From Hyunsoonleella aquatilis (GTDB lineage: Bacteria; Bacteroidota; Bacteroidia; Flavobacteriales; Flavobacteriaceae), in contig NZ_JACNMF010000001.1 in NCBI RefSeq assembly GCF_014270105.1, positions 682,001 to 746,000 of the forward strand: DNA of 64,000 nucleotides. Direction: 5' to 3'. Made by a program: the position numbers and the translations under genes. Below are positions 1-64,000 of this stretch, in pieces (position 1 is the stretch's first letter; every line of letters starts with the position of its first letter). The notes beneath the pieces are model-generated. The model was given only the letters and a program-made list of their open reading frames with translations. It had not been told where the DNA came from and searched no databases.

Positions 1-362
1 TCCTTGATATGCTTTTCGGCCAATTGAATTTCCAACTCCTGGAATTCTATTTCCTTTGACAAAGAGTTGAACTCCCTATTGTTACGAACATTTTTCTGTT
101 GCTCGGCATATTTTTTCATCAGAGCCTTAGATTCTTCGATCAGGTTCTTTTTGGAAGAAATATCATTGTCAATAACCTCTAAACCGTTAACCAGTTTTTC
201 GAGTCTGATGTTTAATCCTGCAACTTCATCTTCTAAATCTCTAACTTCTAAGGGTAATTCTCCACGGACATTTCGGATTTCATCAATGCGAGAATCTATA
301 AGTTGTAAGTTGTATAAAGCTCTCAAACGCTCTTCTACGGTAGCTTCATTCTTTTTAGCCAT
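1..362 (-). CDS. C4-type zinc ribbon domain protein, 3' part cut off by window edge
   Basis: The minus-strand frame opens with ATG at 360-362 and stays open to base 1, giving about 120 residues. They form a highly charged, heptad-like helical segment (start MAKKNEATVEERLRALYNLQ) typical of the coiled-coil N-terminal half of the DUF164/zinc-ribbon family found beside Nif3 in Bacteroidota. The C-terminal zinc ribbon itself lies outside the window, so the family call rests on the N-terminus and on the neighbour. It lies 3 nt after the nif3-like gene and is probably cotranscribed with it. Proposed functions of the family (RNA or nucleic-acid related) are not testable here. Confidence 0.8.
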   Translation of the reverse strand, partial: MAKKNEATVEERLRALYNLQLIDSRIDEIRNVRGELPLEVRDLEDEVAGLNIRLEKLVNGLEVIDNDISSKKNLIEESKALMKKYAEQQKNVRNNREFNSLSKEIEFQELEIQLAEKHIK

Positions 363-365
363 ACT

Positions 366-1460
366 TTAAAAATACTTAACGGGATTGGTATTTGTATTTG
401 ATAAAATGATTGCAAAATTAGTGATTTTTTTCTTAAGATAAGCTGTCAAAAGATTTTTTGTGAATTGTTCACTTTCGTAATGGCCAATGTCCGCTAAAAG
501 TATGCGATTTTCGGCGTTAAAAAAGTCGTGATATTTTAAGTCTGACGTTACAAAAGCATCTGCTCCCAAAGCTTTGGCCGCCGAAATAGCAAAACTTCCC
601 GACCCACCTAAAACGGCTACTTTTTGGATGCTTTTGCCCAAAAGTGATGAATGCCGGATGACACCAGTATTCATTTTTTCTTTGAGGTAATTAAGGAATT
701 CAGTTTCTGACATGGGAGAGGCCAATTCCCCAACCATACCCATACCTATTTGCTGGTTTTTATTTTCTATGGTGACCACCTCATAAGCCACTTCTTCATA
801 GGAATGCACTTCAAAAAGGGTTCGAAGTATTTTGGATTCCAAATGTTTTGCAAAAATCACGGTGACTTTAGTTTCTGCTTGGGTATGCGTTTCACCTTTA
901 TTACCGATAGTTGGTGAGGATTTATCGTTGCCTTTAAACGTGCCATAACCCTCAACATTAAAACTACAATTACTGTAGTTGCCAATATCCCCAGCTCCGG
1001 CTTTAAAAAGTGCAGTCCTTAATGCTTCAGCTTCATTTTTTGGAACATAGGTCGTCAGTTTTTTGATGGTGCCACTTTGCGGAATGAGAATAATTTTGTC
1101 CGTCAATCCCAATTGATTGCAAATCATATCGTTTACCCCTTGAAAGGCATTGTCCAGTGCCGTATGCATACTGTAAATAGCAATATCGTGCTTAAGGGCT
1201 TTTATTACCGCGCGTTCGACATAAGTTTTGCCAGTCAACTTTTTTAAACCTTTGAAAACGATGGGGTGGAAACTGACGATTAAGTTGCATTTTTCTGAAA
1301 TAGCCTCATCAACAACCGATTCAAGCGTGTCTAAAGTGACCAAAACTCCTGTCAATTCTGCATTTTTGTCACCCACCAAAAGCCCAACATTGTCAAAATC
1401 TTCGGCATAGGAGAGAGGGGCGAGTGCTTCTAAATGGTCAATGACGTCTTGTACAATCAT
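366..1460 (-). CDS. Nif3-like dinuclear metal centre protein (YqfO/YbgI type)
   Basis: A 364-residue Nif3 family protein of the long bacterial type, in which a PII/CutA-like domain (about residues 125-240) is inserted between the two halves of the metal-binding domain. Metal-ligand motifs are visible: SFHPIVF with His65, the MHTALDN motif with His99 and Asp103, and a C-terminal DIGHYESE motif. The family forms hexamers with a di-metal site; it is often labelled GTP cyclohydrolase 1 type 2 homologue, but the physiological substrate is not established. It heads a two-gene unit with the zinc-ribbon gene and has a TATCTTTG promoter element at 1478-1485. It is divergent from lpxK. Confidence 0.92.
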   Translation of the reverse strand: MIVQDVIDHLEALAPLSYAEDFDNVGLLVGDKNAELTGVLVTLDTLESVVDEAISEKCNLIVSFHPIVFKGLKKLTGKTYVERAVIKALKHDIAIYSMHTALDNAFQGVNDMICNQLGLTDKIILIPQSGTIKKLTTYVPKNEAEALRTALFKAGAGDIGNYSNCSFNVEGYGTFKGNDKSSPTIGNKGETHTQAETKVTVIFAKHLESKILRTLFEVHSYEEVAYEVVTIENKNQQIGMGMVGELASPMSETEFLNYLKEKMNTGVIRHSSLLGKSIQKVAVLGGSGSFAISAAKALGADAFVTSDLKYHDFFNAENRILLADIGHYESEQFTKNLLTAYLKKKITNFAIILSNTNTNPVKYF

Positions 1461-1477
1461 GGTTTATTTATTTGCTT

Positions 1478-1485
1478 CAAAGATA
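1478..1485 (-). promoter_or_regulatory. Bacteroidota -7 promoter element TATCTTTG of the nif3-like gene
   Basis: TATCTTTG on the minus strand matches the TAnnTTTG consensus of the Bacteroidota primary sigma factor and lies 17 nt upstream of the ATG at 1460. No clear TTTG -33 box is seen. Confidence 0.6.
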
Positions 1486-1506
1486 AAATATTATACATTC
1501 GCTTAA

Positions 1507-2514
1507 ATGAAGCTTCTTCGAAAAATATTGTTCCCAATTGTACCGGTTTATTTTATAGTAACATGGTTTCGCAACAAACTTTACGATTGGGGCATAAAAT
1601 CATCCACTTCTTTTGATTTCCCTGTTATCTGTGTGGGGAATTTAAGCGTTGGCGGTACCGGAAAAACACCGATGATAGAATATTTAATTCGTCTTTTAAA
1701 AGATGAAAATAGTTTGTCAACTTTAAGCCGGGGTTACAAAAGAAAGACGAAAGGATTTCAGTTGGCCGATGAAAATGCTACTGCACAGACCATTGGAGAT
1801 GAGCCTTATCAACTTTATCATAAATTTAGAAGTGAAATACAGGTTGCTGTGGATGGTAATCGCGTGAACGGAATTCACCAATTGCGAAATTTAGAAGATA
1901 TCCCAAATTTAATTTTGCTCGATGACGCTTTCCAGCATCGAAAAGTAAAGGCAGGATTATACATTTTACTAACCACTTTTGACAATCCCTATTTTAAGGA
2001 TATCGTTTTGCCCACGGGGGATTTAAGAGAGCCAAGAGGGGGAGCCCAAAGAGCTGACATCATAGTTGTCACTAAATGTCCGCCGAAATTAAGCGAGGTT
2101 GAAAAATCACAATTTGTAAAACGAATCAAGCCAAAAGAAGGACAGTCCGTTTTTTTCAGTTCGATAGGGTATGCCGATGAGGTGCTTTCCGAAAGATCAA
2201 AAAAGAAATTAACAGAATTGGATAGTTTTACCTTGGTAACTGGCATCGCCAATGCTATGCCCCTTGTAGATCACTTAAAACGAAAAGGATTAAGTTTTGA
2301 GCATTTGAATTTTAAGGATCATCACGGATTTACTGAAAAGGACATTGCTTTGCTGGAAAAAAAATCCATGATTTTGACCACCGAAAAAGACTTTATGAGA
2401 TTAAGGCAATATCCATCTCTATTGGATAAAATGTACTATTTGCCTATTTCTGTTTCAATAGAAAGGGATACAGACTTTAATGCTAGGATAAGGTCCTTTG
2501 TAAGTGCCAATTAG
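1507..2514 (+). CDS. lpxK: tetraacyldisaccharide 4'-kinase
   Basis: LpxK phosphorylates the 4' position of the lipid A disaccharide precursor at the inner membrane, the sixth step of the Raetz pathway. The 335-residue protein has an N-terminal membrane segment (about residues 6-20), a P-loop GNLSVGGTGKTP (about 44-55), a LLDDAFQHRKV motif matching the family's DDGFQH signature, and a late LTTEKDFMRL motif, all characteristic of LpxK. Length is typical. Its stop codon overlaps the stop of the convergent histidine kinase gene by 4 nt (TTAG), so the two transcripts must run into each other. Confidence 0.95.
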   Translation: MKLLRKILFPIVPVYFIVTWFRNKLYDWGIKSSTSFDFPVICVGNLSVGGTGKTPMIEYLIRLLKDENSLSTLSRGYKRKTKGFQLADENATAQTIGDEPYQLYHKFRSEIQVAVDGNRVNGIHQLRNLEDIPNLILLDDAFQHRKVKAGLYILLTTFDNPYFKDIVLPTGDLREPRGGAQRADIIVVTKCPPKLSEVEKSQFVKRIKPKEGQSVFFSSIGYADEVLSERSKKKLTELDSFTLVTGIANAMPLVDHLKRKGLSFEHLNFKDHHGFTEKDIALLEKKSMILTTEKDFMRLRQYPSLLDKMYYLPISVSIERDTDFNARIRSFVSAN

Positions 2515-4751
2515 GCTGTTGCATTATTTTTCTTGGACAGTGCATTGAAAAGTTTTTTCTCGAACTCTTCCTGTTTGAACGGTTTTGGGATAATGTCGGT
2601 AAAGCCAGCTTCTTCAAACTCGTGCATTTTGTCTTCAATAGTAACCGCTGTTAATGCAAATATGGTCAGCTCTTTATCAAACGTGCGTATAATTTTGGTA
2701 GCTTCAATACCACTAATGCCTGGCATGTGGATGTCCATCAAAATAATATCATACTTGTTAGCTTTTACCATATCCACAGCCCCTTCTCCATTATCCACAA
2801 TTTCGCAAAACAAATCCATTTTGTTGAGGATTTTTTTGGTAATCATCTGGTTGATTTTATTGTCCTCAACCACAAGGATTTTTACGCTGCTGAGGTCTAG
2901 ATTGGCTGGTTTGACATCTAATTTTTTCACCTTTTTGTTGGAAGCTATTTCTGAGGCTTCATTATACTCTAAAGGAATTTCAAAGAAAAAGGTGGTGCCT
3001 TTTCCTAATTCACTTTGCATATAAATATTACCTTTTAAAATATCGATCAATCCTTTCACGATCGATAGTCCAAGGCCAGTACCTCCATATTTTCGGTTAA
3101 TTTGGATAGAACCTTGAGAAAAGCTTTCAAACATATTGTCCTGCTTCTCTTTTGTGATACCGATGCCGTTGTCTTCCACTTCAAAACGTAGCGTGTAATT
3201 GTTGTTTTCCTCACCAATTTTATATACTCGAATCCAAATATCCCCATCTTTGGTAAACTTGATGGAGTTTCCGATAAGGTTGATTAGGATTTGTGAAATC
3301 TTCAATTGGTCTGCAATGAAGTTTTCGGGCAAATCCTTGTCGTATTCAAAATGAATGGTGATGTTGTTGTCCAAAGCCTGATTGTTCAGTGCAAGGATAA
3401 TATTGTTGATTTTCTTTTTAAGGTTGAAGGGTTCTGGTTCAATTTCAACCTTATTGGCTTCAATTTTATTGATTTGAAGTATATCGTTAATAAACGTCAA
3501 TAAGTAATCCCCTGAGAATTTCAACGATTTTAAATGTTGGATCTGCTCTGGTTTGGGGTCTTCGTCCAATAACATGTTGCTCAGGCCCGTTACCGCATAC
3601 AGTGGTGTACGGAGCTCGTGGGTAACTGTAGATAGAAAGTTGGCTTTTGTTTTTGAGGCTAATTCAGCTTTTTCTTTAGCAATAATTAGCTCGTTGTTTT
3701 TCTTGTGGAGCATATTATTGGTTTTAAGTCTGATATTATTATTCTTGTAGAGTGATAGGGTGAGTAGCGATAGAATGGTAATCAAAGCCACACTTAATAT
3801 AGAAATTAGCGTGCTTAAATCATTCTTGCTATTGGCTTCGTCAAGTTCAGCCTTTTGTCTTTTGTTATGTTCTATTTGATCATTGATCAAAAATTGAATG
3901 CGTTTTTCAGGGGATAAATTGGCTTTTTTCACGGCGCGTAAAGAGTCGGAAAGGGTAACGTGCTTTTTCAAGTAGTCATTTGCCAATTGATGGTTTTGGG
4001 TGCTTTCGTAAATCGTGCTTAAAACCAAGTATCCTTCGTTGGCGGTGCTGTTATAGCCGTTTGTTTTGGCAATATCCAAGCCTTCCTTTGTAAAACCCAG
4101 AGCTTTGGCGGGATCGCTTAAGGCATGATATACCTTCCCGTGATAAATCAAGGCACTACTAAGGATATCATTGAATTCTTCCTTTCTTGAGAGCGCTACG
4201 GCTTGCTCAATCAATTCTCTTGATTTTCGGAAATTTTTAAGTTCCAGATATGCATTTCCCTCTGCAAGAAGGGTTTCGGCCAATTCTTTTTTGAGTTCTT
4301 CTTCTTGGAATTTTGACTTGGCCGCCCTGTAGGAGTCCAATGCCTGATATGTGTTTTTCTTGGACATATAAACGTCCCCAAATGTTTTAAACGAACGCCC
4401 CAAATTTTTATTATCGTTGGTGATGCGTTGCATTTCAACAGCTTTATTAAGTGCCTGGATGGCATCTTCTTCTTCCTCTATAATAAGGTGTAAACGACCT
4501 TTGATGGAATAAATTAAACCAATACTTTTTTTCAGGTTAGCATCTTGAGCTAGTTCCAAAGCTTCATCCAAAGTTTTTTGAGCTTCGAAATATTTGAAAT
4601 TGGCAATATCCTTTTGAGATTGCTCTACTCGATAGTCGATGTTATTCTGTATGATTTCAGGGTCATCCTCAATAGAATTTTGAGACGATAAGCTGAAGGA
4701 CACAAGCATTAAAACAATGCATATGCTTATATATTGCTTTATTTGGGACAT
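2511..4751 (-). CDS. TPR-containing hybrid sensor histidine kinase
   Basis: A 746-residue hybrid kinase. In order: signal peptide (1-22), periplasmic TPR-like helical repeats (about 40-275), one membrane segment (about 313-335), a HisKA domain with phospho-acceptor His378 in the THELRTPL motif, an HATPase domain with N box (NLIGNSIKF, about 490-498), G1 (DNGIGI, 527-532) and G2 (GTGLGL, 556-561), and a C-terminal receiver domain with the ILVVEDN acidic pocket and phospho-acceptor Asp672 in LMDIHMPG. No response regulator with an output domain lies next to it, so the downstream partner is unknown. A TATATTTG element lies 21 nt upstream. It is convergent with lpxK, with overlapping stop codons. 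Confidence 0.93.
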   Translation of the reverse strand: MSQIKQYISICIVLMLVSFSLSSQNSIEDDPEIIQNNIDYRVEQSQKDIANFKYFEAQKTLDEALELAQDANLKKSIGLIYSIKGRLHLIIEEEEDAIQALNKAVEMQRITNDNKNLGRSFKTFGDVYMSKKNTYQALDSYRAAKSKFQEEELKKELAETLLAEGNAYLELKNFRKSRELIEQAVALSRKEEFNDILSSALIYHGKVYHALSDPAKALGFTKEGLDIAKTNGYNSTANEGYLVLSTIYESTQNHQLANDYLKKHVTLSDSLRAVKKANLSPEKRIQFLINDQIEHNKRQKAELDEANSKNDLSTLISILSVALITILSLLTLSLYKNNNIRLKTNNMLHKKNNELIIAKEKAELASKTKANFLSTVTHELRTPLYAVTGLSNMLLDEDPKPEQIQHLKSLKFSGDYLLTFINDILQINKIEANKVEIEPEPFNLKKKINNIILALNNQALDNNITIHFEYDKDLPENFIADQLKISQILINLIGNSIKFTKDGDIWIRVYKIGEENNNYTLRFEVEDNGIGITKEKQDNMFESFSQGSIQINRKYGGTGLGLSIVKGLIDILKGNIYMQSELGKGTTFFFEIPLEYNEASEIASNKKVKKLDVKPANLDLSSVKILVVEDNKINQMITKKILNKMDLFCEIVDNGEGAVDMVKANKYDIILMDIHMPGISGIEATKIIRTFDKELTIFALTAVTIEDKMHEFEEAGFTDIIPKPFKQEEFEKKLFNALSKKNNATA

Positions 4752-4771
4752 TTTAGTATAAATAGGTCCGA

Positions 4772-4779
4772 CAAATATA
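4772..4779 (-). promoter_or_regulatory. -7 promoter element TATATTTG of the hybrid kinase gene
   Basis: Minus-strand TATATTTG matches TAnnTTTG and precedes the kinase ATG (4751) by 20 nt. The upstream DNA is very AT-rich and no clear -33 box stands out. Confidence 0.5.
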
Positions 4780-4830
4780 AATATTTATTCGATAAAATAC
4801 ACTTTTTTTCCGATAAATTGCACATTTTAT

Positions 4831-5709
4831 CTAATTTATGTGCTTTTGAGCCTTGTATGACGAGCGAACCAAAGCACTACTTTCTACGTGTCTAAAACCA
4901 AGTTCAAGCCCAATTTCCTTGAATTCATCAAACTCACTTGGTTCAATAAAGCGTTTAACGGGTAAGTGCTTTTTAGAAGGTTGAAGGTACTGGCCGATAG
5001 TCACCACATCAACGTCATGGGTTTTTAAATCATGCAAGGTTTCAATAACTTCTTCCCGCGTTTCCCCTAACCCAAGCATGATGCCTGACTTGGTGCGCCG
5101 TTGCCCTTGTTGTTTCAAATATTTTAAAACGCCCAAACTTCTTTCATATTTTGCTTGTATACGAACTTCCCTTGTGAGCCGTTTTACCGTTTCAATATTA
5201 TGGGATACTACTTCCGGAGACACAGCGATTATACGGTCGATATGTCGTTCAATGCCCTGAAAATCTGGAATTAAGGTCTCTAATGTGGTTTCAGGATTCA
5301 TTCTGCGGACGGCCTTTACAGTTTCAGCCCACATGATACTACCCATGTCTTTTAAATCGTCTCGGTCCACACTAGTCAGTACAGCATGTTTTATCTTCAT
5401 GATTTTTATGGAACGGGCTACTTTTTCCGGCTCGTCCCAATCCACGGACTCTGGCCTTCCGGTTTTTACCCCGCAAAAACCACATGAACGTGTACAAATA
5501 TTTCCCAGAATCATAAACGTTGCAGTGCCCTCGCCCCAGCATTCGCCCATATTGGGGCAACTCCCTGAAGTACAAATGGTGTTCAGGTTGTATTTGTCCA
5601 CCAAACCCCTTAATTCGGTGTATTTTTTTCCTGTGGGCAACTTAACTCGCAACCATTTTGGTTTGCCTTGGCGTTCTGGTAATATATTGGAGACTGCTTC
5701 TGTCTTCAT
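4831..5709 (-). CDS. lipA: lipoyl synthase
   Basis: Radical SAM enzyme that inserts two sulfurs into protein-bound octanoyl groups to make lipoate for 2-oxoacid dehydrogenases and the glycine cleavage system. Both iron-sulfur motifs are complete: the auxiliary cluster motif [12 protein letters not shown] (Cys46, Cys51, Cys57) and the radical SAM motif CTRSCGFC (Cys72, Cys76, Cys79). The C-terminal RSSYKA motif carries the serine that ligates the auxiliary cluster. Length (292 aa) is normal. It is a single gene with its own TATCTTTG promoter element at 5729-5736; lipB is not in the window. Confidence 0.97.
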
Positions 5710-5728
5710 AAGCTGAAAAAATGGACAG

Positions 5729-5736
5729 CAAAGATA
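5729..5736 (-). promoter_or_regulatory. -7 promoter element TATCTTTG of lipA
   Basis: Minus-strand TATCTTTGCTGTCC lies 20 nt upstream of the lipA ATG and matches TAnnTTTG. Confidence 0.6.
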
Positions 5737-5760
5737 CGAAGTATTCTTTTAATTAAGGGC

Positions 5761-7005
5761 TTAAAGAGTTGTGAGGTACCATACGCTGAATCCAATAAGG
5801 AAAAGGATACCAAGCCAACTCAATACGTGCAGATTTCTGGAAGGATGCCATTGTTTGGGTGTGTGCTTGCTCGAAATGAGTCGATAATTGACGATGGCAT
5901 AAAAGGGAGCCGTGATAAAGGACAAAATAGTAGCGATTTTTATGAGCAACCCCATTTCAGAAGCCAAAAATAAAAAGATACAAACCGTTCCAATGCACAA
6001 TAGCACGATCCAAAACAGGTATCCAAATTTAAAGGGCCTTTTGAGCAATAATTCCGTTGTTCTATCCATGGACCTTGGAGAGGCATCCAATGTGGTCAAT
6101 GTTGTACTGAACATCGTTGTAAAAGCCGCTAAGCCAATAATAATGTAGGCCCAGTTCCCCAGGCTAGTAGTATACATATCTATCAACTGGCCTGCAAATA
6201 CCCCTGCGGAATTACTAAACGTCTCCCCGCTACCATACATCACCAAAGCTCCCAAAAGGACAAAGCCGATGCCAAGAAAAATAGTGCTGAAATAACCCAT
6301 ATTGAAATCGAACAAGGCTTTTTTAGTTGAAAAGGAATTATGGTCTTTTTTCTTTTCTATGGCCCAAAGGGAATGCCATATGGAAATGTCCAAAGGTGCT
6401 GGCATCCAGCCCATAAAGGCAATTAAAAAGGTAATTTCCAAACTGTTTTCGGGCAATACTTGGGTCAGTGAAAGTGGAGTGGTATTGTTGAACAATGCCA
6501 TAGCGACAGCAACAACGGTGCTTATGGAAAGTGTAATGATGATAACTTTCATCAAGTTATCCAGCAATTTATATTTTCCAAGTATCAAAAGTAAAAGACA
6601 AATTAAAAGGATAATTATAGACCATATTTGAACACTTGAAATTGCATGACTGCCAAAAGAAATGGGTTCAAAATCAATAAACAATGAAGAAGCAATCCCC
6701 GCCGTTACAATGGTCACCGCCATCTGAATCACAAACATGGTGCCTAAGGTTAGGATGTAATAGGCTATTAAAACCCCTTTGCCTAATTTTTTGTAACCTT
6801 CAAGCAAGCTTTCCCCGGTGGCCGCCGCATATCTTGGGCCATATTGAAAAAAAGGATATTTAAAGAGCGTTACCAAAACTAATGCCCATATCAACCCCAA
6901 TCCAAAATCGGCTCCTGCCCTTGTGGATTGTACCAAATGAGACACGCCAATGGCCGCTCCCGCAAATAATAATCCGGGTCCAAGGGCTTTTAGTTTAGTA
7001 ATCAA
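5761..7005 (-). CDS. Nramp-family divalent metal transporter
   Basis: A 414-residue, about 11-helix membrane protein. The N-terminus (LGPGLLFAGAAIGVSHLVQSTRAGADFG, split here by description) carries the family's first-helix region; in this subgroup the canonical DPGN motif of MntH is replaced by an AAIGVSH-type sequence, as is common for the large Bacteroidota Nramp-related clade. Metal specificity therefore cannot be assumed to be manganese. The only plausible start is TTG at 7003-7005; there is no ATG nearby. A TACATTTG element at 7049-7056 supports a transcript starting just upstream. The gene is the last on this strand before the peptide-export cassette and is probably independent of it. 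Confidence 0.85.
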   Translation of the reverse strand: MITKLKALGPGLLFAGAAIGVSHLVQSTRAGADFGLGLIWALVLVTLFKYPFFQYGPRYAAATGESLLEGYKKLGKGVLIAYYILTLGTMFVIQMAVTIVTAGIASSLFIDFEPISFGSHAISSVQIWSIIILLICLLLLILGKYKLLDNLMKVIIITLSISTVVAVAMALFNNTTPLSLTQVLPENSLEITFLIAFMGWMPAPLDISIWHSLWAIEKKKDHNSFSTKKALFDFNMGYFSTIFLGIGFVLLGALVMYGSGETFSNSAGVFAGQLIDMYTTSLGNWAYIIIGLAAFTTMFSTTLTTLDASPRSMDRTTELLLKRPFKFGYLFWIVLLCIGTVCIFLFLASEMGLLIKIATILSFITAPFYAIVNYRLISSKHTPKQWHPSRNLHVLSWLGILFLIGFSVWYLTTL

Positions 7006-7048
7006 AAATAGAAGCTTTTTTAATTCTATGTCTTTCCCTTAATTTACT

Positions 7049-7056
7049 CAAATGTA
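7049..7056 (-). promoter_or_regulatory. -7 promoter element TACATTTG of the Nramp-like gene
   Basis: Minus-strand TACATTTG matches TAnnTTTG and lies 43 nt upstream of the TTG start, which supports the downstream start choice. Confidence 0.45.
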
Positions 7057-7112
7057 AATGGTTAATATAATAATATTTTAAAACTTTAGAGACTTCTTTT
7101 TCAAAGGTTTTT

Positions 7113-7141
7113 TTAATGTAAATAAAGCGAAAACAAAAAAT
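7113..7141 (-). repeat. Partial copy of the hlyD upstream region
   Basis: About 29 bp around 7113-7141 match, with a few changes, the DNA directly upstream of the hlyD-like gene at 11193-11222 (shared core AATGnAAATAAAGCGAnAACAA). Here no exporter gene follows, so it looks like a leftover from duplication of the peptide module together with its downstream flank. Confidence 0.5.
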
Positions 7142-7184
7142 AGCAAGTAATAACTTACCGCGTTCAATGATATAAACCATAAAC

Positions 7185-7223
7185 GTCTGACTTTAGTAAA
7201 TTTAATTACTAAAAAAGTCAGAC
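7185..7223 (-). terminator. 3' hairpin of peptide module 1
   Basis: Inverted repeat with a 10-bp outer stem (GTCTGACTTT / AAAGTCAGAC), a small A-rich bulge and a 5-bp inner stem (AGTAA / TTACT), 50 nt after the peptide stop codon. There is no uridine tail on the peptide strand, so it may be a processing or stability structure and not a plain terminator. The same hairpin is kept almost base for base in copy 2. Confidence 0.55.
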
Positions 7224-7273
7224 ATTTAAAGCTTTATTCTTATGATTAAGAAGTGCGTGTGTCTATTGACTCA

Positions 7274-7432
7274 CTAGCCTATCCATATACTCATACTAAG
7301 TTCATTAATCCACGAATGACTACTAGGATCCGTCATTACTTCCCAATAAGTATCCCAAAGAGACTTACCACCAGATGTTTCGATTAATTCCTCAGCTTGC
7401 ATTTCCTGAACATTTAATTTTTGTAAATTCAT
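7274..7432 (-). CDS. Double-glycine leader peptide precursor 1 (bacteriocin-like)
   Basis: A 52-residue precursor. I start it at the ATG at 7430-7432 because homology to the second peptide as a protein begins there and because the equivalent upstream frame in copy 2 has an in-frame TAA. The leader (residues 1-22) ends in SGG and has the C39-exporter recognition spacing, with Met at -12, Glu at -8 and Leu at -7 relative to the Gly-Gly cleavage site. The predicted 30-residue core begins KSLWDTYWEVMTDPSSHSW, has four Trp, no Cys, and net charge about -3. It lies downstream of, and on the same strand as, a C39 ABC exporter and HlyD gene. Function (bacteriocin or signal) is not known; the acidic core argues against a standard cationic bacteriocin. 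Confidence 0.75.
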   Translation of the reverse strand: MNLQKLNVQEMQAEELIETSGGKSLWDTYWEVMTDPSSHSWINELSMSIWIG

Positions 7433-7595
7433 AAAATTTGAAATTTTTAAGGCACCCAGTATAAGTGCCAGGTTAAACAATAATATCTTGACCGAATATA
7501 CATAAAATATTTTGAAAGAATATACGTAATCCTTTTTTGGACGAGATATCTTAACAAAAATTCTCACTTCTTATATAACGCAAAATCTAATATAG

Positions 7596-7847
7596 ATCGG
7601 CATACTCTGATATGGGATCTATGGTACGATTTCATTAAATGACTTACATAGATATGTTTAAGCTCTTTGGATAATCCTACTAAAAACGTCAATAACTCAC
7701 GACAAAACCTTCAGGTAAAAAATTAATGGTTTTTTAGATGCCACAACATGCTTTTAACTTTTGAGAAAAAAAACCTTTATATTGACTTAATAAGAGCCTT
7801 TTAGTAGGGCACTAATTTTTATATGCTTAAAACAATTCAAGTTTGGT
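7596..7847. other. Spacer between peptide 1 and exporter, no gene seen
   Basis: About 250 bp of AT-rich DNA between the end of the duplicated block and the exporter stop codon. I see no open frame with coding character on either strand and no strong hairpin. It may contain the promoter of peptide 1. Confidence 0.5.
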
Positions 7848-10007
7848 TTAAACCAAGCTTTGTTTATTCCAAAGTTCAAAATACTTCCCTTCTTTGGATA
7901 GTAGATTATTATGATTTCCATGCTCTACAATTGTTCCATTTTCCATAACCAAAATAGTATCTGTATTTGCTATAGTGCTTAATCTATGTGCAATTACGAT
8001 AATTGTTTTGCCATGTGATTTGAAATCTTCAATAACTCGTTTTACAATAGTTTCAGCATGCGTATCGAGAGCAGAGGTTGCTTCGTCCATTAATAATATT
8101 TCTGGATTTTTATATAAGGCTCTTGCAATGGAGATACGTTGTTTTTGCCCTCCAGATAGCATCGCTCCATTTTCTCCTATTTGAGTTTCAAAGCCATTGG
8201 GTAATTTTTCCACAAATTTAGTGATATCCAGTTTGTTGGATAATTCGATAATGCGCTTCATATCAGGAAAATTTTCCCCTAATGCAATATTTTCTATAAT
8301 CGTACCAGAAAATAAATTAAGCTGTTGGGGTATAACTCCAATAAGCTGTCTTAAACTTTTGTAATGAATATGCTTTAAATCGTAATCTCCAATATATATT
8401 TTACCTTCTTTAATAGGGTATAAATTTTGAAGTAATGCTATAAGTGTTGTTTTTCCACAACCACTTTCTCCAACAATTGCTGTTGTTTGTCCTTTTTTAA
8501 TGGCAACATTAAAATTGTTAAAAACCTCTGTTCTTGAACCATATCTAAATGACACATTTTCAAAAACAATATCTCCAAGATTTTCTTTGATAAGGTTGAT
8601 TTTATTCTCCGTTTCCTCACGTTCTAAATCCATAATTTCGAATAACCTGTCGGCCGCAATCAATGCATTTTGAACAGTTTTATTCATCCCAACCAAAGAG
8701 GTAACAGGAGATGTAAAATATCCAATAAGGGCATAAAATGAAAACAATTCACCTGTGGTAATCTCATTATCCAACACATAGCCAGAACCTATCCAAAGTA
8801 AAATAACAGTAAAAATTGATGCCAAAAACTGTGTTGAAGTTCCAGAGAAGATACCATTTAGTCCAGATTTATAAGTAGTAAATAATAGTTTTACAAATCG
8901 GTTTTCAGTTTTAATATTCGAAAATTCTTCTATACCAAACTCTTTAACAGTTCTTACGTGCGTAATGCTTTCCACCAGTTGTGTCTGAAGTTCTGCTGTG
9001 TTTTCCATGAGTTTACGTTCCACTTTTTTGTTAAATCGATTCATTAAATAATAAACGAAGATATAAAACGGAATAACCAATAAAATTACCAATGCCAATT
9101 TCCAGTAGTACGTAAACATTAGAGCAAACGCGAACACCACTATAAAAATATTTACCAGCATATCTATGGCTACGTTGTTTATAAAAGCACGAATTTTTAC
9201 TGCATCATTTATTCTTGAGGTAATTTCACCTATCTGCATGGTATCAAAAAAGCGTTGTGGTAACTGGAGCAAATGTTTGTAGTATCCCAAAATTAGTTTC
9301 GCATCTATCAACTGTCCTGTTTTAAGGACAAAAACGCTCTTTTTGCAGCCAATATAAGCCTGTAGTAAAATAACAGCAACCATAACGATACTTAACAGGT
9401 TTAGTAAATTTCGGTTTGCACCAACCAATACATAATCTGTTATTTTTTGAACATAAATAGACATGGCAAGACCAAGAATTGTAAAAACTATAGCTCCAAA
9501 AAGTGCTTGTATTAAAACGGTTTTATGAGGTTGTATTAAATCCCAAAAGCGTCTAAAGGCACTGGTTTTTTCGTTAACGTTTTTAAAATTATCATTTTTG
9601 GCGAATAATATTAAAACTCCTGTCCATGTTTTTTTAAAATCCTCATTACTATAGGTAACGAGTTTTCCATTTCCAGGGTCCATAACTTGGATGCTCTTTT
9701 TAGTTACTTTATAAATAACCACAAAATGTTGCAATTGTTTACCGACAACCACATGCGCAATAGCGGGTAAAGGTATTTTTGGTATTGAGTCTAAACCGCC
9801 TTTTACTCCTTTGGCCTTAAAACCCATTTTTTCTGCAGCTTCAATAATACCCAAAACATTTGTACCTCGTTTATCGGTACTAGCAAATTGCCGTATTCTA
9901 GCAATAGGTAAATTAATGCCAAAATGATTACCGATAGATGCTAAACACGCTGCTCCGCAATCTTTAATGTCATGTTGTTTTATTTTTATACTTGGCATTT
10001 TATACAT
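7848..10007 (-). CDS. Peptidase C39-containing ABC transporter (PCAT)
   Basis: A 719-residue peptide exporter that cleaves double-glycine leaders and pumps out the mature peptide. N-terminal C39 peptidase (about 1-130): oxyanion Gln11, catalytic Cys17 in DCGAAC, His94 in QHFVVIYK, Asp110 in VMDPGNGK, so the protease looks active. Membrane domain of six helices (about 155-440). ATPase domain: Walker A GESGCGKT (513-520), signature LSGGQ (617-621), Walker B LLMDE (638-642), H-loop His674. Start could be Met1 or Met4; both precede the C39 fold. It follows the HlyD gene by about 50 nt and sits between two GG-leader peptide genes, which are its obvious substrates. Confidence 0.96.
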   Translation of the reverse strand: MYKMPSIKIKQHDIKDCGAACLASIGNHFGINLPIARIRQFASTDKRGTNVLGIIEAAEKMGFKAKGVKGGLDSIPKIPLPAIAHVVVGKQLQHFVVIYKVTKKSIQVMDPGNGKLVTYSNEDFKKTWTGVLILFAKNDNFKNVNEKTSAFRRFWDLIQPHKTVLIQALFGAIVFTILGLAMSIYVQKITDYVLVGANRNLLNLLSIVMVAVILLQAYIGCKKSVFVLKTGQLIDAKLILGYYKHLLQLPQRFFDTMQIGEITSRINDAVKIRAFINNVAIDMLVNIFIVVFAFALMFTYYWKLALVILLVIPFYIFVYYLMNRFNKKVERKLMENTAELQTQLVESITHVRTVKEFGIEEFSNIKTENRFVKLLFTTYKSGLNGIFSGTSTQFLASIFTVILLWIGSGYVLDNEITTGELFSFYALIGYFTSPVTSLVGMNKTVQNALIAADRLFEIMDLEREETENKINLIKENLGDIVFENVSFRYGSRTEVFNNFNVAIKKGQTTAIVGESGCGKTTLIALLQNLYPIKEGKIYIGDYDLKHIHYKSLRQLIGVIPQQLNLFSGTIIENIALGENFPDMKRIIELSNKLDITKFVEKLPNGFETQIGENGAMLSGGQKQRISIARALYKNPEILLMDEATSALDTHAETIVKRVIEDFKSHGKTIIVIAHRLSTIANTDTILVMENGTIVEHGNHNNLLSKEGKYFELWNKQSLV

Positions 10008-10056
10008 TTAGAGTAGCGAATAACAATTTTTGAGTCCAGAGCTTTCATATAGCCTA

Positions 10057-11190
10057 CTAATCAAGGATTTTAGGGTTAAACCAATCATCTACCTTATCAA
10101 ATAGTAATTCATATAAACTTCTGCGTGTTATAAAATAGTGCGTGGTTAATGTCATACCTTTTGAAATATTGGTTTTATAACCATTTTTAAGTGTTAACTG
10201 TTTTGAGTTTAAGCTAGAGCGTACTTTAAAAAATGCGGAATTGTCTTGTATGGTTATATTTTTATCTATGTCTATGACCTTTCCCTCTAGCATTCCCCAT
10301 TGGTTATAGTTAAAGGCATCCAGTTGAAATTTTACATCCTGACCAATTTTTAACAAACCAATGTCTGTTGGAGAAACTGTGTTTTCTACGATTAAATTAC
10401 TGTTTGGAGAAATTGTTGCAATAATTTGTGAAGCGTTAACAAATGAGCCTACTTGCAAGCCTAACACATTTTCTAAAGTTCCAGATATAGGTGCAGTAAG
10501 CACGTAGTTGTTGCTCTCTGATATAAATTGCTCTTTTTTGCTCATAAGATTTCTTATTTGGGTTTCTATCTCACGTTTTTTAGATTGCCATTGTGCCCGT
10601 TGTTGTTTAATAAAGCTATTAAGCGCTTCCTTGGCGAATTTTAAACCGTACAAATAGGTTTCGTATTCTGATTGGGCAACAATTTGTTTTTTAAATAGCT
10701 GTTCGTAACGATTAAAGTTGATTTTTGCTTGTTGTACTTTGCTTACCAACTCTTGTTTCTGAAATAAATAGCGTTCATAGTCATCAATTATGATGTTATC
10801 CTTTATTAGTTTTGGTTTATTATTGATTAAATTTATGTAATCTATAAACTTTATTTCTGCTTGTTTTAACAAGGAATCATTAAGTGTTTTCTGTGCTTTT
10901 ATATTATCTGTGGTAATGATTAATAAGGTGTCTCCCTTGTAAACCTGTTGGTTATTTTTTAAACGAACTTGGGTTAGCTTACCACTAACAATACTAATTA
11001 ATGGGCTATTGTCTTGTTTTGCACGTATAATACCACGACTTTGTTTGCTAATATCTACTTTAATAATAGGCAAACATGCTAAAACACCAATAAGCGTTAT
11101 AACTACCAGTAAATAAATAGAAATGCTTTTGGTTGTGTTTTTAGCAATAAGGTTTTCGAGGTTGTGTATTGGATCCGAACTGAAGTTCAT
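10057..11190 (-). CDS. HlyD-family membrane fusion (adaptor) protein
   Basis: A 377-residue periplasmic adaptor: cytoplasmic N-terminus, one membrane helix (about 22-41), lipoyl-like half (about 62-95, IVSGKLTQVRLKNNQQVYKG), a long helical hairpin (about 97-225) and a second lipoyl half (about 231-255, TAPISGTLENVLGLQVGSFV), then beta-barrel domain. It would link the C39 exporter to an outer-membrane channel such as TolC, which is not encoded here. It is first in the exporter transcript, 278 nt downstream of peptide gene 2. Confidence 0.93.
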   Translation of the reverse strand: MNFSSDPIHNLENLIAKNTTKSISIYLLVVITLIGVLACLPIIKVDISKQSRGIIRAKQDNSPLISIVSGKLTQVRLKNNQQVYKGDTLLIITTDNIKAQKTLNDSLLKQAEIKFIDYINLINNKPKLIKDNIIIDDYERYLFQKQELVSKVQQAKINFNRYEQLFKKQIVAQSEYETYLYGLKFAKEALNSFIKQQRAQWQSKKREIETQIRNLMSKKEQFISESNNYVLTAPISGTLENVLGLQVGSFVNASQIIATISPNSNLIVENTVSPTDIGLLKIGQDVKFQLDAFNYNQWGMLEGKVIDIDKNITIQDNSAFFKVRSSLNSKQLTLKNGYKTNISKGMTLTTHYFITRRSLYELLFDKVDDWFNPKILD

Positions 11191-11384
11191 AGTTTTTTAA
11201 TGCAAATAAAGCGATAACAAGAAAAACTTTTTAGCTTTTATTTTTTAGCAATTTGATGTTGCATCTTAATATTATTAGATTTGTTTTAGTGTAATTTACT
11301 TAAAACTTATAACTGCGGTATCAGGTTGTATTAATTAAGAGAAATGATTAAAACAACATGCGCTCACTGATATAAACCATAAAC

Positions 11385-11424
11385 GTCTGACTTTAGTAAA
11401 TTTAATTACTTAAAAAAGTCAGAC
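11385..11424 (-). terminator. 3' hairpin of peptide module 2
   Basis: Same structure as in module 1: 10-bp stem GTCTGACTTT / AAAGTCAGAC with inner AGTAA / TTACT, 45 nt after the peptide stop and about 195 nt before hlyD. If it terminates partially it would set a high peptide-to-exporter ratio. No uridine tract follows on the minus strand. Confidence 0.55.
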
Positions 11425-11468
11425 ATTAGAAGCTTAATTCTTATGCTTAAGAAGTACGCGTATATATA

Positions 11469-11639
11469 CTATAAGTCGAGTATAACAAGTGGACTCAAAG
11501 CAAGGATCCAAGCATGACTGTTAGGATCTGTCATTACACCCCAATAACTCTCCCAAAGTGACGGTTGTTCAGTACCACCAGATATTTCCATTAATTCCTC
11601 AGTTTGCATTTCTTGCAAATTTAATTTTTGTAAATTCAT
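11469..11639 (-). CDS. Double-glycine leader peptide precursor 2 (bacteriocin-like)
   Basis: A 56-residue precursor starting at ATG 11637-11639; the frame upstream is closed by a TAA shortly before the repeats, so longer starts are unlikely. The leader is nearly identical to that of peptide 1 and ends ISGG, with Met at -12, Glu at -8 and Leu at -7. The predicted 34-residue core begins TEQPSLWESYWGVMTDPNSH and ends in a hydrophobic tail (LSPLVILDL). It has three Trp, no Cys and net charge about -4. It shares the pattern SLWxxYWxVMTDPxSHxW with peptide 1. Located directly upstream of the HlyD/C39 exporter genes on the same strand. Confidence 0.75.
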   Translation of the reverse strand: MNLQKLNLQEMQTEELMEISGGTEQPSLWESYWGVMTDPNSHAWILALSPLVILDL

Positions 11640-11802
11640 AAAATTTAAAATTTTTACGGCACCCAATATAAGTACCAAGTTATATAATATTATTTTGAAC
11701 GAATATACATAAAACATATTGAAAGAATATACGTAATGTTATTTTTAAGCGAAATATAATAGAAAAAATCTCACTTCTTTTATGACGCAAGATCTAACAT
11801 AG

Positions 11803-12220
11803 GTTTTTGAACCAATATTTATCTTTTTCGAAAAATGATATTTCATCAAAACTAGGGAAACTTTTATATTCAACGAATAAAATAATTAAGGCTTCATATA
11901 GCTAAATGATCCAAAGAAATATACTAGTAAGATTAATGCCTGATAAACTTAAATGCCAGAGGCCAAGCTTATTTATCTCTGTCATATTCATGACTACTAA
12001 ATCTGTACGAAACCATATTTTGAAAAAGAAATCAAGTTGTATAAAAGCTATGAACAGAATACAAACTTCGTTTGAAATTATAAACAATAGGGATGAACCC
12101 GATTATTAGTTTGCAAACTAAATATAAAAGAGAATTGTAGGTAAACAATCAATCACTACTAAGGAAATATTAATGTTGAAGCTATTTTATACTCTTAGTG
12201 GAAGCTAAGTTTTAAAGTAT
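11803..12220. other. Spacer with no supported gene
   Basis: About 420 bp. Two overlapping opposite frames of about 60 codons exist but both lack ATG or Bacteroidota-like start context and code for low-complexity residues; I do not accept them. The stretch separates the peptide cassette from the sigma factor gene and probably holds the upstream regulatory region of peptide 2. Confidence 0.5.
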
Positions 12221-12766
12221 CTATTTGTCTCTGATTACTTCAGTAAGTAATTTTTTCGCCCTAAGCAATTTCACCTTTACATTATTTATGGGCTCATCCA
12301 GTTCTTCCGAAATTTCCTTATAGCTTAACTCTTGAAAATAGCGCAGATTGATTACTTTCTGATAGTGCGGCTTTAGCTTCTTGATATCTCGCAGCAATTT
12401 GGCAAGATGTTGTTCCGTAATCAATTTATCTTCGGCGGATGGTGATTCGTCTAATATTTGAAGAACGGTTTTATCGTCTTTGGACATCACGTGTTTAATG
12501 GAATTTTTTTCCTTCCGCAATAAATCAATATGGATATTCTTTGAAATGGTAATCAGCCAGGTCTTGAAGGTATAATTTTCGTCAAAAGTTTCTATCCTGT
12601 CAAATGCCCGGGAAAAGGTTTGGATGGTTACGTCCTCGGCATCGTTTTCATTATGGATGCGCTTCAACTGAAACCCATAAACATGGTCCCAGTACAAATC
12701 CAGCAAGTAATTAAAGGCCTTTTGGTCGTTCTTTTTGGCGCGAGAGATCGCTTCGTTTATTTCCAA
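12221..12766 (-). CDS. RNA polymerase sigma-70 family (ECF) factor
   Basis: ECF sigma factor of about 181 residues. Region 2 is seen in DVTIQTFSRAFDRIETF and TFKTWLITISKNIHIDLLRK, and region 4 in YFQELSYKEISEELDEPINNVKVKLLRAKKLL. I choose TTG at 12764-12766 as start because the conserved protein begins there (LEINEAISRAKKNDQKAF) and because this TTG overlaps the stop region of the upstream glycosyltransferase gene, which suggests translational coupling. An ATG at 12850 in the same frame would add 28 residues without sigma similarity. No anti-sigma gene is adjacent. Confidence 0.85.
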   Translation of the reverse strand: MEINEAISRAKKNDQKAFNYLLDLYWDHVYGFQLKRIHNENDAEDVTIQTFSRAFDRIETFDENYTFKTWLITISKNIHIDLLRKEKNSIKHVMSKDDKTVLQILDESPSAEDKLITEQHLAKLLRDIKKLKPHYQKVINLRYFQELSYKEISEELDEPINNVKVKLLRAKKLLTEVIRDK

Positions 12767-13872
12767 TGGTTGGGCTTTGAAATGATATTTGTTATAAATA
12801 TAGCCATTTGAAAGATAATTAGGAAGATTTCCAGAAATGGTAGCATCCAAAGGACATCTTTTTCGCCTAATTTTTTTGTTGAGCCTATGTAAATTAGATA
12901 TTGGATACTTACTCTAAAAGCTATCAAGCCAATTACGAATTGCGGTAGATGGGATATGGCTAAAAGCAAAAAGGACAATACCCAAAATAGTACATTCGTG
13001 ATATAGAAAAGTGCCAGTGCAAATTTGTGTTCTTTTTTGTAGTAAGGTGCCGTAGAAATGTGCCGTCGTTTTTGAAGCGCCCAGTCCTTGAACGAAGTTT
13101 TAGGAGGCGAGGTGGTAAAACTGTTTGTTGAAATACAAATGGCTGTATTCGTTTTTGTGGACGACTGATTTACGAAAAGATCATCATCACCAGACCGAAT
13201 GTTCATATGCCCCATAAAACCTTTGGACTCAAAAAACTGGGTTTTGGTATAAGCCATATTTCTGCCTACCCCCATATAGGCGAATCCCATTTTGGCAAAC
13301 GAAAAATAGGAAATGGCCGTGGCCAGTGTTTCAAAACGAATCAACTTATTCAATAATGAATTTTTGATTTTCGAATAGGCACCATAGCCTAGGACAATGG
13401 ATTTTTCAGAGCTGAACTTGGAGGCCATTTCAGATATCCAGTGCTCTGAAACAGGTTGGCAATCCGCGTCGGTAAACAATAAAAGGCCGTGCTTTGAAGC
13501 TTTTATTCCTAATGTTAAAGGATATTTTTTATTGCCCCAAAAAGTTTCGACAGGTTTTACATCAACCACCTTAATTTTAGGATTGGAAGACGCAAAAGTT
13601 TTCATAACTTCTAGGGTGTCGTCCTTTGAGCCGTCATTTATTAAAACCACCTGAAAATCAGGATAGTTCTGCCTTAAAATAGATGGCAAAAATGTTTTAA
13701 GGTTATCCTCTTCGTTTTTGGCACAAATAATTACCGATACTGGAGTTTTTTGGGATGTTTTGTTGTTTTCAACTTTAAGGAAAGCAAACTTTCCGAAGAC
13801 ATACAGGTAATAAATGACTTGAATAAGTACAACGCCAATGAAGAAAAATAGCGCAAAATCCAGAAAAGTCAT
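12757..13872 (-). CDS. Family 2 glycosyltransferase, membrane-anchored
   Basis: A 371-residue GT2 enzyme: N-terminal membrane segment (about 5-27), GT-A fold with VSVIICAKNEEDN (45-57), NDGSKDD (79-85) and the metal-binding DADC (135-138), an ALQKRRH motif matching the QxxRW acceptor-site region, and C-terminal membrane helices (from about 285). It probably makes or extends a surface glycan; donor and acceptor are not deducible. It lies 3 nt downstream of the small membrane protein gene and overlaps the sigma factor gene, giving a three-gene unit. Confidence 0.9.
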   Translation of the reverse strand: MTFLDFALFFFIGVVLIQVIYYLYVFGKFAFLKVENNKTSQKTPVSVIICAKNEEDNLKTFLPSILRQNYPDFQVVLINDGSKDDTLEVMKTFASSNPKIKVVDVKPVETFWGNKKYPLTLGIKASKHGLLLFTDADCQPVSEHWISEMASKFSSEKSIVLGYGAYSKIKNSLLNKLIRFETLATAISYFSFAKMGFAYMGVGRNMAYTKTQFFESKGFMGHMNIRSGDDDLFVNQSSTKTNTAICISTNSFTTSPPKTSFKDWALQKRRHISTAPYYKKEHKFALALFYITNVLFWVLSFLLLAISHLPQFVIGLIAFRVSIQYLIYIGSTKKLGEKDVLWMLPFLEIFLIIFQMAIFITNIISKPNHWK

Positions 13873-13875
13873 TTA

Positions 13876-14082
13876 TTATTTTGAATGTTGTGGTTCGTTA
13901 CATTCGCTAAATTGATCTGGGGTTTTGCCACAAAATCCACAGGCTTCCCCCTCTTGATTTAACATGGGATTTTGACTGGCACAGGTACCGGCAAATTTCC
14001 CGTCTTTTTTTGCCCAGATTTTGATGGCTATGCCAGCAACACCAAGGCCCAAAAGCAGTAAAGTGATTAAGAGAAGTTTCAT
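13876..14082 (-). CDS. Small membrane protein with a C-terminal CxxC motif
   Basis: A 68-residue protein with one N-terminal membrane segment (KLLLITLLLLGLGVAGIAI) and a short soluble tail with four cysteines, two of them as CGFCGK, which could bind metal or be redox active. I start it at ATG 14080-14082; the longer TTG start is excluded because a TATCTTTG promoter element covers that stretch. Function unknown; it is the first gene of the unit with the GT2 and sigma factor genes. Confidence 0.75.
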   Translation of the reverse strand: MKLLLITLLLLGLGVAGIAIKIWAKKDGKFAGTCASQNPMLNQEGEACGFCGKTPDQFSECNEPQHSK

Positions 14083-14097
14083 GGAAAGTAATTTGTG

Positions 14098-14105
14098 CAA
14101 AGATA
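14098..14105 (-). promoter_or_regulatory. -7 promoter element TATCTTTG for small membrane protein / GT2 / sigma unit
   Basis: Minus-strand TATCTTTGCAC matches TAnnTTTG and lies 15 nt upstream of the ATG at 14082. It decides the start of the small protein gene. Confidence 0.65.
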
Positions 14106-14233
14106 CTGATTTTGTTAAAATTTATAAGAAATAGAATTCAATAATTATATTGTAGTGACCTTTATGTTTTTTAGGTGTCTCATTGTTAATGCCTTACATT
14201 TTTTAATACTAACCAATTAAATACATATCAATT

Positions 14234-14920
14234 ATGAAAAAATTATTTGCTGAATTTTTTGGAACGTTTTGGCTTGTTTTTGGAGGTTGTGGAAGTGCTA
14301 TTTTTGCAGCCGCTTTTCCTGAGGTGGGTATCGGTTTACTGGGAGTTTCCTTGGCGTTTGGACTTACTGTTTTAACCATGGCTTATGCCGTTGGACATGT
14401 TTCTGGAGCACATTTTAATCCAGCTGTATCCTTGGGACTTTGGGCTGGAGGGAAGTTTGAAGCCAAAGAGCTTGTCGGTTACATTATTGCCCAAGTTATT
14501 GGTGCCATTGCTGCGGCCGGAGTACTTTATTTGATAGTTTCTGGAAAAGGTGATTTTACAGGTATCGGCGGATTTGCCGCTAACGGCTACGGAGAATTGT
14601 CGCCTGGAGGTTATAGTTTGATGTCCGTGCTAATTACGGAGTTTGTACTCACGATGTTTTTTCTGTTGATAATTTTAGGGAGCACTTATCCAAAAGCACC
14701 AAAAGGTTTTGCAGGAATAGCCATTGGTTTGGCACTGACTTTAATTCACTTGATAAGCATCCCAATTTCAAATACTTCAGTGAATCCAGCCCGTTCCACA
14801 AGCCAAGCTTTGTTTGCAGGTGGTGATTTTACTGCACAATTATGGCTATTTTGGTTGGCGCCCATTGCCGGAGCAGTGGTGGCTGGCTTTATTCACAAAG
14901 CATTTTTCGATAAGACATAA
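14234..14920 (+). CDS. aqpZ: Aquaporin Z
   Basis: Water channel of 228 residues with six membrane helices and two half-helix NPA loops: NPAV at 62-65 and NPAR at 184-187. The selectivity-filter residues usual for water-specific channels (Phe in helix 1-2 region, His in [19 protein letters not shown], Arg after the second NPA) are present, so it is AqpZ-like and not a glycerol facilitator. Single gene, ended by a strong bidirectional terminator at 14958-14988. Confidence 0.96.
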
Positions 14921-14957
14921 AAAAATAACCTTGAATAAGAGTTATTAATAGCGACGA

Positions 14958-14988
14958 AAAAGCCTCTTCTATTACAGAAGAGGCTTTT
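14958..14988. terminator. Bidirectional terminator between aqpZ and the anti-sigma gene
   Basis: 13-bp perfect stem AAAAGCCTCTTCT / AGAAGAGGCTTTT with a 5-nt loop, with A and T runs on either side, so it can act for both converging genes. Confidence 0.9.
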
Positions 14989-15020
14989 CAATTTTTGGAT
15001 GCTATTATTTATAATAACGT

Positions 15021-15809
15021 TTATTGCAAACTAATTTCTGCAACAGTATTTTCGACGGAAGCAATATGATTACCTCCTTTGGGCTCTATTGTGATATTCA
15101 ATTTAAGCGCATTTTCCGTAAACGGAATTCTTCTCAACTGCCTGTCAGATTCCGTTAAAATTCCTAAACTCACCATACGGTCCTGAAGTTCGGCCCAAAT
15201 TTGATAGCACTGTTCTTCAGGTAGTTGAGGTAGAGATACCACATCAATCATGGATGTTTTTTCCTTTGGATTGATATAGGCTACCGTTTTCAGGTTTCTG
15301 GCTCTATTGTTGCCCTGCATAATGTATTTATAAGTGTCAGGGTTATTTAGTTGCATAAACTGTTGCATCACCGCATCCAGCTTTTTATTGTTCATTTCAA
15401 TATCACTTCTTAAATCAAATATTTCATCAACCACCACCTGATTTTCGTCGTTCAGCTTTTGGTTTTGATTGTAAAACAAATAAGAAGTTCCCGCAAAAAT
15501 TAGCGCCGCAATACTGGCCGCCACACTAAATTGATACCATTTTTTATACCTTTTACTTGGCTTTAATGCTATTACAGGGGTGTCGTCCAACTCCTCTAAA
15601 ATATTGTCTAGAATGTTTTTAGGGGCTTCCACAGCACTGCTTTTGGCAACAATTTCCAAATTGTGCTGCAGGGTGTTGTAGGCATTCTGAACCTCTGGAT
15701 ATTTTGAAATGTAAGCTTCAACTTCCTGGGTTTCCATAAAGTTGGTGTTGCCTATCAGATATTTTTCCAAAAGGCCAGAATTCAAAAAAGTAGTTATTTT
15801 CTCATTCAT
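15021..15809 (-). CDS. Anti-sigma factor (RskA/anti-sigma-K type)
   Basis: A 262-residue protein with a cytoplasmic N-terminal region, one membrane helix (about 90-109, WYQFSVAASIAALIFAGTSYLF), a coiled-coil segment, and a C-terminal RskA-like domain with YINPKEKTSMIDVVSLPQLP and QCYQIWAELQ. It would hold the neighbouring ECF sigma factor inactive at the membrane. It starts 12 nt after the sigma gene stop. Confidence 0.9.
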   Translation of the reverse strand: MNEKITTFLNSGLLEKYLIGNTNFMETQEVEAYISKYPEVQNAYNTLQHNLEIVAKSSAVEAPKNILDNILEELDDTPVIALKPSKRYKKWYQFSVAASIAALIFAGTSYLFYNQNQKLNDENQVVVDEIFDLRSDIEMNNKKLDAVMQQFMQLNNPDTYKYIMQGNNRARNLKTVAYINPKEKTSMIDVVSLPQLPEEQCYQIWAELQDRMVSLGILTESDRQLRRIPFTENALKLNITIEPKGGNHIASVENTVAEISLQ

Positions 15810-15821
15810 GACTTGGTTTAA

Positions 15822-16352
15822 TTAAGGATCGTAAATCTTTTTCAATTCCCTCAATCCAATTTTTAATCTTGATTTTATTGTCCCCAACGGGATATCCAGT
15901 TCTTCACTAGCCTCCTGTTGTGTCATACCTTCAAAAAATAGTGCATTAATCACTATCTGATACTTCTCGTCCAAGCTGCCCAGATGCTTTTTTATATCCA
16001 TCACATCTTGGTTCAAAGAGTTCGTGGTAATCTTATATACGCTAGAACTTTCAATTTGGACTTCCTTTTCGGTTTTATTTTTCAAGGAACGCACTTTGTC
16101 AATGGCCGTATTATAGGTGATACGATAAAGCCAGGTGAACAATTTTGCCTTTTCAGGGTCGTATTTTTTGGCGTACCTCCAGATTTTTACAAAACTTTCC
16201 TGAAGCACGTCCTGCGCCGTATCATCATCCACAATAATTTTTTTCACCACACCGTATAGCGCATCCGCATAATACTCATATAGCAAAGAAATAGCGCGTT
16301 TATCGCTATTTTTAAGTAGCCCTACAATTTCTTTTTCTATGTCTGAAATCAA
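15822..16352 (-). CDS. ECF RNA polymerase sigma factor (SigK-like)
   Basis: A 176-residue ECF sigma factor. Region 2: LYEYYADALYGVVKKII and DVLQESFVKIWRYAKKYD; region 4: FFEGMTQQEASEELDIPLGTIKSRLKIGLRELKK. Paired with the downstream anti-sigma gene, as for SigK/RskA systems, and expected to respond to envelope or oxidative stress. Its own -7 element could not be located confidently in the 195-bp upstream spacer. Confidence 0.95.
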   Translation of the reverse strand: MISDIEKEIVGLLKNSDKRAISLLYEYYADALYGVVKKIIVDDDTAQDVLQESFVKIWRYAKKYDPEKAKLFTWLYRITYNTAIDKVRSLKNKTEKEVQIESSSVYKITTNSLNQDVMDIKKHLGSLDEKYQIVINALFFEGMTQQEASEELDIPLGTIKSRLKIGLRELKKIYDP

Positions 16353-16547
16353 TTTAGTTGGTGTTTTTCTATCAATTGATACTCAATAGGGTCAAAAGTA
16401 CATGAATTTTTTCATTTGAAAATTAACGAAAACCAAATGAAAAAATTACTTGGGCTTATAAAGCGCTTTCTGAAGTGGAACTAAATTTCTAATTTTTCTT
16501 TTTGAAAAAACTTAGTTTTCGCCGAAGAGATTTGCCGTTTTATTCTA

Positions 16548-17561
16548 TTAAAGAATGTTTACCTCCGCCTCAATGGAAATATCGAATAGACGTTTGACGG
16601 TTTTTTGGATAAGCCGCGAAAGTTTCAAAATATCCGAACCCTTTGCGCCACCGTAGTTCACAAGTACCAGTGCCTGTTTTTTATGAACGCCGTAGTTCCC
16701 AAAGGTTTTGCCCTTAAATCCAGCTGTTTCGATTAGCCAACCCGCTGGGACTTTTACTTCACTATCAGAAACTGGATAGCTCGGAATCGCTTCAAAATTC
16801 AATTTTAGTTTTTCAAAATGCACTTTTGAAATCACCGGATTTTTGAAGAAACTACCGCTATTGCCAATTTCTTTTGGGTTGGGTAATTTACTTTCCCGGA
16901 TATTGATAACTGCTTTTGAAATATCCTGAATCGTAGGGTTTAGAATGCCCATGTTTTGTAATTCAGAAGTGATGGCGCCGTATGAAGTATATAATCGATG
17001 ATTCCGTTTGGTTAGCTTAAAAACCACACTTGTAATGATATATTTCCCCTTGACCTTTTGTTTGAATATGGAATTCCTATAACCAAATTGGCAATCTTCT
17101 TTAGTAAAAGTTTTTACCTTTTGCGAAGCAATTTCAATAGTATCACACGACACAAAGGTATCTTTAAGCTCCACCCCATAAGCTCCTATATTTTGAATAG
17201 GTGCGGTCCCCACATTTCCAGGAATCAGGGAAAGATTTTCCAATCCGCCATAATCACGCTCCAAACACCAAAGCACAAAATCATGCCAGTTTTCACCGGC
17301 ACAGGCTTTTACCAGTACATAATCCTCAGTTTCACTTTCAACTGAAACTCCTTTTAAATTGACGTGAATCACCAATTTATCCTGATTTTTGGTCAACAGC
17401 ATATTGCTCCCTCCACCTAAAATCAGTTTTTCAGGGTAATCTTCTTGAGCAAGAACATCCTTGAGTTCATCTTCGTCGGATACCGATACATAATGTTTCG
17501 CATTGATATCAATGCCAAAAGTGTTATATTTTTTTAAGGATATGTTTTCTGCAATTTGCAT
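16548..17561 (-). CDS. murB: UDP-N-acetylenolpyruvoylglucosamine reductase
   Basis: FAD-dependent enzyme that reduces UDP-GlcNAc-enolpyruvate to UDP-MurNAc in peptidoglycan synthesis. 337 residues with FAD-binding LGGGSNMLLT (about 48-57), LIPGNVGTAPIQNIGAYG, the active-site serine motif GNSGSFFKNP, and a C-terminal acidic SIEAEVNIL. The YRNSIFK segment marks type I (E. coli-like) MurB. It begins 1 nt after the aminotransferase stop, so the two genes form an operon. Confidence 0.97.
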   Translation of the reverse strand: MQIAENISLKKYNTFGIDINAKHYVSVSDEDELKDVLAQEDYPEKLILGGGSNMLLTKNQDKLVIHVNLKGVSVESETEDYVLVKACAGENWHDFVLWCLERDYGGLENLSLIPGNVGTAPIQNIGAYGVELKDTFVSCDTIEIASQKVKTFTKEDCQFGYRNSIFKQKVKGKYIITSVVFKLTKRNHRLYTSYGAITSELQNMGILNPTIQDISKAVINIRESKLPNPKEIGNSGSFFKNPVISKVHFEKLKLNFEAIPSYPVSDSEVKVPAGWLIETAGFKGKTFGNYGVHKKQALVLVNYGGAKGSDILKLSRLIQKTVKRLFDISIEAEVNIL

Positions 17562-17562
17562 A

Positions 17563-18756
17563 TTAGTCCTCCTTGTACACTTTTAGGGCTTCCTTGATGA
17601 TTTGGACTGCCTTTTTAAGGCGTTCGCTATGAAGCACATAGGCAATCCTGATTTGGTTCAGTCCAATACCAGGAGTGGAATAAAATCCACCGGCTGGAGC
17701 AACCATCACAGTTTCATTTTCCACATGGAAAGATTCCAAAAGCCATTGTGCAAAACGGTCCGAATTTTTAACCGGCAACTCCGCGATGCAGTAAAACGCT
17801 CCTTTTGGGGTGGCAACCTTTACGCCTTCAATCTTATTGAGCTCTTCCATCAAGACATTCCTACGTTTTATATACTCATTTTTAATATTTACAAAATAAG
17901 AAGATGGAGTGTCAAGCGCGGCCTCACTGGCAATCTGTGCATAAGTGGGCGGGCTCAAGCGTGCTTGGGCAAATTTTAATACGGTCTGAATTAAGGTTTT
18001 GTTTCGAGAAACGAGGCAACCAATACGTGCACCACACATGCTGTAACGCTTGGATACCGAATCGATCATAATGGTATGCTCGTCAAGTCCCTCTAGTTCC
18101 ATGACCGAATGGTGCGAATGCCCATCATATGTAAACTCACGATAGACTTCATCTGAAATCAAAAACAGGTCGTGTCTTTTAACCAAATCTGCCAATTGGT
18201 CAATCTCTTCTTTGGAATAAAGATATCCAGTGGGATTACCTGGATTACAAATCATAATAGCTTTAGTCTTTCCGGTAATCAGTTTTTCAAATTCCGAAAT
18301 AGGTGGGAGAGCAAAATTATCTTCAATTCTGGAAATAATGGGTTTTACTTTGACGCTAGCCGCTGTAGCGAAAGCAATGTAGTTTGCGTAAAAAGGCTCA
18401 CAGATTATCACCTCGTCATTAGGATCCATGATGCTTCCAAACAAAAAAGCAATGGCCTCGCTAGCCCCTGTTGTTACTATGATATCCGTATGGGATACTC
18501 TAATATCATGCTCTGCATAATAGTCTGCAATCTTTTTTCTATACGTATCGGAACCCTCGGAACGCGAGTAGGATAGTACTTCCACATCATTTTCGCGTAC
18601 CGCACGAAGTGCCACTTCGGGGGTTTTAATATCGGGTTGTCCAATATTTAGGTAATAGATGTGTTTCCCTTCTGCCTCCGCTTGTTCAGCATAGGGCACC
18701 AGTTTGCGTATAGGCGATTCGGGCATATTGCGCCCTTTTTTTGATATTGACGGCAT
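17563..18756 (-). CDS. Pyridoxal phosphate-dependent aminotransferase (class I/II)
   Basis: A 397-residue fold-type I aminotransferase of the aspartate aminotransferase family. Visible: NIGQPDIKTP near the N-terminus, CNPGNPTG (170-177), SDEVYREFTYDG (201-212), the PLP-binding Lys236 in DSVSKRYSM, and the substrate-carboxylate Arg in LNQIRIAYV. Exact substrates cannot be told from the sequence. Operon with murB. Confidence 0.93.
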   Translation of the reverse strand: MPSISKKGRNMPESPIRKLVPYAEQAEAEGKHIYYLNIGQPDIKTPEVALRAVRENDVEVLSYSRSEGSDTYRKKIADYYAEHDIRVSHTDIIVTTGASEAIAFLFGSIMDPNDEVIICEPFYANYIAFATAASVKVKPIISRIEDNFALPPISEFEKLITGKTKAIMICNPGNPTGYLYSKEEIDQLADLVKRHDLFLISDEVYREFTYDGHSHHSVMELEGLDEHTIMIDSVSKRYSMCGARIGCLVSRNKTLIQTVLKFAQARLSPPTYAQIASEAALDTPSSYFVNIKNEYIKRRNVLMEELNKIEGVKVATPKGAFYCIAELPVKNSDRFAQWLLESFHVENETVMVAPAGGFYSTPGIGLNQIRIAYVLHSERLKKAVQIIKEALKVYKED

Positions 18757-18880
18757 TTTAGTTTAAATGGTCTGCAAAGTTGAGAAAATTATCTTAAAAT
18801 TATTTTAAAAAATAAGCTTAAATTCAAGGTGCTCAACAAAGATTTGTAAATTGAAAACTAGAATTCCCTTAGATTTCACA

Positions 18881-20221
18881 ATGAAAAAACTCCTTTGTTT
18901 TGCTCTTTTTCTTTTGTCATTCATAAATATTTGCCTGGCCCAAAAGGATAGATTTATCATCCAAAATAAAAAAGGGGAAACAAAGGTAAGGTTTAAACTC
19001 ATTAATAATTTGATAGTATTTCCAGTTGAGGTCAATGGTATTGAGCTGTCCTTCATATTGGACACAGGAATTACCAAGCCAATGATTTTTAACATCGTAA
19101 ACATGTCCGATAGTTTAATGGTAAAAAATCCGGAAACTACCATATTAAGAGGGCTTGGTGAAGGTGAATCGGTTGAAGCATTGAAGTCCGATGGGAATGT
19201 GATAAAAATTGGTGATGCCCTAAAACTAGACCAGGATTTATATGCCATTTACGATTCTCGCTTGAATTTTGCTCCAAAGCTTGGCGTACCAATTAATGGC
19301 ATCATCGGTTATGATATTTTAAAGGATTTTGTTGTGGAAATAAACTATTCCAGTAGGTTTTTGAAGTTTTACAATGCTGAAATTTACGAGTATAAAACCT
19401 GCAATTCTTGCGAGGTATTGGGTTTAGGGTTTTATAACAACAAACCCTTTATTCATGCCAACGTCACGGTAAACAAAAAAATATTTCCCGTAAAAATGCT
19501 TGTTGATTCCGGAGGAAGCGATGCCATTTGGTTGTTTGAAAATGATAGTTTGGGAATCAAATGTGGCATGAATTACTTTCGGGATTTCTTGGGATACGGG
19601 TTAAGCGGAAGTGTGTATGGGAGACGTTCCAAAATTGATTGTTTTAGTTTGAATAGTTTCATTATGAAAGATGTGAATGTGGCCTACCCCGATTCCACGT
19701 CGATTAGTTATGATAGGATAATGGAAGGCAGAAACGGCACTATAGCGGGTGAAATTTTAAAGCGTTTTAACATCATTCTTGATTATAAACAGCAACGTAT
19801 CACTTTTAGGAAAAATGGGTATTTCCGAAATAAATTTTTCTATAATAAGTCCGGTATTGTTTTGGAATATGGGGGGTACAGGTATGTCAGGGAAAAAGAT
19901 AATAACGACAATAGTGTAACATATGGCAATAACTCCAGGGCGAGTAGTGCCAAGGTTGTCCTTAACACCAAATATAAACTGAATTTAAAACCGGCTTATA
20001 CCATTGTTGAATTGAGAGAGGGGTCCCCTGGAGCTTTGGCGGGTTTAAAGTTGGGTGATATTATCTTAAAAATTAATGGCAAATTAGCACATAACTATAC
20101 TTTACAAGAAATTACCCAAATGTTTCACGATGACAACGGAAAGTTCATCAGGCTTCTGGTGGAACGCAAAGGGAAGAAGTTTGAGCACAGTTTTAAGTTA
20201 AAGGATATACTACTGAACTAA
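18881..20221 (+). CDS. Secreted retropepsin-like aspartyl protease with PDZ domain
   Basis: A 446-residue protein starting at ATG 18881, which gives a signal peptide (MKKLLCFALFLLSFINICLA); a TTG 30 nt earlier would spoil it. Two retropepsin halves are seen: FILDTG with Asp61 and MLVDSGGSDA with Asp209, so both active-site loops are kept. A C-terminal PDZ domain (about 370-440) has the typical GSPGALAGLKLGDIILKING. Family members are periplasmic or exported proteases of unknown substrate. Distant paralogue of the protein at 23665-24936. Confidence 0.9.
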   Translation: MKKLLCFALFLLSFINICLAQKDRFIIQNKKGETKVRFKLINNLIVFPVEVNGIELSFILDTGITKPMIFNIVNMSDSLMVKNPETTILRGLGEGESVEALKSDGNVIKIGDALKLDQDLYAIYDSRLNFAPKLGVPINGIIGYDILKDFVVEINYSSRFLKFYNAEIYEYKTCNSCEVLGLGFYNNKPFIHANVTVNKKIFPVKMLVDSGGSDAIWLFENDSLGIKCGMNYFRDFLGYGLSGSVYGRRSKIDCFSLNSFIMKDVNVAYPDSTSISYDRIMEGRNGTIAGEILKRFNIILDYKQQRITFRKNGYFRNKFFYNKSGIVLEYGGYRYVREKDNNDNSVTYGNNSRASSAKVVLNTKYKLNLKPAYTIVELREGSPGALAGLKLGDIILKINGKLAHNYTLQEITQMFHDDNGKFIRLLVERKGKKFEHSFKLKDILLN

Positions 20222-20222
20222 A

Positions 20223-20249
20223 AAAGCCCAAACACTTGGTCAGGGCTTT
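20223..20249. terminator. Terminator between the retropepsin-PDZ and DUF1573 genes
   Basis: Stem AAAGCCC / GGGCTTT with a 13-nt loop directly after the retropepsin stop; converging genes share it. Confidence 0.65.
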
Positions 20250-20277
20250 AATTTTGTCAAAGTATAAAAAGTGACTC

Positions 20278-20703
20278 TTATTTCTCCACCAAACTTTTGG
20301 TTTTCTTTTCTAAAACATTGTTTTTGCTGGGGTCAACCACCAAACCTTTAATTTTTAAGGCTACTGTTGGGGTTTCGGCGTTAGACATCACAGTGATGGT
20401 CTTTCTGATAGGATTTACTCTGTTCGTATCATATTTTACTTCAATTTGTCCTGTTTTGCCCGGCATAATGGGGTCTTCAGGTTTTTTGGGGATGGTACAT
20501 CCACAACTTGAAGTTACTTTTGATATGATCAATGGTGCGTCCCCGGTATTGGTAAATTCAAATACTCTCACGCCATTTGATCCTTTTTCAATTGTGCCAT
20601 AATCAATAGTAGTTTCCTTAAACTCAATCTTGGCAACCTTGCCTTGAGCATTAAAAGAAAAGCTAATTAACCCTACAAATAGAATAGTAATAAGATGTTT
20701 CAT
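20278..20703 (-). CDS. DUF1573 domain protein, exported
   Basis: A 141-residue protein with signal peptide (about 1-19) and an Ig-like DUF1573 domain containing the family hallmark TSSCGCTIPKKPEDPI and the following PGKTGQIEVKYDT strand. Common in Bacteroidota envelopes; function unknown. It stands alone between the converging retropepsin gene and the divergent valS. Confidence 0.9.
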   Translation of the reverse strand: MKHLITILFVGLISFSFNAQGKVAKIEFKETTIDYGTIEKGSNGVRVFEFTNTGDAPLIISKVTSSCGCTIPKKPEDPIMPGKTGQIEVKYDTNRVNPIRKTITVMSNAETPTVALKIKGLVVDPSKNNVLEKKTKSLVEK

Positions 20704-20846
20704 CTGCTTGTTTTTTGGTTATTATTTAATGTAAACATAGGTACTTTTTCCACAACCTGCAAAATTAATAGACAAACGGTATAAAACTTAACATTCTTAA
20801 TAATACCATAACCAGCCATCAACTTTCACAGAAAAAGAAATATAAG

Positions 20847-20854
20847 TACTTTTG
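20847..20854 (+). promoter_or_regulatory. -7 promoter element TACTTTTG of valS
   Basis: TACTTTTGCAC matches TAnnTTTG and is 30 nt upstream of the valS ATG. Confidence 0.55.
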
Positions 20855-20884
20855 CACATCTAAAGTCAAAAACTGTTCCAAAGT

Positions 20885-23551
20885 ATGCAAATCCCATCAA
20901 AATACGATGCTAGCAAGGTAGAAAGCAAGTGGTATGATTACTGGATGAAACACGATTATTTTCATTCTGAACCCGATGAAAGAGAGCCCTATACCATCGT
21001 GATTCCCCCACCAAATGTGACAGGGGTTTTGCACATGGGGCATATGCTGAATAATACCATTCAGGATGTATTGATTCGTCGTGCGCGTTTGCAGGGCAAA
21101 AACGCCTGCTGGGTGCCCGGAACGGACCATGCTTCTATTGCCACTGAGGCCAAAGTGGTAGCTAAATTAAAAGAACAGGGTATTGATAAAAACGACTTGA
21201 CTCGAGAAGAGTTTTTAAAGCACGCTTGGGATTGGACGTACGAATACGGTGGCGTAATTTTAGAGCAGTTGAAGAAATTGGGCTGTTCCTGCGATTGGGA
21301 CCGCACAAAATTCACGATGGATGACGATATGTCAGAAGCTGTCATCAAAGTTTTTGTGGATTTGCACAATAAAGGACTGATTTATAGAGGGTATCGCATG
21401 GTTAACTGGGATCCCGAAGCCAAAACCACCCTTTCTGATGAAGAAGTGGAATATGTGGATAAACAAGGGAAGTTATATCATGTTAAGTATCGAATCGAAG
21501 GTTCCGACCAGACTTTAACTATTGCCACCACCCGGCCTGAAACCATTTTAGGCGATACCGCGATTTGTATCAACCCAAATGATGACAGACATGTTAATCT
21601 AAAAGGGAAAAAAGCCATAGTTCCAATTGCCAATCGCGTTATTCCGATTATTGAAGATGAATATGTGGATTTGGAATTTGGGACGGGATGCCTAAAAGTG
21701 ACGCCTGCCCATGATGAAAATGACAAGGTTTTAGGCGATAAGCATAATTTAGAGGTGATTGACATCTTTAATGAAGATGCCACATTGAATAGTTATGGCT
21801 TGCATTACAAAGGCAAAGACCGCTTTGAGGTGAGAAAAGCGATTGTAAAAGAACTTGAAAGTCTCGGATTGATTGCTAAAATCGAAGATTATAACAACCG
21901 TGTCGGTATTTCCGAACGCACCAAAGCGATTATTGAGCCTCGATTATCTGATCAATGGTTTTTAAAAATGGAGGATTTGGTAAAACCTGCCATTAATTCC
22001 GTATTGAAGGATGGCGATGTTAAATTGTTTCCAAAGAAATTTGAAAACACCTACCGCCATTGGATGGAAAATATCCGCGATTGGAATATTTCACGACAAT
22101 TGTTGTGGGGGCAACAGATACCGGCCTATTTCTATGGTGATGGCAAAGACGATTTTGTGGTGGCTGAAACCCTTGAAGAAGCCTTGGAATTGGCAAATGA
22201 AAAACGAAATGTCACGCTGAGCGCTCCCGATAGCTATCGGGACGAAGCGCCTTTAACGTTGAAAGACTTACGCCAAGAATCCGACGTGGTCGATACCTGG
22301 TTTTCCTCATGGTTATGGCCCATGTCAGTGTTTGACGGCATTCGCAATCCTGAAAATGCGGATATAAAATACTATTATCCCACCAATGATTTAGTAACTG
22401 GGCCGGATATCTTGTTTTTCTGGGTGGCACGAATGATTATTGCGGGGTACGAATTTAAAGGTGAAAAGCCTTTTGAAAATGTATACCTCACTGGGTTGGT
22501 ACGTGATAAGCAACGCCGAAAGATGGCTAAATCCTTGGGGAATTCACCTGATGCTTTGAAATTGATCGAGGAATATGGTGCCGATGGAATCCGCGTGGGT
22601 TTATTATTAAGTTCTGCGGCAGGGAATGATTTGTTGTTCGATGAAGCATTGTGCCAACAAGGCAAAGCGTTTGGAAATAAGATATGGAATACGTTTAGAT
22701 TGGTGCAAGGTTGGGAAATCGACCAAAACTTAGAACAACCCGAAACGGCAAAAGTGGGGCTGGAATGGTACCAATCCAAATTCCAAAAAGCATTGGCCGA
22801 GATTGAAGACCATTTTAGCAAATACCGCTTAAGCGATGCTTTAATGACGATTTACAAGCTCATCATGGATGATTTTTCTTCATGGCTATTGGAAATTGTA
22901 AAGCCTGGCTATCAGCAACCGATTGATGCCAAAACCTACACTGCGGTAATCGATGCGTTGGAGAATAACCTAAAGATTTTACATCCTTTTATGCCGTTTT
23001 TAACGGAAGAAATTTGGCAGTTTATTGCAGAACGTACCACTGAAGGGGCTTTAATTATTGCCAAATGGCCCGAAGCTAAAGCCATAAATGAATCTTTGAT
23101 TTCAGAATTTGAATTTGCCACCGAAGTCATTTCCGGTATCAGAAATATCAGAAAGCAAAAGAATATAGCCTTTAAAGATGCGATTGCGTTTTCAATGATT
23201 AACAATGAAAATACAGCTTCAACTTTTGATGCGGTAATAACGAAATTGGGGAATCTGGAAGCTATCGATTATGTCAATGAAACTGTGGATGGCGCATTAA
23301 CCTTCCGTGTGAAATCCAACGAATATTTTATCCCAATGTCCGGAGCCATTGATGTAGAGGCCGAAATCAAAAAACTCACCGAGGAACTGAATTATACCGA
23401 AGGCTTCCTTAAATCCGTACAGAAAAAACTGTCCAACGAACGTTTTGTCAGCAACGCCCCCGAGCAGGTAGTAGCCAGCGAAAAGAAAAAGGAAAGTGAT
23501 GCTTTGGCCAAGATTGAAACACTGAAGGCTAGTTTGGCTAGTTTGGGGTAG
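20885..23551 (+). CDS. valS: Valine--tRNA ligase
   Basis: Class I aminoacyl-tRNA synthetase, 888 residues. [13 protein letters not shown] holds the HIGH motif (50-53, HMGH); KMAKS is at 546-550; the editing (CP1) domain has the [13 protein letters not shown] segment; the anticodon-binding domain and a C-terminal coiled coil ([19 protein letters not shown]) follow. Residues 446-456 ([11 protein letters not shown]) look like an extra loop encoded by a dispersed palindrome inserted in frame at 22225-22242, between the CP domain and the DTWFSSW segment. The frame is intact, so the enzyme is expected to be functional. Confidence 0.98.
22225..22242. repeat. Dispersed palindrome TCCCGATAGCTATCGGGA inside valS
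   Basis: 18-bp perfect palindrome, same core as the 20-bp palindromes at 35661-35680 and 39129-39148. It reads PDSYR in the valS frame. Confidence 0.9.
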
Positions 23552-23664
23552 GTTTTTAGTTCTTGTTAGACGTCTATCTCCCATAATTTGTAGGGCGAAG
23601 GTTTTTCAAAAAGGACAGTTGGTTTGTGGATGTAGTTTCTGTTATTTGCTGTTTTTATTTAAAA

Positions 23665-24936
23665 TCAAAGTTTTTTCAATATAAATTCCTTTTTATTTTC
23701 TTTAAAAGTGAATTTAGTATAATCTATTTCGCCGTCTTCGTTTCTTGGAAAAATTATCGAAATATTCATTGGTTTGAAACTAAACTTAGCATTATTTATT
23801 GGGATTAAGGGCAGTGGATTTTTTCCTTCTGCTTTAAAGTATAAGAGATTTCTTTTGCCTTCTAATATCATGGTATATGGAAGGTCTGAAGAGTAATACT
23901 TTCCTTCACATAATTTTAAGGAAGCATTATTGATTACAAAAGTCTCTTCTACTGGTCGAATGCCTAGGCTCTTGTTGGTATAATCAATCAACAAATTAAA
24001 GCGTTCCAATTCTTTTAAGCCAATATGTCCTTCTCTATACTTATCGCGAGAATGCCCAGTGGACGAAAACCTAACTGGCATTGCCCAATTTGTGAATCCA
24101 GCAATTTCCAAACTATGAACAGGCCATGAAGTGCCCATCATTGGTTTACCATCTATTCCCATGCCTATCACTTGTTCTTTACGCTTTACTGGGGCAGTTA
24201 TGTTTTTGTTCTGATTAGTTTTTACCCACATATAGTTCATGTTTCCTAAATCAAAATGTACTTTTATTGGAATTTTTTCGTCTTCAGGCTTAATACGTAA
24301 ATTGATATTGCAATAAGGCTTGTTGTTTATAAACTCAAAATCCGAATAGACCCAATCGTGTTGGGGAATATCCTCCTCTGGATTATGCAATGTCAAGGTT
24401 TTGCTTTCTTGGTTAATTTCTAACACCACAAACCTCAAAAGATCATAACCTATAATGCCGTCATATGGTACGTTATCATAAAAGGTGTTTTTGAAAAACA
24501 TTTCTGGTGGCCACAACCCTACAGATAGATTTTTAAGAAAAATATTATCATTCAATTTAAGATGTAATCCATCAATAAATTTCACGGGTTTTTCCATATA
24601 GATTTGTGTATGTGAGCCAATTTTATCATGTTCACCCAAAGGGTCTTGAAATCCAATGGCTCTATCAGATTCAAAAATACAGGTGATGGGAGCGCCTGTA
24701 TCTAAAACAAAGTTTAACTGTTTTGAATTATTTATTTGAAGTTTAATAACAATTAATCCGTTAATGATCTTGTAAGGAAGTGTTACTGGGCTTTCTAGTT
24801 TGTTGACCATAACTAACTCTTTAGTACTTTTCCCATTAGGATTGCAAGAGTAAAGTAATATTATGATCACTATGATTATGTGTAGTTTCATTCTCGATAA
24901 GAATTGTAGGTTTTTAATTTTCTTAATAACGTTCAT
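23665..24936 (-). CDS. Retropepsin-like aspartyl protease, lipoprotein, no PDZ
   Basis: A 423-residue protein. Lipoprotein signal ending LLYSC (Cys31; the internal ATG at 24889-24891 would give a shorter, more typical signal peptide, while the used ATG lies 2 nt after the stop of the HTH gene). The first active-site loop FVLDTG (Asp79) is intact; the second is HFDLGNMN (Asp229-Leu-Gly), so Ser/Thr of the DSG/DTG motif is lost. The shared segment GYDLLRFVVLEIN links it to the protein at 18881-20221. Last gene of the unit with DUF2975 and HTH genes. Confidence 0.82.
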   Translation of the reverse strand: MNVIKKIKNLQFLSRMKLHIIIVIIILLYSCNPNGKSTKELVMVNKLESPVTLPYKIINGLIVIKLQINNSKQLNFVLDTGAPITCIFESDRAIGFQDPLGEHDKIGSHTQIYMEKPVKFIDGLHLKLNDNIFLKNLSVGLWPPEMFFKNTFYDNVPYDGIIGYDLLRFVVLEINQESKTLTLHNPEEDIPQHDWVYSDFEFINNKPYCNINLRIKPEDEKIPIKVHFDLGNMNYMWVKTNQNKNITAPVKRKEQVIGMGIDGKPMMGTSWPVHSLEIAGFTNWAMPVRFSSTGHSRDKYREGHIGLKELERFNLLIDYTNKSLGIRPVEETFVINNASLKLCEGKYYSSDLPYTMILEGKRNLLYFKAEGKNPLPLIPINNAKFSFKPMNISIIFPRNEDGEIDYTKFTFKENKKEFILKKL

Positions 24937-24937
24937 C

Positions 24938-25150
24938 TTACGAATCTGAGGGAATGTGTTCTAATATATCTCCAGGTTGACATTCCAATATTTCACAAAT
25001 ACTATTCAAGGTGTTAAACCTTATACCTTTTACCTTGCCAGTTTTCAGTAAAGAAAGATTGGTTTCCGATATGCCAATAATCTCAGCTAATTCTTTTAGT
25101 TTCATTTTACGTTTGGCCAACATAACGTCTAGGTTTACAACTATACTCAT
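24938..25150 (-). CDS. Small Cro/CI-type helix-turn-helix regulator (YozG-like)
   Basis: A 70-residue single-domain XRE regulator: KLKELAEIIGISETNLSLLKTGKVKGIRFNTLNSICEILECQPGDIL (described in parts) forms the five-helix HTH. This class is almost always paired with a DUF2975 membrane protein; here the start ATG overlaps the DUF2975 stop by 4 nt (ATGA). Probably represses its own promoter through the palindrome at 25742-25758. Confidence 0.93.
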   Translation of the reverse strand: MSIVVNLDVMLAKRKMKLKELAEIIGISETNLSLLKTGKVKGIRFNTLNSICEILECQPGDILEHIPSDS

Positions 25151-25704
25151 ATCATGGCATCCTTATCCTCCTGCAGGAGTTGTCCTTCTTTAAAAACTTC
25201 GCTCAAACTGAGACTAAATAGAGCAAAAACTAACTCGCTAAAAGGCAACCCTATTTCTAAACCAATACCATGCTGTCCCTCATCAATAAAATTTACCGTT
25301 CCAAAAACGGCAAGTACTAAGGTGTATTTGGCTATTTGTCTAAAATACAACGTGTTTTTGCTATGGAACGTTTTATAGTCTCTAACCGATTTCAAAATTT
25401 TAATCATTTTATGAATGCATAATATAATCAGAAATACTCTTGCAGATTCTCTGAGAAGAATCCATAGTTTCATTCCCGGGCCAATCTCGGTAAAGAGGGT
25501 ACTGCTTGTTTTGATATCACATTCGGTGCATATGTGAAAGGTTGAGAGATTCCCATCATTCAATATTTTCAAATCAGAATAAGTTTCTGGAAAAATGTAA
25601 ACATAACTTAGTCCAAAAACGAATACAGTTACTAAGGCTATCAAAAGCCAAAAAGTGAACCTGTTGATGGCTATCGTGGCTCCAATTATTTTATTTCGTT
25701 TCAT
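25147..25704 (-). CDS. DUF2975 membrane protein
   Basis: A 185-residue integral membrane protein with four predicted helices (about 10-32, 80-100, 120-140, 150-170). I start it at ATG 25702-25704 (MKRNKIIGATIAINRF); longer starts run into the promoter element and operator. Partner of the downstream HTH gene in the common DUF2975-YozG pair. Role unknown; possibly a sensor that controls the regulator. Confidence 0.88.
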   Translation of the reverse strand: MKRNKIIGATIAINRFTFWLLIALVTVFVFGLSYVYIFPETYSDLKILNDGNLSTFHICTECDIKTSSTLFTEIGPGMKLWILLRESARVFLIILCIHKMIKILKSVRDYKTFHSKNTLYFRQIAKYTLVLAVFGTVNFIDEGQHGIGLEIGLPFSELVFALFSLSLSEVFKEGQLLQEDKDAMI

Positions 25705-25727
25705 GAATATTAAATTTTTATTTGATA

Positions 25728-25735
25728 CAAACATA
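25728..25735 (-). promoter_or_regulatory. -7 promoter element TATGTTTG of the DUF2975-HTH unit
   Basis: TATGTTTG on the minus strand matches TAnnTTTG, 23 nt upstream of the DUF2975 ATG, immediately next to the palindrome at 25742-25758. Confidence 0.6.
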
Positions 25736-25741
25736 AAAAAA

Positions 25742-25758
25742 TTTATGTAAAACATAAA
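25742..25758. promoter_or_regulatory. Palindromic operator candidate TTTATGTAAAACATAAA
   Basis: Perfect 7-3-7 inverted repeat (TTTATGT-AAA-ACATAAA) between the expected -33 and -7 positions of the DUF2975-HTH promoter. Additional half sites ACATAAA at 25731-25737 and TCATAAA at 25766-25772. Position fits repression by the small XRE regulator. Confidence 0.65.
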
Positions 25759-25772
25759 ATAATTTTCATAAA

Positions 25773-26024
25773 ATATAATTTTTTAGATACACGTGGTATT
25801 CATAATATAATACAATTTTGGGGTAATGTGCTGTTTTAGTACTCAAGCAAATTCAGCCAATGTGACCCATATCTGATAGTACCGAATTAAGTCGATATTA
25901 TTTACGAAGTCAAGAAAGAGGTTGCCAAATCTCCTCCCATAAGTTTTTGGGAAATGACATTAAGTTCATAGGTATCACCCGAAAAATGATACACACGATG
26001 CAAATGTGCTTAGGTGCTTTTAAG
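25773..26024. other. Spacer with no supported gene
   Basis: About 250 bp downstream of the acyl-CoA-binding protein gene. A broken minus-strand frame yields a short coding-like run (around GDTYELNVISQKLMGGDLAT), interrupted by stops on both sides. This may be a gene remnant but I cannot name it. Confidence 0.35.
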
Positions 26025-26291
26025 CTACTCCCGATACAAAAAGTAAGTATTCACCAAATCAATATAGGCTTGTTTGGCCTCTTCTTCGGTTACGTTTCTT
26101 ACCTGGAATAGTGCATTGGTTTTAAAGGCGTTGATGATGGGCTTTTTGCCACGCGGTTTGCCATAGTCATTTGTGGCTTTTTTGTAGTAGGCGTAAAGTT
26201 TCAGAAGCACGTCAGCAGGAAAGGGGTCAGTGTAGGCATTAACGCGAGCTACCGCTTCCTCAAACTCCTTATCTAAAACCTCGTTACGCAT
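26025..26291 (-). CDS. Acyl-CoA-binding protein
   Basis: An 88-residue ACBP: four-helix protein that binds long-chain acyl-CoA. Conserved family segments are seen in DPFPADVLLKLYAYYKKAT, NDYGKPRGKKP (variant of the YKQATVGD and KAK regions) and EEAKQAYIDLV. Overlaps the psd gene by 8 nt, so it is the last gene of the phospholipid unit. Confidence 0.9.
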   Translation of the reverse strand: MRNEVLDKEFEEAVARVNAYTDPFPADVLLKLYAYYKKATNDYGKPRGKKPIINAFKTNALFQVRNVTEEEAKQAYIDLVNTYFLYRE

Positions 26292-26940
26292 TGCTTTCAG
26301 CTATCACACTTTCGCCTCCGCGAACTTTTTGGTTTAATTCCACTTTTATTTTGGTATCCAAAGGCAAAAATAAGTCCACTCTGGAACCAAATTTTATAAA
26401 TCCAGAATCCGCCCCTTGTTGGGCTTTATCGTCTGCTTTCGCATAATTTACAATCCGTTTGGCCAAAGCGCCTGCAATTTGTCTATACAACACTTTGCCG
26501 TATGTAGAATTTTCAACCACCACCGTGGTTCTTTCGTTTTCCTCACTGGCCTTGGGGTGCCATGCTACCAAATATTTCCCCGGATGGTACTTGCTAAAAA
26601 GTACCTTGCCACCAATTGGGTATCGCGTCACATGGACATTTAAAGGCGACATAAATACACTCACCTGCAAGCGTTTGTCGTTAAAATATTCTTTTTCAAA
26701 CACCTCTTCAATAACCACTACTTTGCCATCAACGGGCGACACAACTTGGTTGTCATTCGCTTGGGTATTGCGCTTTGGGTTCCTGAAGAATTGTAAAATA
26801 AGAATCAAAAACACCAATAGCGCTATTAAAATCAATGTCCTCAACCAATTAATTGCAATAAATTGATCCACCAGCAAAAAACAGGCAACGACTATTACCA
26901 AGGTGATGAATATGATTTTATGGCCTTCTTTATGAAACAT
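26284..26940 (-). CDS. psd: Phosphatidylserine decarboxylase
   Basis: Converts phosphatidylserine to phosphatidylethanolamine. 218 residues, the short prokaryotic form: two N-terminal membrane helices (about 8-50), VSPVDGKVV (67-75), the FMSPLNVHVTRYP segment (96-108) and the autocleavage site KFGSR, where Ser186 becomes the pyruvoyl group. Overlaps cdsA by 11 nt; the two consecutive steps of PE synthesis share an operon, with phosphatidylserine synthase elsewhere. Confidence 0.95.
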   Translation of the reverse strand: MFHKEGHKIIFITLVIVVACFLLVDQFIAINWLRTLILIALLVFLILILQFFRNPKRNTQANDNQVVSPVDGKVVVIEEVFEKEYFNDKRLQVSVFMSPLNVHVTRYPIGGKVLFSKYHPGKYLVAWHPKASEENERTTVVVENSTYGKVLYRQIAGALAKRIVNYAKADDKAQQGADSGFIKFGSRVDLFLPLDTKIKVELNQKVRGGESVIAESNA

Positions 26941-27763
26941 ACTGCAAAATTCTTAAAAATAAATAAATAAATGGTGATGCGAAAATCATACTGTCCAGAC
27001 GGTCCAACAAACCGCCATGGCCTGGCATGATAGCACCGCTGTCTTTTACGCCGGCCTGCCTTTTGAATTTGGATTCAATCAAATCGCCCAAAGTCCCAAA
27101 AACACTGATGATAATGCTCAAAATCAACCAACTATTAAAGGTAAAATTGGGCGTATCCGTAAATCTCGAAATAAAATAACTGGCTATGCAGGCAAAAAAT
27201 AGCCCGCCCAAAAAGCCTTCAACGGTCTTTTTCGGTGAAATTTTTTCAAACAGTTTCTGCTTTCCAAAGTTCTTTCCGATTAAATAGGCGAAGGTATCAT
27301 TCACCCAAACCAAAATAAAGGACCCCAAAAGTATTTCGGGGTTATAGGGTTCGTGAAAATTCCCGATAAGCACCAAAAACACAAAGCCGCTGGATAGATA
27401 AAATGTGGTTATGATGTAGCGTTTTGTTATAAAAAGAGGGATGGTTTTATGGGAAAACAGGTCCTTAATCAAAAGCAACTCCACGAAAATTGTCAAAACC
27501 ATCAATATTTGTGTAGCTTCTTTAAGGCCGGTAGTCGAATTTAATACGAGTTGCCAATACCCAAACACAAAATAAAGAATGGCAAAAATAAAATAAGGGG
27601 CAATACTATTAAATTGGATCAGTTTTTTAAATTCGATAAGAGATACTATACCGAAAACGAAGAAAAGGGCAAATAGTGCATGCTGAGATCCTGAGGTAAG
27701 CACAAAAATCAATAAAACTACATAGAGCAAACCCGACAAAGAGCGCAATAGTATATCCTTCAT
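26930..27763 (-). CDS. cdsA: Phosphatidate cytidylyltransferase
   Basis: Makes CDP-diacylglycerol from phosphatidate and CTP. 277 residues, about eight membrane helices, and the C-terminal CDP-DAG synthase signature SKFKRQAGVKDSGAIMPGHGGLLDRLDS (positions about 233-260), plus the cytosolic loop KNFGKQKLFEKISPKKTVEG. Lies 18 nt after the LUD gene and overlaps psd. Confidence 0.96.
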   Translation of the reverse strand: MKDILLRSLSGLLYVVLLIFVLTSGSQHALFALFFVFGIVSLIEFKKLIQFNSIAPYFIFAILYFVFGYWQLVLNSTTGLKEATQILMVLTIFVELLLIKDLFSHKTIPLFITKRYIITTFYLSSGFVFLVLIGNFHEPYNPEILLGSFILVWVNDTFAYLIGKNFGKQKLFEKISPKKTVEGFLGGLFFACIASYFISRFTDTPNFTFNSWLILSIIISVFGTLGDLIESKFKRQAGVKDSGAIMPGHGGLLDRLDSMIFASPFIYLFLRILQYVS

Positions 27764-27781
27764 TTGCTACAAATGCTTAAA

Positions 27782-28390
27782 TTATAAATCCTCTAACAGT
27801 AGCAAATATAAGTTTTTCGCACTACTTCCGTAGCTCAAAAAATCTTTTTCGTCTGAGGATTTGAAGTGTTTGATAGTAGTAATATTAGTGGGGATTTTTT
27901 GTCTGTTCTTTGATTTGATGCCTCTGAGGCCTTCACCAATGTTATCCGCAATTTGGCTTGTCGTTGCAAATACAATGAAGTTAAAGGGCAATTCAGGTAA
28001 TTTTTTACCGGCAATTTGATTGGAACTGATTAAAAGCGATCCATCGGTTGCAATAAGGTTTTCGCAGGTGGTCAAAAAATAAGTTGCCTCGCTTAACCGC
28101 TTTGTGGGGAGTATATTGGTAGATTTAAACTTGTCGACCAAGTTGTCATCAATGATTAACACGGGTTTTTCTTCCCAATCGTTTTCCCGTAATATATGCT
28201 GAAAATTTTCAAAAACCTCGTTCAAGTTATCGCAATACAAAAACTTACCACCATTAGCCTTAAAATTTATAGTGAATTTTTCATCTATCGGTAGTTTCAG
28301 TTCGGGCATATATTTACCCCTGTCTTCAGATTTTATTTCCTTTTCGGAGCGATCAGATTTCGATCCGAAAATTTTCTTAAAAAGATTCAT
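27782..28390 (-). CDS. LUD domain protein (LutC/YkgG-like)
   Basis: A 202-residue protein with a lactate utilisation (LUD) domain: LSEATYFLTTCENLIATDGSLLISSNQIAGKKLPELPFNFIV region (about 100-142) and DNIGEGLRGIK. No lutA/lutB partners are nearby, so a role in lactate oxidation is doubtful; it is instead embedded between ftsH and cdsA. The residue set at the presumed ligand site has not been compared with LutC. A TATATTTG element at 28430-28437 suggests it has its own promoter. Confidence 0.82.
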   Translation of the reverse strand: MNLFKKIFGSKSDRSEKEIKSEDRGKYMPELKLPIDEKFTINFKANGGKFLYCDNLNEVFENFQHILRENDWEEKPVLIIDDNLVDKFKSTNILPTKRLSEATYFLTTCENLIATDGSLLISSNQIAGKKLPELPFNFIVFATTSQIADNIGEGLRGIKSKNRQKIPTNITTIKHFKSSDEKDFLSYGSSAKNLYLLLLEDL

Positions 28391-28429
28391 GCAGGTATTT
28401 GCTATTAACCTAGTTTTCGAGAGTTTTTC

Positions 28430-28437
28430 AAATATAG
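28430..28437 (-). promoter_or_regulatory. Internal -7 promoter element TATATTTG before the LUD gene
   Basis: Minus-strand TATATTTG 39 nt upstream of the LUD ATG, in the 109-bp gap after ftsH. Would drive LUD-cdsA-psd-ACBP independently of rsfS-ftsH. Confidence 0.45.
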
Positions 28438-28499
28438 AAAATCTTAAATTATTACTTAATGCAATTCAGGTTTTTTACCAAAAGCTTAACGAAATCGGG

Positions 28500-30440
28500 C
28501 TATTTATCCAAATTTTCACGTTCTTCCTTCTCAAAAGGCCTTTTTCCAAAGATTTTTTCCAAATTATCCTTAAAGATGACTTCCTTCTCTAAAAGAACTT
28601 CGGCCAGTTCAGTTAATTTGTCCTTATTGTCTTCCAAAAGTTTTACGGCACGTTGGTATTGTTCTTCAACGATATCAGAGATTTCCCTGTCAATCAATTC
28701 TGCCGTTTTTTCGCTGTAAGGCTTCGTAAAACCATATTCACTTTGTCCGGAAGAATCGTAATAGGTCAAGTTGCCCACTTTATCACTCAAACCGTAAATA
28801 GTCACCATTGCCCGAGCTTGTTTGGTTACTTTTTCCAAATCACTCAAAGCACCTGTTGAAATCTTATCGAAAATCACTTTTTCGGCAGCACGGCCACCAA
28901 GAGCGGCGCACATTTCATCAAGCATTTGCTCGGGACGCACAATCAAGCGTTCTTCTGGCAAATACCAAGCCGCACCCAATGAACGGCCCCGTGGCACGAT
29001 AGTTACTTTTACCAATGGTGCAGCATGTTCCAACATCCAACTTACGGTGGCATGGCCTGCTTCATGGTAGGCTACAGCTTTCTTTTCACTTGGGGTGATG
29101 ATTTTATTTTTCTTTTCCAGTCCGCCAATAATTCTATCTACGGCATCAAGGAAATCCTGTTTGTCAACGGCTTTTTTCCCATTTCTTGCGGCAATCAGAG
29201 CAGCTTCGTTACACACATTGGCTATATCTGCACCCGAAAACCCTGGGGTTTGTTTGGCCAGAAAATCAGTGTCTAAGTCTTTAGACTTTTTTAGAGGTCT
29301 TAAATGCACCTCAAAAATTTCTTTGCGTTCACGTAAATCAGGAAGATCCACGAAAATCTGTCTATCAAACCGCCCAGCACGCATCAACGCCTTGTCCAAA
29401 ATATCAGCGCGGTTGGTAGCTGCCATCACAATTACGTTAGTATTGGTGCCAAAACCGTCCATTTCGGTTAACAACTGATTCAGCGTATTTTCGCGCTCAT
29501 CATTACTGCCAGACATGGCATTTTTTCCACGTGCCCGGCCGATGGCATCAATCTCGTCTATGAAAATAATTGATGGTGATTTTTCCTTGGCTTGCTTAAA
29601 TAGGTCACGTACACGAGAAGCACCGACACCTACAAACATTTCCACAAAATCCGAACCGGATAGAGAGAAGAAAGGTACTTTTGCTTCACCTGCAACGGCC
29701 CTTGCTAAAAGGGTTTTTCCGGTTCCCGGAGGGCCTACCAATAGGGCGCCTTTCGGAATTTTTCCACCAAGTGTGGTATATTTTTCAGGGAACTTCAAAA
29801 AGTCCACAATTTCTTGAACTTCTTCTTTTGCACCTTCCAAGCCGGCAACATCCTTAAATGAAGTTTTTACCTCCGTATTTTGGTCGAAAAGCTTTGCCTT
29901 GGATTTTCCAATATTAAAAATTTGCCCTCCGGCACCACCACCAGCACCTCCGGACATACGACGCATGATAAAAATCCAAACACCAATCAACAGAACAAAA
30001 GGCAGAATACCTAACAGGAAATCTGCCAAATGATTTTCCTCCGTGACATAAATTGGCTCTAAATCAAGGTTTTGCTCCTCGATGATTTTATTCAGTTTAT
30101 TTTGGAATATTTCCAACTCCCCAAACTCAAATTTGTAATTTGGAACGGGCGTGGTTGACGGCATAAAGCTCGTGGGCTTTGACTTTTTATGAATCTCCAT
30201 TTGGGAGGCTTCTTTGGTCAAATACACCTTTGCCAGCCTTCTGTTTACGATTTCAACCTTTGCTACATCACCATTTTCCACAAACTTAAAAAACTGTGTG
30301 GGGTTGGTCATTTTTCCATCTTGATAGCCACTATTGTTGAATAATGTAAACACCAAAAAGAGGGACAGTATGATGCCATAAATCCAATACGGGCTGAACT
30401 TAGGCTTCTTTTCTTTTATGTTTTTCTTGTCGTTTGCCAT
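28500..30440 (-). CDS. ftsH: ATP-dependent zinc metalloprotease FtsH
   Basis: Membrane-anchored AAA+ protease for quality control of membrane and some cytosolic proteins. 646 residues: membrane helices at about 18-35 and 142-159 around a periplasmic domain, Gly-rich linker, Walker A GPPGTGKT (236-243), Walker B IIFIDEID (291-298), arginine finger region in MRAGRFDR (353-360), zinc site HEAGH (459-463) and a late acidic ligand in the IYGLSDKVG-following helix. Follows rsfS by 9 nt. Confidence 0.98.
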
Positions 30441-30449
30441 GTGTTTTTT

Positions 30450-30821
30450 TTAGTAACTAGTTTCAATTACCGTAGTTTTCGCATCGCCCCAAAGGCTCTC
30501 GATGTCATAGTATTCCCTGATATGCTTTTGGAATACATGTACAGCAATGTTAACATAGTCCAGCAACACCCATTCTGCATTTTCGGCACCTTCAATATGC
30601 CATGGGTGATCCTTTAGTTCTTTACTTACTTTTTTTCTGATGGAGTTTACAATAGCGTTTACCTGTGTGTTTGAAGTCCCTTCACAAATAATAAAATAAT
30701 CGCAAACCGTATTTTCAATTTCCCTTAAATCTAAAATGCTTATTTCTTTTCCTTTAACATCCTCAATCCCACTAATGATAACCGATATTAACTGATCTGC
30801 GCTTATTTTTTCTTTCGCCAT
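30450..30821 (-). CDS. rsfS: Ribosome silencing factor
   Basis: A 123-residue RsfS/Iojap protein that binds uL14 and blocks subunit joining when nutrients are low. Conserved parts: ILDLREIENTVCDYFIICEGTSNTQVNAI, HPWHIEGAENAEWVLLDYVNIAVHVF, and YYDIESLWGDA at the C-terminus. First gene of the rsfS-ftsH unit, with a TAACTTTG element at 30841-30848. Confidence 0.96.
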   Translation of the reverse strand: MAKEKISADQLISVIISGIEDVKGKEISILDLREIENTVCDYFIICEGTSNTQVNAIVNSIRKKVSKELKDHPWHIEGAENAEWVLLDYVNIAVHVFQKHIREYYDIESLWGDAKTTVIETSY

Positions 30822-30840
30822 TAATTTTATTTAATTTGTG

Positions 30841-30848
30841 CAAAGTTA
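30841..30848 (-). promoter_or_regulatory. -7 promoter element TAACTTTG of rsfS-ftsH
   Basis: Minus-strand TAACTTTGCACAAAT, 19 nt upstream of the rsfS ATG; matches TAnnTTTG. Confidence 0.6.
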
Positions 30849-30914
30849 TTATTTTTTTGGTTCTTTATCCTTTAAAATTTTCACAACATTTCAAAGCCAT
30901 AAAACAACTTCTAA

Positions 30915-31646
30915 ATGCCTTTAATCAAACTTGATGCCATCAACTCAACCAATAGTTTTTTAAAGGAGCTTATCGGCAATCAGCAGGTTGAAAACTTTAC
31001 GGTAGTCACGGCAAAGCATCAAACCAATGGGCGAGGGCAAATGGGGGCAACTTGGATGTCGGAACCTTCCAAAAACTTGATGTTTAGTGTCTTTGTAGAT
31101 ACTTCCGGCTATCCTTTGGAGTTTCCGTTTTACCTAAGCATCGCCACGTCACTAGCTTTAAGGAAGGCCCTTTTTGAGCTCACAATCCCCAAATTGATGG
31201 TAAAATGGCCAAACGACATTTTGTCACATAATTCGAAAATCTGTGGGGTTTTGATCGAAAATGTCATAAAGAATGGCAACGTCAACGCATCGATAATTGG
31301 GATTGGGATTAATGTTAATCAAACAGAATTCAAAGGTTTGCCTAAAGCATCTTCATTAAAATTGATAACTGGTAGAATTTACGATTTGGATGAAGTTCTG
31401 GATGCAGTATTGTCCAATTTGAAACACTATTTTTCACTTTTGAAACAGGGAGCGTTTGGAGCATTAAAAACGGAATACCAATCCTATTTATTTCGCAAAA
31501 ATAAACCCTCGACTTTTAAGGATAGAGAAGGGAATTTATTTTCAGGATACATTCAAGATGTATTGGAAACAGGGGATTTGCAGGTGCTTTTAGAAGATGA
31601 TGTTACTAAAGCTTTCGCCCTAAAAGATATCGAACTACTGTATTAA
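30915..31646 (+). CDS. birA: Biotin--[acetyl-CoA-carboxylase] ligase, no DNA-binding domain
   Basis: A 243-residue class I biotin protein ligase: GRGQMGATW (39-47) binds biotinyl-AMP, KWPNDI (97-102) carries the catalytic Lys97, and a C-terminal SH3-like domain follows. The N-terminal wHTH of E. coli BirA is missing, so it does not repress biotin genes. Divergent from rsfS; its stop overlaps the convergent SRPBCC gene by 4 nt. Confidence 0.95.
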   Translation: MPLIKLDAINSTNSFLKELIGNQQVENFTVVTAKHQTNGRGQMGATWMSEPSKNLMFSVFVDTSGYPLEFPFYLSIATSLALRKALFELTIPKLMVKWPNDILSHNSKICGVLIENVIKNGNVNASIIGIGINVNQTEFKGLPKASSLKLITGRIYDLDEVLDAVLSNLKHYFSLLKQGAFGALKTEYQSYLFRKNKPSTFKDREGNLFSGYIQDVLETGDLQVLLEDDVTKAFALKDIELLY

Positions 31647-32038
31647 ACGGTCTTTGGTAAATTGGTCGCCAAAGTCTCAATAAATTTATTGATGGGCCCT
31701 TTAATCATCATGCTCATCATAGGGTTAAAATCACCACTGAACACTAACTGTACACCACTTTCAGAGTCGTTTTCATCTGAAATATTTGCCACCAATGAAA
31801 AGTCAATTTTTCCGCCAGCAGCGCCAAACTCTATACGACTATGTGCCGTGGCGTCCTTTTTTTTCAATACGATTTCTGGCATGCCTTTTAATGCGAAAAC
31901 GAAAGTGTCTTCACTCAATACCTCAAATTTACTCGTGTTTTCAGGCATTAAAGCCTCGAAATTATTGATGTCCGATAGGAAATCAAAAATCTCTTTCGAA
32001 CTTTTGGGAGCGCTTACTTTTGGAGATTCTAAATTCAT
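31643..32038 (-). CDS. SRPBCC-fold protein
   Basis: A 131-residue START/SRPBCC-like protein (DFLSDINNFEALMPENTSKFEVL at the N-terminus; VQLVFSGDFNPMMSMMIKGPINKFIETLA at the C-terminus). The fold binds hydrophobic ligands; specificity unknown. Lies downstream of pyrE on the same strand, separated by 75 bp that contain short GTTGTTCGTT-like repeats. Confidence 0.8.
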   Translation of the reverse strand: MNLESPKVSAPKSSKEIFDFLSDINNFEALMPENTSKFEVLSEDTFVFALKGMPEIVLKKKDATAHSRIEFGAAGGKIDFSLVANISDENDSESGVQLVFSGDFNPMMSMMIKGPINKFIETLATNLPKTV

Positions 32039-32112
32039 GTTTGTTGTTCGTTGTTAAGTTGTTGGTCGTTAAGTCGCACTTGGCGTTACATCTTAACGCC
32101 TTTACGTTCATA

Positions 32113-32757
32113 TCAAATAACGTTCCATTCACTGGGGTTGATGTTCCATTCCTTCAAAGTTTTTAATTCCTTGCTGGAAATGTAATTGGTCTGTAAAGCC
32201 TGATCCAAAAGACTTTCGTAATTACTGAGGGTATAAAGGGTCACATTTTCCTTTTCAAAATTTTCTTTTGAAATTTCAAAACCGTAGGTAAAAATAGCAA
32301 TCATTCCTTTTACATTTATTCCTCCATCTCGCAAGGCTTTAACTGCGTTTAAACTGCTTTTTCCGGTGCTAATCAAGTCTTCAACTACTACCGCATTCTG
32401 ACCTCTTTCAATAAAACCTTCAATCTGGTTTTTTCGCCCATGACCTTTGGCATCCGGTCTCACGTAAATAAAGGGTAAATTCAAATATTCGGCAACCAAC
32501 ATACCTATACCGATGGCTCCTGTAGCAACACCAGCAATAGCGTCCGGTCTGCCATATTGCCTTTCAATATGTTTGGCCATTGTTTCCCGAACATAATTCC
32601 GAATAGGAGGGAAAGATAGGATAATTCGATTGTCACAATAAATTGGTGATTTCCAGCCCGATGCCCAAGTAAAAGGGGCCTGTGGACTGAGTTTTATTGC
32701 ATTTACTTGCAACAAAACTTCGGCGGTTTTTTTGGCGGTGTGTTTATTGAAAATCAT
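32113..32757 (-). CDS. pyrE: Orotate phosphoribosyltransferase
   Basis: Adds PRPP-derived ribose phosphate to orotate in pyrimidine synthesis. 214 residues from ATG 32755-32757; a longer start is excluded by the TAATTTTG promoter element that lies within it. Motifs: FTWASGWKSPIYCDNR, GVATGAIGIGMLVA, and the PRPP-binding VVVEDLISTGKSSLNAV. Confidence 0.96.
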   Translation of the reverse strand: MIFNKHTAKKTAEVLLQVNAIKLSPQAPFTWASGWKSPIYCDNRIILSFPPIRNYVRETMAKHIERQYGRPDAIAGVATGAIGIGMLVAEYLNLPFIYVRPDAKGHGRKNQIEGFIERGQNAVVVEDLISTGKSSLNAVKALRDGGINVKGMIAIFTYGFEISKENFEKENVTLYTLSNYESLLDQALQTNYISSKELKTLKEWNINPSEWNVI

Positions 32758-32762
32758 AATCG

Positions 32763-32770
32763 CAAAATTA
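32763..32770 (-). promoter_or_regulatory. -7 promoter element TAATTTTG of pyrE
   Basis: Minus-strand TAATTTTGCG, 5 nt upstream of the chosen ATG, implying a very short leader; it decides the pyrE start. Confidence 0.5.
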
Positions 32771-32887
32771 CACATATATTTATTTTTTTATGGCTGGAAT
32801 CCACGTAATAAAATATTTTTTTCAACAATGAACAGTTTCAGCTTAAAAATGATATTTTTACCGCGTTGTATTCAGTAAATCATCCGT

Positions 32888-33472
32888 ATGCATAAAATAT
32901 TCGTAGGCGACAAACCCATCATTTTGACCACAACTTTTGAGGAAAAGGAAGGGCGCAAAAATTACAGATTAAACAGGGTGGTTTTAAGTAGGGTGATTCG
33001 AAAAATGAATGCTTCCAATTCCATAGCGGAAGTTTGCCTTGTCCATAAAAACGAAAAAAAACTCTTAAAAAAATTTCTGAAAAAATTGCCCAATGTTGAA
33101 GCCGGAGGTGGAAAAGTATATAATGACAAAGGTAAGATCCTATTTATTTTTCGAAACGGAAAGTGGGACTTGCCAAAGGGGAAGATTGAAAAAAAGGAAG
33201 GAATTGAAGAAGCTGCCATCCGGGAGGTAGAAGAAGAAACTGGGGTAGAAGGACTAAAAATAGTAAAGCCGCTAGAAACAACGTATCATATTTTTAAACG
33301 CAATGGACGCTATAAAATTAAGGTGACTTACTGGTTTGAAATGAAAACTTCTTACGATGGAGAACTAAGCCCCGAAAAAAAGGAAGGCATTACTAAAGCC
33401 AAGTGGTTAGGCAAAAAGAAAACGAAAAAAGCTCTTGAAAATTCTTATGCTAATATTAGGGCATTAATTTAA
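32888..33472 (+). CDS. NUDIX hydrolase
   Basis: A 194-residue protein with a complete Nudix box (GX5EX7REUXEEXGU) in GKIEKKEGIEEAAIREVEEE continuing TGVEG. The first about 60 residues form an extra N-terminal segment seen in Bacteroidota homologues. Substrate unknown. Divergent from pyrE. Confidence 0.92.
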   Translation: MHKIFVGDKPIILTTTFEEKEGRKNYRLNRVVLSRVIRKMNASNSIAEVCLVHKNEKKLLKKFLKKLPNVEAGGGKVYNDKGKILFIFRNGKWDLPKGKIEKKEGIEEAAIREVEEETGVEGLKIVKPLETTYHIFKRNGRYKIKVTYWFEMKTSYDGELSPEKKEGITKAKWLGKKKTKKALENSYANIRALI

Positions 33473-33542
33473 AAAATCACTAAATTAGTTTTAAATTGCT
33501 GTTATAGATAGTTGACTTTCTCTCAAAGTAAAACGTTTTGCT

Positions 33543-33929
33543 ATGAAAGAATATAAACTGTCGTTTGGTACTATTATCATCTTAAAAGATAATTTGGCCG
33601 AGGTTATTATCAATGAAGGTGTTGTGATGAATGAAGTTATGGTAGATCTTTATCATGATTTTTTATTGAGCTATTTAAAAGCACCTTTCTCGTTATTGAT
33701 CAATAAGAAAAATTCCTACTCCTATACATTTGAGGCACAAAAAATGATTGCTAACTTGAAGGAAATACATGTTATGGCGGTTGTTGTGGGTACAAGCGGT
33801 GCCTTGATGTCCACAAGAACTTTGATTAAAATTAACGAGGAAAACGACTGGAATATAAAGTTATTCCATACCAGGCCCGAAGCTTTGGAATGGATTGAAA
33901 GTCACTACGTTTATTCCATGGCGGAGTAA
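33543..33929 (+). CDS. Conserved hypothetical protein, SpoIIAA/STAS-like
   Basis: A 128-residue cytosolic protein with no signal peptide or membrane segment. The pattern of alternating strands and helices (FGTIIILKDNLAEVIINEGV; FSLLINKKNSYSYTFEAQ; IKLFHTRPEALEWI) resembles the small SpoIIAA-like/DUF7793 proteins common in flavobacteria. No function assigned; the fold call is an inference. Single gene upstream of the SulP gene. Confidence 0.72.
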   Translation: MKEYKLSFGTIIILKDNLAEVIINEGVVMNEVMVDLYHDFLLSYLKAPFSLLINKKNSYSYTFEAQKMIANLKEIHVMAVVVGTSGALMSTRTLIKINEENDWNIKLFHTRPEALEWIESHYVYSMAE

Positions 33930-33965
33930 TAGCAATTTGCTAAGCCACAATTTGTTCATTCTATA

Positions 33966-33996
33966 TTTGCGCATCCCTTTTTAAACAGTAAATTTG
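33966..33996 (+). promoter_or_regulatory. Full -33/-7 promoter TTTG-N19-TAAATTTG of the SulP gene
   Basis: TTTG at 33966-33969, 19 nt, then TAAATTTG at 33989-33996, followed 19 nt later by the SulP ATG. It is the best match in the window to the Bacteroidota consensus. Confidence 0.75.
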
Positions 33997-34015
33997 CACC
34001 TTCAAAAACCAAACC

Positions 34016-35629
34016 ATGACTGCATTTTTCAGAAAGCGCACCAAAAACGCCAAAAACGATATTTTAAGTGGATTAACCGTAGCCTTGGCCTTAGTGCCAG
34101 AGGCTGTCGCCTTTGCTTTTGTAGCAGGGGTTGACCCGTTAGTTGGGCTATATGCCGCGTTTATGATTGGTTTTATCACTGCCGTTTTCGGTGGACGTCC
34201 GGGAATGATTAGTGGCGCCACAGGTGCTTTGGCCGTAGTGATGGTAAGTTTAGTAGCTGAAGGAAATGCCATGGGAGAACCATCGGAGCAATTGGGTTTG
34301 TATTATCTCTTTGCAACTGTGATTTTGATGGGCATTATCCAAATGTTGGCGGGTATGTTTAAGCTAGGTAAGTTTGTACGCTTAATTCCGCACCCCGTGA
34401 TGATGGGCTTTGTGAATGGTTTGGCGATTGTGATTTTCCTGTCGCAACTAAATATGTTTAAGGATGCCAATGGCGATTGGTTTACAGGACCACAAATGTG
34501 GATTATGCTCGGGCTAGTTGGACTTACCATGGGTATTATGTTTGGACTTCCTAAGCTGACAAAAAAATTGCCTGAAGCCTTAATAGCCATTTTGGTAGTC
34601 TCGGCCATTGTTATATTCGGAAATTTAGATGTGGCTACTGTTGGAAGTTTTATTCGTGATGGTGGAGGTGAAGGTTTAAAAGGCGGTTTACCAACATTTC
34701 AAACGGATATTTTTAGCAAAGTGCCTTTCAATTGGCAAACTATAAAGTTCATTGGCCCGTATGCGGTTATTCTGGCTGCTATTGGACTGATCGAGTCCCT
34801 GATGACGTTGAATTTGGTAGATGAAATTACCGAAACCCGAGGTAATGCCAACAGGGAATGTATGGCACAGGGTGGAGCCAATATCGTAACGGGGTTCTTT
34901 GGTGGTATGGGTGGTTGTGCCATGATTGGACAATCTTTGATCAATATTAAAAGTGGTGGCCGTGGGCGTTTATCAGGTATTGTGGCGGCCTCTGCATTAT
35001 TGATGTTTATTTTGTTTGCTTCAAGTTATATCGAACAGGTACCTATCGCAGCATTGGTTGGTGTGATGTTTATGGTTGTAATTGGAACATTTGCATGGAG
35101 TAGTTTTAGGATTCTTAGAAAAATCCCTTTGAGCGATGCCATTGTTTTAATTGCTGTGTCGTTGATAACCGTTTGGAAAGATTTGGCCGTAGCCGTAATT
35201 GCAGGCGTAATTATAAGCGCATTGGTCTTTGCATGGGAAAATGCAAAAAGAATTAGAGCCAGAAAACGAATGAAAGATGACGGTACCAAGGTTTATGAAA
35301 TTTGGGGGCCATTGTTTTTTGGTTCTATTATAGCGTTTAATGAAAAGTTTGATGTGAAAAATGATCCGGATAAGGTTGAGATTGATTTTGTAGAATCTCG
35401 CGTAAGTGACCATTCTGCACTGGAGGCTATTTTCAATTTAGTTGAAAAGTACGAAGCAGCAGGAAAGTCTATCAAACTAAAGCATTTAAGTGAAGATTGT
35501 AAAGTGTTGCTGTACAAGTCCAACCCCAAATTTAGGGAGGTCGTTGTTGAAGACATTGACGACCCCCGTTATCATTTGGCGGAAAACCCCGAGGCCTTTA
35601 CAAAGCCACTTTCGGAGTACAAACTTTAG
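34016..35629 (+). CDS. SulP-family inorganic anion transporter with STAS domain
   Basis: A 537-residue SLC26/SulP transporter: about 12-14 membrane helices with the family's LVPEAVAFAFVAGVDPLVGLYAAF (about 22-45) and GLIESLMTLNLVDEITETRGNANRE loops, and a cytosolic STAS domain (about 420-520). Transported anion (sulfate, bicarbonate or others) not predictable. Single gene with a strong promoter; a composite repeat follows it. Confidence 0.95.
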   Translation: MTAFFRKRTKNAKNDILSGLTVALALVPEAVAFAFVAGVDPLVGLYAAFMIGFITAVFGGRPGMISGATGALAVVMVSLVAEGNAMGEPSEQLGLYYLFATVILMGIIQMLAGMFKLGKFVRLIPHPVMMGFVNGLAIVIFLSQLNMFKDANGDWFTGPQMWIMLGLVGLTMGIMFGLPKLTKKLPEALIAILVVSAIVIFGNLDVATVGSFIRDGGGEGLKGGLPTFQTDIFSKVPFNWQTIKFIGPYAVILAAIGLIESLMTLNLVDEITETRGNANRECMAQGGANIVTGFFGGMGGCAMIGQSLINIKSGGRGRLSGIVAASALLMFILFASSYIEQVPIAALVGVMFMVVIGTFAWSSFRILRKIPLSDAIVLIAVSLITVWKDLAVAVIAGVIISALVFAWENAKRIRARKRMKDDGTKVYEIWGPLFFGSIIAFNEKFDVKNDPDKVEIDFVESRVSDHSALEAIFNLVEKYEAAGKSIKLKHLSEDCKVLLYKSNPKFREVVVEDIDDPRYHLAENPEAFTKPLSEYKL

Positions 35630-35660
35630 ATTTTTGGAGATTTTTGTTTGGGCGTTACTA

Positions 35661-35680
35661 CTCCCGATAGCTATCGGGAG
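35661..35680. repeat. 20-bp palindrome CTCCCGATAGCTATCGGGAG (copy A)
   Basis: Perfect palindrome within repeat A; identical to 39129-39148 and sharing 18 bp with the one inside valS. Confidence 0.9.
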
Positions 35681-35702
35681 GTCGGGCTTTCACTACTCAA
35701 TC

Positions 35703-35821
35703 TTTTTAAAACCTCTTATTCAAACGTCATTGCGAACAAAGTGAAGCAATCTCCTAATCCAAGAAGATTACTTCGTCGCATACTCCTCGTAATGACGGTT
35801 CATTTGTTTAGGTTTTAAAAA
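35703..35821. mobile_element. 119-bp element with 12-bp terminal inverted repeats, REP/MITE-like
   Basis: Bounded by TTTTTAAAACCT (35703-35714) and AGGTTTTAAAAA (35810-35821), which are exact inverse complements. The interior is itself a long imperfect palindrome (GTCATTGCGAACAAAGTGAA near 35729 and CGTAATGACG near 35789). It is absent from the otherwise matching repeat at 39062-39162, so it appears to have inserted or been exchanged. No coding capacity; would need a transposase in trans. Confidence 0.65.
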
Positions 35822-35857
35822 GGATTTCAAACATGCCGTTCAATCCCTAACGCAGAA

Positions 35858-36304
35858 CTACCGTATCGGTCGCTTCAATTGCTCCTTAACCCGCTCAAAA
35901 GACTTTTTGCTCGCCCTTTCCCAACGATAAATATTGTGTTTTTTGCCCTTGTTGGCTTCTTGTTTCTCAGCTTTATCACGAATTGCTTTTACCCAATTAA
36001 AGCGTTTACTGGTAATGGAAACTATCATGCTATCATCACAGCCCAAAGCCTCCAATGCATTTAATGCGGCAATGGACACGTTTTGAACTTTGTCGTTCAT
36101 GGCATGCATTAAGGCAGGCACGGAGGAACATTTTCCAGCATGCTCCAAAGCCTCGGCAGCTAACTTTCTTATTTTGTAGTTGCCGTGCTTTAACGCATAT
36201 TCCAATTTGGGTACATCTTTGGTGTCCATCCAAAAATCTATTGTGTTTTCGGAAGGCTGACACAAGTTCCATTTGAAGAAAAAGTATGTGAGGTGGTGTA
36301 ACAT
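35858..36304 (-). CDS. HEAT-repeat protein
   Basis: A 148-residue protein with about three HEAT/PBS-lyase-like repeats (VPKLEYALKHGNYKIRKLAAEALEHAG, then SVPALMHAMNDKVQNVSIAALNALEALG; given by description). Basic C-terminal tail. Scaffold or binding function inferred only from the fold. The stop codon lies just beyond the right edge of repeat A, so the repeat may have altered its 3' end. Confidence 0.8.
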   Translation of the reverse strand: MLHHLTYFFFKWNLCQPSENTIDFWMDTKDVPKLEYALKHGNYKIRKLAAEALEHAGKCSSVPALMHAMNDKVQNVSIAALNALEALGCDDSMIVSITSKRFNWVKAIRDKAEKQEANKGKKHNIYRWERASKKSFERVKEQLKRPIR

Positions 36305-36358
36305 GGTTGTAAGCGAACTATTTATATGTAGCTTATTTCAACAAAATGTTACATTGAT

Positions 36359-37090
36359 TTATGGTTTGAATAGTTGGACGGTGTAGTCCAAAAGCTCTGG
36401 CTCTCCGCTTTTACCATGACCTGGAATTACAATTTTTAAATTGGGGTATGTTTCCTTGATTAATGCAACCGTATTTGACCATTCTGAAGTATTGGCATCG
36501 CCCAAATAGCCTTTACCTGCTTTAAGACTTTTTATGAGGCATCCTCCAAATAATGTTTTTTCATTCGGGATATAGCCCACCACATTGTCAACAGTGTGGC
36601 CTTCTCCAAAATGTTTTGTAATTGCGATTTGATTTCCAACCTTCAATTCCAATTTATTTTTGAAACCAATCTTAGGTAAAACTGCGCTATCGTTCTTTGC
36701 TAGTATGATAGTCTGTTCATTGGCATGGGAAGAGATGTTGTTTTTGTGAAATTCATTTAAACCACCCAAACAATCGTTATGGAAATGGGTGATGACAACG
36801 GCCATGATTTTCTTTCGATATGTTTTTGTGATCCATTCGATAAGTACTTTGGAAGCCTCATCATCCACTGGAGTGTCAAAAACAATAGCTTCATCTTCAT
36901 TAAAGTAAACCATGCCATTACAGGCCACTTTTCCGAAATCATTCGTTTGGATATATGAAATATGACGGAATATATTGTCATTAATCTTTTCGATTTTCAA
37001 AATGTCGGATTCAAAACTTTGGATGTGTTTTGGGGCCGATTTACAGCTAATTAAAAAAAAGAGAAGAAAAAGGGCGATAAAAGTCCTCAT
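36359..37090 (-). CDS. Subclass B1 metallo-beta-lactamase, lipoprotein
   Basis: A 243-residue zinc hydrolase with all B1 ligands: Zn1 site His102, His104 and His165 (THFHNDCLGG and FGEGHTVDNVV), Zn2 site Asp106, Cys184 (FGGCLIKS) and His225 (VIPGHG). The Cys ligand in GGCLIKS and the GDANTSEWSNT segment (about 197-205) are diagnostic for B1 rather than glyoxalase-like enzymes. Signal peptide ends LISC (Cys16), so it is probably lipidated. B1 enzymes hydrolyse penams and carbapenems, but activity of this one is not shown. It lies 22 nt after coaD, in a housekeeping unit, with no mobile elements, so it looks chromosomal and intrinsic. Confidence 0.93.
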   Translation of the reverse strand: MRTFIALFLLFFLISCKSAPKHIQSFESDILKIEKINDNIFRHISYIQTNDFGKVACNGMVYFNEDEAIVFDTPVDDEASKVLIEWITKTYRKKIMAVVITHFHNDCLGGLNEFHKNNISSHANEQTIILAKNDSAVLPKIGFKNKLELKVGNQIAITKHFGEGHTVDNVVGYIPNEKTLFGGCLIKSLKAGKGYLGDANTSEWSNTVALIKETYPNLKIVIPGHGKSGEPELLDYTVQLFKP

Positions 37091-37111
37091 GAAATAAAGT
37101 ACGGGTTGCGG

Positions 37112-37567
37112 TTATTTTACCCTAACGCTATCGGGCACCAACAAGGTATAATCCCCATTATTTCTAATAACATCCCGTACGATAGAAGAAGCGATGTAGG
37201 AAGTTTGGGCAGAGGTCAATAAGAAAATGGTCTCTATTGGCGCCAAATCCCTATTGGTGTGGGCGATGGCCTTTTCGAATTCAAAATCTGCTGGATTTCG
37301 TAAACCTCTTAAAATAAATTCTACATCATTTTTTACACAAAAATCCACCGTTAAGCCTTCGTAGCTGACTACGGATACTTTAGGTTCGTCCTTAAAAGCC
37401 TCCACAATAAATTGTTTGCGCTCTTCAAGGGAAAACATGTATTTCTTTTCGGCATTGATACCAATGGCCACAATGATTTCATCAAAAAGGCGAACGCCAC
37501 GTTTGATGATGTCATAGTGTCCTAAAGTCAGTGGGTCAAAAGACCCGGGGAAAATTGCGCGTTTCAT
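37112..37567 (-). CDS. coaD: Phosphopantetheine adenylyltransferase
   Basis: Penultimate step of coenzyme A synthesis. 151 residues from ATG 37565-37567, where the conserved MKRAIFPGSFDPLTLGHYDI begins with the (T/H)xGH nucleotidyltransferase motif; the frame is open 16 codons upstream but that part is non-conserved. LRGLRNPADFEFE and the C-terminal SSIVRDVIRNNGD are typical. Confidence 0.96.
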   Translation of the reverse strand: MKRAIFPGSFDPLTLGHYDIIKRGVRLFDEIIVAIGINAEKKYMFSLEERKQFIVEAFKDEPKVSVVSYEGLTVDFCVKNDVEFILRGLRNPADFEFEKAIAHTNRDLAPIETIFLLTSAQTSYIASSIVRDVIRNNGDYTLLVPDSVRVK

Positions 37568-37611
37568 TCTTGATGTGGACTCAAGATTATTTGAATCAAG
37601 AGACAAGATAG

Positions 37612-37971
37612 TCAATTATCCAATTTATCGATAAAGTTAGAGATTTTTTGTTGGATTTTTTTGATTCTTGTTTCAAATTCATCAAACTTATCTTCAGGGA
37701 TGAATTTTAGATTTTTGCAAACGATGATTTGAGTTTCCCATTCAAAAGCTGACCCAAGACTATCTTCTAAAAACTTTATAAAATGTTTGTCACTTCTTTT
37801 GCTACTGCCCTCGGCGATATTTGACGCAATGGAAACACAACATCTGTTTAACTGACTTCGCAGACCGAATTTTTCATAGTCCGGTAGAGTAGAAGTGAAT
37901 TTATAATTATCGGTAATTAATTCAACGCTTTCTTGCCAAATTTGCAGATTTTTAAAATTATGCCTTTTCAT
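37612..37971 (-). CDS. Four-helix bundle protein (S23/IVS type)
   Basis: A 119-residue protein of the 23S rRNA intervening-sequence-protein fold: KNLQIWQESVELITDNYKF, FGLRSQLNRCCVSIASNIAEG and FIKFLEDSLGSAFEWETQI are family hallmarks. Role unknown. It sits between ddl and coaD, which are commonly close neighbours in flavobacteria, and is flanked by short ATCTTGTTTC-like runs (37981-38022 and 37600-37611 inverse), suggesting a mobile cassette-like insertion. Confidence 0.9.
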   Translation of the reverse strand: MKRHNFKNLQIWQESVELITDNYKFTSTLPDYEKFGLRSQLNRCCVSIASNIAEGSSKRSDKHFIKFLEDSLGSAFEWETQIIVCKNLKFIPEDKFDEFETRIKKIQQKISNFIDKLDN

Positions 37972-38018
37972 TCTTTTCGTTATATCTTGTTTCCTGTTTC
38001 CAAAAATCTTGTTTCAAT

Positions 38019-38993
38019 TCATTTAAGTGCTTCTTGTATCGCATTATCAAACAATTCCGCCAGAGAAATTCCTGCCACTTGGGCTTGTTGTGGCAGGATA
38101 CTTTCTTTGGTCAATCCAGGGACGGTATTGATTTCCAAAAGGTGCGGTTCGCCGTCCTTAAAAATATATTCGCTTCTGGAAAAGCCTTTCAATTTTAGAA
38201 TTTCATATACTTTTTTTGCTAAAACAGTGACTTTTATTTCCTCTTCGGCAGTCAATCTGGCGGGGGTAATTTCTTGGGATTTTCCCAGATATTTGGCTTC
38301 ATAATCGAAAAAATCATTCTCTGAAACGATTTCGGTGATGGGCAATACTTTGGTTTCGCCTTTGTAGGTGATGACTCCAACGGAAACTTCGGTGCCGTCT
38401 AAAAACGATTCGATAATAATTTCATCGTCTTCCTTGAATGCCACGTTAATGGCATTTTGTAAATCTTCTTTTTTGTGGACTTTGGTCACACCAAAACTGC
38501 TTCCGGCTTTATTGGCCTTTACAAAACAGGGTAAGCCAACTGTTTTTATAATTGCAGATTCATCGACTGTATCGCCCAAATTCAAATAATAGGATTCTGC
38601 GGTTTTGATGCCGTAGGGTTTTAAAATGCTTAAACAATCCCGCTTGTTGAATGTTACGGATGCTTGGTACATGGGGCAACTGGTGTGGGGAATGCCCAAC
38701 AGTTCAAAATAGCCTTGCATAAAACCGTCTTCACCGGGGGAACCATGGATGGCGTTGAATACACAGTCAAAAGTGATGTTGAAGCTATCCACATTTATGG
38801 AAAAATCGTTTTTGTCAATAGGGTACTCCATATCATCCTCGTCCACATACACCCATTTATCCTTAAAAATATGGACGCGATAGGGGTTGTATTTATTTCT
38901 GTCGAGAGTTTGGTAAACCACGTTTCCGCTGGTTAATGAGATTTGGTATTCGCTGGAATAGCCTCCCATGATGATGGCTATGTTTTTTTTCAT
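38019..38993 (-). CDS. ddl: D-alanine--D-alanine ligase
   Basis: ATP-grasp enzyme that makes the D-Ala-D-Ala dipeptide for peptidoglycan. 324 residues: GGYSSEYQISLTSG near the N-terminus, HGSPGEDGFMQGYFELLGIPHTSC, ATP-binding FVKANKAGSSFGV, and the Mg-binding LLEINTVPGLTKESI. Faces the PASTA-domain gene across a repeat-rich spacer. Confidence 0.97.
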   Translation of the reverse strand: MKKNIAIIMGGYSSEYQISLTSGNVVYQTLDRNKYNPYRVHIFKDKWVYVDEDDMEYPIDKNDFSINVDSFNITFDCVFNAIHGSPGEDGFMQGYFELLGIPHTSCPMYQASVTFNKRDCLSILKPYGIKTAESYYLNLGDTVDESAIIKTVGLPCFVKANKAGSSFGVTKVHKKEDLQNAINVAFKEDDEIIIESFLDGTEVSVGVITYKGETKVLPITEIVSENDFFDYEAKYLGKSQEITPARLTAEEEIKVTVLAKKVYEILKLKGFSRSEYIFKDGEPHLLEINTVPGLTKESILPQQAQVAGISLAELFDNAIQEALK

Positions 38994-39061
38994 TTATAGT
39001 CGTTTAATACGCGTTAAAGCTTGAATGATTGTTCGGTGGCTTCTTGGAACGTTCTGCACCC

Positions 39062-39162
39062 GCGTTAGGGATTGAACGGTTTGTTTGAAATCCCCGACGC
39101 AGGAGGGATTGAGCAGTGAAAGCCCGACCTCCCGATAGCTATCGGGAGTAGTAACGCCCAAA
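39062..39162 (-). repeat. Dispersed repeat copy B (inverted relative to copy A)
   Basis: Minus-strand copy of the TTTGGGCGTTAC...CTAACGC repeat, about 101 bp and uninterrupted. Contains the 20-bp palindrome at 39129-39148. With copy A it flanks the HEAT-MBL-coaD-4HB-ddl block in inverted orientation. The rest of the 38994-39306 spacer holds only the PASTA gene promoter. Confidence 0.85.
39129..39148. repeat. 20-bp palindrome CTCCCGATAGCTATCGGGAG (copy B)
   Basis: Perfect palindrome identical to 35661-35680. Confidence 0.9.
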
Positions 39163-39278
39163 TAATTGACATTAAAAAAACGAATGTTGCTTGCTACAAC
39201 CAAACTGGAACAATAACTCGTACTTATTTATAGTTAAGCTAAAGTATCATATAAATCGCAAAAGAAAAAACTGTTGTT

Positions 39279-39286
39279 TATATTTG
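39279..39286 (+). promoter_or_regulatory. -7 promoter element TATATTTG of the PASTA-domain gene
   Basis: TATATTTG matches TAnnTTTG, 20 nt upstream of the ATG at 39307. Confidence 0.55.
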
Positions 39287-39306
39287 CCTAATCCAAAAAT
39301 CGACAA

Positions 39307-39861
39307 ATGAGTTTCTTTAAGTTTTTGTTCAGTAAAACGTTTTTAAAGCAGTTAGGTTTGGCCATTGTGGCCTTGGTGGTGCTGTGTTTTATCATGTTGA
39401 AGTGGTTAAAATCTACGACCAATCATGGTGAGTTTGAGACTGTTCCGGATTTAACGGGGAAATCGTTGAGTGTGGCGGAAATAGAACTGGACGAGAATAA
39501 TTTGGTGATGCAGATACAGGATTCGGCGAATTTTAATCCGGATTACCCGAAATTTTCTGTGATTGAACAGGAGCCTGTTGCCGGCACTAAAGTGAAGGAA
39601 GACCGGAAAATATACTTGACATTAAACCCGTCTGGCTATAGAAAAGTGGAGGTGCCTGATTTAAAGGAGCGCACCTTTAGACAGGCTAAACCGCACTTGG
39701 AAGCGCTTGGGTTTAGTGTTGGGAAAATCACCTATGTGGATAATTTGGGGAAGGACATTGTGTTGCAGTTAAAGTATGACGGGAAAACGCTGAACCCGGG
39801 TGAAAAACTGTCAAAAACTTCAAAAATTGATGTGGTTTTGGGTAACGGAAGGCGTCCGTAA
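39307..39861 (+). CDS. PASTA domain membrane protein
   Basis: A 184-residue protein with a short cytosolic N-terminus, one membrane helix (about 13-31) and two PASTA domains (about 43-107 and 112-180; VPDLTGKSLSVAEIELDENNLV and VPDLKERTFRQAKPHLEALGF). PASTA domains bind peptidoglycan or beta-lactams in kinases and PBPs; here there is no kinase or transpeptidase domain. Located 26 nt before the pseudouridine synthase gene and opposite ddl. Confidence 0.9.
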   Translation: MSFFKFLFSKTFLKQLGLAIVALVVLCFIMLKWLKSTTNHGEFETVPDLTGKSLSVAEIELDENNLVMQIQDSANFNPDYPKFSVIEQEPVAGTKVKEDRKIYLTLNPSGYRKVEVPDLKERTFRQAKPHLEALGFSVGKITYVDNLGKDIVLQLKYDGKTLNPGEKLSKTSKIDVVLGNGRRP

Positions 39862-39887
39862 AACCGTCTTTAAACTGATGCATTGCC

Positions 39888-40925
39888 ATGGAAGATTTCG
39901 GCCCGCAATTACCTGAAGAGGATAACCTTCACGAACATTACACTTTTACAGTAGGTAAGGGGCAATCGCCTTTACGTGTTGATAAGTATTTGATTGATCG
40001 CATCGAAAACATGACGCGCAACAAAATCCAAAATACGGCCAAAAATGAAGGTGTTTTGGTGAACGGCACGCCCGTGAAATCTAATTATAAGGTGAGGCCG
40101 AATGACCAGATACAGGTCATGTTTGCGCACCCCACTTACGAAGGATTGTTGGTGGGCGAAGATATTCCTTTGGATATTGTTTATGAAGATGAGGAAGTGC
40201 TTGTGGTGAACAAACCTGCAGGCATGGTGGTGCATCCGGGGCATGGTAATTACTCGGGGACTTTAATTAATGCGTTGATTCATCGTTTTGAAAATTTGCC
40301 GAATAATTCTAGTGAACGCCCAGGTTTAGTGCATCGAATTGATAAAGATACTAGCGGACTTTTGGTGGTTGCCAAAACTGAACATGCGATGGCGCATTTG
40401 TCTTTACAATTTGCTGAAAAAACTAGTGAGCGCGAATATGTAGCCTTGGTTTGGGGTAATGTTGATGCCGATGAAGGCAGGGTAGAAGGCAATATTGGTC
40501 GCCACCCAAAAAACCGATTGCAAAACACCGTGTTTTCAGAGGATGACGCCGAAAAGGGCAAACCCGCTGTAACGCATTATAAAGTATTGGAGCGTTTGGG
40601 CTATGTTACTTTGGTGGCCTGTAAATTAGAAACGGGACGTACGCATCAAATCCGTGTTCATATGAAACATATTGGGCATACGCTTTTTAATGATGACCGG
40701 TATGGTGGCAATGCTATTCTTAAAGGCACTACGTTTACGAAGTACAAACAGTTTGTAGAGAATTGTTTTAAGGTTTTACCTCGACAAGCGCTTCACGCCA
40801 AAACTCTTGGTTTTGAGCATCCAAAAACTGGTGAGTTTATGCGTTTTGAAACACCTGTTCCTGAGGATATGGAAAGATGTATTGAGAAGTGGCGCAACTA
40901 TTCCACGTATCAATCAAATACCTAA
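39888..40925 (+). CDS. RluA/RluD-family pseudouridine synthase
   Basis: A 345-residue enzyme with N-terminal S4 domain (about 28-85) and catalytic domain with HRIDKDTSGLLVVAKT (149-164), where Asp152 is the nucleophile, plus TGRTHQIRVHMKHIGHT. Closest in architecture to RluD, which modifies 23S rRNA helix 69; the precise target is an inference. Confidence 0.95.
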   Translation: MEDFGPQLPEEDNLHEHYTFTVGKGQSPLRVDKYLIDRIENMTRNKIQNTAKNEGVLVNGTPVKSNYKVRPNDQIQVMFAHPTYEGLLVGEDIPLDIVYEDEEVLVVNKPAGMVVHPGHGNYSGTLINALIHRFENLPNNSSERPGLVHRIDKDTSGLLVVAKTEHAMAHLSLQFAEKTSEREYVALVWGNVDADEGRVEGNIGRHPKNRLQNTVFSEDDAEKGKPAVTHYKVLERLGYVTLVACKLETGRTHQIRVHMKHIGHTLFNDDRYGGNAILKGTTFTKYKQFVENCFKVLPRQALHAKTLGFEHPKTGEFMRFETPVPEDMERCIEKWRNYSTYQSNT

Positions 40926-41708
40926 CTACTTTTTAATTAACTCTTCAACGGTATAGGTAATTATAGGTTTAGATTTGCCTTTTACCATGGCAGGTTTCAT
41001 TTTTTTAAGGATAAATCTTTCGTCAAGTTCTTTTTTGATGTCTTCCGTAATTAAAATATCAGATTGGAATTCTCGAGTGAGTGCCTCTACCCGTGCTGCC
41101 ACATTTATAGGGTCGCCCACTACACCAAATTTGCTTAATTCATAATTGCCCATTACGCCTGCCAATACTTTTCCTTTGTGGATTCCTATGCCAAATGAAA
41201 GTTCGGGGAATGATTTGGCGCGAAGCTCTTTGTTATATTCTTTTAAGGCTTCTCTCATTTCCAAAGCAGCTTTAACAGCATCCTGACTTTGCCACGGATT
41301 GTTTTTAAGGGCTCCAAAAAGGGACAGAATGCCGTCTCCAATTAATTCGGTTACCTGCCCGTGATGTTTTGTTAGCACCTTGCTCATACATCTAAAATAC
41401 CCGTTAAGGACAGTGACCACAACCGTGGGGTCCATTTCTTCACACATTTTTGTAAAACCTTTCAGGTCAGCGAAGAGGACCGTAACCGGTCTGTTGGTCG
41501 GCTTAAATACATCGTTGGAATCACTTAAATGCTCAATAACTTCTTCTGGGGTAAACCTGCCAAAATGAACTTGAAGCCTTTCCAATTTTTGATTGGTATG
41601 GTCCAACAGCTTTTCTAGCTTTTTGTTTTTTTTTCTCTGGCGTAATATTATGGAAATGAAAACGGCAATTAGTGCAGTCGGGATCAAGATGTAGTATAGC
41701 ATATTCAT
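40926..41708 (-). CDS. Class III adenylate/guanylate cyclase, membrane-anchored
   Basis: A 260-residue protein: one N-terminal membrane helix (about 4-22), a short coiled coil, and a class III cyclase domain. Metal-binding Asp81 (LFADLKGFTK) and Asp125 (LIGDGILSLFG) are both present, as is the GIHKGKVLAGVMG segment. Lys in the ADLKG position hints at purine-ring recognition as in adenylate cyclases, but specificity is not certain. Its ATG overlaps the stop of the upstream carboxymuconolactone-decarboxylase-like gene (TAATG), so the two are translationally coupled. Confidence 0.92.
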   Translation of the reverse strand: MNMLYYILIPTALIAVFISIILRQRKKNKKLEKLLDHTNQKLERLQVHFGRFTPEEVIEHLSDSNDVFKPTNRPVTVLFADLKGFTKMCEEMDPTVVVTVLNGYFRCMSKVLTKHHGQVTELIGDGILSLFGALKNNPWQSQDAVKAALEMREALKEYNKELRAKSFPELSFGIGIHKGKVLAGVMGNYELSKFGVVGDPINVAARVEALTREFQSDILITEDIKKELDERFILKKMKPAMVKGKSKPIITYTVEELIKK

Positions 41709-42799
41709 TAGCCGAGTAATACTGCAAGTCTCACTGTTGAATTTGCTAGCGATGCCACACCGATGGCTTCCAGCATCTTGGTTTCTCCAACCTCATTGGC
41801 CAGCTCCCTCACCCGAGATTGCATTGGTCCATTTTGAAAGTGAATGGTCTCTCTGGTCCATGATAATATTTTTTCTTCATTTTCATCTAAATATGGTGAT
41901 GATAAAGTGGATAAAGCCATATTAAATTCGTCCTCGGTAAAACCGCATGCCAATGCCATTGAGTGCGTTTCAGCCATGCAAAACTCACACTCCAAACTGT
42001 TGGCCACAACGGCAAACATTAAAACTTTTAGTTTGTCGGATAATACCTCTGAGTCGAGGGCGCCTTGTAACGCATCATTCATGGCTTTTGCCGCAGGTAG
42101 TCCAATTAATTTTTGCACCACCCCGGGAAAGGAATTTGGGTCACCATCAAGTTTGCCAGTTTCTGTCCATCCAATACTGCGTAGCTTCCAGCCAAAAAGG
42201 GGTCTTAGTAATTTGCCCAGAAAAGATGAAGGTAATCGCTCTAAGCCATTCATCGGAGGTATGGCAATGAAAGTAGAAACTCTGTTCATGAAGCAATGGT
42301 TGGTTATCAAATACGCCATTTCGGCCACTTGCAGTTTAGTATATCCCAAACGGAGCAATTCATCCCGGTCTTTTTTGGGCGGTTTGGGGTTGGACCTAGC
42401 GAGGTTTCTGCAAAACCGAATAAAAACCTTTTCCTTTTCATCAAGCTCCGCCATCTGGGCATTCCGTTCAATATTACTTATCATTTTTTCGGAATACCCC
42501 CAAAGGCGCAACCAAGATCTGGCAACGCCATAGCAGTATCTACAGGCATTCTCCTGAGCGGCAACCAATCCACATATGTCAGCAAGTTTTCTCGGAAAAG
42601 CCTGCGCTTCATACCGTGGCCATTTTAAAACTACCTCTCTTAGCCATGGGCTTCTGGAAGTGCGCATGTGAATGTCCATCACCCGGCCTAAATCAGCCTT
42701 TACTGCCTTTTCCCATTCGGTATCGCGAAAAACTGCTAAGGTAGGTTCGCTCCATTCAATGTCATCTAATACTTCTGCCATAGAGACGAATTTAGCCAA
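41708..42799 (-). CDS. Double AhpD/carboxymuconolactone decarboxylase-like protein
   Basis: A 363-residue cytosolic helical protein with two AhpD-like halves, each with a redox CxxC motif: Cys86/Cys89 in NACRYCYG and Cys271/Cys274 in ECEFCMAETHSMAL. The second has the His seven residues on, as in AhpD active sites. Likely a thiol peroxidase-type or redox-sensing protein. Coupled by a 1-nt overlap to the cyclase gene, which suggests a redox input to cyclic nucleotide signalling; this is inference. Confidence 0.85.
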   Translation of the reverse strand: MAKFVSMAEVLDDIEWSEPTLAVFRDTEWEKAVKADLGRVMDIHMRTSRSPWLREVVLKWPRYEAQAFPRKLADICGLVAAQENACRYCYGVARSWLRLWGYSEKMISNIERNAQMAELDEKEKVFIRFCRNLARSNPKPPKKDRDELLRLGYTKLQVAEMAYLITNHCFMNRVSTFIAIPPMNGLERLPSSFLGKLLRPLFGWKLRSIGWTETGKLDGDPNSFPGVVQKLIGLPAAKAMNDALQGALDSEVLSDKLKVLMFAVVANSLECEFCMAETHSMALACGFTEDEFNMALSTLSSPYLDENEEKILSWTRETIHFQNGPMQSRVRELANEVGETKMLEAIGVASLANSTVRLAVLLG

Positions 42800-42916
42800 A
42801 TTTTGTCATCAAATCAAACTGGGGACTTTTATGGCCAAAATTTATGGATGAGTTTATTATACCGTTAATAAGTCTGCTTAGTTTTTTAAAAGATGCATAA
42901 CAGGGGCTGAACTTCT

Positions 42917-43540
42917 CTAATTATTTAGGTGTTTTAACAATGCTTTTATCCCAAATTCAGGACTCGTAAATACTCCTTTGTCAATATCTTTCAAATAGCC
43001 TTTTGCCCCGGCCATGGATGCCTGAGCTAAAAAAAACACATCGGCCTCCGCTACTTTGGCCTCAATAGTTTCCGCAATGCCTCTTTCATAGCTTTCTAAG
43101 TTTCCTTCCTCAAAATGTGTCCAGAATCTGGAGCAATCGCAGTTTACTATTTCAATGTCCTTGTGTTTTTCATTGGCAATTTTGATCATCAGGTCCTCGC
43201 TGACCGTTTTGGTGGAATTGGCAGTATAAACCAGCCCAATTTTTGTGTAATTATCCACCAAATATTCTATGATAGGCTTATCGATTCTAAAAACATCTGG
43301 GAATTTATCACTTTCGGCCCCATAGGTAGAGCAGGTGCAGATGATAATTGAGGGGTTGTCCTTTTTAATGGATTCAATTTCCTTTTCAAATTGTAAAGTA
43401 TCTGTAATCCCAGTTTCCAAGGCGCTATCCAAAATATCTTTGTTTACATAATGCTTTATCTTCAACGATTTATCTTGAGCCCGAACTAAGGCTTCAAAGT
43501 TAGAAATATGAGCTTTATTGGTATGTAAAAATGCTATCAT
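42917..43540 (-). CDS. Aspartate/glutamate racemase-like protein
   Basis: A 207-residue protein of the Asp/Glu/hydantoin racemase superfamily. The two cysteine loops are visible as IICTCSTYG (about 65-73) and, in place of the second, FFLAQASMAG (about 168-177) where Cys is replaced by Ala-Gln-Ala. With one catalytic Cys missing, racemase activity is doubtful. Single gene. Confidence 0.7.
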   Translation of the reverse strand: MIAFLHTNKAHISNFEALVRAQDKSLKIKHYVNKDILDSALETGITDTLQFEKEIESIKKDNPSIIICTCSTYGAESDKFPDVFRIDKPIIEYLVDNYTKIGLVYTANSTKTVSEDLMIKIANEKHKDIEIVNCDCSRFWTHFEEGNLESYERGIAETIEAKVAEADVFFLAQASMAGAKGYLKDIDKGVFTSPEFGIKALLKHLNN

Positions 43541-43658
43541 TTGCGAGTTTCAATTATTGAATAACAAATCTAATCCAAAACCTTCAAAGTATCAATTCAG
43601 CCTATAACTTCATTATAAATATTTTTGATGTTGCATTTATAAAATGAGCAGGTAATTG

Positions 43659-43666
43659 TAAATTTG
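43659..43666 (+). promoter_or_regulatory. -7 promoter element TAAATTTG of yaaA
   Basis: TAAATTTG matches TAnnTTTG, 22 nt upstream of the yaaA ATG. Confidence 0.55.
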
Positions 43667-43688
43667 AAAAAATGAAAAATAAAACTGC

Positions 43689-44447
43689 ATGAAACTTGTT
43701 ATTTCACCGGCTAAGTCCCTGGATTTTGAAACTGAGTTGCCCACAGAAAGATACACCGAACCTAGGTTTTTAAAACAATCGGAACGTTTAAATAAGCTGT
43801 TAAAGAAAAAATCGGCAAAAAGCTTATCAAAATTGATGAGCATTTCTGATGCATTGGGGCAGTTGAATTATGAGCGTAACCAATCCTGGGAATTGCCCTT
43901 TACCCAAAACAATGCGCGGCCTGCTATATTTGCATTTAACGGGGACGTATACCGTGGTTTGGATGCCTACACTATTCCTGAGGAGAAATTAGATGTGATG
44001 GAAGATAGTGTACGTATTCTGTCAGGTTTATATGGATTGCTAAAACCAACAGATTTAATTCAGCCCTATCGATTGGAAATGGGTACAAGAATGCCCGTTG
44101 GTGTAAAAAAGAATCTCTACGAATTCTGGAAAAAAGACATCACTACTGCTCTAAACGACGAATTGGAAGACGGCGAGCTATTTCTGAATCTTGCAAGTAA
44201 CGAATACTTCAAGGCCATTGATGAAAAAGCACTTAAAGAGCCAGTGATTACTGCAAATTTTAAAGATTTTAAAAACGGACAGTATAAGGTCATCTCGTTC
44301 TTTGCTAAAGAAGCGCGCGGTGCCATGGCCAGATATATAATAGATACGAATGCCCAAACCATCGAAGATGTAAAAGGTTTTAATTATATGGGTTACGGGT
44401 TTAGTGCGGAGATGTCTTCAGATACCGATTTGGTTTTTATAAGATAG
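43689..44447 (+). CDS. yaaA: Peroxide stress protein YaaA (DUF328)
   Basis: A 252-residue YaaA protein beginning with the family hallmark MKLVISPAKSLDFE, and with GDVYRGLDA, LSGLYGLLKPTDLIQPYRLEMG and FAKEARGAMARYII. In E. coli YaaA lowers free iron during peroxide stress. Single gene with its own promoter. Confidence 0.95.
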   Translation: MKLVISPAKSLDFETELPTERYTEPRFLKQSERLNKLLKKKSAKSLSKLMSISDALGQLNYERNQSWELPFTQNNARPAIFAFNGDVYRGLDAYTIPEEKLDVMEDSVRILSGLYGLLKPTDLIQPYRLEMGTRMPVGVKKNLYEFWKKDITTALNDELEDGELFLNLASNEYFKAIDEKALKEPVITANFKDFKNGQYKVISFFAKEARGAMARYIIDTNAQTIEDVKGFNYMGYGFSAEMSSDTDLVFIR

Positions 44448-44542
44448 GTTTAAATTTAAGAAGCTCCCATGTCAACTAGGAAAGAAAAGACATCTGAAAA
44501 TAAACAGTTTTCACTAAGTTTGATTTTAATCTAAGCTTGTTT

Positions 44543-45265
44543 ATGTGGTATTACTTAATTATAGCTCTCCAAGGATTTTGTATTTATCACGCCATCAAAA
44601 ATAGAAGTCCTTTCTACTGGATATTCATTATATTTTTCCTGTCCTTAATTGGATGTATAATATACATTATTACCCAAGTTTATAACAAACGGGATGCTGA
44701 AAAAATCACTTCGGAAATCACCCACATCATCAACCCCACGAAAAAGATTAAGGAATTAGAAAGGCAGTTGGCGTTTTCAGATTCCTATCAAAATAGGGTG
44801 AATCTTGCGGATGCACATTTAGAAAATAATGATTTTCAAAATGCCATAAAACATTATAAAGAAGCATTGGATGGTAACTTCCAAAATGATTTTTATGTGA
44901 TCAAAAATATGATAGAAGCCTTTCATCAAATGGAAGATTATAAAAATGTGGTCAATTACGGTGAACAGATTGCATCACATCCAGAGTTTGCAAAATCGAG
45001 GACACAGTTTTTATATGGTTTGGCATTGGAAAAAGAAGGTGATTTAGCTGAAGCTGAAGAAAATCTTAGTGCCATCGATATTCGATTCTCTTTTTATAAG
45101 GAAAGGTTAGTTTATGCCAATTTTTTGTTGAAGCATAACAAAACAGAACAGGCAAAAGAAATCTTGGAGGACTTAATTTCAGAAGGCCAGCACATGACAA
45201 AACCCAATAAAAGGCTTTACGGTAATACCATTGCCGAGGCTTCTAAAGTGCTTAAGGAATTGTAG
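44543..45265 (+). CDS. Membrane-anchored TPR protein
   Basis: A 240-residue protein with two N-terminal membrane helices (about 3-15 and 22-44, PLDc_N-like) and TPR-like repeats (about 85-235, e.g. YQNRVNLADAHLENNDFQNAIKHY by description). Start at ATG 44543; a TTG two codons earlier is possible. Function unknown. Its stop codon directly abuts the stop of the convergent THX gene. Confidence 0.78.
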   Translation: MWYYLIIALQGFCIYHAIKNRSPFYWIFIIFFLSLIGCIIYIITQVYNKRDAEKITSEITHIINPTKKIKELERQLAFSDSYQNRVNLADAHLENNDFQNAIKHYKEALDGNFQNDFYVIKNMIEAFHQMEDYKNVVNYGEQIASHPEFAKSRTQFLYGLALEKEGDLAEAEENLSAIDIRFSFYKERLVYANFLLKHNKTEQAKEILEDLISEGQHMTKPNKRLYGNTIAEASKVLKEL

Positions 45266-45400
45266 TTATTTAGGTTTTGCCTTGTTGCCAACACTTATTT
45301 TTTGTTCCACGCTTGGTTTCTTCTTAATTCGAGGTCGTCTTGCACCAAAAGTGCCCCTGTTAATTTTACCGCGCTTTGTTTTTTTATCACCTTTTCCCAT
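45266..45400 (-). CDS. 30S ribosomal protein THX
   Basis: A 44-residue, very basic protein that starts MGKGDKKTKRGKINRGTFGA and continues RRPRIKKK, matching the THX/bTHX family that lies in the head of the 30S subunit in Thermus and is widespread in Bacteroidota. ATG at 45398-45400, TAA at 45266-45268. The gene is below common length cut-offs and could easily be missed. Confidence 0.92.
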   Translation of the reverse strand: MGKGDKKTKRGKINRGTFGARRPRIKKKPSVEQKISVGNKAKPK

Positions 45401-45460
45401 AATTTCTTTTATTTTAGTCTGAAAAGAATATAATAATTTAAGCACTTAAAGTCAAGTTTT

Positions 45461-46138
45461 TTGTTTCTCCATCGGCACCCATATCCGCCTTTTATTCAGA
45501 ATATTACCAAAAAGCTAATCGTTGGCACCTTACCACCACCAAGATTTTCAACAGGTGAACTTTTGGATAAGGATGTTGATTTTTGCTATGGGAGTTATTA
45601 CAATTCACTTTGGCTGTATATTGATAAAATCCATGATTTGAATTTACGTTTTGACAATTCTATGGAGGCCGTTCAACAGCGAAAGGATTTTCTAATCCAA
45701 CATAAAATAGGTGTTTGCGATATTGTTGAAAGTGCAGAACGTGATAAAATTGATGCCTCGGATTTGGGAATGACCAATATTACACTGCGTGATGTGATCG
45801 GTTACTTGAAACAATATCCAAGTATTGAAACGATTTTATTTACGGGAGGCAACAGTAAAAACGGACCCGAATATTTCTTTAGAAAACACATAAAAGATTA
45901 CGGGATAAAACTAGAATTGTTGTCAAATGAAATTCCAAGAATTCATCAGTTTATAATTTGTCATTCAGAACGAAGTGAAGAATCTCGAATTATCAAAACC
46001 GTATCACTAACCTCTCCATCGGGTTCTGCAAATCGGGCTATAGGCAGTATTCCATTGTACAAACAATTAAAAGCTAAAAACCCAAAATTTACTACGTTTG
46101 ATTTTAGGGTAATACAGTATCGTGAGTTTTTTTTGTAA
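45461..46138 (+). CDS. Uracil-DNA glycosylase-fold protein with repeat-derived insertion
   Basis: A 225-residue protein resembling the UDG-superfamily proteins of Bacteroidota: KLIVGTLPPPRFSTGELLD (about 18-36), CYGSYYNSLW, and the C-terminal SPSGSANRAIGS loop. Only a TTG at 45461 gives a full N-terminus; no ATG is in frame upstream. Residues 167-175 (CHSERSEES) come from a dispersed REP-like sequence inserted in frame between RIHQFII and KTVSLTSPSG. DNA glycosylase activity is not shown. Confidence 0.72.
   Translation: MFLHRHPYPPFIQNITKKLIVGTLPPPRFSTGELLDKDVDFCYGSYYNSLWLYIDKIHDLNLRFDNSMEAVQQRKDFLIQHKIGVCDIVESAERDKIDASDLGMTNITLRDVIGYLKQYPSIETILFTGGNSKNGPEYFFRKHIKDYGIKLELLSNEIPRIHQFIICHSERSEESRIIKTVSLTSPSGSANRAIGSIPLYKQLKAKNPKFTTFDFRVIQYREFFL
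45959..45987 (+). repeat. REP-like sequence (GTCATTC...GAAGTGAAGAATCTCG) inside a gene
   Basis: 29-bp stretch with the widely dispersed GTCATTCAGAACGAAGTGAA core; related to the interior of the 119-bp element at 35729-35752. It encodes CHSERSEES. Confidence 0.75.
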
Positions 46139-46166
46139 TTGTGAGCGCTACAACTACGCCTCTTAA

Positions 46167-47150
46167 TTAGTAAACACCTCTTATATGTTCATGAACTTTT
46201 TCATTATAAAAATGCTTTAAATCTTGCACTAATTGCTCGGGAAGAGAAGGCAAACTACTTGTTTTTGAGTTTTGAATAACATGTTTTGTAGAGCTCGCCC
46301 CTGGAATAATGGTTGTTACTTCTTTATGATCCAAAATCCATCTAAGCGATAGTTCTGCTAAAGTCATACCATCCGGACAAAAGCTTTTTAGGTCTTCTGA
46401 TAAGGTAACACCAGTTTCAAAAGGCAAACCGGCAAATGTTTCACCTACATTAAAAGCTTCTCCATTTTTGTTATAATTTCTATGATCATCTTTTGGGAAT
46501 TGTGTGTTTGCATTAAACTTACCACTTAGCAAACCACTTGCCAATGGCAAGCGAACAATTATACCAACCCCTTTTTTGGAGGATTCTGGCAATAATTCTG
46601 TAACCAATTTTTGTCTGAAAATATTAAAGATAACCTGTAGCGATTGGAGTTCGTCTTGATCCAAACAAATCAGTCCTTGTTTAACACTTTCTACACTTGC
46701 GCCAAAATGAGCTATTTTGCCCTCTTTTTTTAATACTCTTAACCAATCAAAAATAGCACCATTTTCTAGAGCTTCGGTTGGTATACAATGTAGCTGTAGA
46801 AGATCTATGCACTCAATATTTAAACGTTTTAAGGCGTTTTCAACAGAGTTTCTCAGTGCCTTTTCTGTATAATTATTAGGAAAAACATTTGCACTTCGCC
46901 CAAATTTAGTTGCAATTTTTACATTTCTAGAAGATGATTTAAGAAATTCTCCAATCAAAGTTTCACTTCTTCCATCGCCATACACATCGGCAGTATCAAA
47001 AAAATTAACCCCATTATTTATGGCTTCATCCAGAATATCAAATGCTTTTGTTTTATCTATTGCAGTGCCCCAATCTGCACCTAATTGCCAGCATCCTAAC
47101 CCGACTTCACTTACATTAAATCCATCATTTCCTAACTGTCTTTGTTTCAT
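46167..47150 (-). CDS. Aldo/keto reductase
   Basis: A 327-residue NADPH-dependent TIM-barrel oxidoreductase: FFDTADVYGDGRSETLIG carries catalytic Asp and Tyr, KIATKFG the catalytic Lys, and ECIDLLQLHC the His. The C-terminal IIPGASSTKHV binds cofactor phosphate. Substrate unknown. A TAAATTTG element at 47171-47178 precedes it. Confidence 0.93.
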   Translation of the reverse strand: MKQRQLGNDGFNVSEVGLGCWQLGADWGTAIDKTKAFDILDEAINNGVNFFDTADVYGDGRSETLIGEFLKSSSRNVKIATKFGRSANVFPNNYTEKALRNSVENALKRLNIECIDLLQLHCIPTEALENGAIFDWLRVLKKEGKIAHFGASVESVKQGLICLDQDELQSLQVIFNIFRQKLVTELLPESSKKGVGIIVRLPLASGLLSGKFNANTQFPKDDHRNYNKNGEAFNVGETFAGLPFETGVTLSEDLKSFCPDGMTLAELSLRWILDHKEVTTIIPGASSTKHVIQNSKTSSLPSLPEQLVQDLKHFYNEKVHEHIRGVY

Positions 47151-47170
47151 GAAGTGTTTTATCTTTTTTG

Positions 47171-47178
47171 CAAATTTA
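47171..47178 (-). promoter_or_regulatory. -7 promoter element TAAATTTG of the aldo/keto reductase gene
   Basis: Minus-strand TAAATTTG, 20 nt upstream of the ATG at 47150. Confidence 0.5.
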
Positions 47179-47208
47179 AGTATTCACAATTAATCTTAAA
47201 ATTAGATG

Positions 47209-47216
47209 TACCTTTG
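47209..47216 (+). promoter_or_regulatory. -7 promoter element TACCTTTG of the DEAD-box helicase gene
   Basis: TACCTTTGCACC matches TAnnTTTG; the ATG is 80 nt further on, so the mRNA has a long 5' leader, as is common for cold-inducible helicase genes. Confidence 0.55.
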
Positions 47217-47295
47217 CACCTTTAATTAGAAGGGGATAGAATGCACTATGTTTTGTTATCTCAAACGTCCATTTGGACCTTCGTAAACACAATAT

Positions 47296-48564
47296 ATGTC
47301 ATTTCAATCTTTAGGCTTATCCGAAGCCTTGCTAAAAGCAGTTAGCAAAAAAGGATATACTGCCCCCAGTCCAATTCAACAAAAAGCAATTCCACCAGTT
47401 TTAGAAGGTAAAGATGTATTAGCATCAGCGCAAACAGGAACAGGAAAAACAGCAGGTTTTACTTTACCATTATTGCATTTGCTTTCTGAAAATCCTAAAC
47501 AGAAATACAGACCCATTCGTGCTTTAATTTTAACACCAACGCGAGAATTGGCAGCGCAAGTTTATGCGAATGTTAAGGAATATAGTGAGTTTTTAAATTT
47601 ACGTTCGGCGGTTATTTTTGGAGGTGTCAATCAAAAACCACAGGTAGCAACTATGCGAAGAGGCGTGGATGTTTTAGTGGCAACACCAGGACGTTTATTA
47701 GATTTACAAAATCAAGGATTGCTATCTATAAAACGCATAGAGATTTTTGTTTTGGATGAAGCCGATAGAATGTTGGATATGGGCTTTTTAAGAGATATTG
47801 AAAAGGTTATTAGTTTGATGCCCGATAGACGCCAAAACTTGATGTTTTCAGCAACCTTCTCAAGGGATATCAAGAAATTGGCCCATGGTATTTTAAACAG
47901 TCCTGTACAAGTTGAAGCAACTCCTGAGAATACTACGGTAGAAGCTATTGCCCAAAAAGTATATCGTGTTGCTAAAGGCAAAAAAACAGGATTGATTATT
48001 AAGTTGATTTCTGAAGGTAACTGGAAACAGGTTTTAGTGTTTACACGAACTAAACACGGTGCGAATAGACTGTGTGAGAAAATGGTAAAAGCGGGCATTA
48101 CGGCGGCAGCCATCCATGGCAATAAAAGTCAGGGTGCAAGAACAAAGGCATTGGCTGGTTTTAAAAATGGGCACGTCCGTGTTTTGGTGGCTACTGATAT
48201 TGCCGCTCGTGGACTGGATATTCCATTATTGCCACATGTTATAAATTTTGAATTGCCTAATATCTCCGAAGATTACGTACATAGAATTGGTAGAACGGGC
48301 AGGGCAGGAGCAAGTGGTGAAGCCTTATCGTTGGTGAGTGCCGATGAAACCACTTTCTTAAGGGATATTGAAAAGTTGATTGAAATGAAATTGCCAGTTC
48401 AAATTATTGAAGGATTTGAACCCGATCCTAATGCATCAACAGCACCAATAAAACAAGGACAAGGACGGCAAAACCGAAATCGTAGAAATTCAAATAATTC
48501 AAGGAATTCTAACAGGAATAACAAATCTAGACGCCCAAAACGTAACAACGATAGACGGAATTAA
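47296..48564 (+). CDS. DEAD-box RNA helicase (RhlE-like)
   Basis: A 422-residue RNA helicase: Q motif ([12 protein letters not shown]), motif I AQTGTGKT (45-52), PTRELA (81-86), motif II DEAD (154-157), SAT, and [10 protein letters not shown] motif VI. The C-terminal tail from about 385 is rich in Arg and Asn ([20 protein letters not shown]), an RNA-binding extension. Head of a unit with two small downstream genes. Confidence 0.96.
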
Positions 48565-48570
48565 ACTTTT

Positions 48571-48786
48571 ATGCAGAAGGTTTTAAAAGATAAGATTATT
48601 GAAGTCTGTGATAAAAAGATAGCTTTAAAAGATGAAAATGTGGGCGTTTCATTTTATGCGTTTTTCAAAAACGAAAATGACAACCCCGAGTTATTAATGG
48701 AAGTAGCTACTTGGTGGATTAAGACCCATAAGTTAAATCATTTTGAAAAGGCTGTGAAGATTAAAGCACTTGTGGAAAAACTATAA
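48571..48786 (+). CDS. Small DUF6500-like protein
   Basis: A 71-residue cytosolic protein ([40 protein letters not shown]). The family name is a tentative recognition; function unknown. It lies 6 nt after the helicase and overlaps the next gene by 1 nt, so the three are cotranscribed. Confidence 0.7.
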
Positions 48787-49010
48787 TGGAATCTCAACCG
48801 AATAATCCACTTCACGGTATTAAACTCGAACAAATTATTAATGATTTGGTGGAACGCTATGGTTGGGAATATATGGGCCATACCATAAAAATTAGATGCT
48901 TTACAGATAATCCCTCCGTTAAATCGAGTTTAAAGTTTTTGCGTCGCACACCATGGGCCAGGGCTAAAGTAGAAAATATGTATCTAAACATGTTAAACAG
49001 CAGGAGATAA
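48786..49010 (+). CDS. VF530/DUF2132 family DNA-binding-like protein
   Basis: A 74-residue DUF2132 protein: [40 protein letters not shown] and ARAKVENMY are hallmark segments of the VF530 family (ATPase-like small helical fold). Its ATG overlaps the preceding stop (TAATG). Followed by a strong terminator. Confidence 0.88.
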
Positions 49011-49013
49011 AAA

Positions 49014-49047
49014 TAGAAAAGCTCAAGCGTATGCTTGAGCTTTTCTA
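49014..49047. terminator. Strong bidirectional terminator
   Basis: 15-bp perfect stem (TAGAAAAGCTCAAGC / GCTTGAGCTTTTCTA) with a GTAT loop between the DUF2132 and EF-hand genes. Confidence 0.92.
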
Positions 49048-49068
49048 TATAGTGAAGAGAAAAGATTC

Positions 49069-49368
49069 TTATTTATTTTTCTTGCCCTTTCCTTTGCCCC
49101 AGTTTTCTTTTAATTCCTCTAGAGTTAAAGCGCCGTTTCCGTCAGCATCTAATTTTGCATAATTTTTTTCCAAACGATCAACGGGCACTTCCTTTTTTCT
49201 TTTGGCCGATTTAAACTCTTCTAAAGAGATTGATCCATTTTTATCGGCATCAAATCTTTTAAACATTTTCTCAAAGTTTGGCCCTTGTTTTTCTTGGGCA
49301 GATGTTGTAAAAGAAATGGATAAGAAACCCAGAGTTAAAACAGATAATTTTAAGGTGTTAAATTTCAT
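49069..49368 (-). CDS. Secreted EF-hand calcium-binding protein
   Basis: A 99-residue protein with signal peptide (about 1-24, cleaved near TSAQ) and two canonical EF-hand loops, DADKNGSISLEE (40-51) and DADGNGALTLEE (74-85), and a Lys/Gly-rich tail. Probably binds Ca2+ in the periplasm; role unknown. It lies downstream of trpA's end on the opposite side of a 70-bp gap and is on the same strand, but has its own upstream spacer. Confidence 0.9.
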   Translation of the reverse strand: MKFNTLKLSVLTLGFLSISFTTSAQEKQGPNFEKMFKRFDADKNGSISLEEFKSAKRKKEVPVDRLEKNYAKLDADGNGALTLEELKENWGKGKGKKNK

Positions 49369-49438
49369 TTTATGAATTTTAAATTAATTGTAATACCTAT
49401 GACTATGTTTTTTCAAAAAGGTTTAATTAAAGGCATAA

Positions 49439-50206
49439 TTATTTTAAAATTGAATGCACGAAATCTTTAATAGCTTTTGGTCCGTTTGCTTTAAGAAACT
49501 TTACAAAAGCACTACCAATAATAGCGCCTTTGGCGTGTTTAGTAGCTTGAGTAAAAGTATCATTGTTACTAATGCCGAAACCGATAACCTGAGGGTTTTT
49601 TAAATTCATTTTGGCAATGCGTTCGAAATACTCGGTTTGTTCATCACCAAAACCAGATTTCGCTCCAGTGGTACTCGCACTGCTCACCATATAGATGAAT
49701 CCGTTTGAAATGGAATCGATATATCGAATACGTTCATCGCTGGTTTGTGGGGTAATTAAAAAGACATTAATCAGTCCGTATTTTTCAAAAATAGATTGGT
49801 AATTTTCATGATACACATCCACAGGTAAATCGGGAATAATCAAGCCGTCAATGCCCAACTCCTGACACTTTTTACAAAATGCCTCCACGCCATATTGAAA
49901 CATCGGGTTAAAATACCCCATAATAATTAATGGAATAGATACGGTTTTGCGGATATCCTTTAACTGGTTAAACAGCACCTCAGAAGTCATCCCGTTTTTT
50001 AGGGCAGCAGTGGAACTATCTTGAATGGTTGGGCCATCGGCTAATGGGTCGCTAAACGGTAGCCCAATTTCAATCATATCTACCCCATTTTTTTCCAAAT
50101 CTTGAATGATTGGAACAGTATCATCAATATTTGGATATCCTGCTGTGAAATATATAGATAAAAGTTTTTTGTTTTCCTGTAACTTACTTTGAATACGATT
50201 CATCAT
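49439..50206 (-). CDS. trpA: Tryptophan synthase alpha subunit
   Basis: Cleaves indole-3-glycerol phosphate to indole and glyceraldehyde 3-phosphate. 255 residues: catalytic Glu46 in DMIEIGLPFSDPLADGPTIQ with Asp57, MGYFNPM, and the phosphate-binding IGFGISNND and GAIIGSAFVKF. Start may be either of two consecutive ATGs. Last gene of the trp operon; separated from trpF.B by a repeat-containing gap. Confidence 0.97.
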   Translation of the reverse strand: MMNRIQSKLQENKKLLSIYFTAGYPNIDDTVPIIQDLEKNGVDMIEIGLPFSDPLADGPTIQDSSTAALKNGMTSEVLFNQLKDIRKTVSIPLIIMGYFNPMFQYGVEAFCKKCQELGIDGLIIPDLPVDVYHENYQSIFEKYGLINVFLITPQTSDERIRYIDSISNGFIYMVSSASTTGAKSGFGDEQTEYFERIAKMNLKNPQVIGFGISNNDTFTQATKHAKGAIIGSAFVKFLKANGPKAIKDFVHSILK

Positions 50207-50213
50207 AATTTTA

Positions 50214-50294
50214 TTTGGGCGTTACCCACAAGGGGTCGGGCTTTCGCGAGTCGCTCTCTGCGAGGAGCTCCAACAATCGCTCAATCCCTAACGC
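50214..50294 (+). repeat. Dispersed repeat copy C in the trpF.B-trpA gap
   Basis: Begins TTTGGGCGTTAC and ends CTCAATCCCTAACGC like copies A and B, with GGTCGGGCTTTC conserved, but the middle differs and the CCCGATAG palindrome is replaced by CCCACAAGGGG. Fills almost the entire junction between the fused gene and trpA. Confidence 0.75.
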
Positions 50295-50307
50295 ATACGT
50301 CTGTAAT

Positions 50308-52203
50308 TTAAATTTTGAAATACTCAATATAATTTTCTAAATCCTTATCGCCACGGCCAGACAAACTAACCACAATGACGTCATCTGGTTTAAATGTGCG
50401 CTGTTCAAAAATGGCAAGCGCATGCGAACTTTCAATAGCTGGAATGACGCCCTCCAATTTACAAAGCTCCAAACCAGCATTCATGGCCTGGTCATCGGTA
50501 ATGGACATAAATTCTGCACGGCCGGTTTTACATAAATGCGCATGCATAGGGCCAACACCAGGATAATCCAATCCGGCCGAAATGGAATAAGGCTCGGTAA
50601 TTTGTCCGTCTTTAGTTTGCATCAAAAGCGTTTTACAACCGTGGATGATACCTTCTTTTCCAAGCACAGAAGTGGCAGCACTTTCACCAGAATCTACGCC
50701 TAAACCAGCGGCTTCAACAGCAATAATGCCAACATCAGGTTCATGTAAATAATGGTAATAGGTGCCTGCTGCATTGCTGCCACCACCAATACAAGCTACT
50801 AAGTAGTCTGGGTTTTCTCTTCCTTCCTGCTCTCTTAATTGCCATTTGATTTCTTCTGAGACAACGGCCTGAAACCTGGTGACCATATCCGGATACGGAT
50901 GCGGACCAATGGCCGAACCAATAATATAATGGGTGTTTACTGGGTTATTTATCCAATCGCGAATGGCTTCATTTGTAGCATCTTTTAAGGTACGACTTCC
51001 AGATAAAGCTGGTACCACTTTGGCGCCAAGCATTTTCATTCTGGCTACATTCGGGGCCTGTCTTGCAATGTCAATTTCTCCCATGTAAACGATACATTCC
51101 AATCCCATTAATGCACAAACGGTAGCCGTGGCCACACCATGTTGCCCGGCACCAGTTTCGGCAATAATTCGGGTTTTGCCCAAACGTTTCGCCATTAAAA
51201 TCTGACCGATGGTGTTGTTGATTTTGTGGGCACCAGTGTGGTTTAAATCCTCTCGTTTTAAATAGATTTTTGCATTGTATTTTTCTGAAAGGCGTTTTGC
51301 AAAATAAAGAGGCGAAGGCCGTCCCACATAATCTTTTAAAAGTTGGTCAAACTCCTTTTGGAAATCTGGTTCGGCCATAACTTTAAGGTAGTTTTGGCGT
51401 AATTCTTCTACATTAGGATAAAGCATTTCTGGAATGAATGCACCCCCAAATTCGCCGTAGTAGCCTTTTTCATCTACATTATAATTCATTGTTTTTCTGT
51501 TCTTCAATTTATTAACGAACTCTCTTAAATTTGAAACACTTTTTAGCCCGGGTTCGGTTTCAAATTTACTATTTACATCAATGGCGTAGCAGTATTTTGA
51601 GGCGTCGCTTGTTTGAAATTTTTTGATATCCTCCATTTGGTCCAATCCAATACCGCCACTTAAAAAGAAGGATTTTGTCGATGGATAATCGTTTAAAACA
51701 CTCCAGTCGAATTGATAACCATTGCCTCCGGGAAGTTTGCCTTTGGTGTCAAATAAGAAGTAATCGCAAATATTTTCATAATCCTCTAAAACACCAAAAT
51801 TAAATTCATCTTTTATTGAAAATACCTTAATGATTTCGACAGGTTTTGAAAGCATCTTTGTAGACCTCAAAATACTGCAATAATAAGGTGATTCTTCCCC
51901 ATGCAACTGCACAGCGTCCAATTTAAATTCATTTACCTTTTCAACAACTTTGGTAAGTTCCTCATTTACAAAAACCCCAACTTTTTTAATGTCTTTAGAA
52001 ATCTCAGGAATTTTTGTGTCAAAGTGGCGAGGCGAATCTTCATAAAAAATAAAACCCATATAATCAGGTTGCAACCCAGCAACCTGTTGGATGTTATCTT
52101 CGTATTTCATACCGCATACTTTAATCCTCACCCTAGCCCTCTCCTGAGGAGAGGGAACCTGTTGCGTTGTATTTTGTTTTTCTTTATTCATAACTATTTT
52201 CAT
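50308..52203 (-). CDS. trpF-trpB: Phosphoribosylanthranilate isomerase fused to tryptophan synthase beta subunit
   Basis: One 631-codon frame. Residues about 25-236 are TrpF: Cys30 in IKVCGM and Asp152 in FLFDTKG, with [10 protein letters not shown] binding phosphate. Residues 239-631 are a complete TrpB of normal length beginning [18 protein letters not shown], with PLP Lys327 in HTGAHKINN and the CIGGGSNA loop. No stop separates the two; an ATG at 51489 marks the ancestral trpB start. The natural trpF start is probably GTG at 52129-52131 (VRIKVCGM); the extra N-terminal residues (SPQERAR) are read from a REP-like repeat at 52126-52156. Both activities belong to the same pathway, flanking TrpC. 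Confidence 0.93.
52126..52156 (-). repeat. 31-bp REP-like hairpin at the trpF start
   Basis: Minus strand reads TCCCTCTCCTCAGGAGAGGG then CTAGGGTGAGG. It aligns over its full length with 54310-54340 at the trpD start. The GTG that probably starts trpF lies within it. Confidence 0.85.
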
Positions 52204-52240
52204 TTTCCGTTTGAGTAAGCATCCTCACCCTTTGGGGGAG

Positions 52241-52260
52241 CCTGCCTGCCGGCAGGCAGG
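52241..52260. repeat. 20-bp perfect palindrome CCTGCCTGCCGGCAGGCAGG
   Basis: Perfect GC-rich palindrome in the trpC-trpF gap, inside a block CCTCACCCTTTGGGGGAG...TTAGAGGGGGC that resembles the neighbouring REP-like repeats. GC content is unlike the flanks. Confidence 0.9.
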
Positions 52261-52276
52261 TTAGAGGGGGCTTTAG

Positions 52277-53059
52277 CTAGAGGAGGCTTTTTATAAATTC
52301 TGTTGCGCTTTCTCCCGGATTATCTGTTTTCATAAAGTTTTCGCCAATTAAAAACCCTTGGTAGCCGTATGGGCGTAATTCCTTAATGGCTTCAATATTG
52401 CTTATGCCACTTTCAGAAACTTTTACAAAATCATCTGGTATGATTGAACTTAAGCTTTTACTGGTTTCCAAACTCACTTCAAAGGTTTTTAAGTTTCGAT
52501 TATTTACGCCCAACATATCTAAACTTGGCATTACAGATTTGTACAATTCTTCCTCATTGTGGACTTCTAAAAGGACATCCAAATTCAGGCCCTTTGCAAA
52601 TTCTGAAAACAACTTGATTTCATCTCTTGAAAGTATGGCCGCAATAAGTAAAATAACATCTGCACCATGCGCTTTAGCTTCCAAGATTTGGTATTCGTCA
52701 ATGATGAATTCTTTTCTCAGCAATGGTAAATTGCAGCTGGCCCGGGCAGTAAGTAAGTCGTCCAACGAACCACCAAAATATTTGCCATCAGTTAAGACAG
52801 ACATGCCACAAACCCCAGCGTCCTCATATCCCTTGGCCACATCCTGAACGTTCAATCCGTTATTGATGACTGATTTTGATGGCGATCGTCTTTTGTGCTC
52901 GGCAATGATTCCAGATTTGCTATGGCGTAAATTGTTTACTAGAGAAATTGTTTGTCTTTCAAATAAAACGGATTGTTCTAATTGAGATGTTGGAATTAGG
53001 CTTTTCCTAAGGGTAACCTCGTTTCTTTTATCTAGCGTTATTTTATCTAATATATTCAT
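52277..53059 (-). CDS. trpC: Indole-3-glycerol-phosphate synthase
   Basis: Ring closure step of tryptophan synthesis. 260 residues: IAEHKRRSPSKSVIN (catalytic Lys), VLTDGKYFGGSLDDLLTAR, LLRKEFIIDEYQILEA, LGVNNRNLKTFEV and VSESGISN. Length and motifs typical; no fusion to TrpF as in E. coli, since TrpF is here joined to TrpB. Confidence 0.97.
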   Translation of the reverse strand: MNILDKITLDKRNEVTLRKSLIPTSQLEQSVLFERQTISLVNNLRHSKSGIIAEHKRRSPSKSVINNGLNVQDVAKGYEDAGVCGMSVLTDGKYFGGSLDDLLTARASCNLPLLRKEFIIDEYQILEAKAHGADVILLIAAILSRDEIKLFSEFAKGLNLDVLLEVHNEEELYKSVMPSLDMLGVNNRNLKTFEVSLETSKSLSSIIPDDFVKVSESGISNIEAIKELRPYGYQGFLIGENFMKTDNPGESATEFIKSLL

Positions 53060-53313
53060 GTTTTTCTTTTATGTTCATTTTGCCTTGATGCAAAACGAAC
53101 CAAAAAATCAAATCAATCTGAGGAAATTGCTAAAGCACCATTCGCTTTCGAAACTCCATGCCTGAAGCTCCGCTTCGCACTTCCGTTTTTTCGCTCATTA
53201 TTTCTGCAGATTGATGATTCCGATTGCATCGGAACTTGGGACTTGACTTTCTGCTATTTTATTTTTTACTTTCAAATTAATCTTAAATCTTCATAACTCA
53301 TAACTCATAACTT
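53060..53313. other. trpD-trpC gap with short repeats
   Basis: 254 bp inside the trp operon without a gene. It contains an inverted repeat TTTTGC-CTTGAT-GCAAAA (53078-53095) and three tandem CATAACT units (53292-53312) right after the trpD stop. It may be another dispersed repeat; no matching copy was seen in this window. Confidence 0.6.
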
Positions 53314-54306
53314 CTATCGACTAAGTTCTATCAACTTATCTAAACATACTTTTGCCTTTCCTGAGGCTAATGACTCTTTCGCCATTTCAAAACCTTCCTG
53401 ATGCGAAATTTGCTTTGCAGTCGCAATCGCTAATCCAGCGTTGGCACAAACCACATTATTTTGTGATTCGGTGCCTTTTCCTGAAATGATGTCAACGAAT
53501 ATTTTCGATGCATCTTGAACGGTGTCACCACCGTAAATGGCGTCTTGTTTTACCTTAGGAAGTCCTATGTCTTCAGGTGAAAACAGTTTTTCGGAATGAT
53601 TTGAAACAATTTTTGCTTTTCCTGTTAAAGAGATTTCATCATAGCCATCCAAGGCATAAACGATGCTATAATTCATATCTGTATTTTGATAGATAAAACT
53701 ATAGAGGCGCAACAATTCTAAACTAAAAACACCTAAAGATTGATGCTTTGGAAATGAGGGGTTTACCATAGGCCCCAACATGTTAAAAAATGTTTTTACA
53801 CCGAGTTCTCTTCTAATAGGCGCAACATTTTTCATGGCGGGATGGAACAAGGGGGCATGCAAAATGCAAATCCCCGCTTTATCTAAACATTGCTTTAAAA
53901 AATCCTCATCGTTAGAAAATTTCACACCCAAGTTCTCCATCACATTTGATGAGCCAGAAGTTGATGATACGCCATAATTTCCATGCTTTGAAACATTAAC
54001 CCCGGCTCCTGCAGTTACAAAAGATGATAGGGTAGATATATTAAAGGTGTTTTTTCCATCACCGCCTGTTCCCACAATATCGATGGCGTTATAGTCTTTT
54101 AAATCTACTGCAACACAAAGTTCTAACAGGGCATTTCTGAAACCCGTTAATTCTTCAATAGTAATGCTTCGCATCATATACACCGAAAGAAAACATGCAA
54201 TTTGGCTGGGGTTGTACATATCGTTAGATATGTTTACAATAACCTGTTTAGCCTCTTCGGTTGTGATAGTTTCGTGGTCGATGAGTCTGTTTAAAATGTC
54301 TTTCAT
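53314..54306 (-). CDS. trpD: Anthranilate phosphoribosyltransferase
   Basis: Transfers phosphoribose to anthranilate. 330 residues from ATG 54304-54306: DIVGTGGDGKNTFNISTLSSFV (PRPP and substrate loop), KHGNYGVSSTSGSSNVMENLG, and HPAMKNVAPIRRELG. The frame is open eight codons upstream (MERVRERL) but these are encoded by a REP-like repeat, so the inner ATG is preferred. Confidence 0.97.
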   Translation of the reverse strand: MKDILNRLIDHETITTEEAKQVIVNISNDMYNPSQIACFLSVYMMRSITIEELTGFRNALLELCVAVDLKDYNAIDIVGTGGDGKNTFNISTLSSFVTAGAGVNVSKHGNYGVSSTSGSSNVMENLGVKFSNDEDFLKQCLDKAGICILHAPLFHPAMKNVAPIRRELGVKTFFNMLGPMVNPSFPKHQSLGVFSLELLRLYSFIYQNTDMNYSIVYALDGYDEISLTGKAKIVSNHSEKLFSPEDIGLPKVKQDAIYGGDTVQDASKIFVDIISGKGTESQNNVVCANAGLAIATAKQISHQEGFEMAKESLASGKAKVCLDKLIELSR

Positions 54307-54309
54307 AAG

Positions 54310-54340
54310 CCTCTCCCTAACCCTCTCCAAAAGAGAGGGA
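54310..54340 (-). repeat. 31-bp REP-like hairpin at the trpD start
   Basis: Minus strand reads TCCCTCTCTTTTGGAGAGGG then TTAGGGAGAGG, aligned with 52126-52156. Ends 3 nt before the trpD ATG, so it forms the translation initiation region. Confidence 0.85.
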
Positions 54341-54405
54341 ATTGTTACTGTTATCTTTTTTATATGTTTGAGTAAGCACTGCTTACTGCCACTGCAAACT
54401 GCTTA

Positions 54406-54972
54406 CTAATTATTTACCCAATTCTCTAAAATTTTCTTCCCATCTGGTGTTAAAACCGATTCTGGATGGTACTGCACACCTCTTACATCGTACTCCTTGT
54501 GACGCAGTGACATTACTTGTCCGTTAGCATCAAAGGAAGTAGCTTCCAAACTACTTGGTAAATCCGGACTTACCACCCAAGAATGGTAACGGCCAACTTC
54601 AATATCCTTCTTCAAACCCTTGAAAATATATTCGTCGTCAACACTAATGGTAACGTTTGTGGCAACGCCGTGATAGACTTCATCCAAGTTCACCAATTTG
54701 CCACCAAAAACTTCACCAATGGCCTGCTGGCCCAAACACACGCCAAAAATGCTTTTTGTGGAAGCATATTTTTCAATTATTGCCTTTAATAAACCCGCTT
54801 CATCAGGAATGCCCGGACCTGGAGACAATACTATTTTGTCATACGGCTCAACATCCTCTAGAACTAATTTATCGTTTCGAACAACGGTTACATCACAATT
54901 TAAATCTTCTAAATAGTGTACCAAATTATAGGTGAAACTGTCGTAATTATCAATGACTAATACTTTTTTCAT
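54406..54972 (-). CDS. trpG: Anthranilate synthase component II (glutamine amidotransferase)
   Basis: Supplies ammonia to TrpE. 188 residues with triad Cys79 (GVCLGQQ), His169 and Glu171 (YHPESVL) and oxyanion segment SPGPGIP. Starts 2 nt after trpE. Could also serve para-aminobenzoate synthesis, but its place argues for TrpG. Confidence 0.97.
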   Translation of the reverse strand: MKKVLVIDNYDSFTYNLVHYLEDLNCDVTVVRNDKLVLEDVEPYDKIVLSPGPGIPDEAGLLKAIIEKYASTKSIFGVCLGQQAIGEVFGGKLVNLDEVYHGVATNVTISVDDEYIFKGLKKDIEVGRYHSWVVSPDLPSSLEATSFDANGQVMSLRHKEYDVRGVQYHPESVLTPDGKKILENWVNN

Positions 54973-54974
54973 AA

Positions 54975-56381
54975 TTAAATGTCTTCTGCTAACTGAATAG
55001 CTTTCGTTAAAGCCCCCAACTTATTATAAACTTCCTGCAATTCGTCTTCCTTGTTCGATTTTGAAACCAAACCGGCACCAGCCTGCCAAAACAATTTATA
55101 GTCTTTGCTCAAGAAGGTACGAATCATAATGGCATGATTAAAATTGCCATCAAAATCCATAAATCCTATCGCGCCCCCGTAAAATGCACGACTAGTTTTT
55201 TCATAATCTTCAATCAGTTGCATAGCCCTGTGTTTTGGGGCACCACTTAACGTTCCTGCAGGAAACGTATCGGCCACAACCTGCATGGTTGAGGTGGTGC
55301 TATGCTTCTGCCCAGTTACTTTGCTCACTAAGTGAATCACATGTGAAAAGAACTGAACTTCACGATAGGTTTCCACTTTTACTTGACTGCCATGACGACT
55401 TAAGTCGTTTCGCGCCAAATCCACGAGCATCACATGTTCGGCATTTTCCTTATCGTCATTTTTAAGCTTTTCGGCTAAAATTTCGTCTTTTTCATAATCG
55501 CCTGTTCTTTTATAAGTACCAGCGATAGGATGGATTTCTGCCAGTCCTTCAGTAACAATCAATTGTGCTTCCGGTGAACTTCCAAAGATTTTAAAATCAC
55601 CATAATCAAAATAGAATAAGTAAGGGGATGGGTTAATGCTCCGCAAGGCGCGATAAATATTAAAATCATCACCAGTAAATTCTTGTGAAAAACGTCTGGA
55701 TAAAACCAGTTGGAACACATCCCCGCGTTGGCAGTGTTTTTTAGCGATTTCTACGTGCTCCTTAAATTCCTCATCGGTCAAGTTGGACTGTATATCTCCT
55801 TTTGAATTAAAACCAAAAGACGCAAAATTTTGGACGTTAATCAGTTTGTCAATCTCATCAATATTATTTTCAACACCCTCAAAACAATGCGCGAAAATAT
55901 AAGCCTCACTTTTAAAATGATTAATGGCAATAATATTTTGATACACCGCATAATAAATATCGGGAATGACAACGGAATCATTCTTTTTCCCTATTTCAAT
56001 ATCCTCAAAATAACGCACCGCATCATATGCCGAATATCCAAAAATACCATTGTTGATAAACTTGAAATTTTCCTCGGAAGATACATCAAACCGCTTGGTG
56101 AAATTGTAGATTTCTTCAACAACATCAACATTACCATCGATATCTATAGATCGAGAACTTCCATCGGGAAAAGTCTCTGAAATCACTTCGTTTTCAACTT
56201 TTATTGACGCAATAGGGTTGAAGCAGATATATGAAAAGTTTTTATGATTCCTGTGGTAATCCCCGCTTTCCAATAGGATACTGTTAGGGTATTTGTCACG
56301 AATCTTATAATAAACCGTAACGGGAGTAATTGTATCGGTTAGGATACGTTTATGATGTGTATAAAGACTAAATTTTTCCAT
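54975..56381 (-). CDS. trpE: Anthranilate synthase component I
   Basis: Makes anthranilate from chorismate. 468 residues. The N-terminal LLES motif (36-39) with a downstream Ser (HKNFSYICF) forms the usual Trp feedback site, so the enzyme should be feedback-inhibited. Catalytic domain motifs: GDVFQLVLSRRF, IAGTYKRTGDYEKDE, DLARNDLSR, FPAGTLSGAPK, and WQAGAGLVSKS. First structural gene of the operon, after the attenuator. Confidence 0.97.
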   Translation of the reverse strand: MEKFSLYTHHKRILTDTITPVTVYYKIRDKYPNSILLESGDYHRNHKNFSYICFNPIASIKVENEVISETFPDGSSRSIDIDGNVDVVEEIYNFTKRFDVSSEENFKFINNGIFGYSAYDAVRYFEDIEIGKKNDSVVIPDIYYAVYQNIIAINHFKSEAYIFAHCFEGVENNIDEIDKLINVQNFASFGFNSKGDIQSNLTDEEFKEHVEIAKKHCQRGDVFQLVLSRRFSQEFTGDDFNIYRALRSINPSPYLFYFDYGDFKIFGSSPEAQLIVTEGLAEIHPIAGTYKRTGDYEKDEILAEKLKNDDKENAEHVMLVDLARNDLSRHGSQVKVETYREVQFFSHVIHLVSKVTGQKHSTTSTMQVVADTFPAGTLSGAPKHRAMQLIEDYEKTSRAFYGGAIGFMDFDGNFNHAIMIRTFLSKDYKLFWQAGAGLVSKSNKEDELQEVYNKLGALTKAIQLAEDI

Positions 56382-56421
56382 GTTTCATTTTTAGATTCCG
56401 AACGGTGCCGGAATTCAAAGA

Positions 56422-56452
56422 AAAAGGCTTGTCGTGAATTGACAAGCCTTTT
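56422..56452 (-). terminator. trp operon attenuator terminator
   Basis: 12-bp perfect stem AAAAGGCTTGTC / GACAAGCCTTTT with a 7-nt loop followed by T residues, 46 nt after the leader-peptide stop and 41 nt before trpE. Its loop and 3' arm (56432-56438) can instead pair with 56488-56494. Confidence 0.9.
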
Positions 56453-56487
56453 CGATATTTTAAGTGTTAAATATACTAGGGTGTTAC

Positions 56488-56494
56488 TTCACGA
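56488..56494 (-). promoter_or_regulatory. Antiterminator segment of the trp attenuator
   Basis: Minus-strand TCGTGAA, 3 nt past the leader stop codon, is complementary to TTCACGA in the terminator loop and arm (56432-56438). A ribosome at the stop codon would cover it (terminator forms); one stalled on the Trp codons would leave it free (readthrough). Confidence 0.7.
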
Positions 56495-56497
56495 ATG

Positions 56498-56545
56498 TTA
56501 GTTTCGAGAGCACCACCACCAAGCGTTATTTATTGTTTTTTTCAT
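56498..56545 (-). CDS. trpL: trp operon leader peptide
   Basis: A 15-codon frame, MKKTINNAWWWCSRN then TAA, with three consecutive TGG codons. ATG at 56543-56545 is 20 nt after a TATATTTG -7 element and 117 nt before trpE's terminator-trpE junction region. Placement before a competing terminator/antiterminator pair makes it a control peptide for transcription attenuation by charged tRNA-Trp. Confidence 0.9.
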   Translation of the reverse strand: MKKTINNAWWWCSRN

Positions 56546-56564
56546 TATTAATTGAATTGAGTGT

Positions 56565-56590
56565 CAAATATAAAGATGAAAATATAATTA
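56565..56590 (-). promoter_or_regulatory. trp operon promoter
   Basis: -7 element TATATTTG at 56565-56572 with TTG about 20 nt upstream (in ACCATTGCG), near the Bacteroidota -33 spacing. Transcription would start just before the leader peptide ATG. Confidence 0.65.
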
Positions 56591-56702
56591 CGCAATGGTT
56601 TGCTGAATTTTTTAGATAGGACTCAGGTCCAAAACTGTATAAAACAAAAAACTACCATACTTGTATGGTAGTTTCAGTCGATTATCGGACGTTGAGAGAG
56701 AG

Positions 56703-57164
56703 TTAGTTTGCTATTAACCTAAGTTTGCCCAATAATCTGATCAATTCGGTAGCCTCTTCGTCAGACAAAGCGCTTACCATTTGTACTTCTTTGCTATCAA
56801 TCAATGTATCAATATCGTTCAAGAAGCTCAATCCCTCAGCTGTGATGCTGATATCAATCTTTCTTCTATTGGCTTTGTTGGTTTTTTTTTCAACCAAGCC
56901 TTTTTTTATGAGTTTGTCTACCAATCTCGTGGTATTGCTCATCTTATTAATCATTCTGTCCTGCACAACATTTAGCTCTGCGGGCTTCCCTTTTTGACCT
57001 CTTAGAATACGCAATACATTAAACTGTTGTATTGAAATATCAAAAGGTTTTAGGACTTTGTTCAACTCGCCATTAACTATCCCATAGGTATATAAAAGGT
57101 TGACAATTACACTTTTCTGTAGCGGAATGTCAGCTTTAAGTTTCAGGATGTCCTCAATCCGCAT
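56703..57164 (-). CDS. MarR-family transcriptional regulator
   Basis: A 153-residue winged-helix regulator from ATG 57162-57164: FDISIQQFNVLRILRGQKGK (helix 2-3), DRMINKMSNTTRLVDKLIKKGLVEKKTNKANRRKIDISIT (recognition helix and wing; by description). A longer start is excluded by a TACATTTG element at 57183-57190. Ligand and targets unknown; the divergent thioredoxin-like gene is a possible target. Confidence 0.92.
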   Translation of the reverse strand: MRIEDILKLKADIPLQKSVIVNLLYTYGIVNGELNKVLKPFDISIQQFNVLRILRGQKGKPAELNVVQDRMINKMSNTTRLVDKLIKKGLVEKKTNKANRRKIDISITAEGLSFLNDIDTLIDSKEVQMVSALSDEEATELIRLLGKLRLIAN

Positions 57165-57182
57165 ACTTAACTGTTGTATAGA

Positions 57183-57190
57183 CAAATGTA
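57183..57190 (-). promoter_or_regulatory. -7 promoter element TACATTTG of the marR gene
   Basis: Minus-strand TACATTTG, 18 nt upstream of the chosen ATG. It decides the start. Confidence 0.6.
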
Positions 57191-57242
57191 TGTAAAATTT
57201 ACTATTTATTATCATTTTGTTAAAAAAAATGTTAAACCGTAA

Positions 57243-57250
57243 TAACTTTG
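57243..57250 (+). promoter_or_regulatory. -7 promoter element TAACTTTG of the TlpA-like gene
   Basis: TAACTTTG at 57243-57250; the downstream ATG at 57288 leaves a 30-nt leader, whereas the ATG at 57258 would leave almost none. Confidence 0.55.
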
Positions 57251-57287
57251 GGTTGCAATGCTTAATTTTAGAAGATTAAATCCGCCT

Positions 57288-57812
57288 ATGAGATTCAAAT
57301 TTTTACTTTTAATTGTGTGTATTGTGTTGTCCTGTAAGGGCAAAAAAGACGCAGATGTTGTTGAAAATGTTAAGGTTTCTGAAGAAGTTGAAGTGCAAGC
57401 GGACGTTGATTTGGAAGTGTATGATTTTGAAGGTTTCCAGAAGTTTTTAAACCGATCGGACGACAAAACTTATGTAATTAATTTCTGGGCCACATGGTGT
57501 GCTCCCTGTATTAAAGAATTGCCCTATTTTGAAAAGCTGAACGCCGATTACCAGAATGTTGAGGTGGTTTTGGTGAGCTTGGATTTTCCGCATGTGTATG
57601 ATAAAAAATTAAAGCCTTTCATTATAAAGAAGGAGTTAAAAAGTAAAGTGATTGCTCTTAATGATCCAAACGAAAATGAATGGATTAATAAGATAGATGA
57701 ATCGTGGTCTGGTTCGATTCCCGCGACGATTATTTATAAAAAGGATAATAGAAAATTTTTTGAAAGGTCATTTACTTTTGAAGAACTTGAAAACGAAGTA
57801 AAACAATTTTAA
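57288..57812 (+). CDS. TlpA-family thiol-disulfide lipoprotein
   Basis: A 174-residue thioredoxin-fold protein anchored by a lipoprotein signal (MRFKFLLLIVCIVLSC, Cys16). Active site WATWCAPC with Cys71 and Cys74; cis-Pro in SIPATIIY. Periplasmic reductase or disulfide carrier. Directly followed by the redoxin gene. Confidence 0.92.
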   Translation: MRFKFLLLIVCIVLSCKGKKDADVVENVKVSEEVEVQADVDLEVYDFEGFQKFLNRSDDKTYVINFWATWCAPCIKELPYFEKLNADYQNVEVVLVSLDFPHVYDKKLKPFIIKKELKSKVIALNDPNENEWINKIDESWSGSIPATIIYKKDNRKFFERSFTFEELENEVKQF

Positions 57813-57817
57813 AACAT

Positions 57818-58441
57818 ATGATTATGAAAAGATTAATTAAAGGAATTGCCGTTACGGCTTTAGTGTTTGCGATAAGTGCATTTGCAATATCGAAGGAGGA
57901 GCACAGTGGTTACAAAATTGGTGACGTTGTGGATGAAATATCCTTAATGGGCACGGATAAAAAACTAGTCTCCTTTGCAGATTTTGAGGATGCAAAAGGG
58001 TTTATCGTGACTTTTACATGCAATACCTGTCCATTTGCTATCGCTTATGAAGACCGTATTATTGCCCTGGATAAGAAATATGCCCCAAAAGGCTATCCCG
58101 TTATTGCCATAAATCCAAATAACCCGAATACTAAACCAGGGGATAGCTTTGAGGCCATGCAACAAAGGGCAAAAGAAAAAGGCTTTACTTTTCCTTACTT
58201 GGTGGACGAAGGGCAAAAGGTATACCCGAAATTTGGTGCCACAAAAACACCACATAATTACGTGCTTCAAAAAACAGAAGTAGGCTTAGTTGTTGAATAC
58301 ATCGGTGCAATTGACGACAGTTCCAGAAACCCAGAGGCAGTGAAAGAAACCTATGTTGAGGATGCAGTTGATGCCTTGTTGGATGGCAAAGAAGTAAAGG
58401 TAAAGGAAACCAAGGCTATTGGGTGTTCCATCAAGGTATAA
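57818..58441 (+). CDS. Exported AhpC/TSA-like redoxin
   Basis: A 207-residue thioredoxin-like protein with signal peptide (about 1-23) and active site FTCNTCPFAIAYEDR (Cys68, Cys71), of the DUF-type redoxin family with CPxx-Ala motif. KTPHNYVL gives the cis-Pro loop. Five nt after the TlpA-like gene; first ATG at 57818 or the third codon ATG. Followed by a terminator. Confidence 0.9.
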   Translation: MIMKRLIKGIAVTALVFAISAFAISKEEHSGYKIGDVVDEISLMGTDKKLVSFADFEDAKGFIVTFTCNTCPFAIAYEDRIIALDKKYAPKGYPVIAINPNNPNTKPGDSFEAMQQRAKEKGFTFPYLVDEGQKVYPKFGATKTPHNYVLQKTEVGLVVEYIGAIDDSSRNPEAVKETYVEDAVDALLDGKEVKVKETKAIGCSIKV

Positions 58442-58457
58442 TTGTTGATAAATTTTG

Positions 58458-58489
58458 AAATCCGGAGGTGCAATACTTCGGATTTTTTT
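58458..58489 (+). terminator. Terminator after the redoxin gene
   Basis: Stem AAATCCG / CGGATTT extended by further pairs, then a run of T residues. Confidence 0.8.
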
Positions 58490-58539
58490 GCGTCTATATA
58501 TATAAGATGTATTAATTTTGTGAAAATTAAATTAAAATA

Positions 58540-58860
58540 ATGGAAGATTTAACACAAGACGAATGGGCTGATCAATTATCAAATGATGAGAATGCGGTCA
58601 TTTTGGATGTAAGAACAGATGAGGAAACTGCGGAGGGCATTATTCCCAAAGCTATCCATATTGATATTTATAGAGGTCAGGATTTTATAAATGAACTGGA
58701 AGATTTAGATAAGGATAAAAACTATTATGTGTATTGCCGATCAGGTAATAGGAGTGGGCAAGCTTGCCGGATTATGGATGAGCTGGGCTTTGAGCACGCC
58801 TACAATCTTGAAGGTGGTATTTTAGAATGGGAAGGTGAGTTGGTTCAGATGGAGTCTTAA
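58540..58860 (+). CDS. Single-domain rhodanese
   Basis: A 106-residue cytosolic rhodanese with ILDVRTDEE and active-site loop YCRSGNRS (Cys66). Sulfurtransferase to an unknown acceptor. Followed by a second, exported rhodanese 3 nt downstream; the pair may work on either side of the membrane. Confidence 0.93.
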   Translation: MEDLTQDEWADQLSNDENAVILDVRTDEETAEGIIPKAIHIDIYRGQDFINELEDLDKDKNYYVYCRSGNRSGQACRIMDELGFEHAYNLEGGILEWEGELVQMES

Positions 58861-58863
58861 TCC

Positions 58864-59259
58864 ATGATGAAACAGCTTTCCTTTTTAGGGATTTTCATGT
58901 TGGTTTCAATAACCTCTGGATGTCAGATGAATTCTGGGAATTCAGAGGTTTTGAAACCTTCAGTTTTTAAGGACTCTATCTCCAAAGAGAATATTCAACT
59001 TGTTGACGTCCGAAAGCCGAAAGAGTTTAAAGAATTTCATATTCCAGGAGCTATAAATATTAATTATTTTTCTGATTACTTTTTAGATAGCTTAATGGTT
59101 TTAGATCCTGAGTGCTCGGTTTTTATTTATTGCCGTTCTGGTAAGCGAAGTTCCAAAAGTGTAGAACAATTTGAAAAAGCCGGTTTTGAAAAAATTTATC
59201 AATTGGAAGGCGGGCTTTTGGAATGGAAAAGCAATGCCTTTCCGACGGTTTCCGAATAA
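58864..59259 (+). CDS. Rhodanese-like lipoprotein
   Basis: A 131-residue protein with lipoprotein signal (lipobox ITSGC, Cys20), LVDVRKPKEF and active-site loop YCRSGKRS (Cys90). Sits in the periplasm. Two adjacent ATGs are possible starts. Its stop codon lies inside the following terminator hairpin. Confidence 0.9.
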   Translation: MMKQLSFLGIFMLVSITSGCQMNSGNSEVLKPSVFKDSISKENIQLVDVRKPKEFKEFHIPGAININYFSDYFLDSLMVLDPECSVFIYCRSGKRSSKSVEQFEKAGFEKIYQLEGGLLEWKSNAFPTVSE

Positions 59260-59270
59260 CCGTTTTTTTT
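59245..59270 (+). terminator. Terminator overlapping the rhodanese stop codon
   Basis: Stem ACGGTT / AACCGT with 7-nt loop, then eight T residues. Confidence 0.8.
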
Positions 59271-59443
59271 GCAGTTGATACGAAGGCTAATCAAGTTTAA
59301 AAACGTTCATCACTTTTTTTAGGTACTTCACCTTTTTTATTTTTTAGAAGTTGCAAGTTTTTCCTATTTTTATTGAGAATTTGACAAAATCAATAAGATT
59401 TAAAAAGTCAAAATAGAATTCAACCTCAAATTTTAAGTTAATT

Positions 59444-59770
59444 ATGGAGAATGGTTTGCTCATTTTAGGATTAATCCTTTTGCTATTTGTTGCCATGTAT
59501 GGATATGCATATGGCACAGTGGCCTGGGAAAAAATGCAATTTAAGAAGCAAGAAGAGGAGATAAAAAGATTGGAAGCTATTCGGCAGGAAGAACGTGCTC
59601 AAAAACAAAAGGAGAGGGACGAAAAGCTTGAAAAGCTAAGAAAAAGAAGCGAAGAAATACGTATGGAGCTCAATCGTTTGGAAAAAGTAAATCTTCAAAG
59701 GGCTACTGCGGATCAAAAGAAAGTTGAAAAAATGAAGAAGCGTATCGAGGAAAAGCAAAAGGCTAGTTAA
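59444..59770 (+). CDS. Membrane-anchored coiled-coil protein
   Basis: A 108-residue protein: one N-terminal membrane helix (LLILGLILLLFVAMYGYAYG) and a highly charged continuous coiled coil (about 30-108). Not recognised; the make-up resembles small envelope or cell-shape coiled-coil proteins but no function can be claimed. Single gene with a terminator. Confidence 0.72.
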   Translation: MENGLLILGLILLLFVAMYGYAYGTVAWEKMQFKKQEEEIKRLEAIRQEERAQKQKERDEKLEKLRKRSEEIRMELNRLEKVNLQRATADQKKVEKMKKRIEEKQKAS

Positions 59771-59790
59771 TCGATAGAAACGTAATACGC

Positions 59791-59818
59791 AAAAGCACTT
59801 TCCGGAGTGCTTTTTTTT
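59791..59818 (+). terminator. Terminator after the coiled-coil gene
   Basis: Stem AAAAGCACT / AGTGCTTTT with a 6-nt loop and a T tract. Confidence 0.85.
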
Positions 59819-59855
59819 ATGGCTTATTTTGGAGCAAAGTCAGCTTTGGAGCAGA

Positions 59856-60905
59856 CTAACGGGATATATTTGCTAGCTTTAAGTTTCTGTTAGAAGACGC
59901 CCTTACGATAAGTTCGGGTTTCAGAATCATTTTATTCAAGCTAACTTCTTCCTGCGGAAGATCAACTCTTTTCAAAAATGTTTCTGCTGCCAATCTACCT
60001 ATTTCTTCAGAATGTTGTTCAACCGAGGAGATGCCTGGTGTTACGATTTCGGAAAAAGGTTCGTTGGTAAACCCCACCAAAGCCACATCCTCAGGTATTT
60101 TAATGTTTTGCGACTGCATCACTCCAAGGGCTCCTAATGCGGCATAATCACCTGCAACATAAACCCCGTCGGGCCGTTTAGGTAGCTCTAGCAGCTTTTT
60201 CATAATTTCCCTGCCGTCGGACTTTCTCAAATTACATTCATAAATCAGATCAGATTCAAATGGCAGATTATATTTCTCAAGAGCGTCCTTATACCCGCGT
60301 ATTCGGTTTTTGTAAATTCTGGTATGGCTAAAACCTCCTATATGCGCAATACGCTTGCAACCTTGTTCTACTAAATGGTCAATCACCATATGACTACTCA
60401 AGTAGTCGTCAATTCCAACATAGTCCACGTTTAAATCATTTTCACCACGGTCAAAAAGTATCAAGGGTATCCCCTTTTGTTTTATCTTATTGTAATAATC
60501 CAGCTTTACCGTTTCATTGGCCATTGAGGCTATTATGCCATCAACCTGCGTAAATAAAAGTGCCTCTATGCTCTTGCACTCCTTTTCGTAGGATTCATTG
60601 GATTGGGCAATGATCACGTTGTAGCCTCGATCATTTAAGACCTCTTCTATTTTTTCGATAACCGAAGAAAAAAAGTTGCTACTAGCGCGTGGAATGATAA
60701 CCCCAACCAAATTACTTTTGCCTTTGCGCAGTGCACTGGCCAGATGGTTGGGCTGGTAGTTCAGATTTTCGGCTACCTGAAGTACGGCGTCCTTGGTTTG
60801 TTGGCTTATCCGAGGATGATTGTTCAATGCTTTGGATACCGCAGAAGGGGTAATCCCCAAAACGTTTGCAATATCTTTTATCGTGGATTTTTTTTTATTT
60901 GCCAA
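59856..60905 (-). CDS. LacI-family transcriptional regulator
   Basis: A 349-residue repressor: N-terminal HTH (TIKDIANVLGITPSAVSKAL, about 8-27) and hinge helix, then a periplasmic-binding-protein-like effector domain (LVGVIIPRASSNFFSSVI, VDYVGIDDY, YVAGDYAALGALGVMQ). Divergent from kdgK-eda, and its promoter overlaps a palindrome resembling two others upstream of kdgK, so it likely represses both itself and the KDG genes; effector is probably KDG or KDPG, by inference. Confidence 0.92.
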   Translation of the reverse strand: MANKKKSTIKDIANVLGITPSAVSKALNNHPRISQQTKDAVLQVAENLNYQPNHLASALRKGKSNLVGVIIPRASSNFFSSVIEKIEEVLNDRGYNVIIAQSNESYEKECKSIEALLFTQVDGIIASMANETVKLDYYNKIKQKGIPLILFDRGENDLNVDYVGIDDYLSSHMVIDHLVEQGCKRIAHIGGFSHTRIYKNRIRGYKDALEKYNLPFESDLIYECNLRKSDGREIMKKLLELPKRPDGVYVAGDYAALGALGVMQSQNIKIPEDVALVGFTNEPFSEIVTPGISSVEQHSEEIGRLAAETFLKRVDLPQEEVSLNKMILKPELIVRASSNRNLKLANISR

Positions 60906-60917
60906 TTTTTATATACT

Positions 60918-60939
60918 TTTGTTCCAACGTTTGAACAAA
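60918..60939. promoter_or_regulatory. LacI-type operator 1 (TTGTTCCAACGTTTGAACAA)
   Basis: Inverted repeat TTGTTC / GAACAA around a CAACGTTT core. It overlaps the -7 element of the regulator gene at 60936-60943. Confidence 0.7.
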
Positions 60940-60943
60940 GATA
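60936..60943 (-). promoter_or_regulatory. -7 promoter element TATCTTTG of the lacI-type gene
   Basis: Minus-strand TATCTTTG, 30 nt upstream of the ATG at 60905, overlapping operator 1. Confidence 0.6.
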
Positions 60944-61015
60944 TAATTTTTTATCAAGTTCAATAATAAACCAACTAAAAACATCTTCAATAAATACTTT
61001 TGATCTCTATCTATA

Positions 61016-61032
61016 AAAACGTTTGACGTTTT
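61016..61032. promoter_or_regulatory. LacI-type operator 2 (AAAACGTTTGACGTTTT)
   Basis: Perfect 7-3-7 inverted repeat AAAACGT-TTG-ACGTTTT in the 289-bp intergenic region; shares AACGTTTGA with operator 1. Confidence 0.65.
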
Positions 61033-61077
61033 GGATTACGAAAGTAAATTGCATATTGTTTTATTGGTTTTAAAAAT

Positions 61078-61095
61078 TGTTCCAACGTTGTAACA
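61078..61095. promoter_or_regulatory. LacI-type operator 3 (TGTTCCAACGTTGTAACA)
   Basis: Palindrome TGTT-n-CAACGTTG-n-AACA with the central CG typical for LacI-family operators; shares TGTTCCAACGTT with operator 1. About 100 nt before kdgK. Confidence 0.7.
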
Positions 61096-61194
61096 CATTG
61101 AAAAGGTATTTAAGCTGAACTGGTGTCGAATGATTTTCGAGCCACTTTAGAAGATGAATTAATAACAATAATTAAATTTTAATTGAATTAAGCA

Positions 61195-62241
61195 ATGGCA
61201 AGAGTAGTAACATTTGGGGAAATCATGTTGAGATTAGCTCCGCAAGGATTTTTAAGATTCTCACAAGCAAATAACTTCGATGCAATTTATGGCGGTGGCG
61301 AATCCAACGTAGCCGTTTCATTGGCCAACTATGGAGTTGATGTTGATTTTGTAACTCGTTTACCAAAAAATGACATTGGCGAGTGCGCCATGATGGAAAT
61401 GCGAAAAAGAGGTGTTGGCGTTGATAAGATTGTTTGGGGTGGCGACCGTTTAGGGATTTACTTCCTAGAGACAGGGGCGGTTTCAAGAGGCTCCAAAGTA
61501 GTTTATGACAGAGCCCACTCTGCAATGAGCGAGATTGAATCAGGGATGGTAGACTGGGACGAGGTGTTTGATGGAGCAGAATGGTTCCATTGGACAGGAA
61601 TTACACCAGCAATTTCACAAGGATCGGCAGACGTTTGCTTGGAAGCAGTAAAAGCTGCAAGTGCAAAAGGACTAACCATTTCTACCGATTTGAACTATCG
61701 TCAAAAATTATGGAAATATTGCGATAACGCACATCGGGAGGTTGTTATGACAGAATTGACATCTTACTGTGATATTATTTTGGGAAATGAGGAGGATGCA
61801 GAGAAGCATTTCAACATTAAACCTGAAGGGTTAGACATTACAACTCAAGGAGAGCAGGTCAAAGGCGATGCCTTTTTATCAGTATGTGACCAGATGATGA
61901 AGAAATTCCCAAGGGCCAAAAAAGTAATTACCACTTTAAGGGGATCTATCTCTGCTTCGCATAATACTTGGGCCGGTGTACTTTATGATGGAAAAACTTT
62001 GTTCCAAACGCGTCAGTACCAAATAACAGACATCGTGGATCGCGTTGGCGGTGGAGATTCATTTATGGGCGGATTGATCTATGGGTTGTTAAAATATCCA
62101 GAGGATGACCAAAATGCATTGGATTTTGCGGTAGCTGCATCTTGTTTAAAACATACTATCAAAGGAGATGCTAACTTGGTTACTGTTTCTGAGGTTGAGA
62201 AATTAATGGGAGGGGACGCCTCCGGTAGGGTAGCTAGATAA
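61195..62241 (+). CDS. kdgK: 2-keto-3-deoxygluconate kinase (PfkB family)
   Basis: Phosphorylates KDG to KDPG. 348 residues: N-terminal GGGESNVAVSLANYGV (substrate-side glycine motif) and C-terminal DRVGGGDSFMGGL with catalytic Asp288. The gene pair with eda supports KDG as the substrate. In marine flavobacteria this is the last part of alginate or pectin use, but no lyase gene is in the window. Confidence 0.92.
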   Translation: MARVVTFGEIMLRLAPQGFLRFSQANNFDAIYGGGESNVAVSLANYGVDVDFVTRLPKNDIGECAMMEMRKRGVGVDKIVWGGDRLGIYFLETGAVSRGSKVVYDRAHSAMSEIESGMVDWDEVFDGAEWFHWTGITPAISQGSADVCLEAVKAASAKGLTISTDLNYRQKLWKYCDNAHREVVMTELTSYCDIILGNEEDAEKHFNIKPEGLDITTQGEQVKGDAFLSVCDQMMKKFPRAKKVITTLRGSISASHNTWAGVLYDGKTLFQTRQYQITDIVDRVGGGDSFMGGLIYGLLKYPEDDQNALDFAVAASCLKHTIKGDANLVTVSEVEKLMGGDASGRVAR

Positions 62242-62255
62242 AAATAAGTGTTTAG

Positions 62256-62299
62256 TTGTTGAACTGTTGAATCGTTTAATCGGTTTTTCAGTTCAACAA
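62256..62299 (+). repeat. Inverted repeat between kdgK and eda
   Basis: TTGTTGAACTG (62256-62266) and CAGTTCAACAA (62289-62299) form an 11-bp stem with a 22-nt loop in the 89-bp gap. It has no T tract, so it may modulate mRNA processing rather than terminate. Confidence 0.65.
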
Positions 62300-62330
62300 A
62301 TGCACGGATTAACAATTCAACATAAAAAAA

Positions 62331-62999
62331 ATGGCACAATTTTCAAGAATAGAAGTAGCAACGGCAATGAAGGAAACGGGGATGATTCCCTTGTTTTTCC
62401 ACAGTGACATTGAACTAAGTAAGAAGGTTTTAAAGGCCTGTTATGATGGAGGCGCACGTTTGATGGAGTTTACCGCTCGTGGCGATTTTGCCCACGAGGT
62501 TTTTGCCGAATTGACCAAATATGCAATTAAGGAATTGCCCGGTATGATTATGGGCGTTGGGTCTGTTACCGATGCGGGTCAGGCTTCCCTTTATATGTCT
62601 ATTGGTGCAAACTTTATCGTAACACCAGTATTGCGCGAGGATATCGCTATCGTTTGCAATAGAAGAAAAGTACTTTGGTCACCTGGCTGTGGTACTTTGA
62701 CCGAAATTACAAGAGCTGAGGAACTGGGTTGTGAAATCGTAAAATTATTCCCTGGGGATATTTATGGACCTCAATTCGTTAAAGGCATTAAAGGCCCACA
62801 ACAGTGGACGTCCATTATGCCAACGGGCGGTGTTTCGCCAACAGAAGACAATTTAAAAGGTTGGTTTGATGCAGGGGTAACCTGTGTGGGCATGGGCTCC
62901 CAGTTAATTTCAAAAGACATTATTGCAAACAAGGATTACGCAAAGCTGGAACAGGATGTAAGGAATGCGCTTAATATCGTAAAGGCCGTAAGAAAGTAA
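62331..62999 (+). CDS. eda: KDPG/KHG aldolase
   Basis: Splits 2-keto-3-deoxy-6-phosphogluconate into pyruvate and glyceraldehyde 3-phosphate. 222 residues with Glu46 (LMEFTARG), Schiff-base Lys138 in CEIVKLFPGD, SPGCGTLTEI and MPTGGVSPTEDNLKGWF. Followed by a 14-bp terminator stem. Confidence 0.95.
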   Translation: MAQFSRIEVATAMKETGMIPLFFHSDIELSKKVLKACYDGGARLMEFTARGDFAHEVFAELTKYAIKELPGMIMGVGSVTDAGQASLYMSIGANFIVTPVLREDIAIVCNRRKVLWSPGCGTLTEITRAEELGCEIVKLFPGDIYGPQFVKGIKGPQQWTSIMPTGGVSPTEDNLKGWFDAGVTCVGMGSQLISKDIIANKDYAKLEQDVRNALNIVKAVRK

Positions 63000-63036
63000 A
63001 AAGCAAGTCCTTTTTCTAATATAGGGTATTAGTATT

Positions 63037-63072
63037 AAATCTCTTGAAATCTACATTTCAAGAGATTTTTTT
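63037..63072 (+). terminator. Terminator of the kdgK-eda transcript
   Basis: 14-bp perfect stem AAATCTCTTGAAAT / ATTTCAAGAGATTT, CTAC loop, then T residues. Confidence 0.92.
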
Positions 63073-63300
63073 ATGGTGTTGATAGATACATCACGCCTTT
63101 GGTCTTAAATTTGTAACGATTTTAATTTGAAAATGTATATTAGTGACTTTATTATAAGAGTCTCTCAGGGTACGTTAAAAAAAATCAATGCATTACAATA
63201 AAAAATTTGGCGTATTTTACATAAGATATTCACCATAAGTAATGGAAATATAAATTAAAAGATAAGCACTAAACCCCAAATCACCTTAAATTACGACCGT
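63073..63300. other. Spacer upstream of the coiled-coil secreted protein
   Basis: About 230 bp of AT-rich DNA with no gene; it should contain the promoter of the following gene but no exact TAnnTTTG was placed with confidence. Confidence 0.5.
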
Positions 63301-64000
63301 ATGAAAAACGTGTTACTATTTATTCTTCTGCTGGTTTCACAGAATAACTTCTCGCAGGAAGTAGCCATCAAAACAAGATTTATCGAGGGCGGAAGCCTTT
63401 ATAAAGATGCCGGTGACATGTCGCAAGTTGTAGCCAGATTTAAAGTCAATGATAAATGCTTGGTTACTGGTTATATCGGAAGGAATATCTACGAAGTTAT
63501 TTACAAAGAAGTGCCTGGTTTTGTTAGCGACGAGTTTCTGCTGATTAGTGATGATATGATGGATTTGTTCTATGATTATGAGGAACAGCAAATGCAAAAA
63601 TTGATCGCGGCAGAAGAAGCCCGCCAAAAGAAAATCCAAGATATTGTTGAGGAAAAGAAAAAAAGAATACGGGATTCCATTGCCAAGGTTGAAGAGGAAC
63701 AGCGACAGCGGGAGCTTGCTATACAGAGAGCTAAAGAACTTAAGGAAAAACAACGACGCGACTCAATAGCCAAAATAGAAGAGGAAAAACGGTTGAAAGA
63801 GTTGGAGCGCAAGCGATTGGAAGCCTTGAAAGAGCAACGACGCTTGGACTCCATTGCCAAGGTGCAGGAAGAATTGCGACGTATTGAACGCGAAAAGGAA
63901 TTGGCACGGCAACGCGCAGCAGAGCTGAAAGAGAAGCGAAGGTTAGATTCCATTGCAAAAGCCAAAGAGGAAGAAAAGCGTCAAATTGAGCTGCAAAAAG
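63301..64000 (+). CDS. Secreted SH3-like protein with repeated coiled coil, 3' end cut off
   Basis: Starts MKNVLLFILLLVSQNNFSQE (signal peptide), followed by an SH3-like beta domain (about 22-75) and then charged helix with at least four units of about 29-33 residues, each with a DSIAK motif (e.g. RRDSIAKIEEE, RRLDSIAKVQEE, RRLDSIAKAKEE). The frame is open to the window edge, so at least 233 codons. Function not recognised; repeats suggest an extended rod. Confidence 0.8.
   Translation, partial: MKNVLLFILLLVSQNNFSQEVAIKTRFIEGGSLYKDAGDMSQVVARFKVNDKCLVTGYIGRNIYEVIYKEVPGFVSDEFLLISDDMMDLFYDYEEQQMQKLIAAEEARQKKIQDIVEEKKKRIRDSIAKVEEEQRQRELAIQRAKELKEKQRRDSIAKIEEEKRLKELERKRLEALKEQRRLDSIAKVQEELRRIEREKELARQRAAELKEKRRLDSIAKAKEEEKRQIELQK

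Follow-up and report, generated by a model that had tools for sequence, protein, structure and literature searches.

A horizontally acquired double-glycine peptide export cassette, probably bacteriocin-like, in Hyunsoonleella aquatilis

Introduction

What does a flavobacterium release through a double-glycine (GG) peptide exporter that is accompanied by two small precursors and an adaptor? This question is raised by a four-gene cassette in a 64,000-nt stretch of the Hyunsoonleella aquatilis genome (the window; coordinates refer to it unless a locus is named). The initial annotation described the cassette as a complete, self-contained secretion system and considered that its product may be a signal. 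Its gene content and the secretion reading stood up to our analysis. The self-containment did not, and it had been missed that the genes lie in an insertion of ~5.2 kb.

Predictions of class II bacteriocin precursors across Bacteroidota already exist, according to the available part of a preview article (PMC12648078). A survey covering 2,680 genomes of Flavobacteriaceae speaks of RiPP-like clusters, and the word bacteriocin is absent from its main text as far as that is available (PMC10734526). Among the matches listed from the open-licence literature, no title concerns the core family described below or a tested flavobacterial GG-peptide system with a C39 peptidase-containing ABC exporter (PCAT).

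Results

Gene content of the cassette

All four genes are encoded on the minus strand (Table 1), as initially described. They are read in the order precursor A, HlyD, PCAT and precursor B, so that the precursors flank the adaptor and the exporter. HlyD and PCAT are the only ORFs of at least 150 aa in the insertion. None of the ORFs of the insertion codes for a TolC-type outer-membrane partner, whereas two plasmid relatives have one (see below). Because the cassette lacks this gene, "complete, self-contained" is too strong a term. A modification enzyme was said to be missing nearby, and indeed none is encoded in the insertion or among the four flanking genes that were put to Pfam. One of the latter codes for a radical SAM protein with a weak match to lipoyl synthase, which we read as LipA.

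Table 1. Features of the inserted segment in window coordinates
Feature	Position	Strand	Basis or remark
Inserted segment, ~5.2 kb, between the ECF sigma factor gene and the Nramp-type transporter gene	7006-12222	-	empty sites in congeners
Two 17-bp direct repeats, 24-bp spacing, upstream of precursor A	11695-11735	-	candidate regulator site
Precursor A, 56 aa (22-aa GG leader, 34-aa core, net charge -4)	11469-11639	-	ORF list
Hairpin just 3' of precursor A, 19 pairs counted	11381-11428	-	fold z-score -5.0
HlyD-family periplasmic adaptor, 377 aa	10057-11190	-	PF13437 and TIGR01843 matches
C39 peptidase-containing ABC exporter (PCAT), 719 aa	7848-10007	-	PF03412, PF00664, PF00005; TIGR01193
Two 17-bp direct repeats, 24-bp spacing, upstream of precursor B	7488-7528	-	candidate regulator site
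Precursor B, 52 aa (22-aa GG leader, 30-aa core, net charge -3)	7274-7432	-	ORF list
Hairpin just 3' of precursor B, copy of the hairpin after A	7181-7227	-	fold z-score -7.4
Copy of the pre-hlyD stretch, 3' of precursor B	7100-7156	-	91% over 57 nt to L016 6752-6808

Three small ORFs were considered as immunity genes and rejected, having no supporting matches among the loci compared. The one at 7787-7921 matches only the PCAT end of related loci, in another frame, and those at 11902-12087 and 11906-12109 have no match among the related loci compared. The spacer DNA at 7433-7847 and 11700-12221 yields short matches only to these loci. A 61-aa ORF at 6995-7180 was rejected as a gene, its sole good match being the pre-hlyD spacer.

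The exporter and its adaptor

The exporter scores 535.8 bits against the NCBIfam model TIGR01193 (cut-off 523.85) and aligns over its whole length with the solved PCAT1 (4ry2; E=1.5e-160). Gln11, Cys17, His94 and Asp110 and the ABC motifs are kept in this alignment, in agreement with the initial report of an intact Cys17, His94 and Asp110; we take the corresponding PCAT1 residues to be those that form the catalytic triad. The numbering is valid if Met1 is the start; the exporter of the relative L016 (see below) starts at the residue matching Met4. HlyD matches PF13437 (E=1.2e-15) and also PF16576, and its match to TIGR01843 (E=2.6e-33) is below the cut-off of that model. It adjoins the ABC exporter, which is the arrangement expected of type I secretion.

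Leaders and cores of the two precursors

The leaders (MNLQKLN...GG) had been called near-identical. They agree at 18 of 22 residues and 60 of 66 nucleotides, and both end in Gly-Gly. According to the available part of PMC6363468, GG leaders are recognized by L(-12), E(-8), L(-7) and GG. With any hydrophobic residue accepted at -12, both window leaders have the full set (M-12, E-8, L-7, GG), carrying Met where the rule has Leu. The core lengths given initially (34 residues for A, 30 for B) were confirmed.

In their aligned part, the cores are identical at 53 of 75 nucleotides and 16 of 25 residues, and they share SLWxxYWxVMTDPxSHxW. Their net charge (-4 for A, -3 for B) compares with a median of 0 in 128 cores of relatives, seven of which are at -3 or below, two of these being from L016. 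Trp makes up a fraction of 0.088 in A and 0.133 in B, compared with 0.03 (median) and 0.10 (95th percentile) in the relatives. GxxxG, present in 52% of the relatives' cores, is absent from both, as is Cys. This is a rare and odd core family: acidic, Trp-rich and devoid of GxxxG.

Neither precursor passes the cut-off of a curated family in Pfam or NCBIfam; precursor A has weak matches to PF14406, PF10439 and TIGR03949, all below cut-off. A structure model of precursor B shows three helices (mean pLDDT 69, pTM 0.30) and has no match in the PDB (Foldseek). Given these results, we take from the model only that the released cores are probably helical.

Precursors as modules

A good alignment of precursors A and B reaches from ~170 nt before the start codon through the 3' hairpin. 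The hairpin between precursor A and hlyD is a probable terminator or attenuator. It folds far more stably than its shuffles in both window copies (Table 1) and in the two copies in L016, which have fold z-scores of -8.2 and -6.1. Covariation amounts to one compensatory pair in four sequences, a level reached by 127 of 500 shuffles. Elsewhere in the genome, the hairpin sequence has one site only, with three mismatches, and a reversed-pattern control also has one. An Rfam scan of 6900-12400 gave no match. One L016 copy presumably resembles attC core sites; an attC-like site was nevertheless rejected, as the copies in the window depart from such a site and the stem is an ordinary inverted repeat.

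The direct repeats that precede both precursors have no further copy on that strand of the window. The pair is not kept in L016, where only the TTCTTTCAA part is present. A further feature lies beyond the hairpin of B: a copy of a stretch that, in L016 (6752-6808), is found at the start of hlyD. Because of this position, precursor B probably arose by copying a module that ran from A to the start of hlyD.

An insertion between two neighboring genes

The genes for the ECF sigma factor and the Nramp-type transporter abut or overlap in 10 of 11 same-genus genomes and are 5.2 kb apart in the window. In the eleventh genome, no sigma gene turned up in the 8 kb examined. Homology to the congeners' flanks stops at 6992-7004 and 12224-12248 (among the rows listed), which places the right edge to within ~25 bp. 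The GC content is 0.308 inside the insertion and 0.382 outside; GC3 is 0.25-0.30 for the four cassette genes versus 0.35-0.45 for 11 further genes of the window that were measured. Because the flanking genes abut in nearly all congeners and GC3 is lower in the cassette, the latter is, to judge from synteny and composition, a horizontally acquired insertion of ~5.2 kb.

Both flanking genes differ at the junctions. The Nramp start (7003-7005) is a TTG, whereas nine of the ten empty sites have an ATG at the same place and the tenth has it one codon further in. The end of the ECF sigma protein differs from that of most congeners, having been altered by the insertion. The window Nramp protein is 69-83% identical to those of the congeners, and the sigma factor is 72-86% identical to that of the ten congeners having the gene. 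An exporter at E <= 1e-150 is present in only one of the 11 congeners, at 60% identity.

The compared end stretches of the insertion contain no direct repeats of at least 9 nt, only a 10-nt AT-rich inverted match, and inspection of its ORF list by eye revealed no transposase or integrase. Precursor relatives were absent from viral contigs, and matches to precursor A were absent from plasmids. Phage records match the insertion partially at 60-80% identity, the best covering 17% of it, and the plasmid relatives of the exporter are below 60% identity.

The same cassette in Cellulophaga

Locus L016, from an uncultured-Cellulophaga assembly, codes for a PCAT and an HlyD that are identical to those of the window at 668 of 716 (93%) and 342 of 377 residues, respectively. 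Its two precursors belong to the core family of A and B, and both precede hlyD. The identities of PCAT and HlyD compare with 69-83% for Nramp and 72-86% for the sigma factor between the window and its own congeners. The genes flanking L016 are neighbors in 17 of 17 congeners (from overlapping to ~0.9 kb apart), and none of these has an HlyD or PCAT at the site in the 5 kb examined. In L016, they are separated by 6.2 kb, which hold the cassette and a gene for a VWA-domain protein (L016 10444-11610) on the opposite strand. The comparison thus indicates that a single cassette has entered two genera, at a different site in each. The GC content of the L016 insertion (0.302) is near that of its own flanks (0.319), unlike the window insertion. 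The GC values thus suggest a low-GC donor of the Cellulophaga sort for the window insertion.

The core family was searched with a model built from four precursor sequences. Among 397 family genomes, only that of the window has a full-length match. Four further ones match at E <= 0.01: three of these are GG peptides with other cores, and one matches in the leader only. There is one match among 395 class genomes and one among the 18 genomes of the genus of L016, where a second match (E = 0.0099) contains stops. The core family is rare, being found in two genomes among those searched.

Related exporter loci and their immunity-type genes

Among 400 pattern matches in the genome collection, 376 exporter relatives were confirmed. 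The best 80 were kept, so the counts lean to close relatives; all 80 are Bacteroidota by record. HlyD is encoded directly upstream of the exporter in 76 of these 80 loci. Precursors were searched from 6 kb upstream to 3 kb downstream of the exporter, with a leader pattern that was fixed before the relatives were read. A same-strand GG precursor was found in 66 of the 80 loci, and at least two in 44. In 10 of the 14 loci without one, the available stretch ends no more than 2.2 kb from the exporter start. The pattern matched 135 times in the 1.25 Mb around the 80 exporters (128 on the exporter's strand, 7 on the other), compared with two matches in 147 kb of control DNA, each of them within a longer gene, and two in 1.25 Mb of Markov sequence. 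Co-occurrence of GG precursors with this exporter type thus exceeds chance in these relatives. Together with the exporter anatomy and the leaders, it makes secretion of two GG substrates a well-supported prediction.

Sequence of at least 4.5 kb upstream is available for 65 of the best 80 loci. A candidate immunity gene is present nearby on the exporter's strand in 41 of them: 27 have the CAAX-protease type, 13 the ABC type and 8 the zincin type, some loci having more than one. The other 24, L016 included, have none of the three types. The same searches gave no match in 237 kb of control DNA (window and empty-site loci). The CAAX-protease model was built from 11 neighbor sequences passing Rce1-like (a narrower first model found 6 loci), and the ABC and zincin counts are each based on one query locus. 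When 20 hand-chosen neighbor proteins, one an HlyD, were put to Pfam, 11 passed Rce1-like, one DUF3267 and one ABC_tran. Of ten precursors of relatives tried in NCBIfam, one passes a model (TIGR03949). Plasmid pBACSA02 (Phocaeicola salanitronis) codes for two GG peptides, a CAAX protease, HlyD, PCAT and TolC; plasmid pAT7 (Aureibacter tunicatorum) codes for TolC, HlyD, PCAT and a small GG peptide.

In the window and in L016, no immunity gene was recognized or found conserved beside the precursors; four Rce1-like genes are located elsewhere in the window's genome. The initial statement on the missing immunity gene thus holds for these two loci. As a pointer to a signal, it does not. Because 41 of 65 relatives have a candidate, and because bacteroidetocin producers appear to be devoid of immunity proteins (see below), this lack does not favor a signal over a toxin.

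Three further observations concern the neighborhoods of related exporters. Just upstream of the precursors, several Flavobacterium loci encode a ~106-aa protein family (L031 5729-6049), which occurs in 24 of the 80 loci; one member gave no match in Pfam. L041 (3731-5449) has an AraC-type HTH protein with TPR repeats beside the precursors. With relatives in 14 of the 80 loci, L041 included, it is a possible regulator of such loci and is absent from the window insertion. L040 (4881-6836) encodes, near GG precursors, a 652-aa protein that joins DUF6734 to a C39 peptidase domain.

Discussion

A probable function of the cassette

We consider it probable that the cassette is a class II bacteriocin-like one, pared down to a minimum and acquired horizontally, which exports a peptide pair. 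The GG leaders of both paralogous precursors would be recognized at the C39 domain of the exporter, and the precursors would be cut after Gly-Gly. PCAT and HlyD would then export the 34- and 30-residue cores in concert with a TolC-type partner encoded elsewhere in the genome. Export with this cleavage is the direct reading of the cassette anatomy. The released acidic, Trp-rich, probably helical peptides would most likely act against competing, probably related, bacteria; this antibacterial role is suggested by the company that related loci keep, because relatives often carry candidate immunity genes, which are absent from control DNA. The identity of the exporter, the fit to the leader rule, the co-occurrence with GG precursors and HlyD, and the gene set of pBACSA02 point in the same direction, as does the patchy, inserted distribution, which is usual for bacteriocins. 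Counted against a bacteriocin are the missing adjacent immunity gene here and in L016, the 24 relatives without the three immunity types, the failure to pass any bacteriocin model, and the cores themselves, which are acidic, without GxxxG and alike.

A bolder proposal, possible in our view and yet on the doubtful side, is an undescribed peptide class with acidic, Trp-rich LWxxYWxVMTDPxSHxW cores, perhaps forming a helix-turn-helix. As a minimal export cassette free of immunity genes, it would pass from one flavobacterial genus to another, its precursors would multiply as leader-core-hairpin modules, and its target would be one that requires no immunity gene in the producer.

The main rival is a secreted peptide signal, sensed by neighbors or by the producer, with the repeats as the site of a responding regulator and hence autoinduction. 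The paralogous precursors with their similar cores are consistent with this, as is the lack of an immunity gene in the window and L016. The same direct repeats precede A and B and occur nowhere else on that window strand, and yet the pair is not kept in L016. Regulatory proteins can be pointed to: the AraC-type protein found in 14 of the best 80 of 376 related loci and, by eye, a hybrid-histidine-kinase-like ORF at 2511-4751. The latter is outside the insertion, which has no sensor or regulator because HlyD and PCAT are its sole larger ORFs. The leaders of the L016 precursors resemble BlpC very weakly, far below cut-off. As many relatives have immunity-type genes and a minimal cassette would be a poor vehicle for a signal that leaves its receptor behind, we regard a signal as unlikely.

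We give still less credence to a strict two-peptide class IIb bacteriocin, with A and B active only together. It is true that 44 of the best 80 of 376 related loci have at least two precursors, and that pBACSA02 has an unlike pair. The two peptides of a class IIb pair are unlike each other, and GxxxG in the cores is a criterion of the class. A and B, however, are paralogous, lack GxxxG and reside in separate modules, each with its own hairpin. Very improbable, too, is a decayed, silent import (a bacteriocin locus out of use after loss of its immunity gene and outer-membrane partner), for although some relatives have these genes and a duplication scar is present, all four frames are open, the catalytic and ABC motifs are kept, and L016 has kept the same immunity-free content at another site.

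The locus clearly exemplifies a small peptide-export system that has moved between genera of Bacteroidota by clean insertion, and the empty site can be recognized in ten congeners. Should the cores kill, the phylum, in which few examples are characterized, would gain an antibacterial pair that comes without immunity; should they signal, they would be a GG-peptide signal in Bacteroidota. The neighbor survey (GG precursors, HlyD, PCAT, and CAAX-protease, ABC and zincin genes) is a testable map of many uncharacterized peptides.

Comparison with known systems

With PCAT1-type transporters (TIGR01193; solved as 4ry2, 7t54 and others), the window exporter shares full-length C39, membrane and ATPase domains and the Gln/Cys/His/Asp residues. 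It differs in that it adjoins HlyD, as in Gram-negative type I secretion, and in that its substrates match no curated family above cut-off. With class IIb bacteriocins of the lactobin A/cerein 7B family (TIGR03949), there is weak leader similarity only. The two precursors score 17.8 and 14.8 bits, below the cut-off of 21.5 bits, and have neither GxxxG nor the unlike pair.

Bacteroidetocins, as described in the available part of PMC6671954, also combine a GG-leader peptide with a PCAT in Bacteroidetes and have no obvious immunity protein; their producers seem to lack immunity proteins and inhibit themselves in overlay assays. Bacteroidetocin leaders are, however, 15-16 aa long, the two described peptides have four Cys, and a thiol oxidoreductase and a 5-TM protein belong to the system. 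In contrast, Cys is missing from the window cores, and neither of these proteins is encoded in the insertion. The same genome has a second C39 exporter (G000:C1:576.1-580.1 kb; L129, 6118-10053), which is 30% identical to that of the window and has its C39 domain split between two frames. Its neighbors are a 64-aa GG peptide with two Cys, a thioredoxin-like protein and a 210-aa protein that is weakly Yip1-like. This make-up is close to the four-gene one described for bacteroidetocins in the same part of PMC6671954.

Among Bacteroidota, GG-peptide/HlyD/PCAT loci with CAAX-protease neighbors (pBACSA02; L038 and L057 from Flavobacterium) share with the window the GG leaders, HlyD followed by PCAT, and two small precursors. 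They differ in having immunity-type genes and, in pBACSA02, also TolC. The cores of the Bacteroidota relatives have a median charge of 0 and about half of them contain GxxxG, whereas the window cores are acidic and without it. The combination of exporter, HlyD and GG precursor is of a kind common in Bacteroidota, to which the window copy adds a mobile member with an unusual core.
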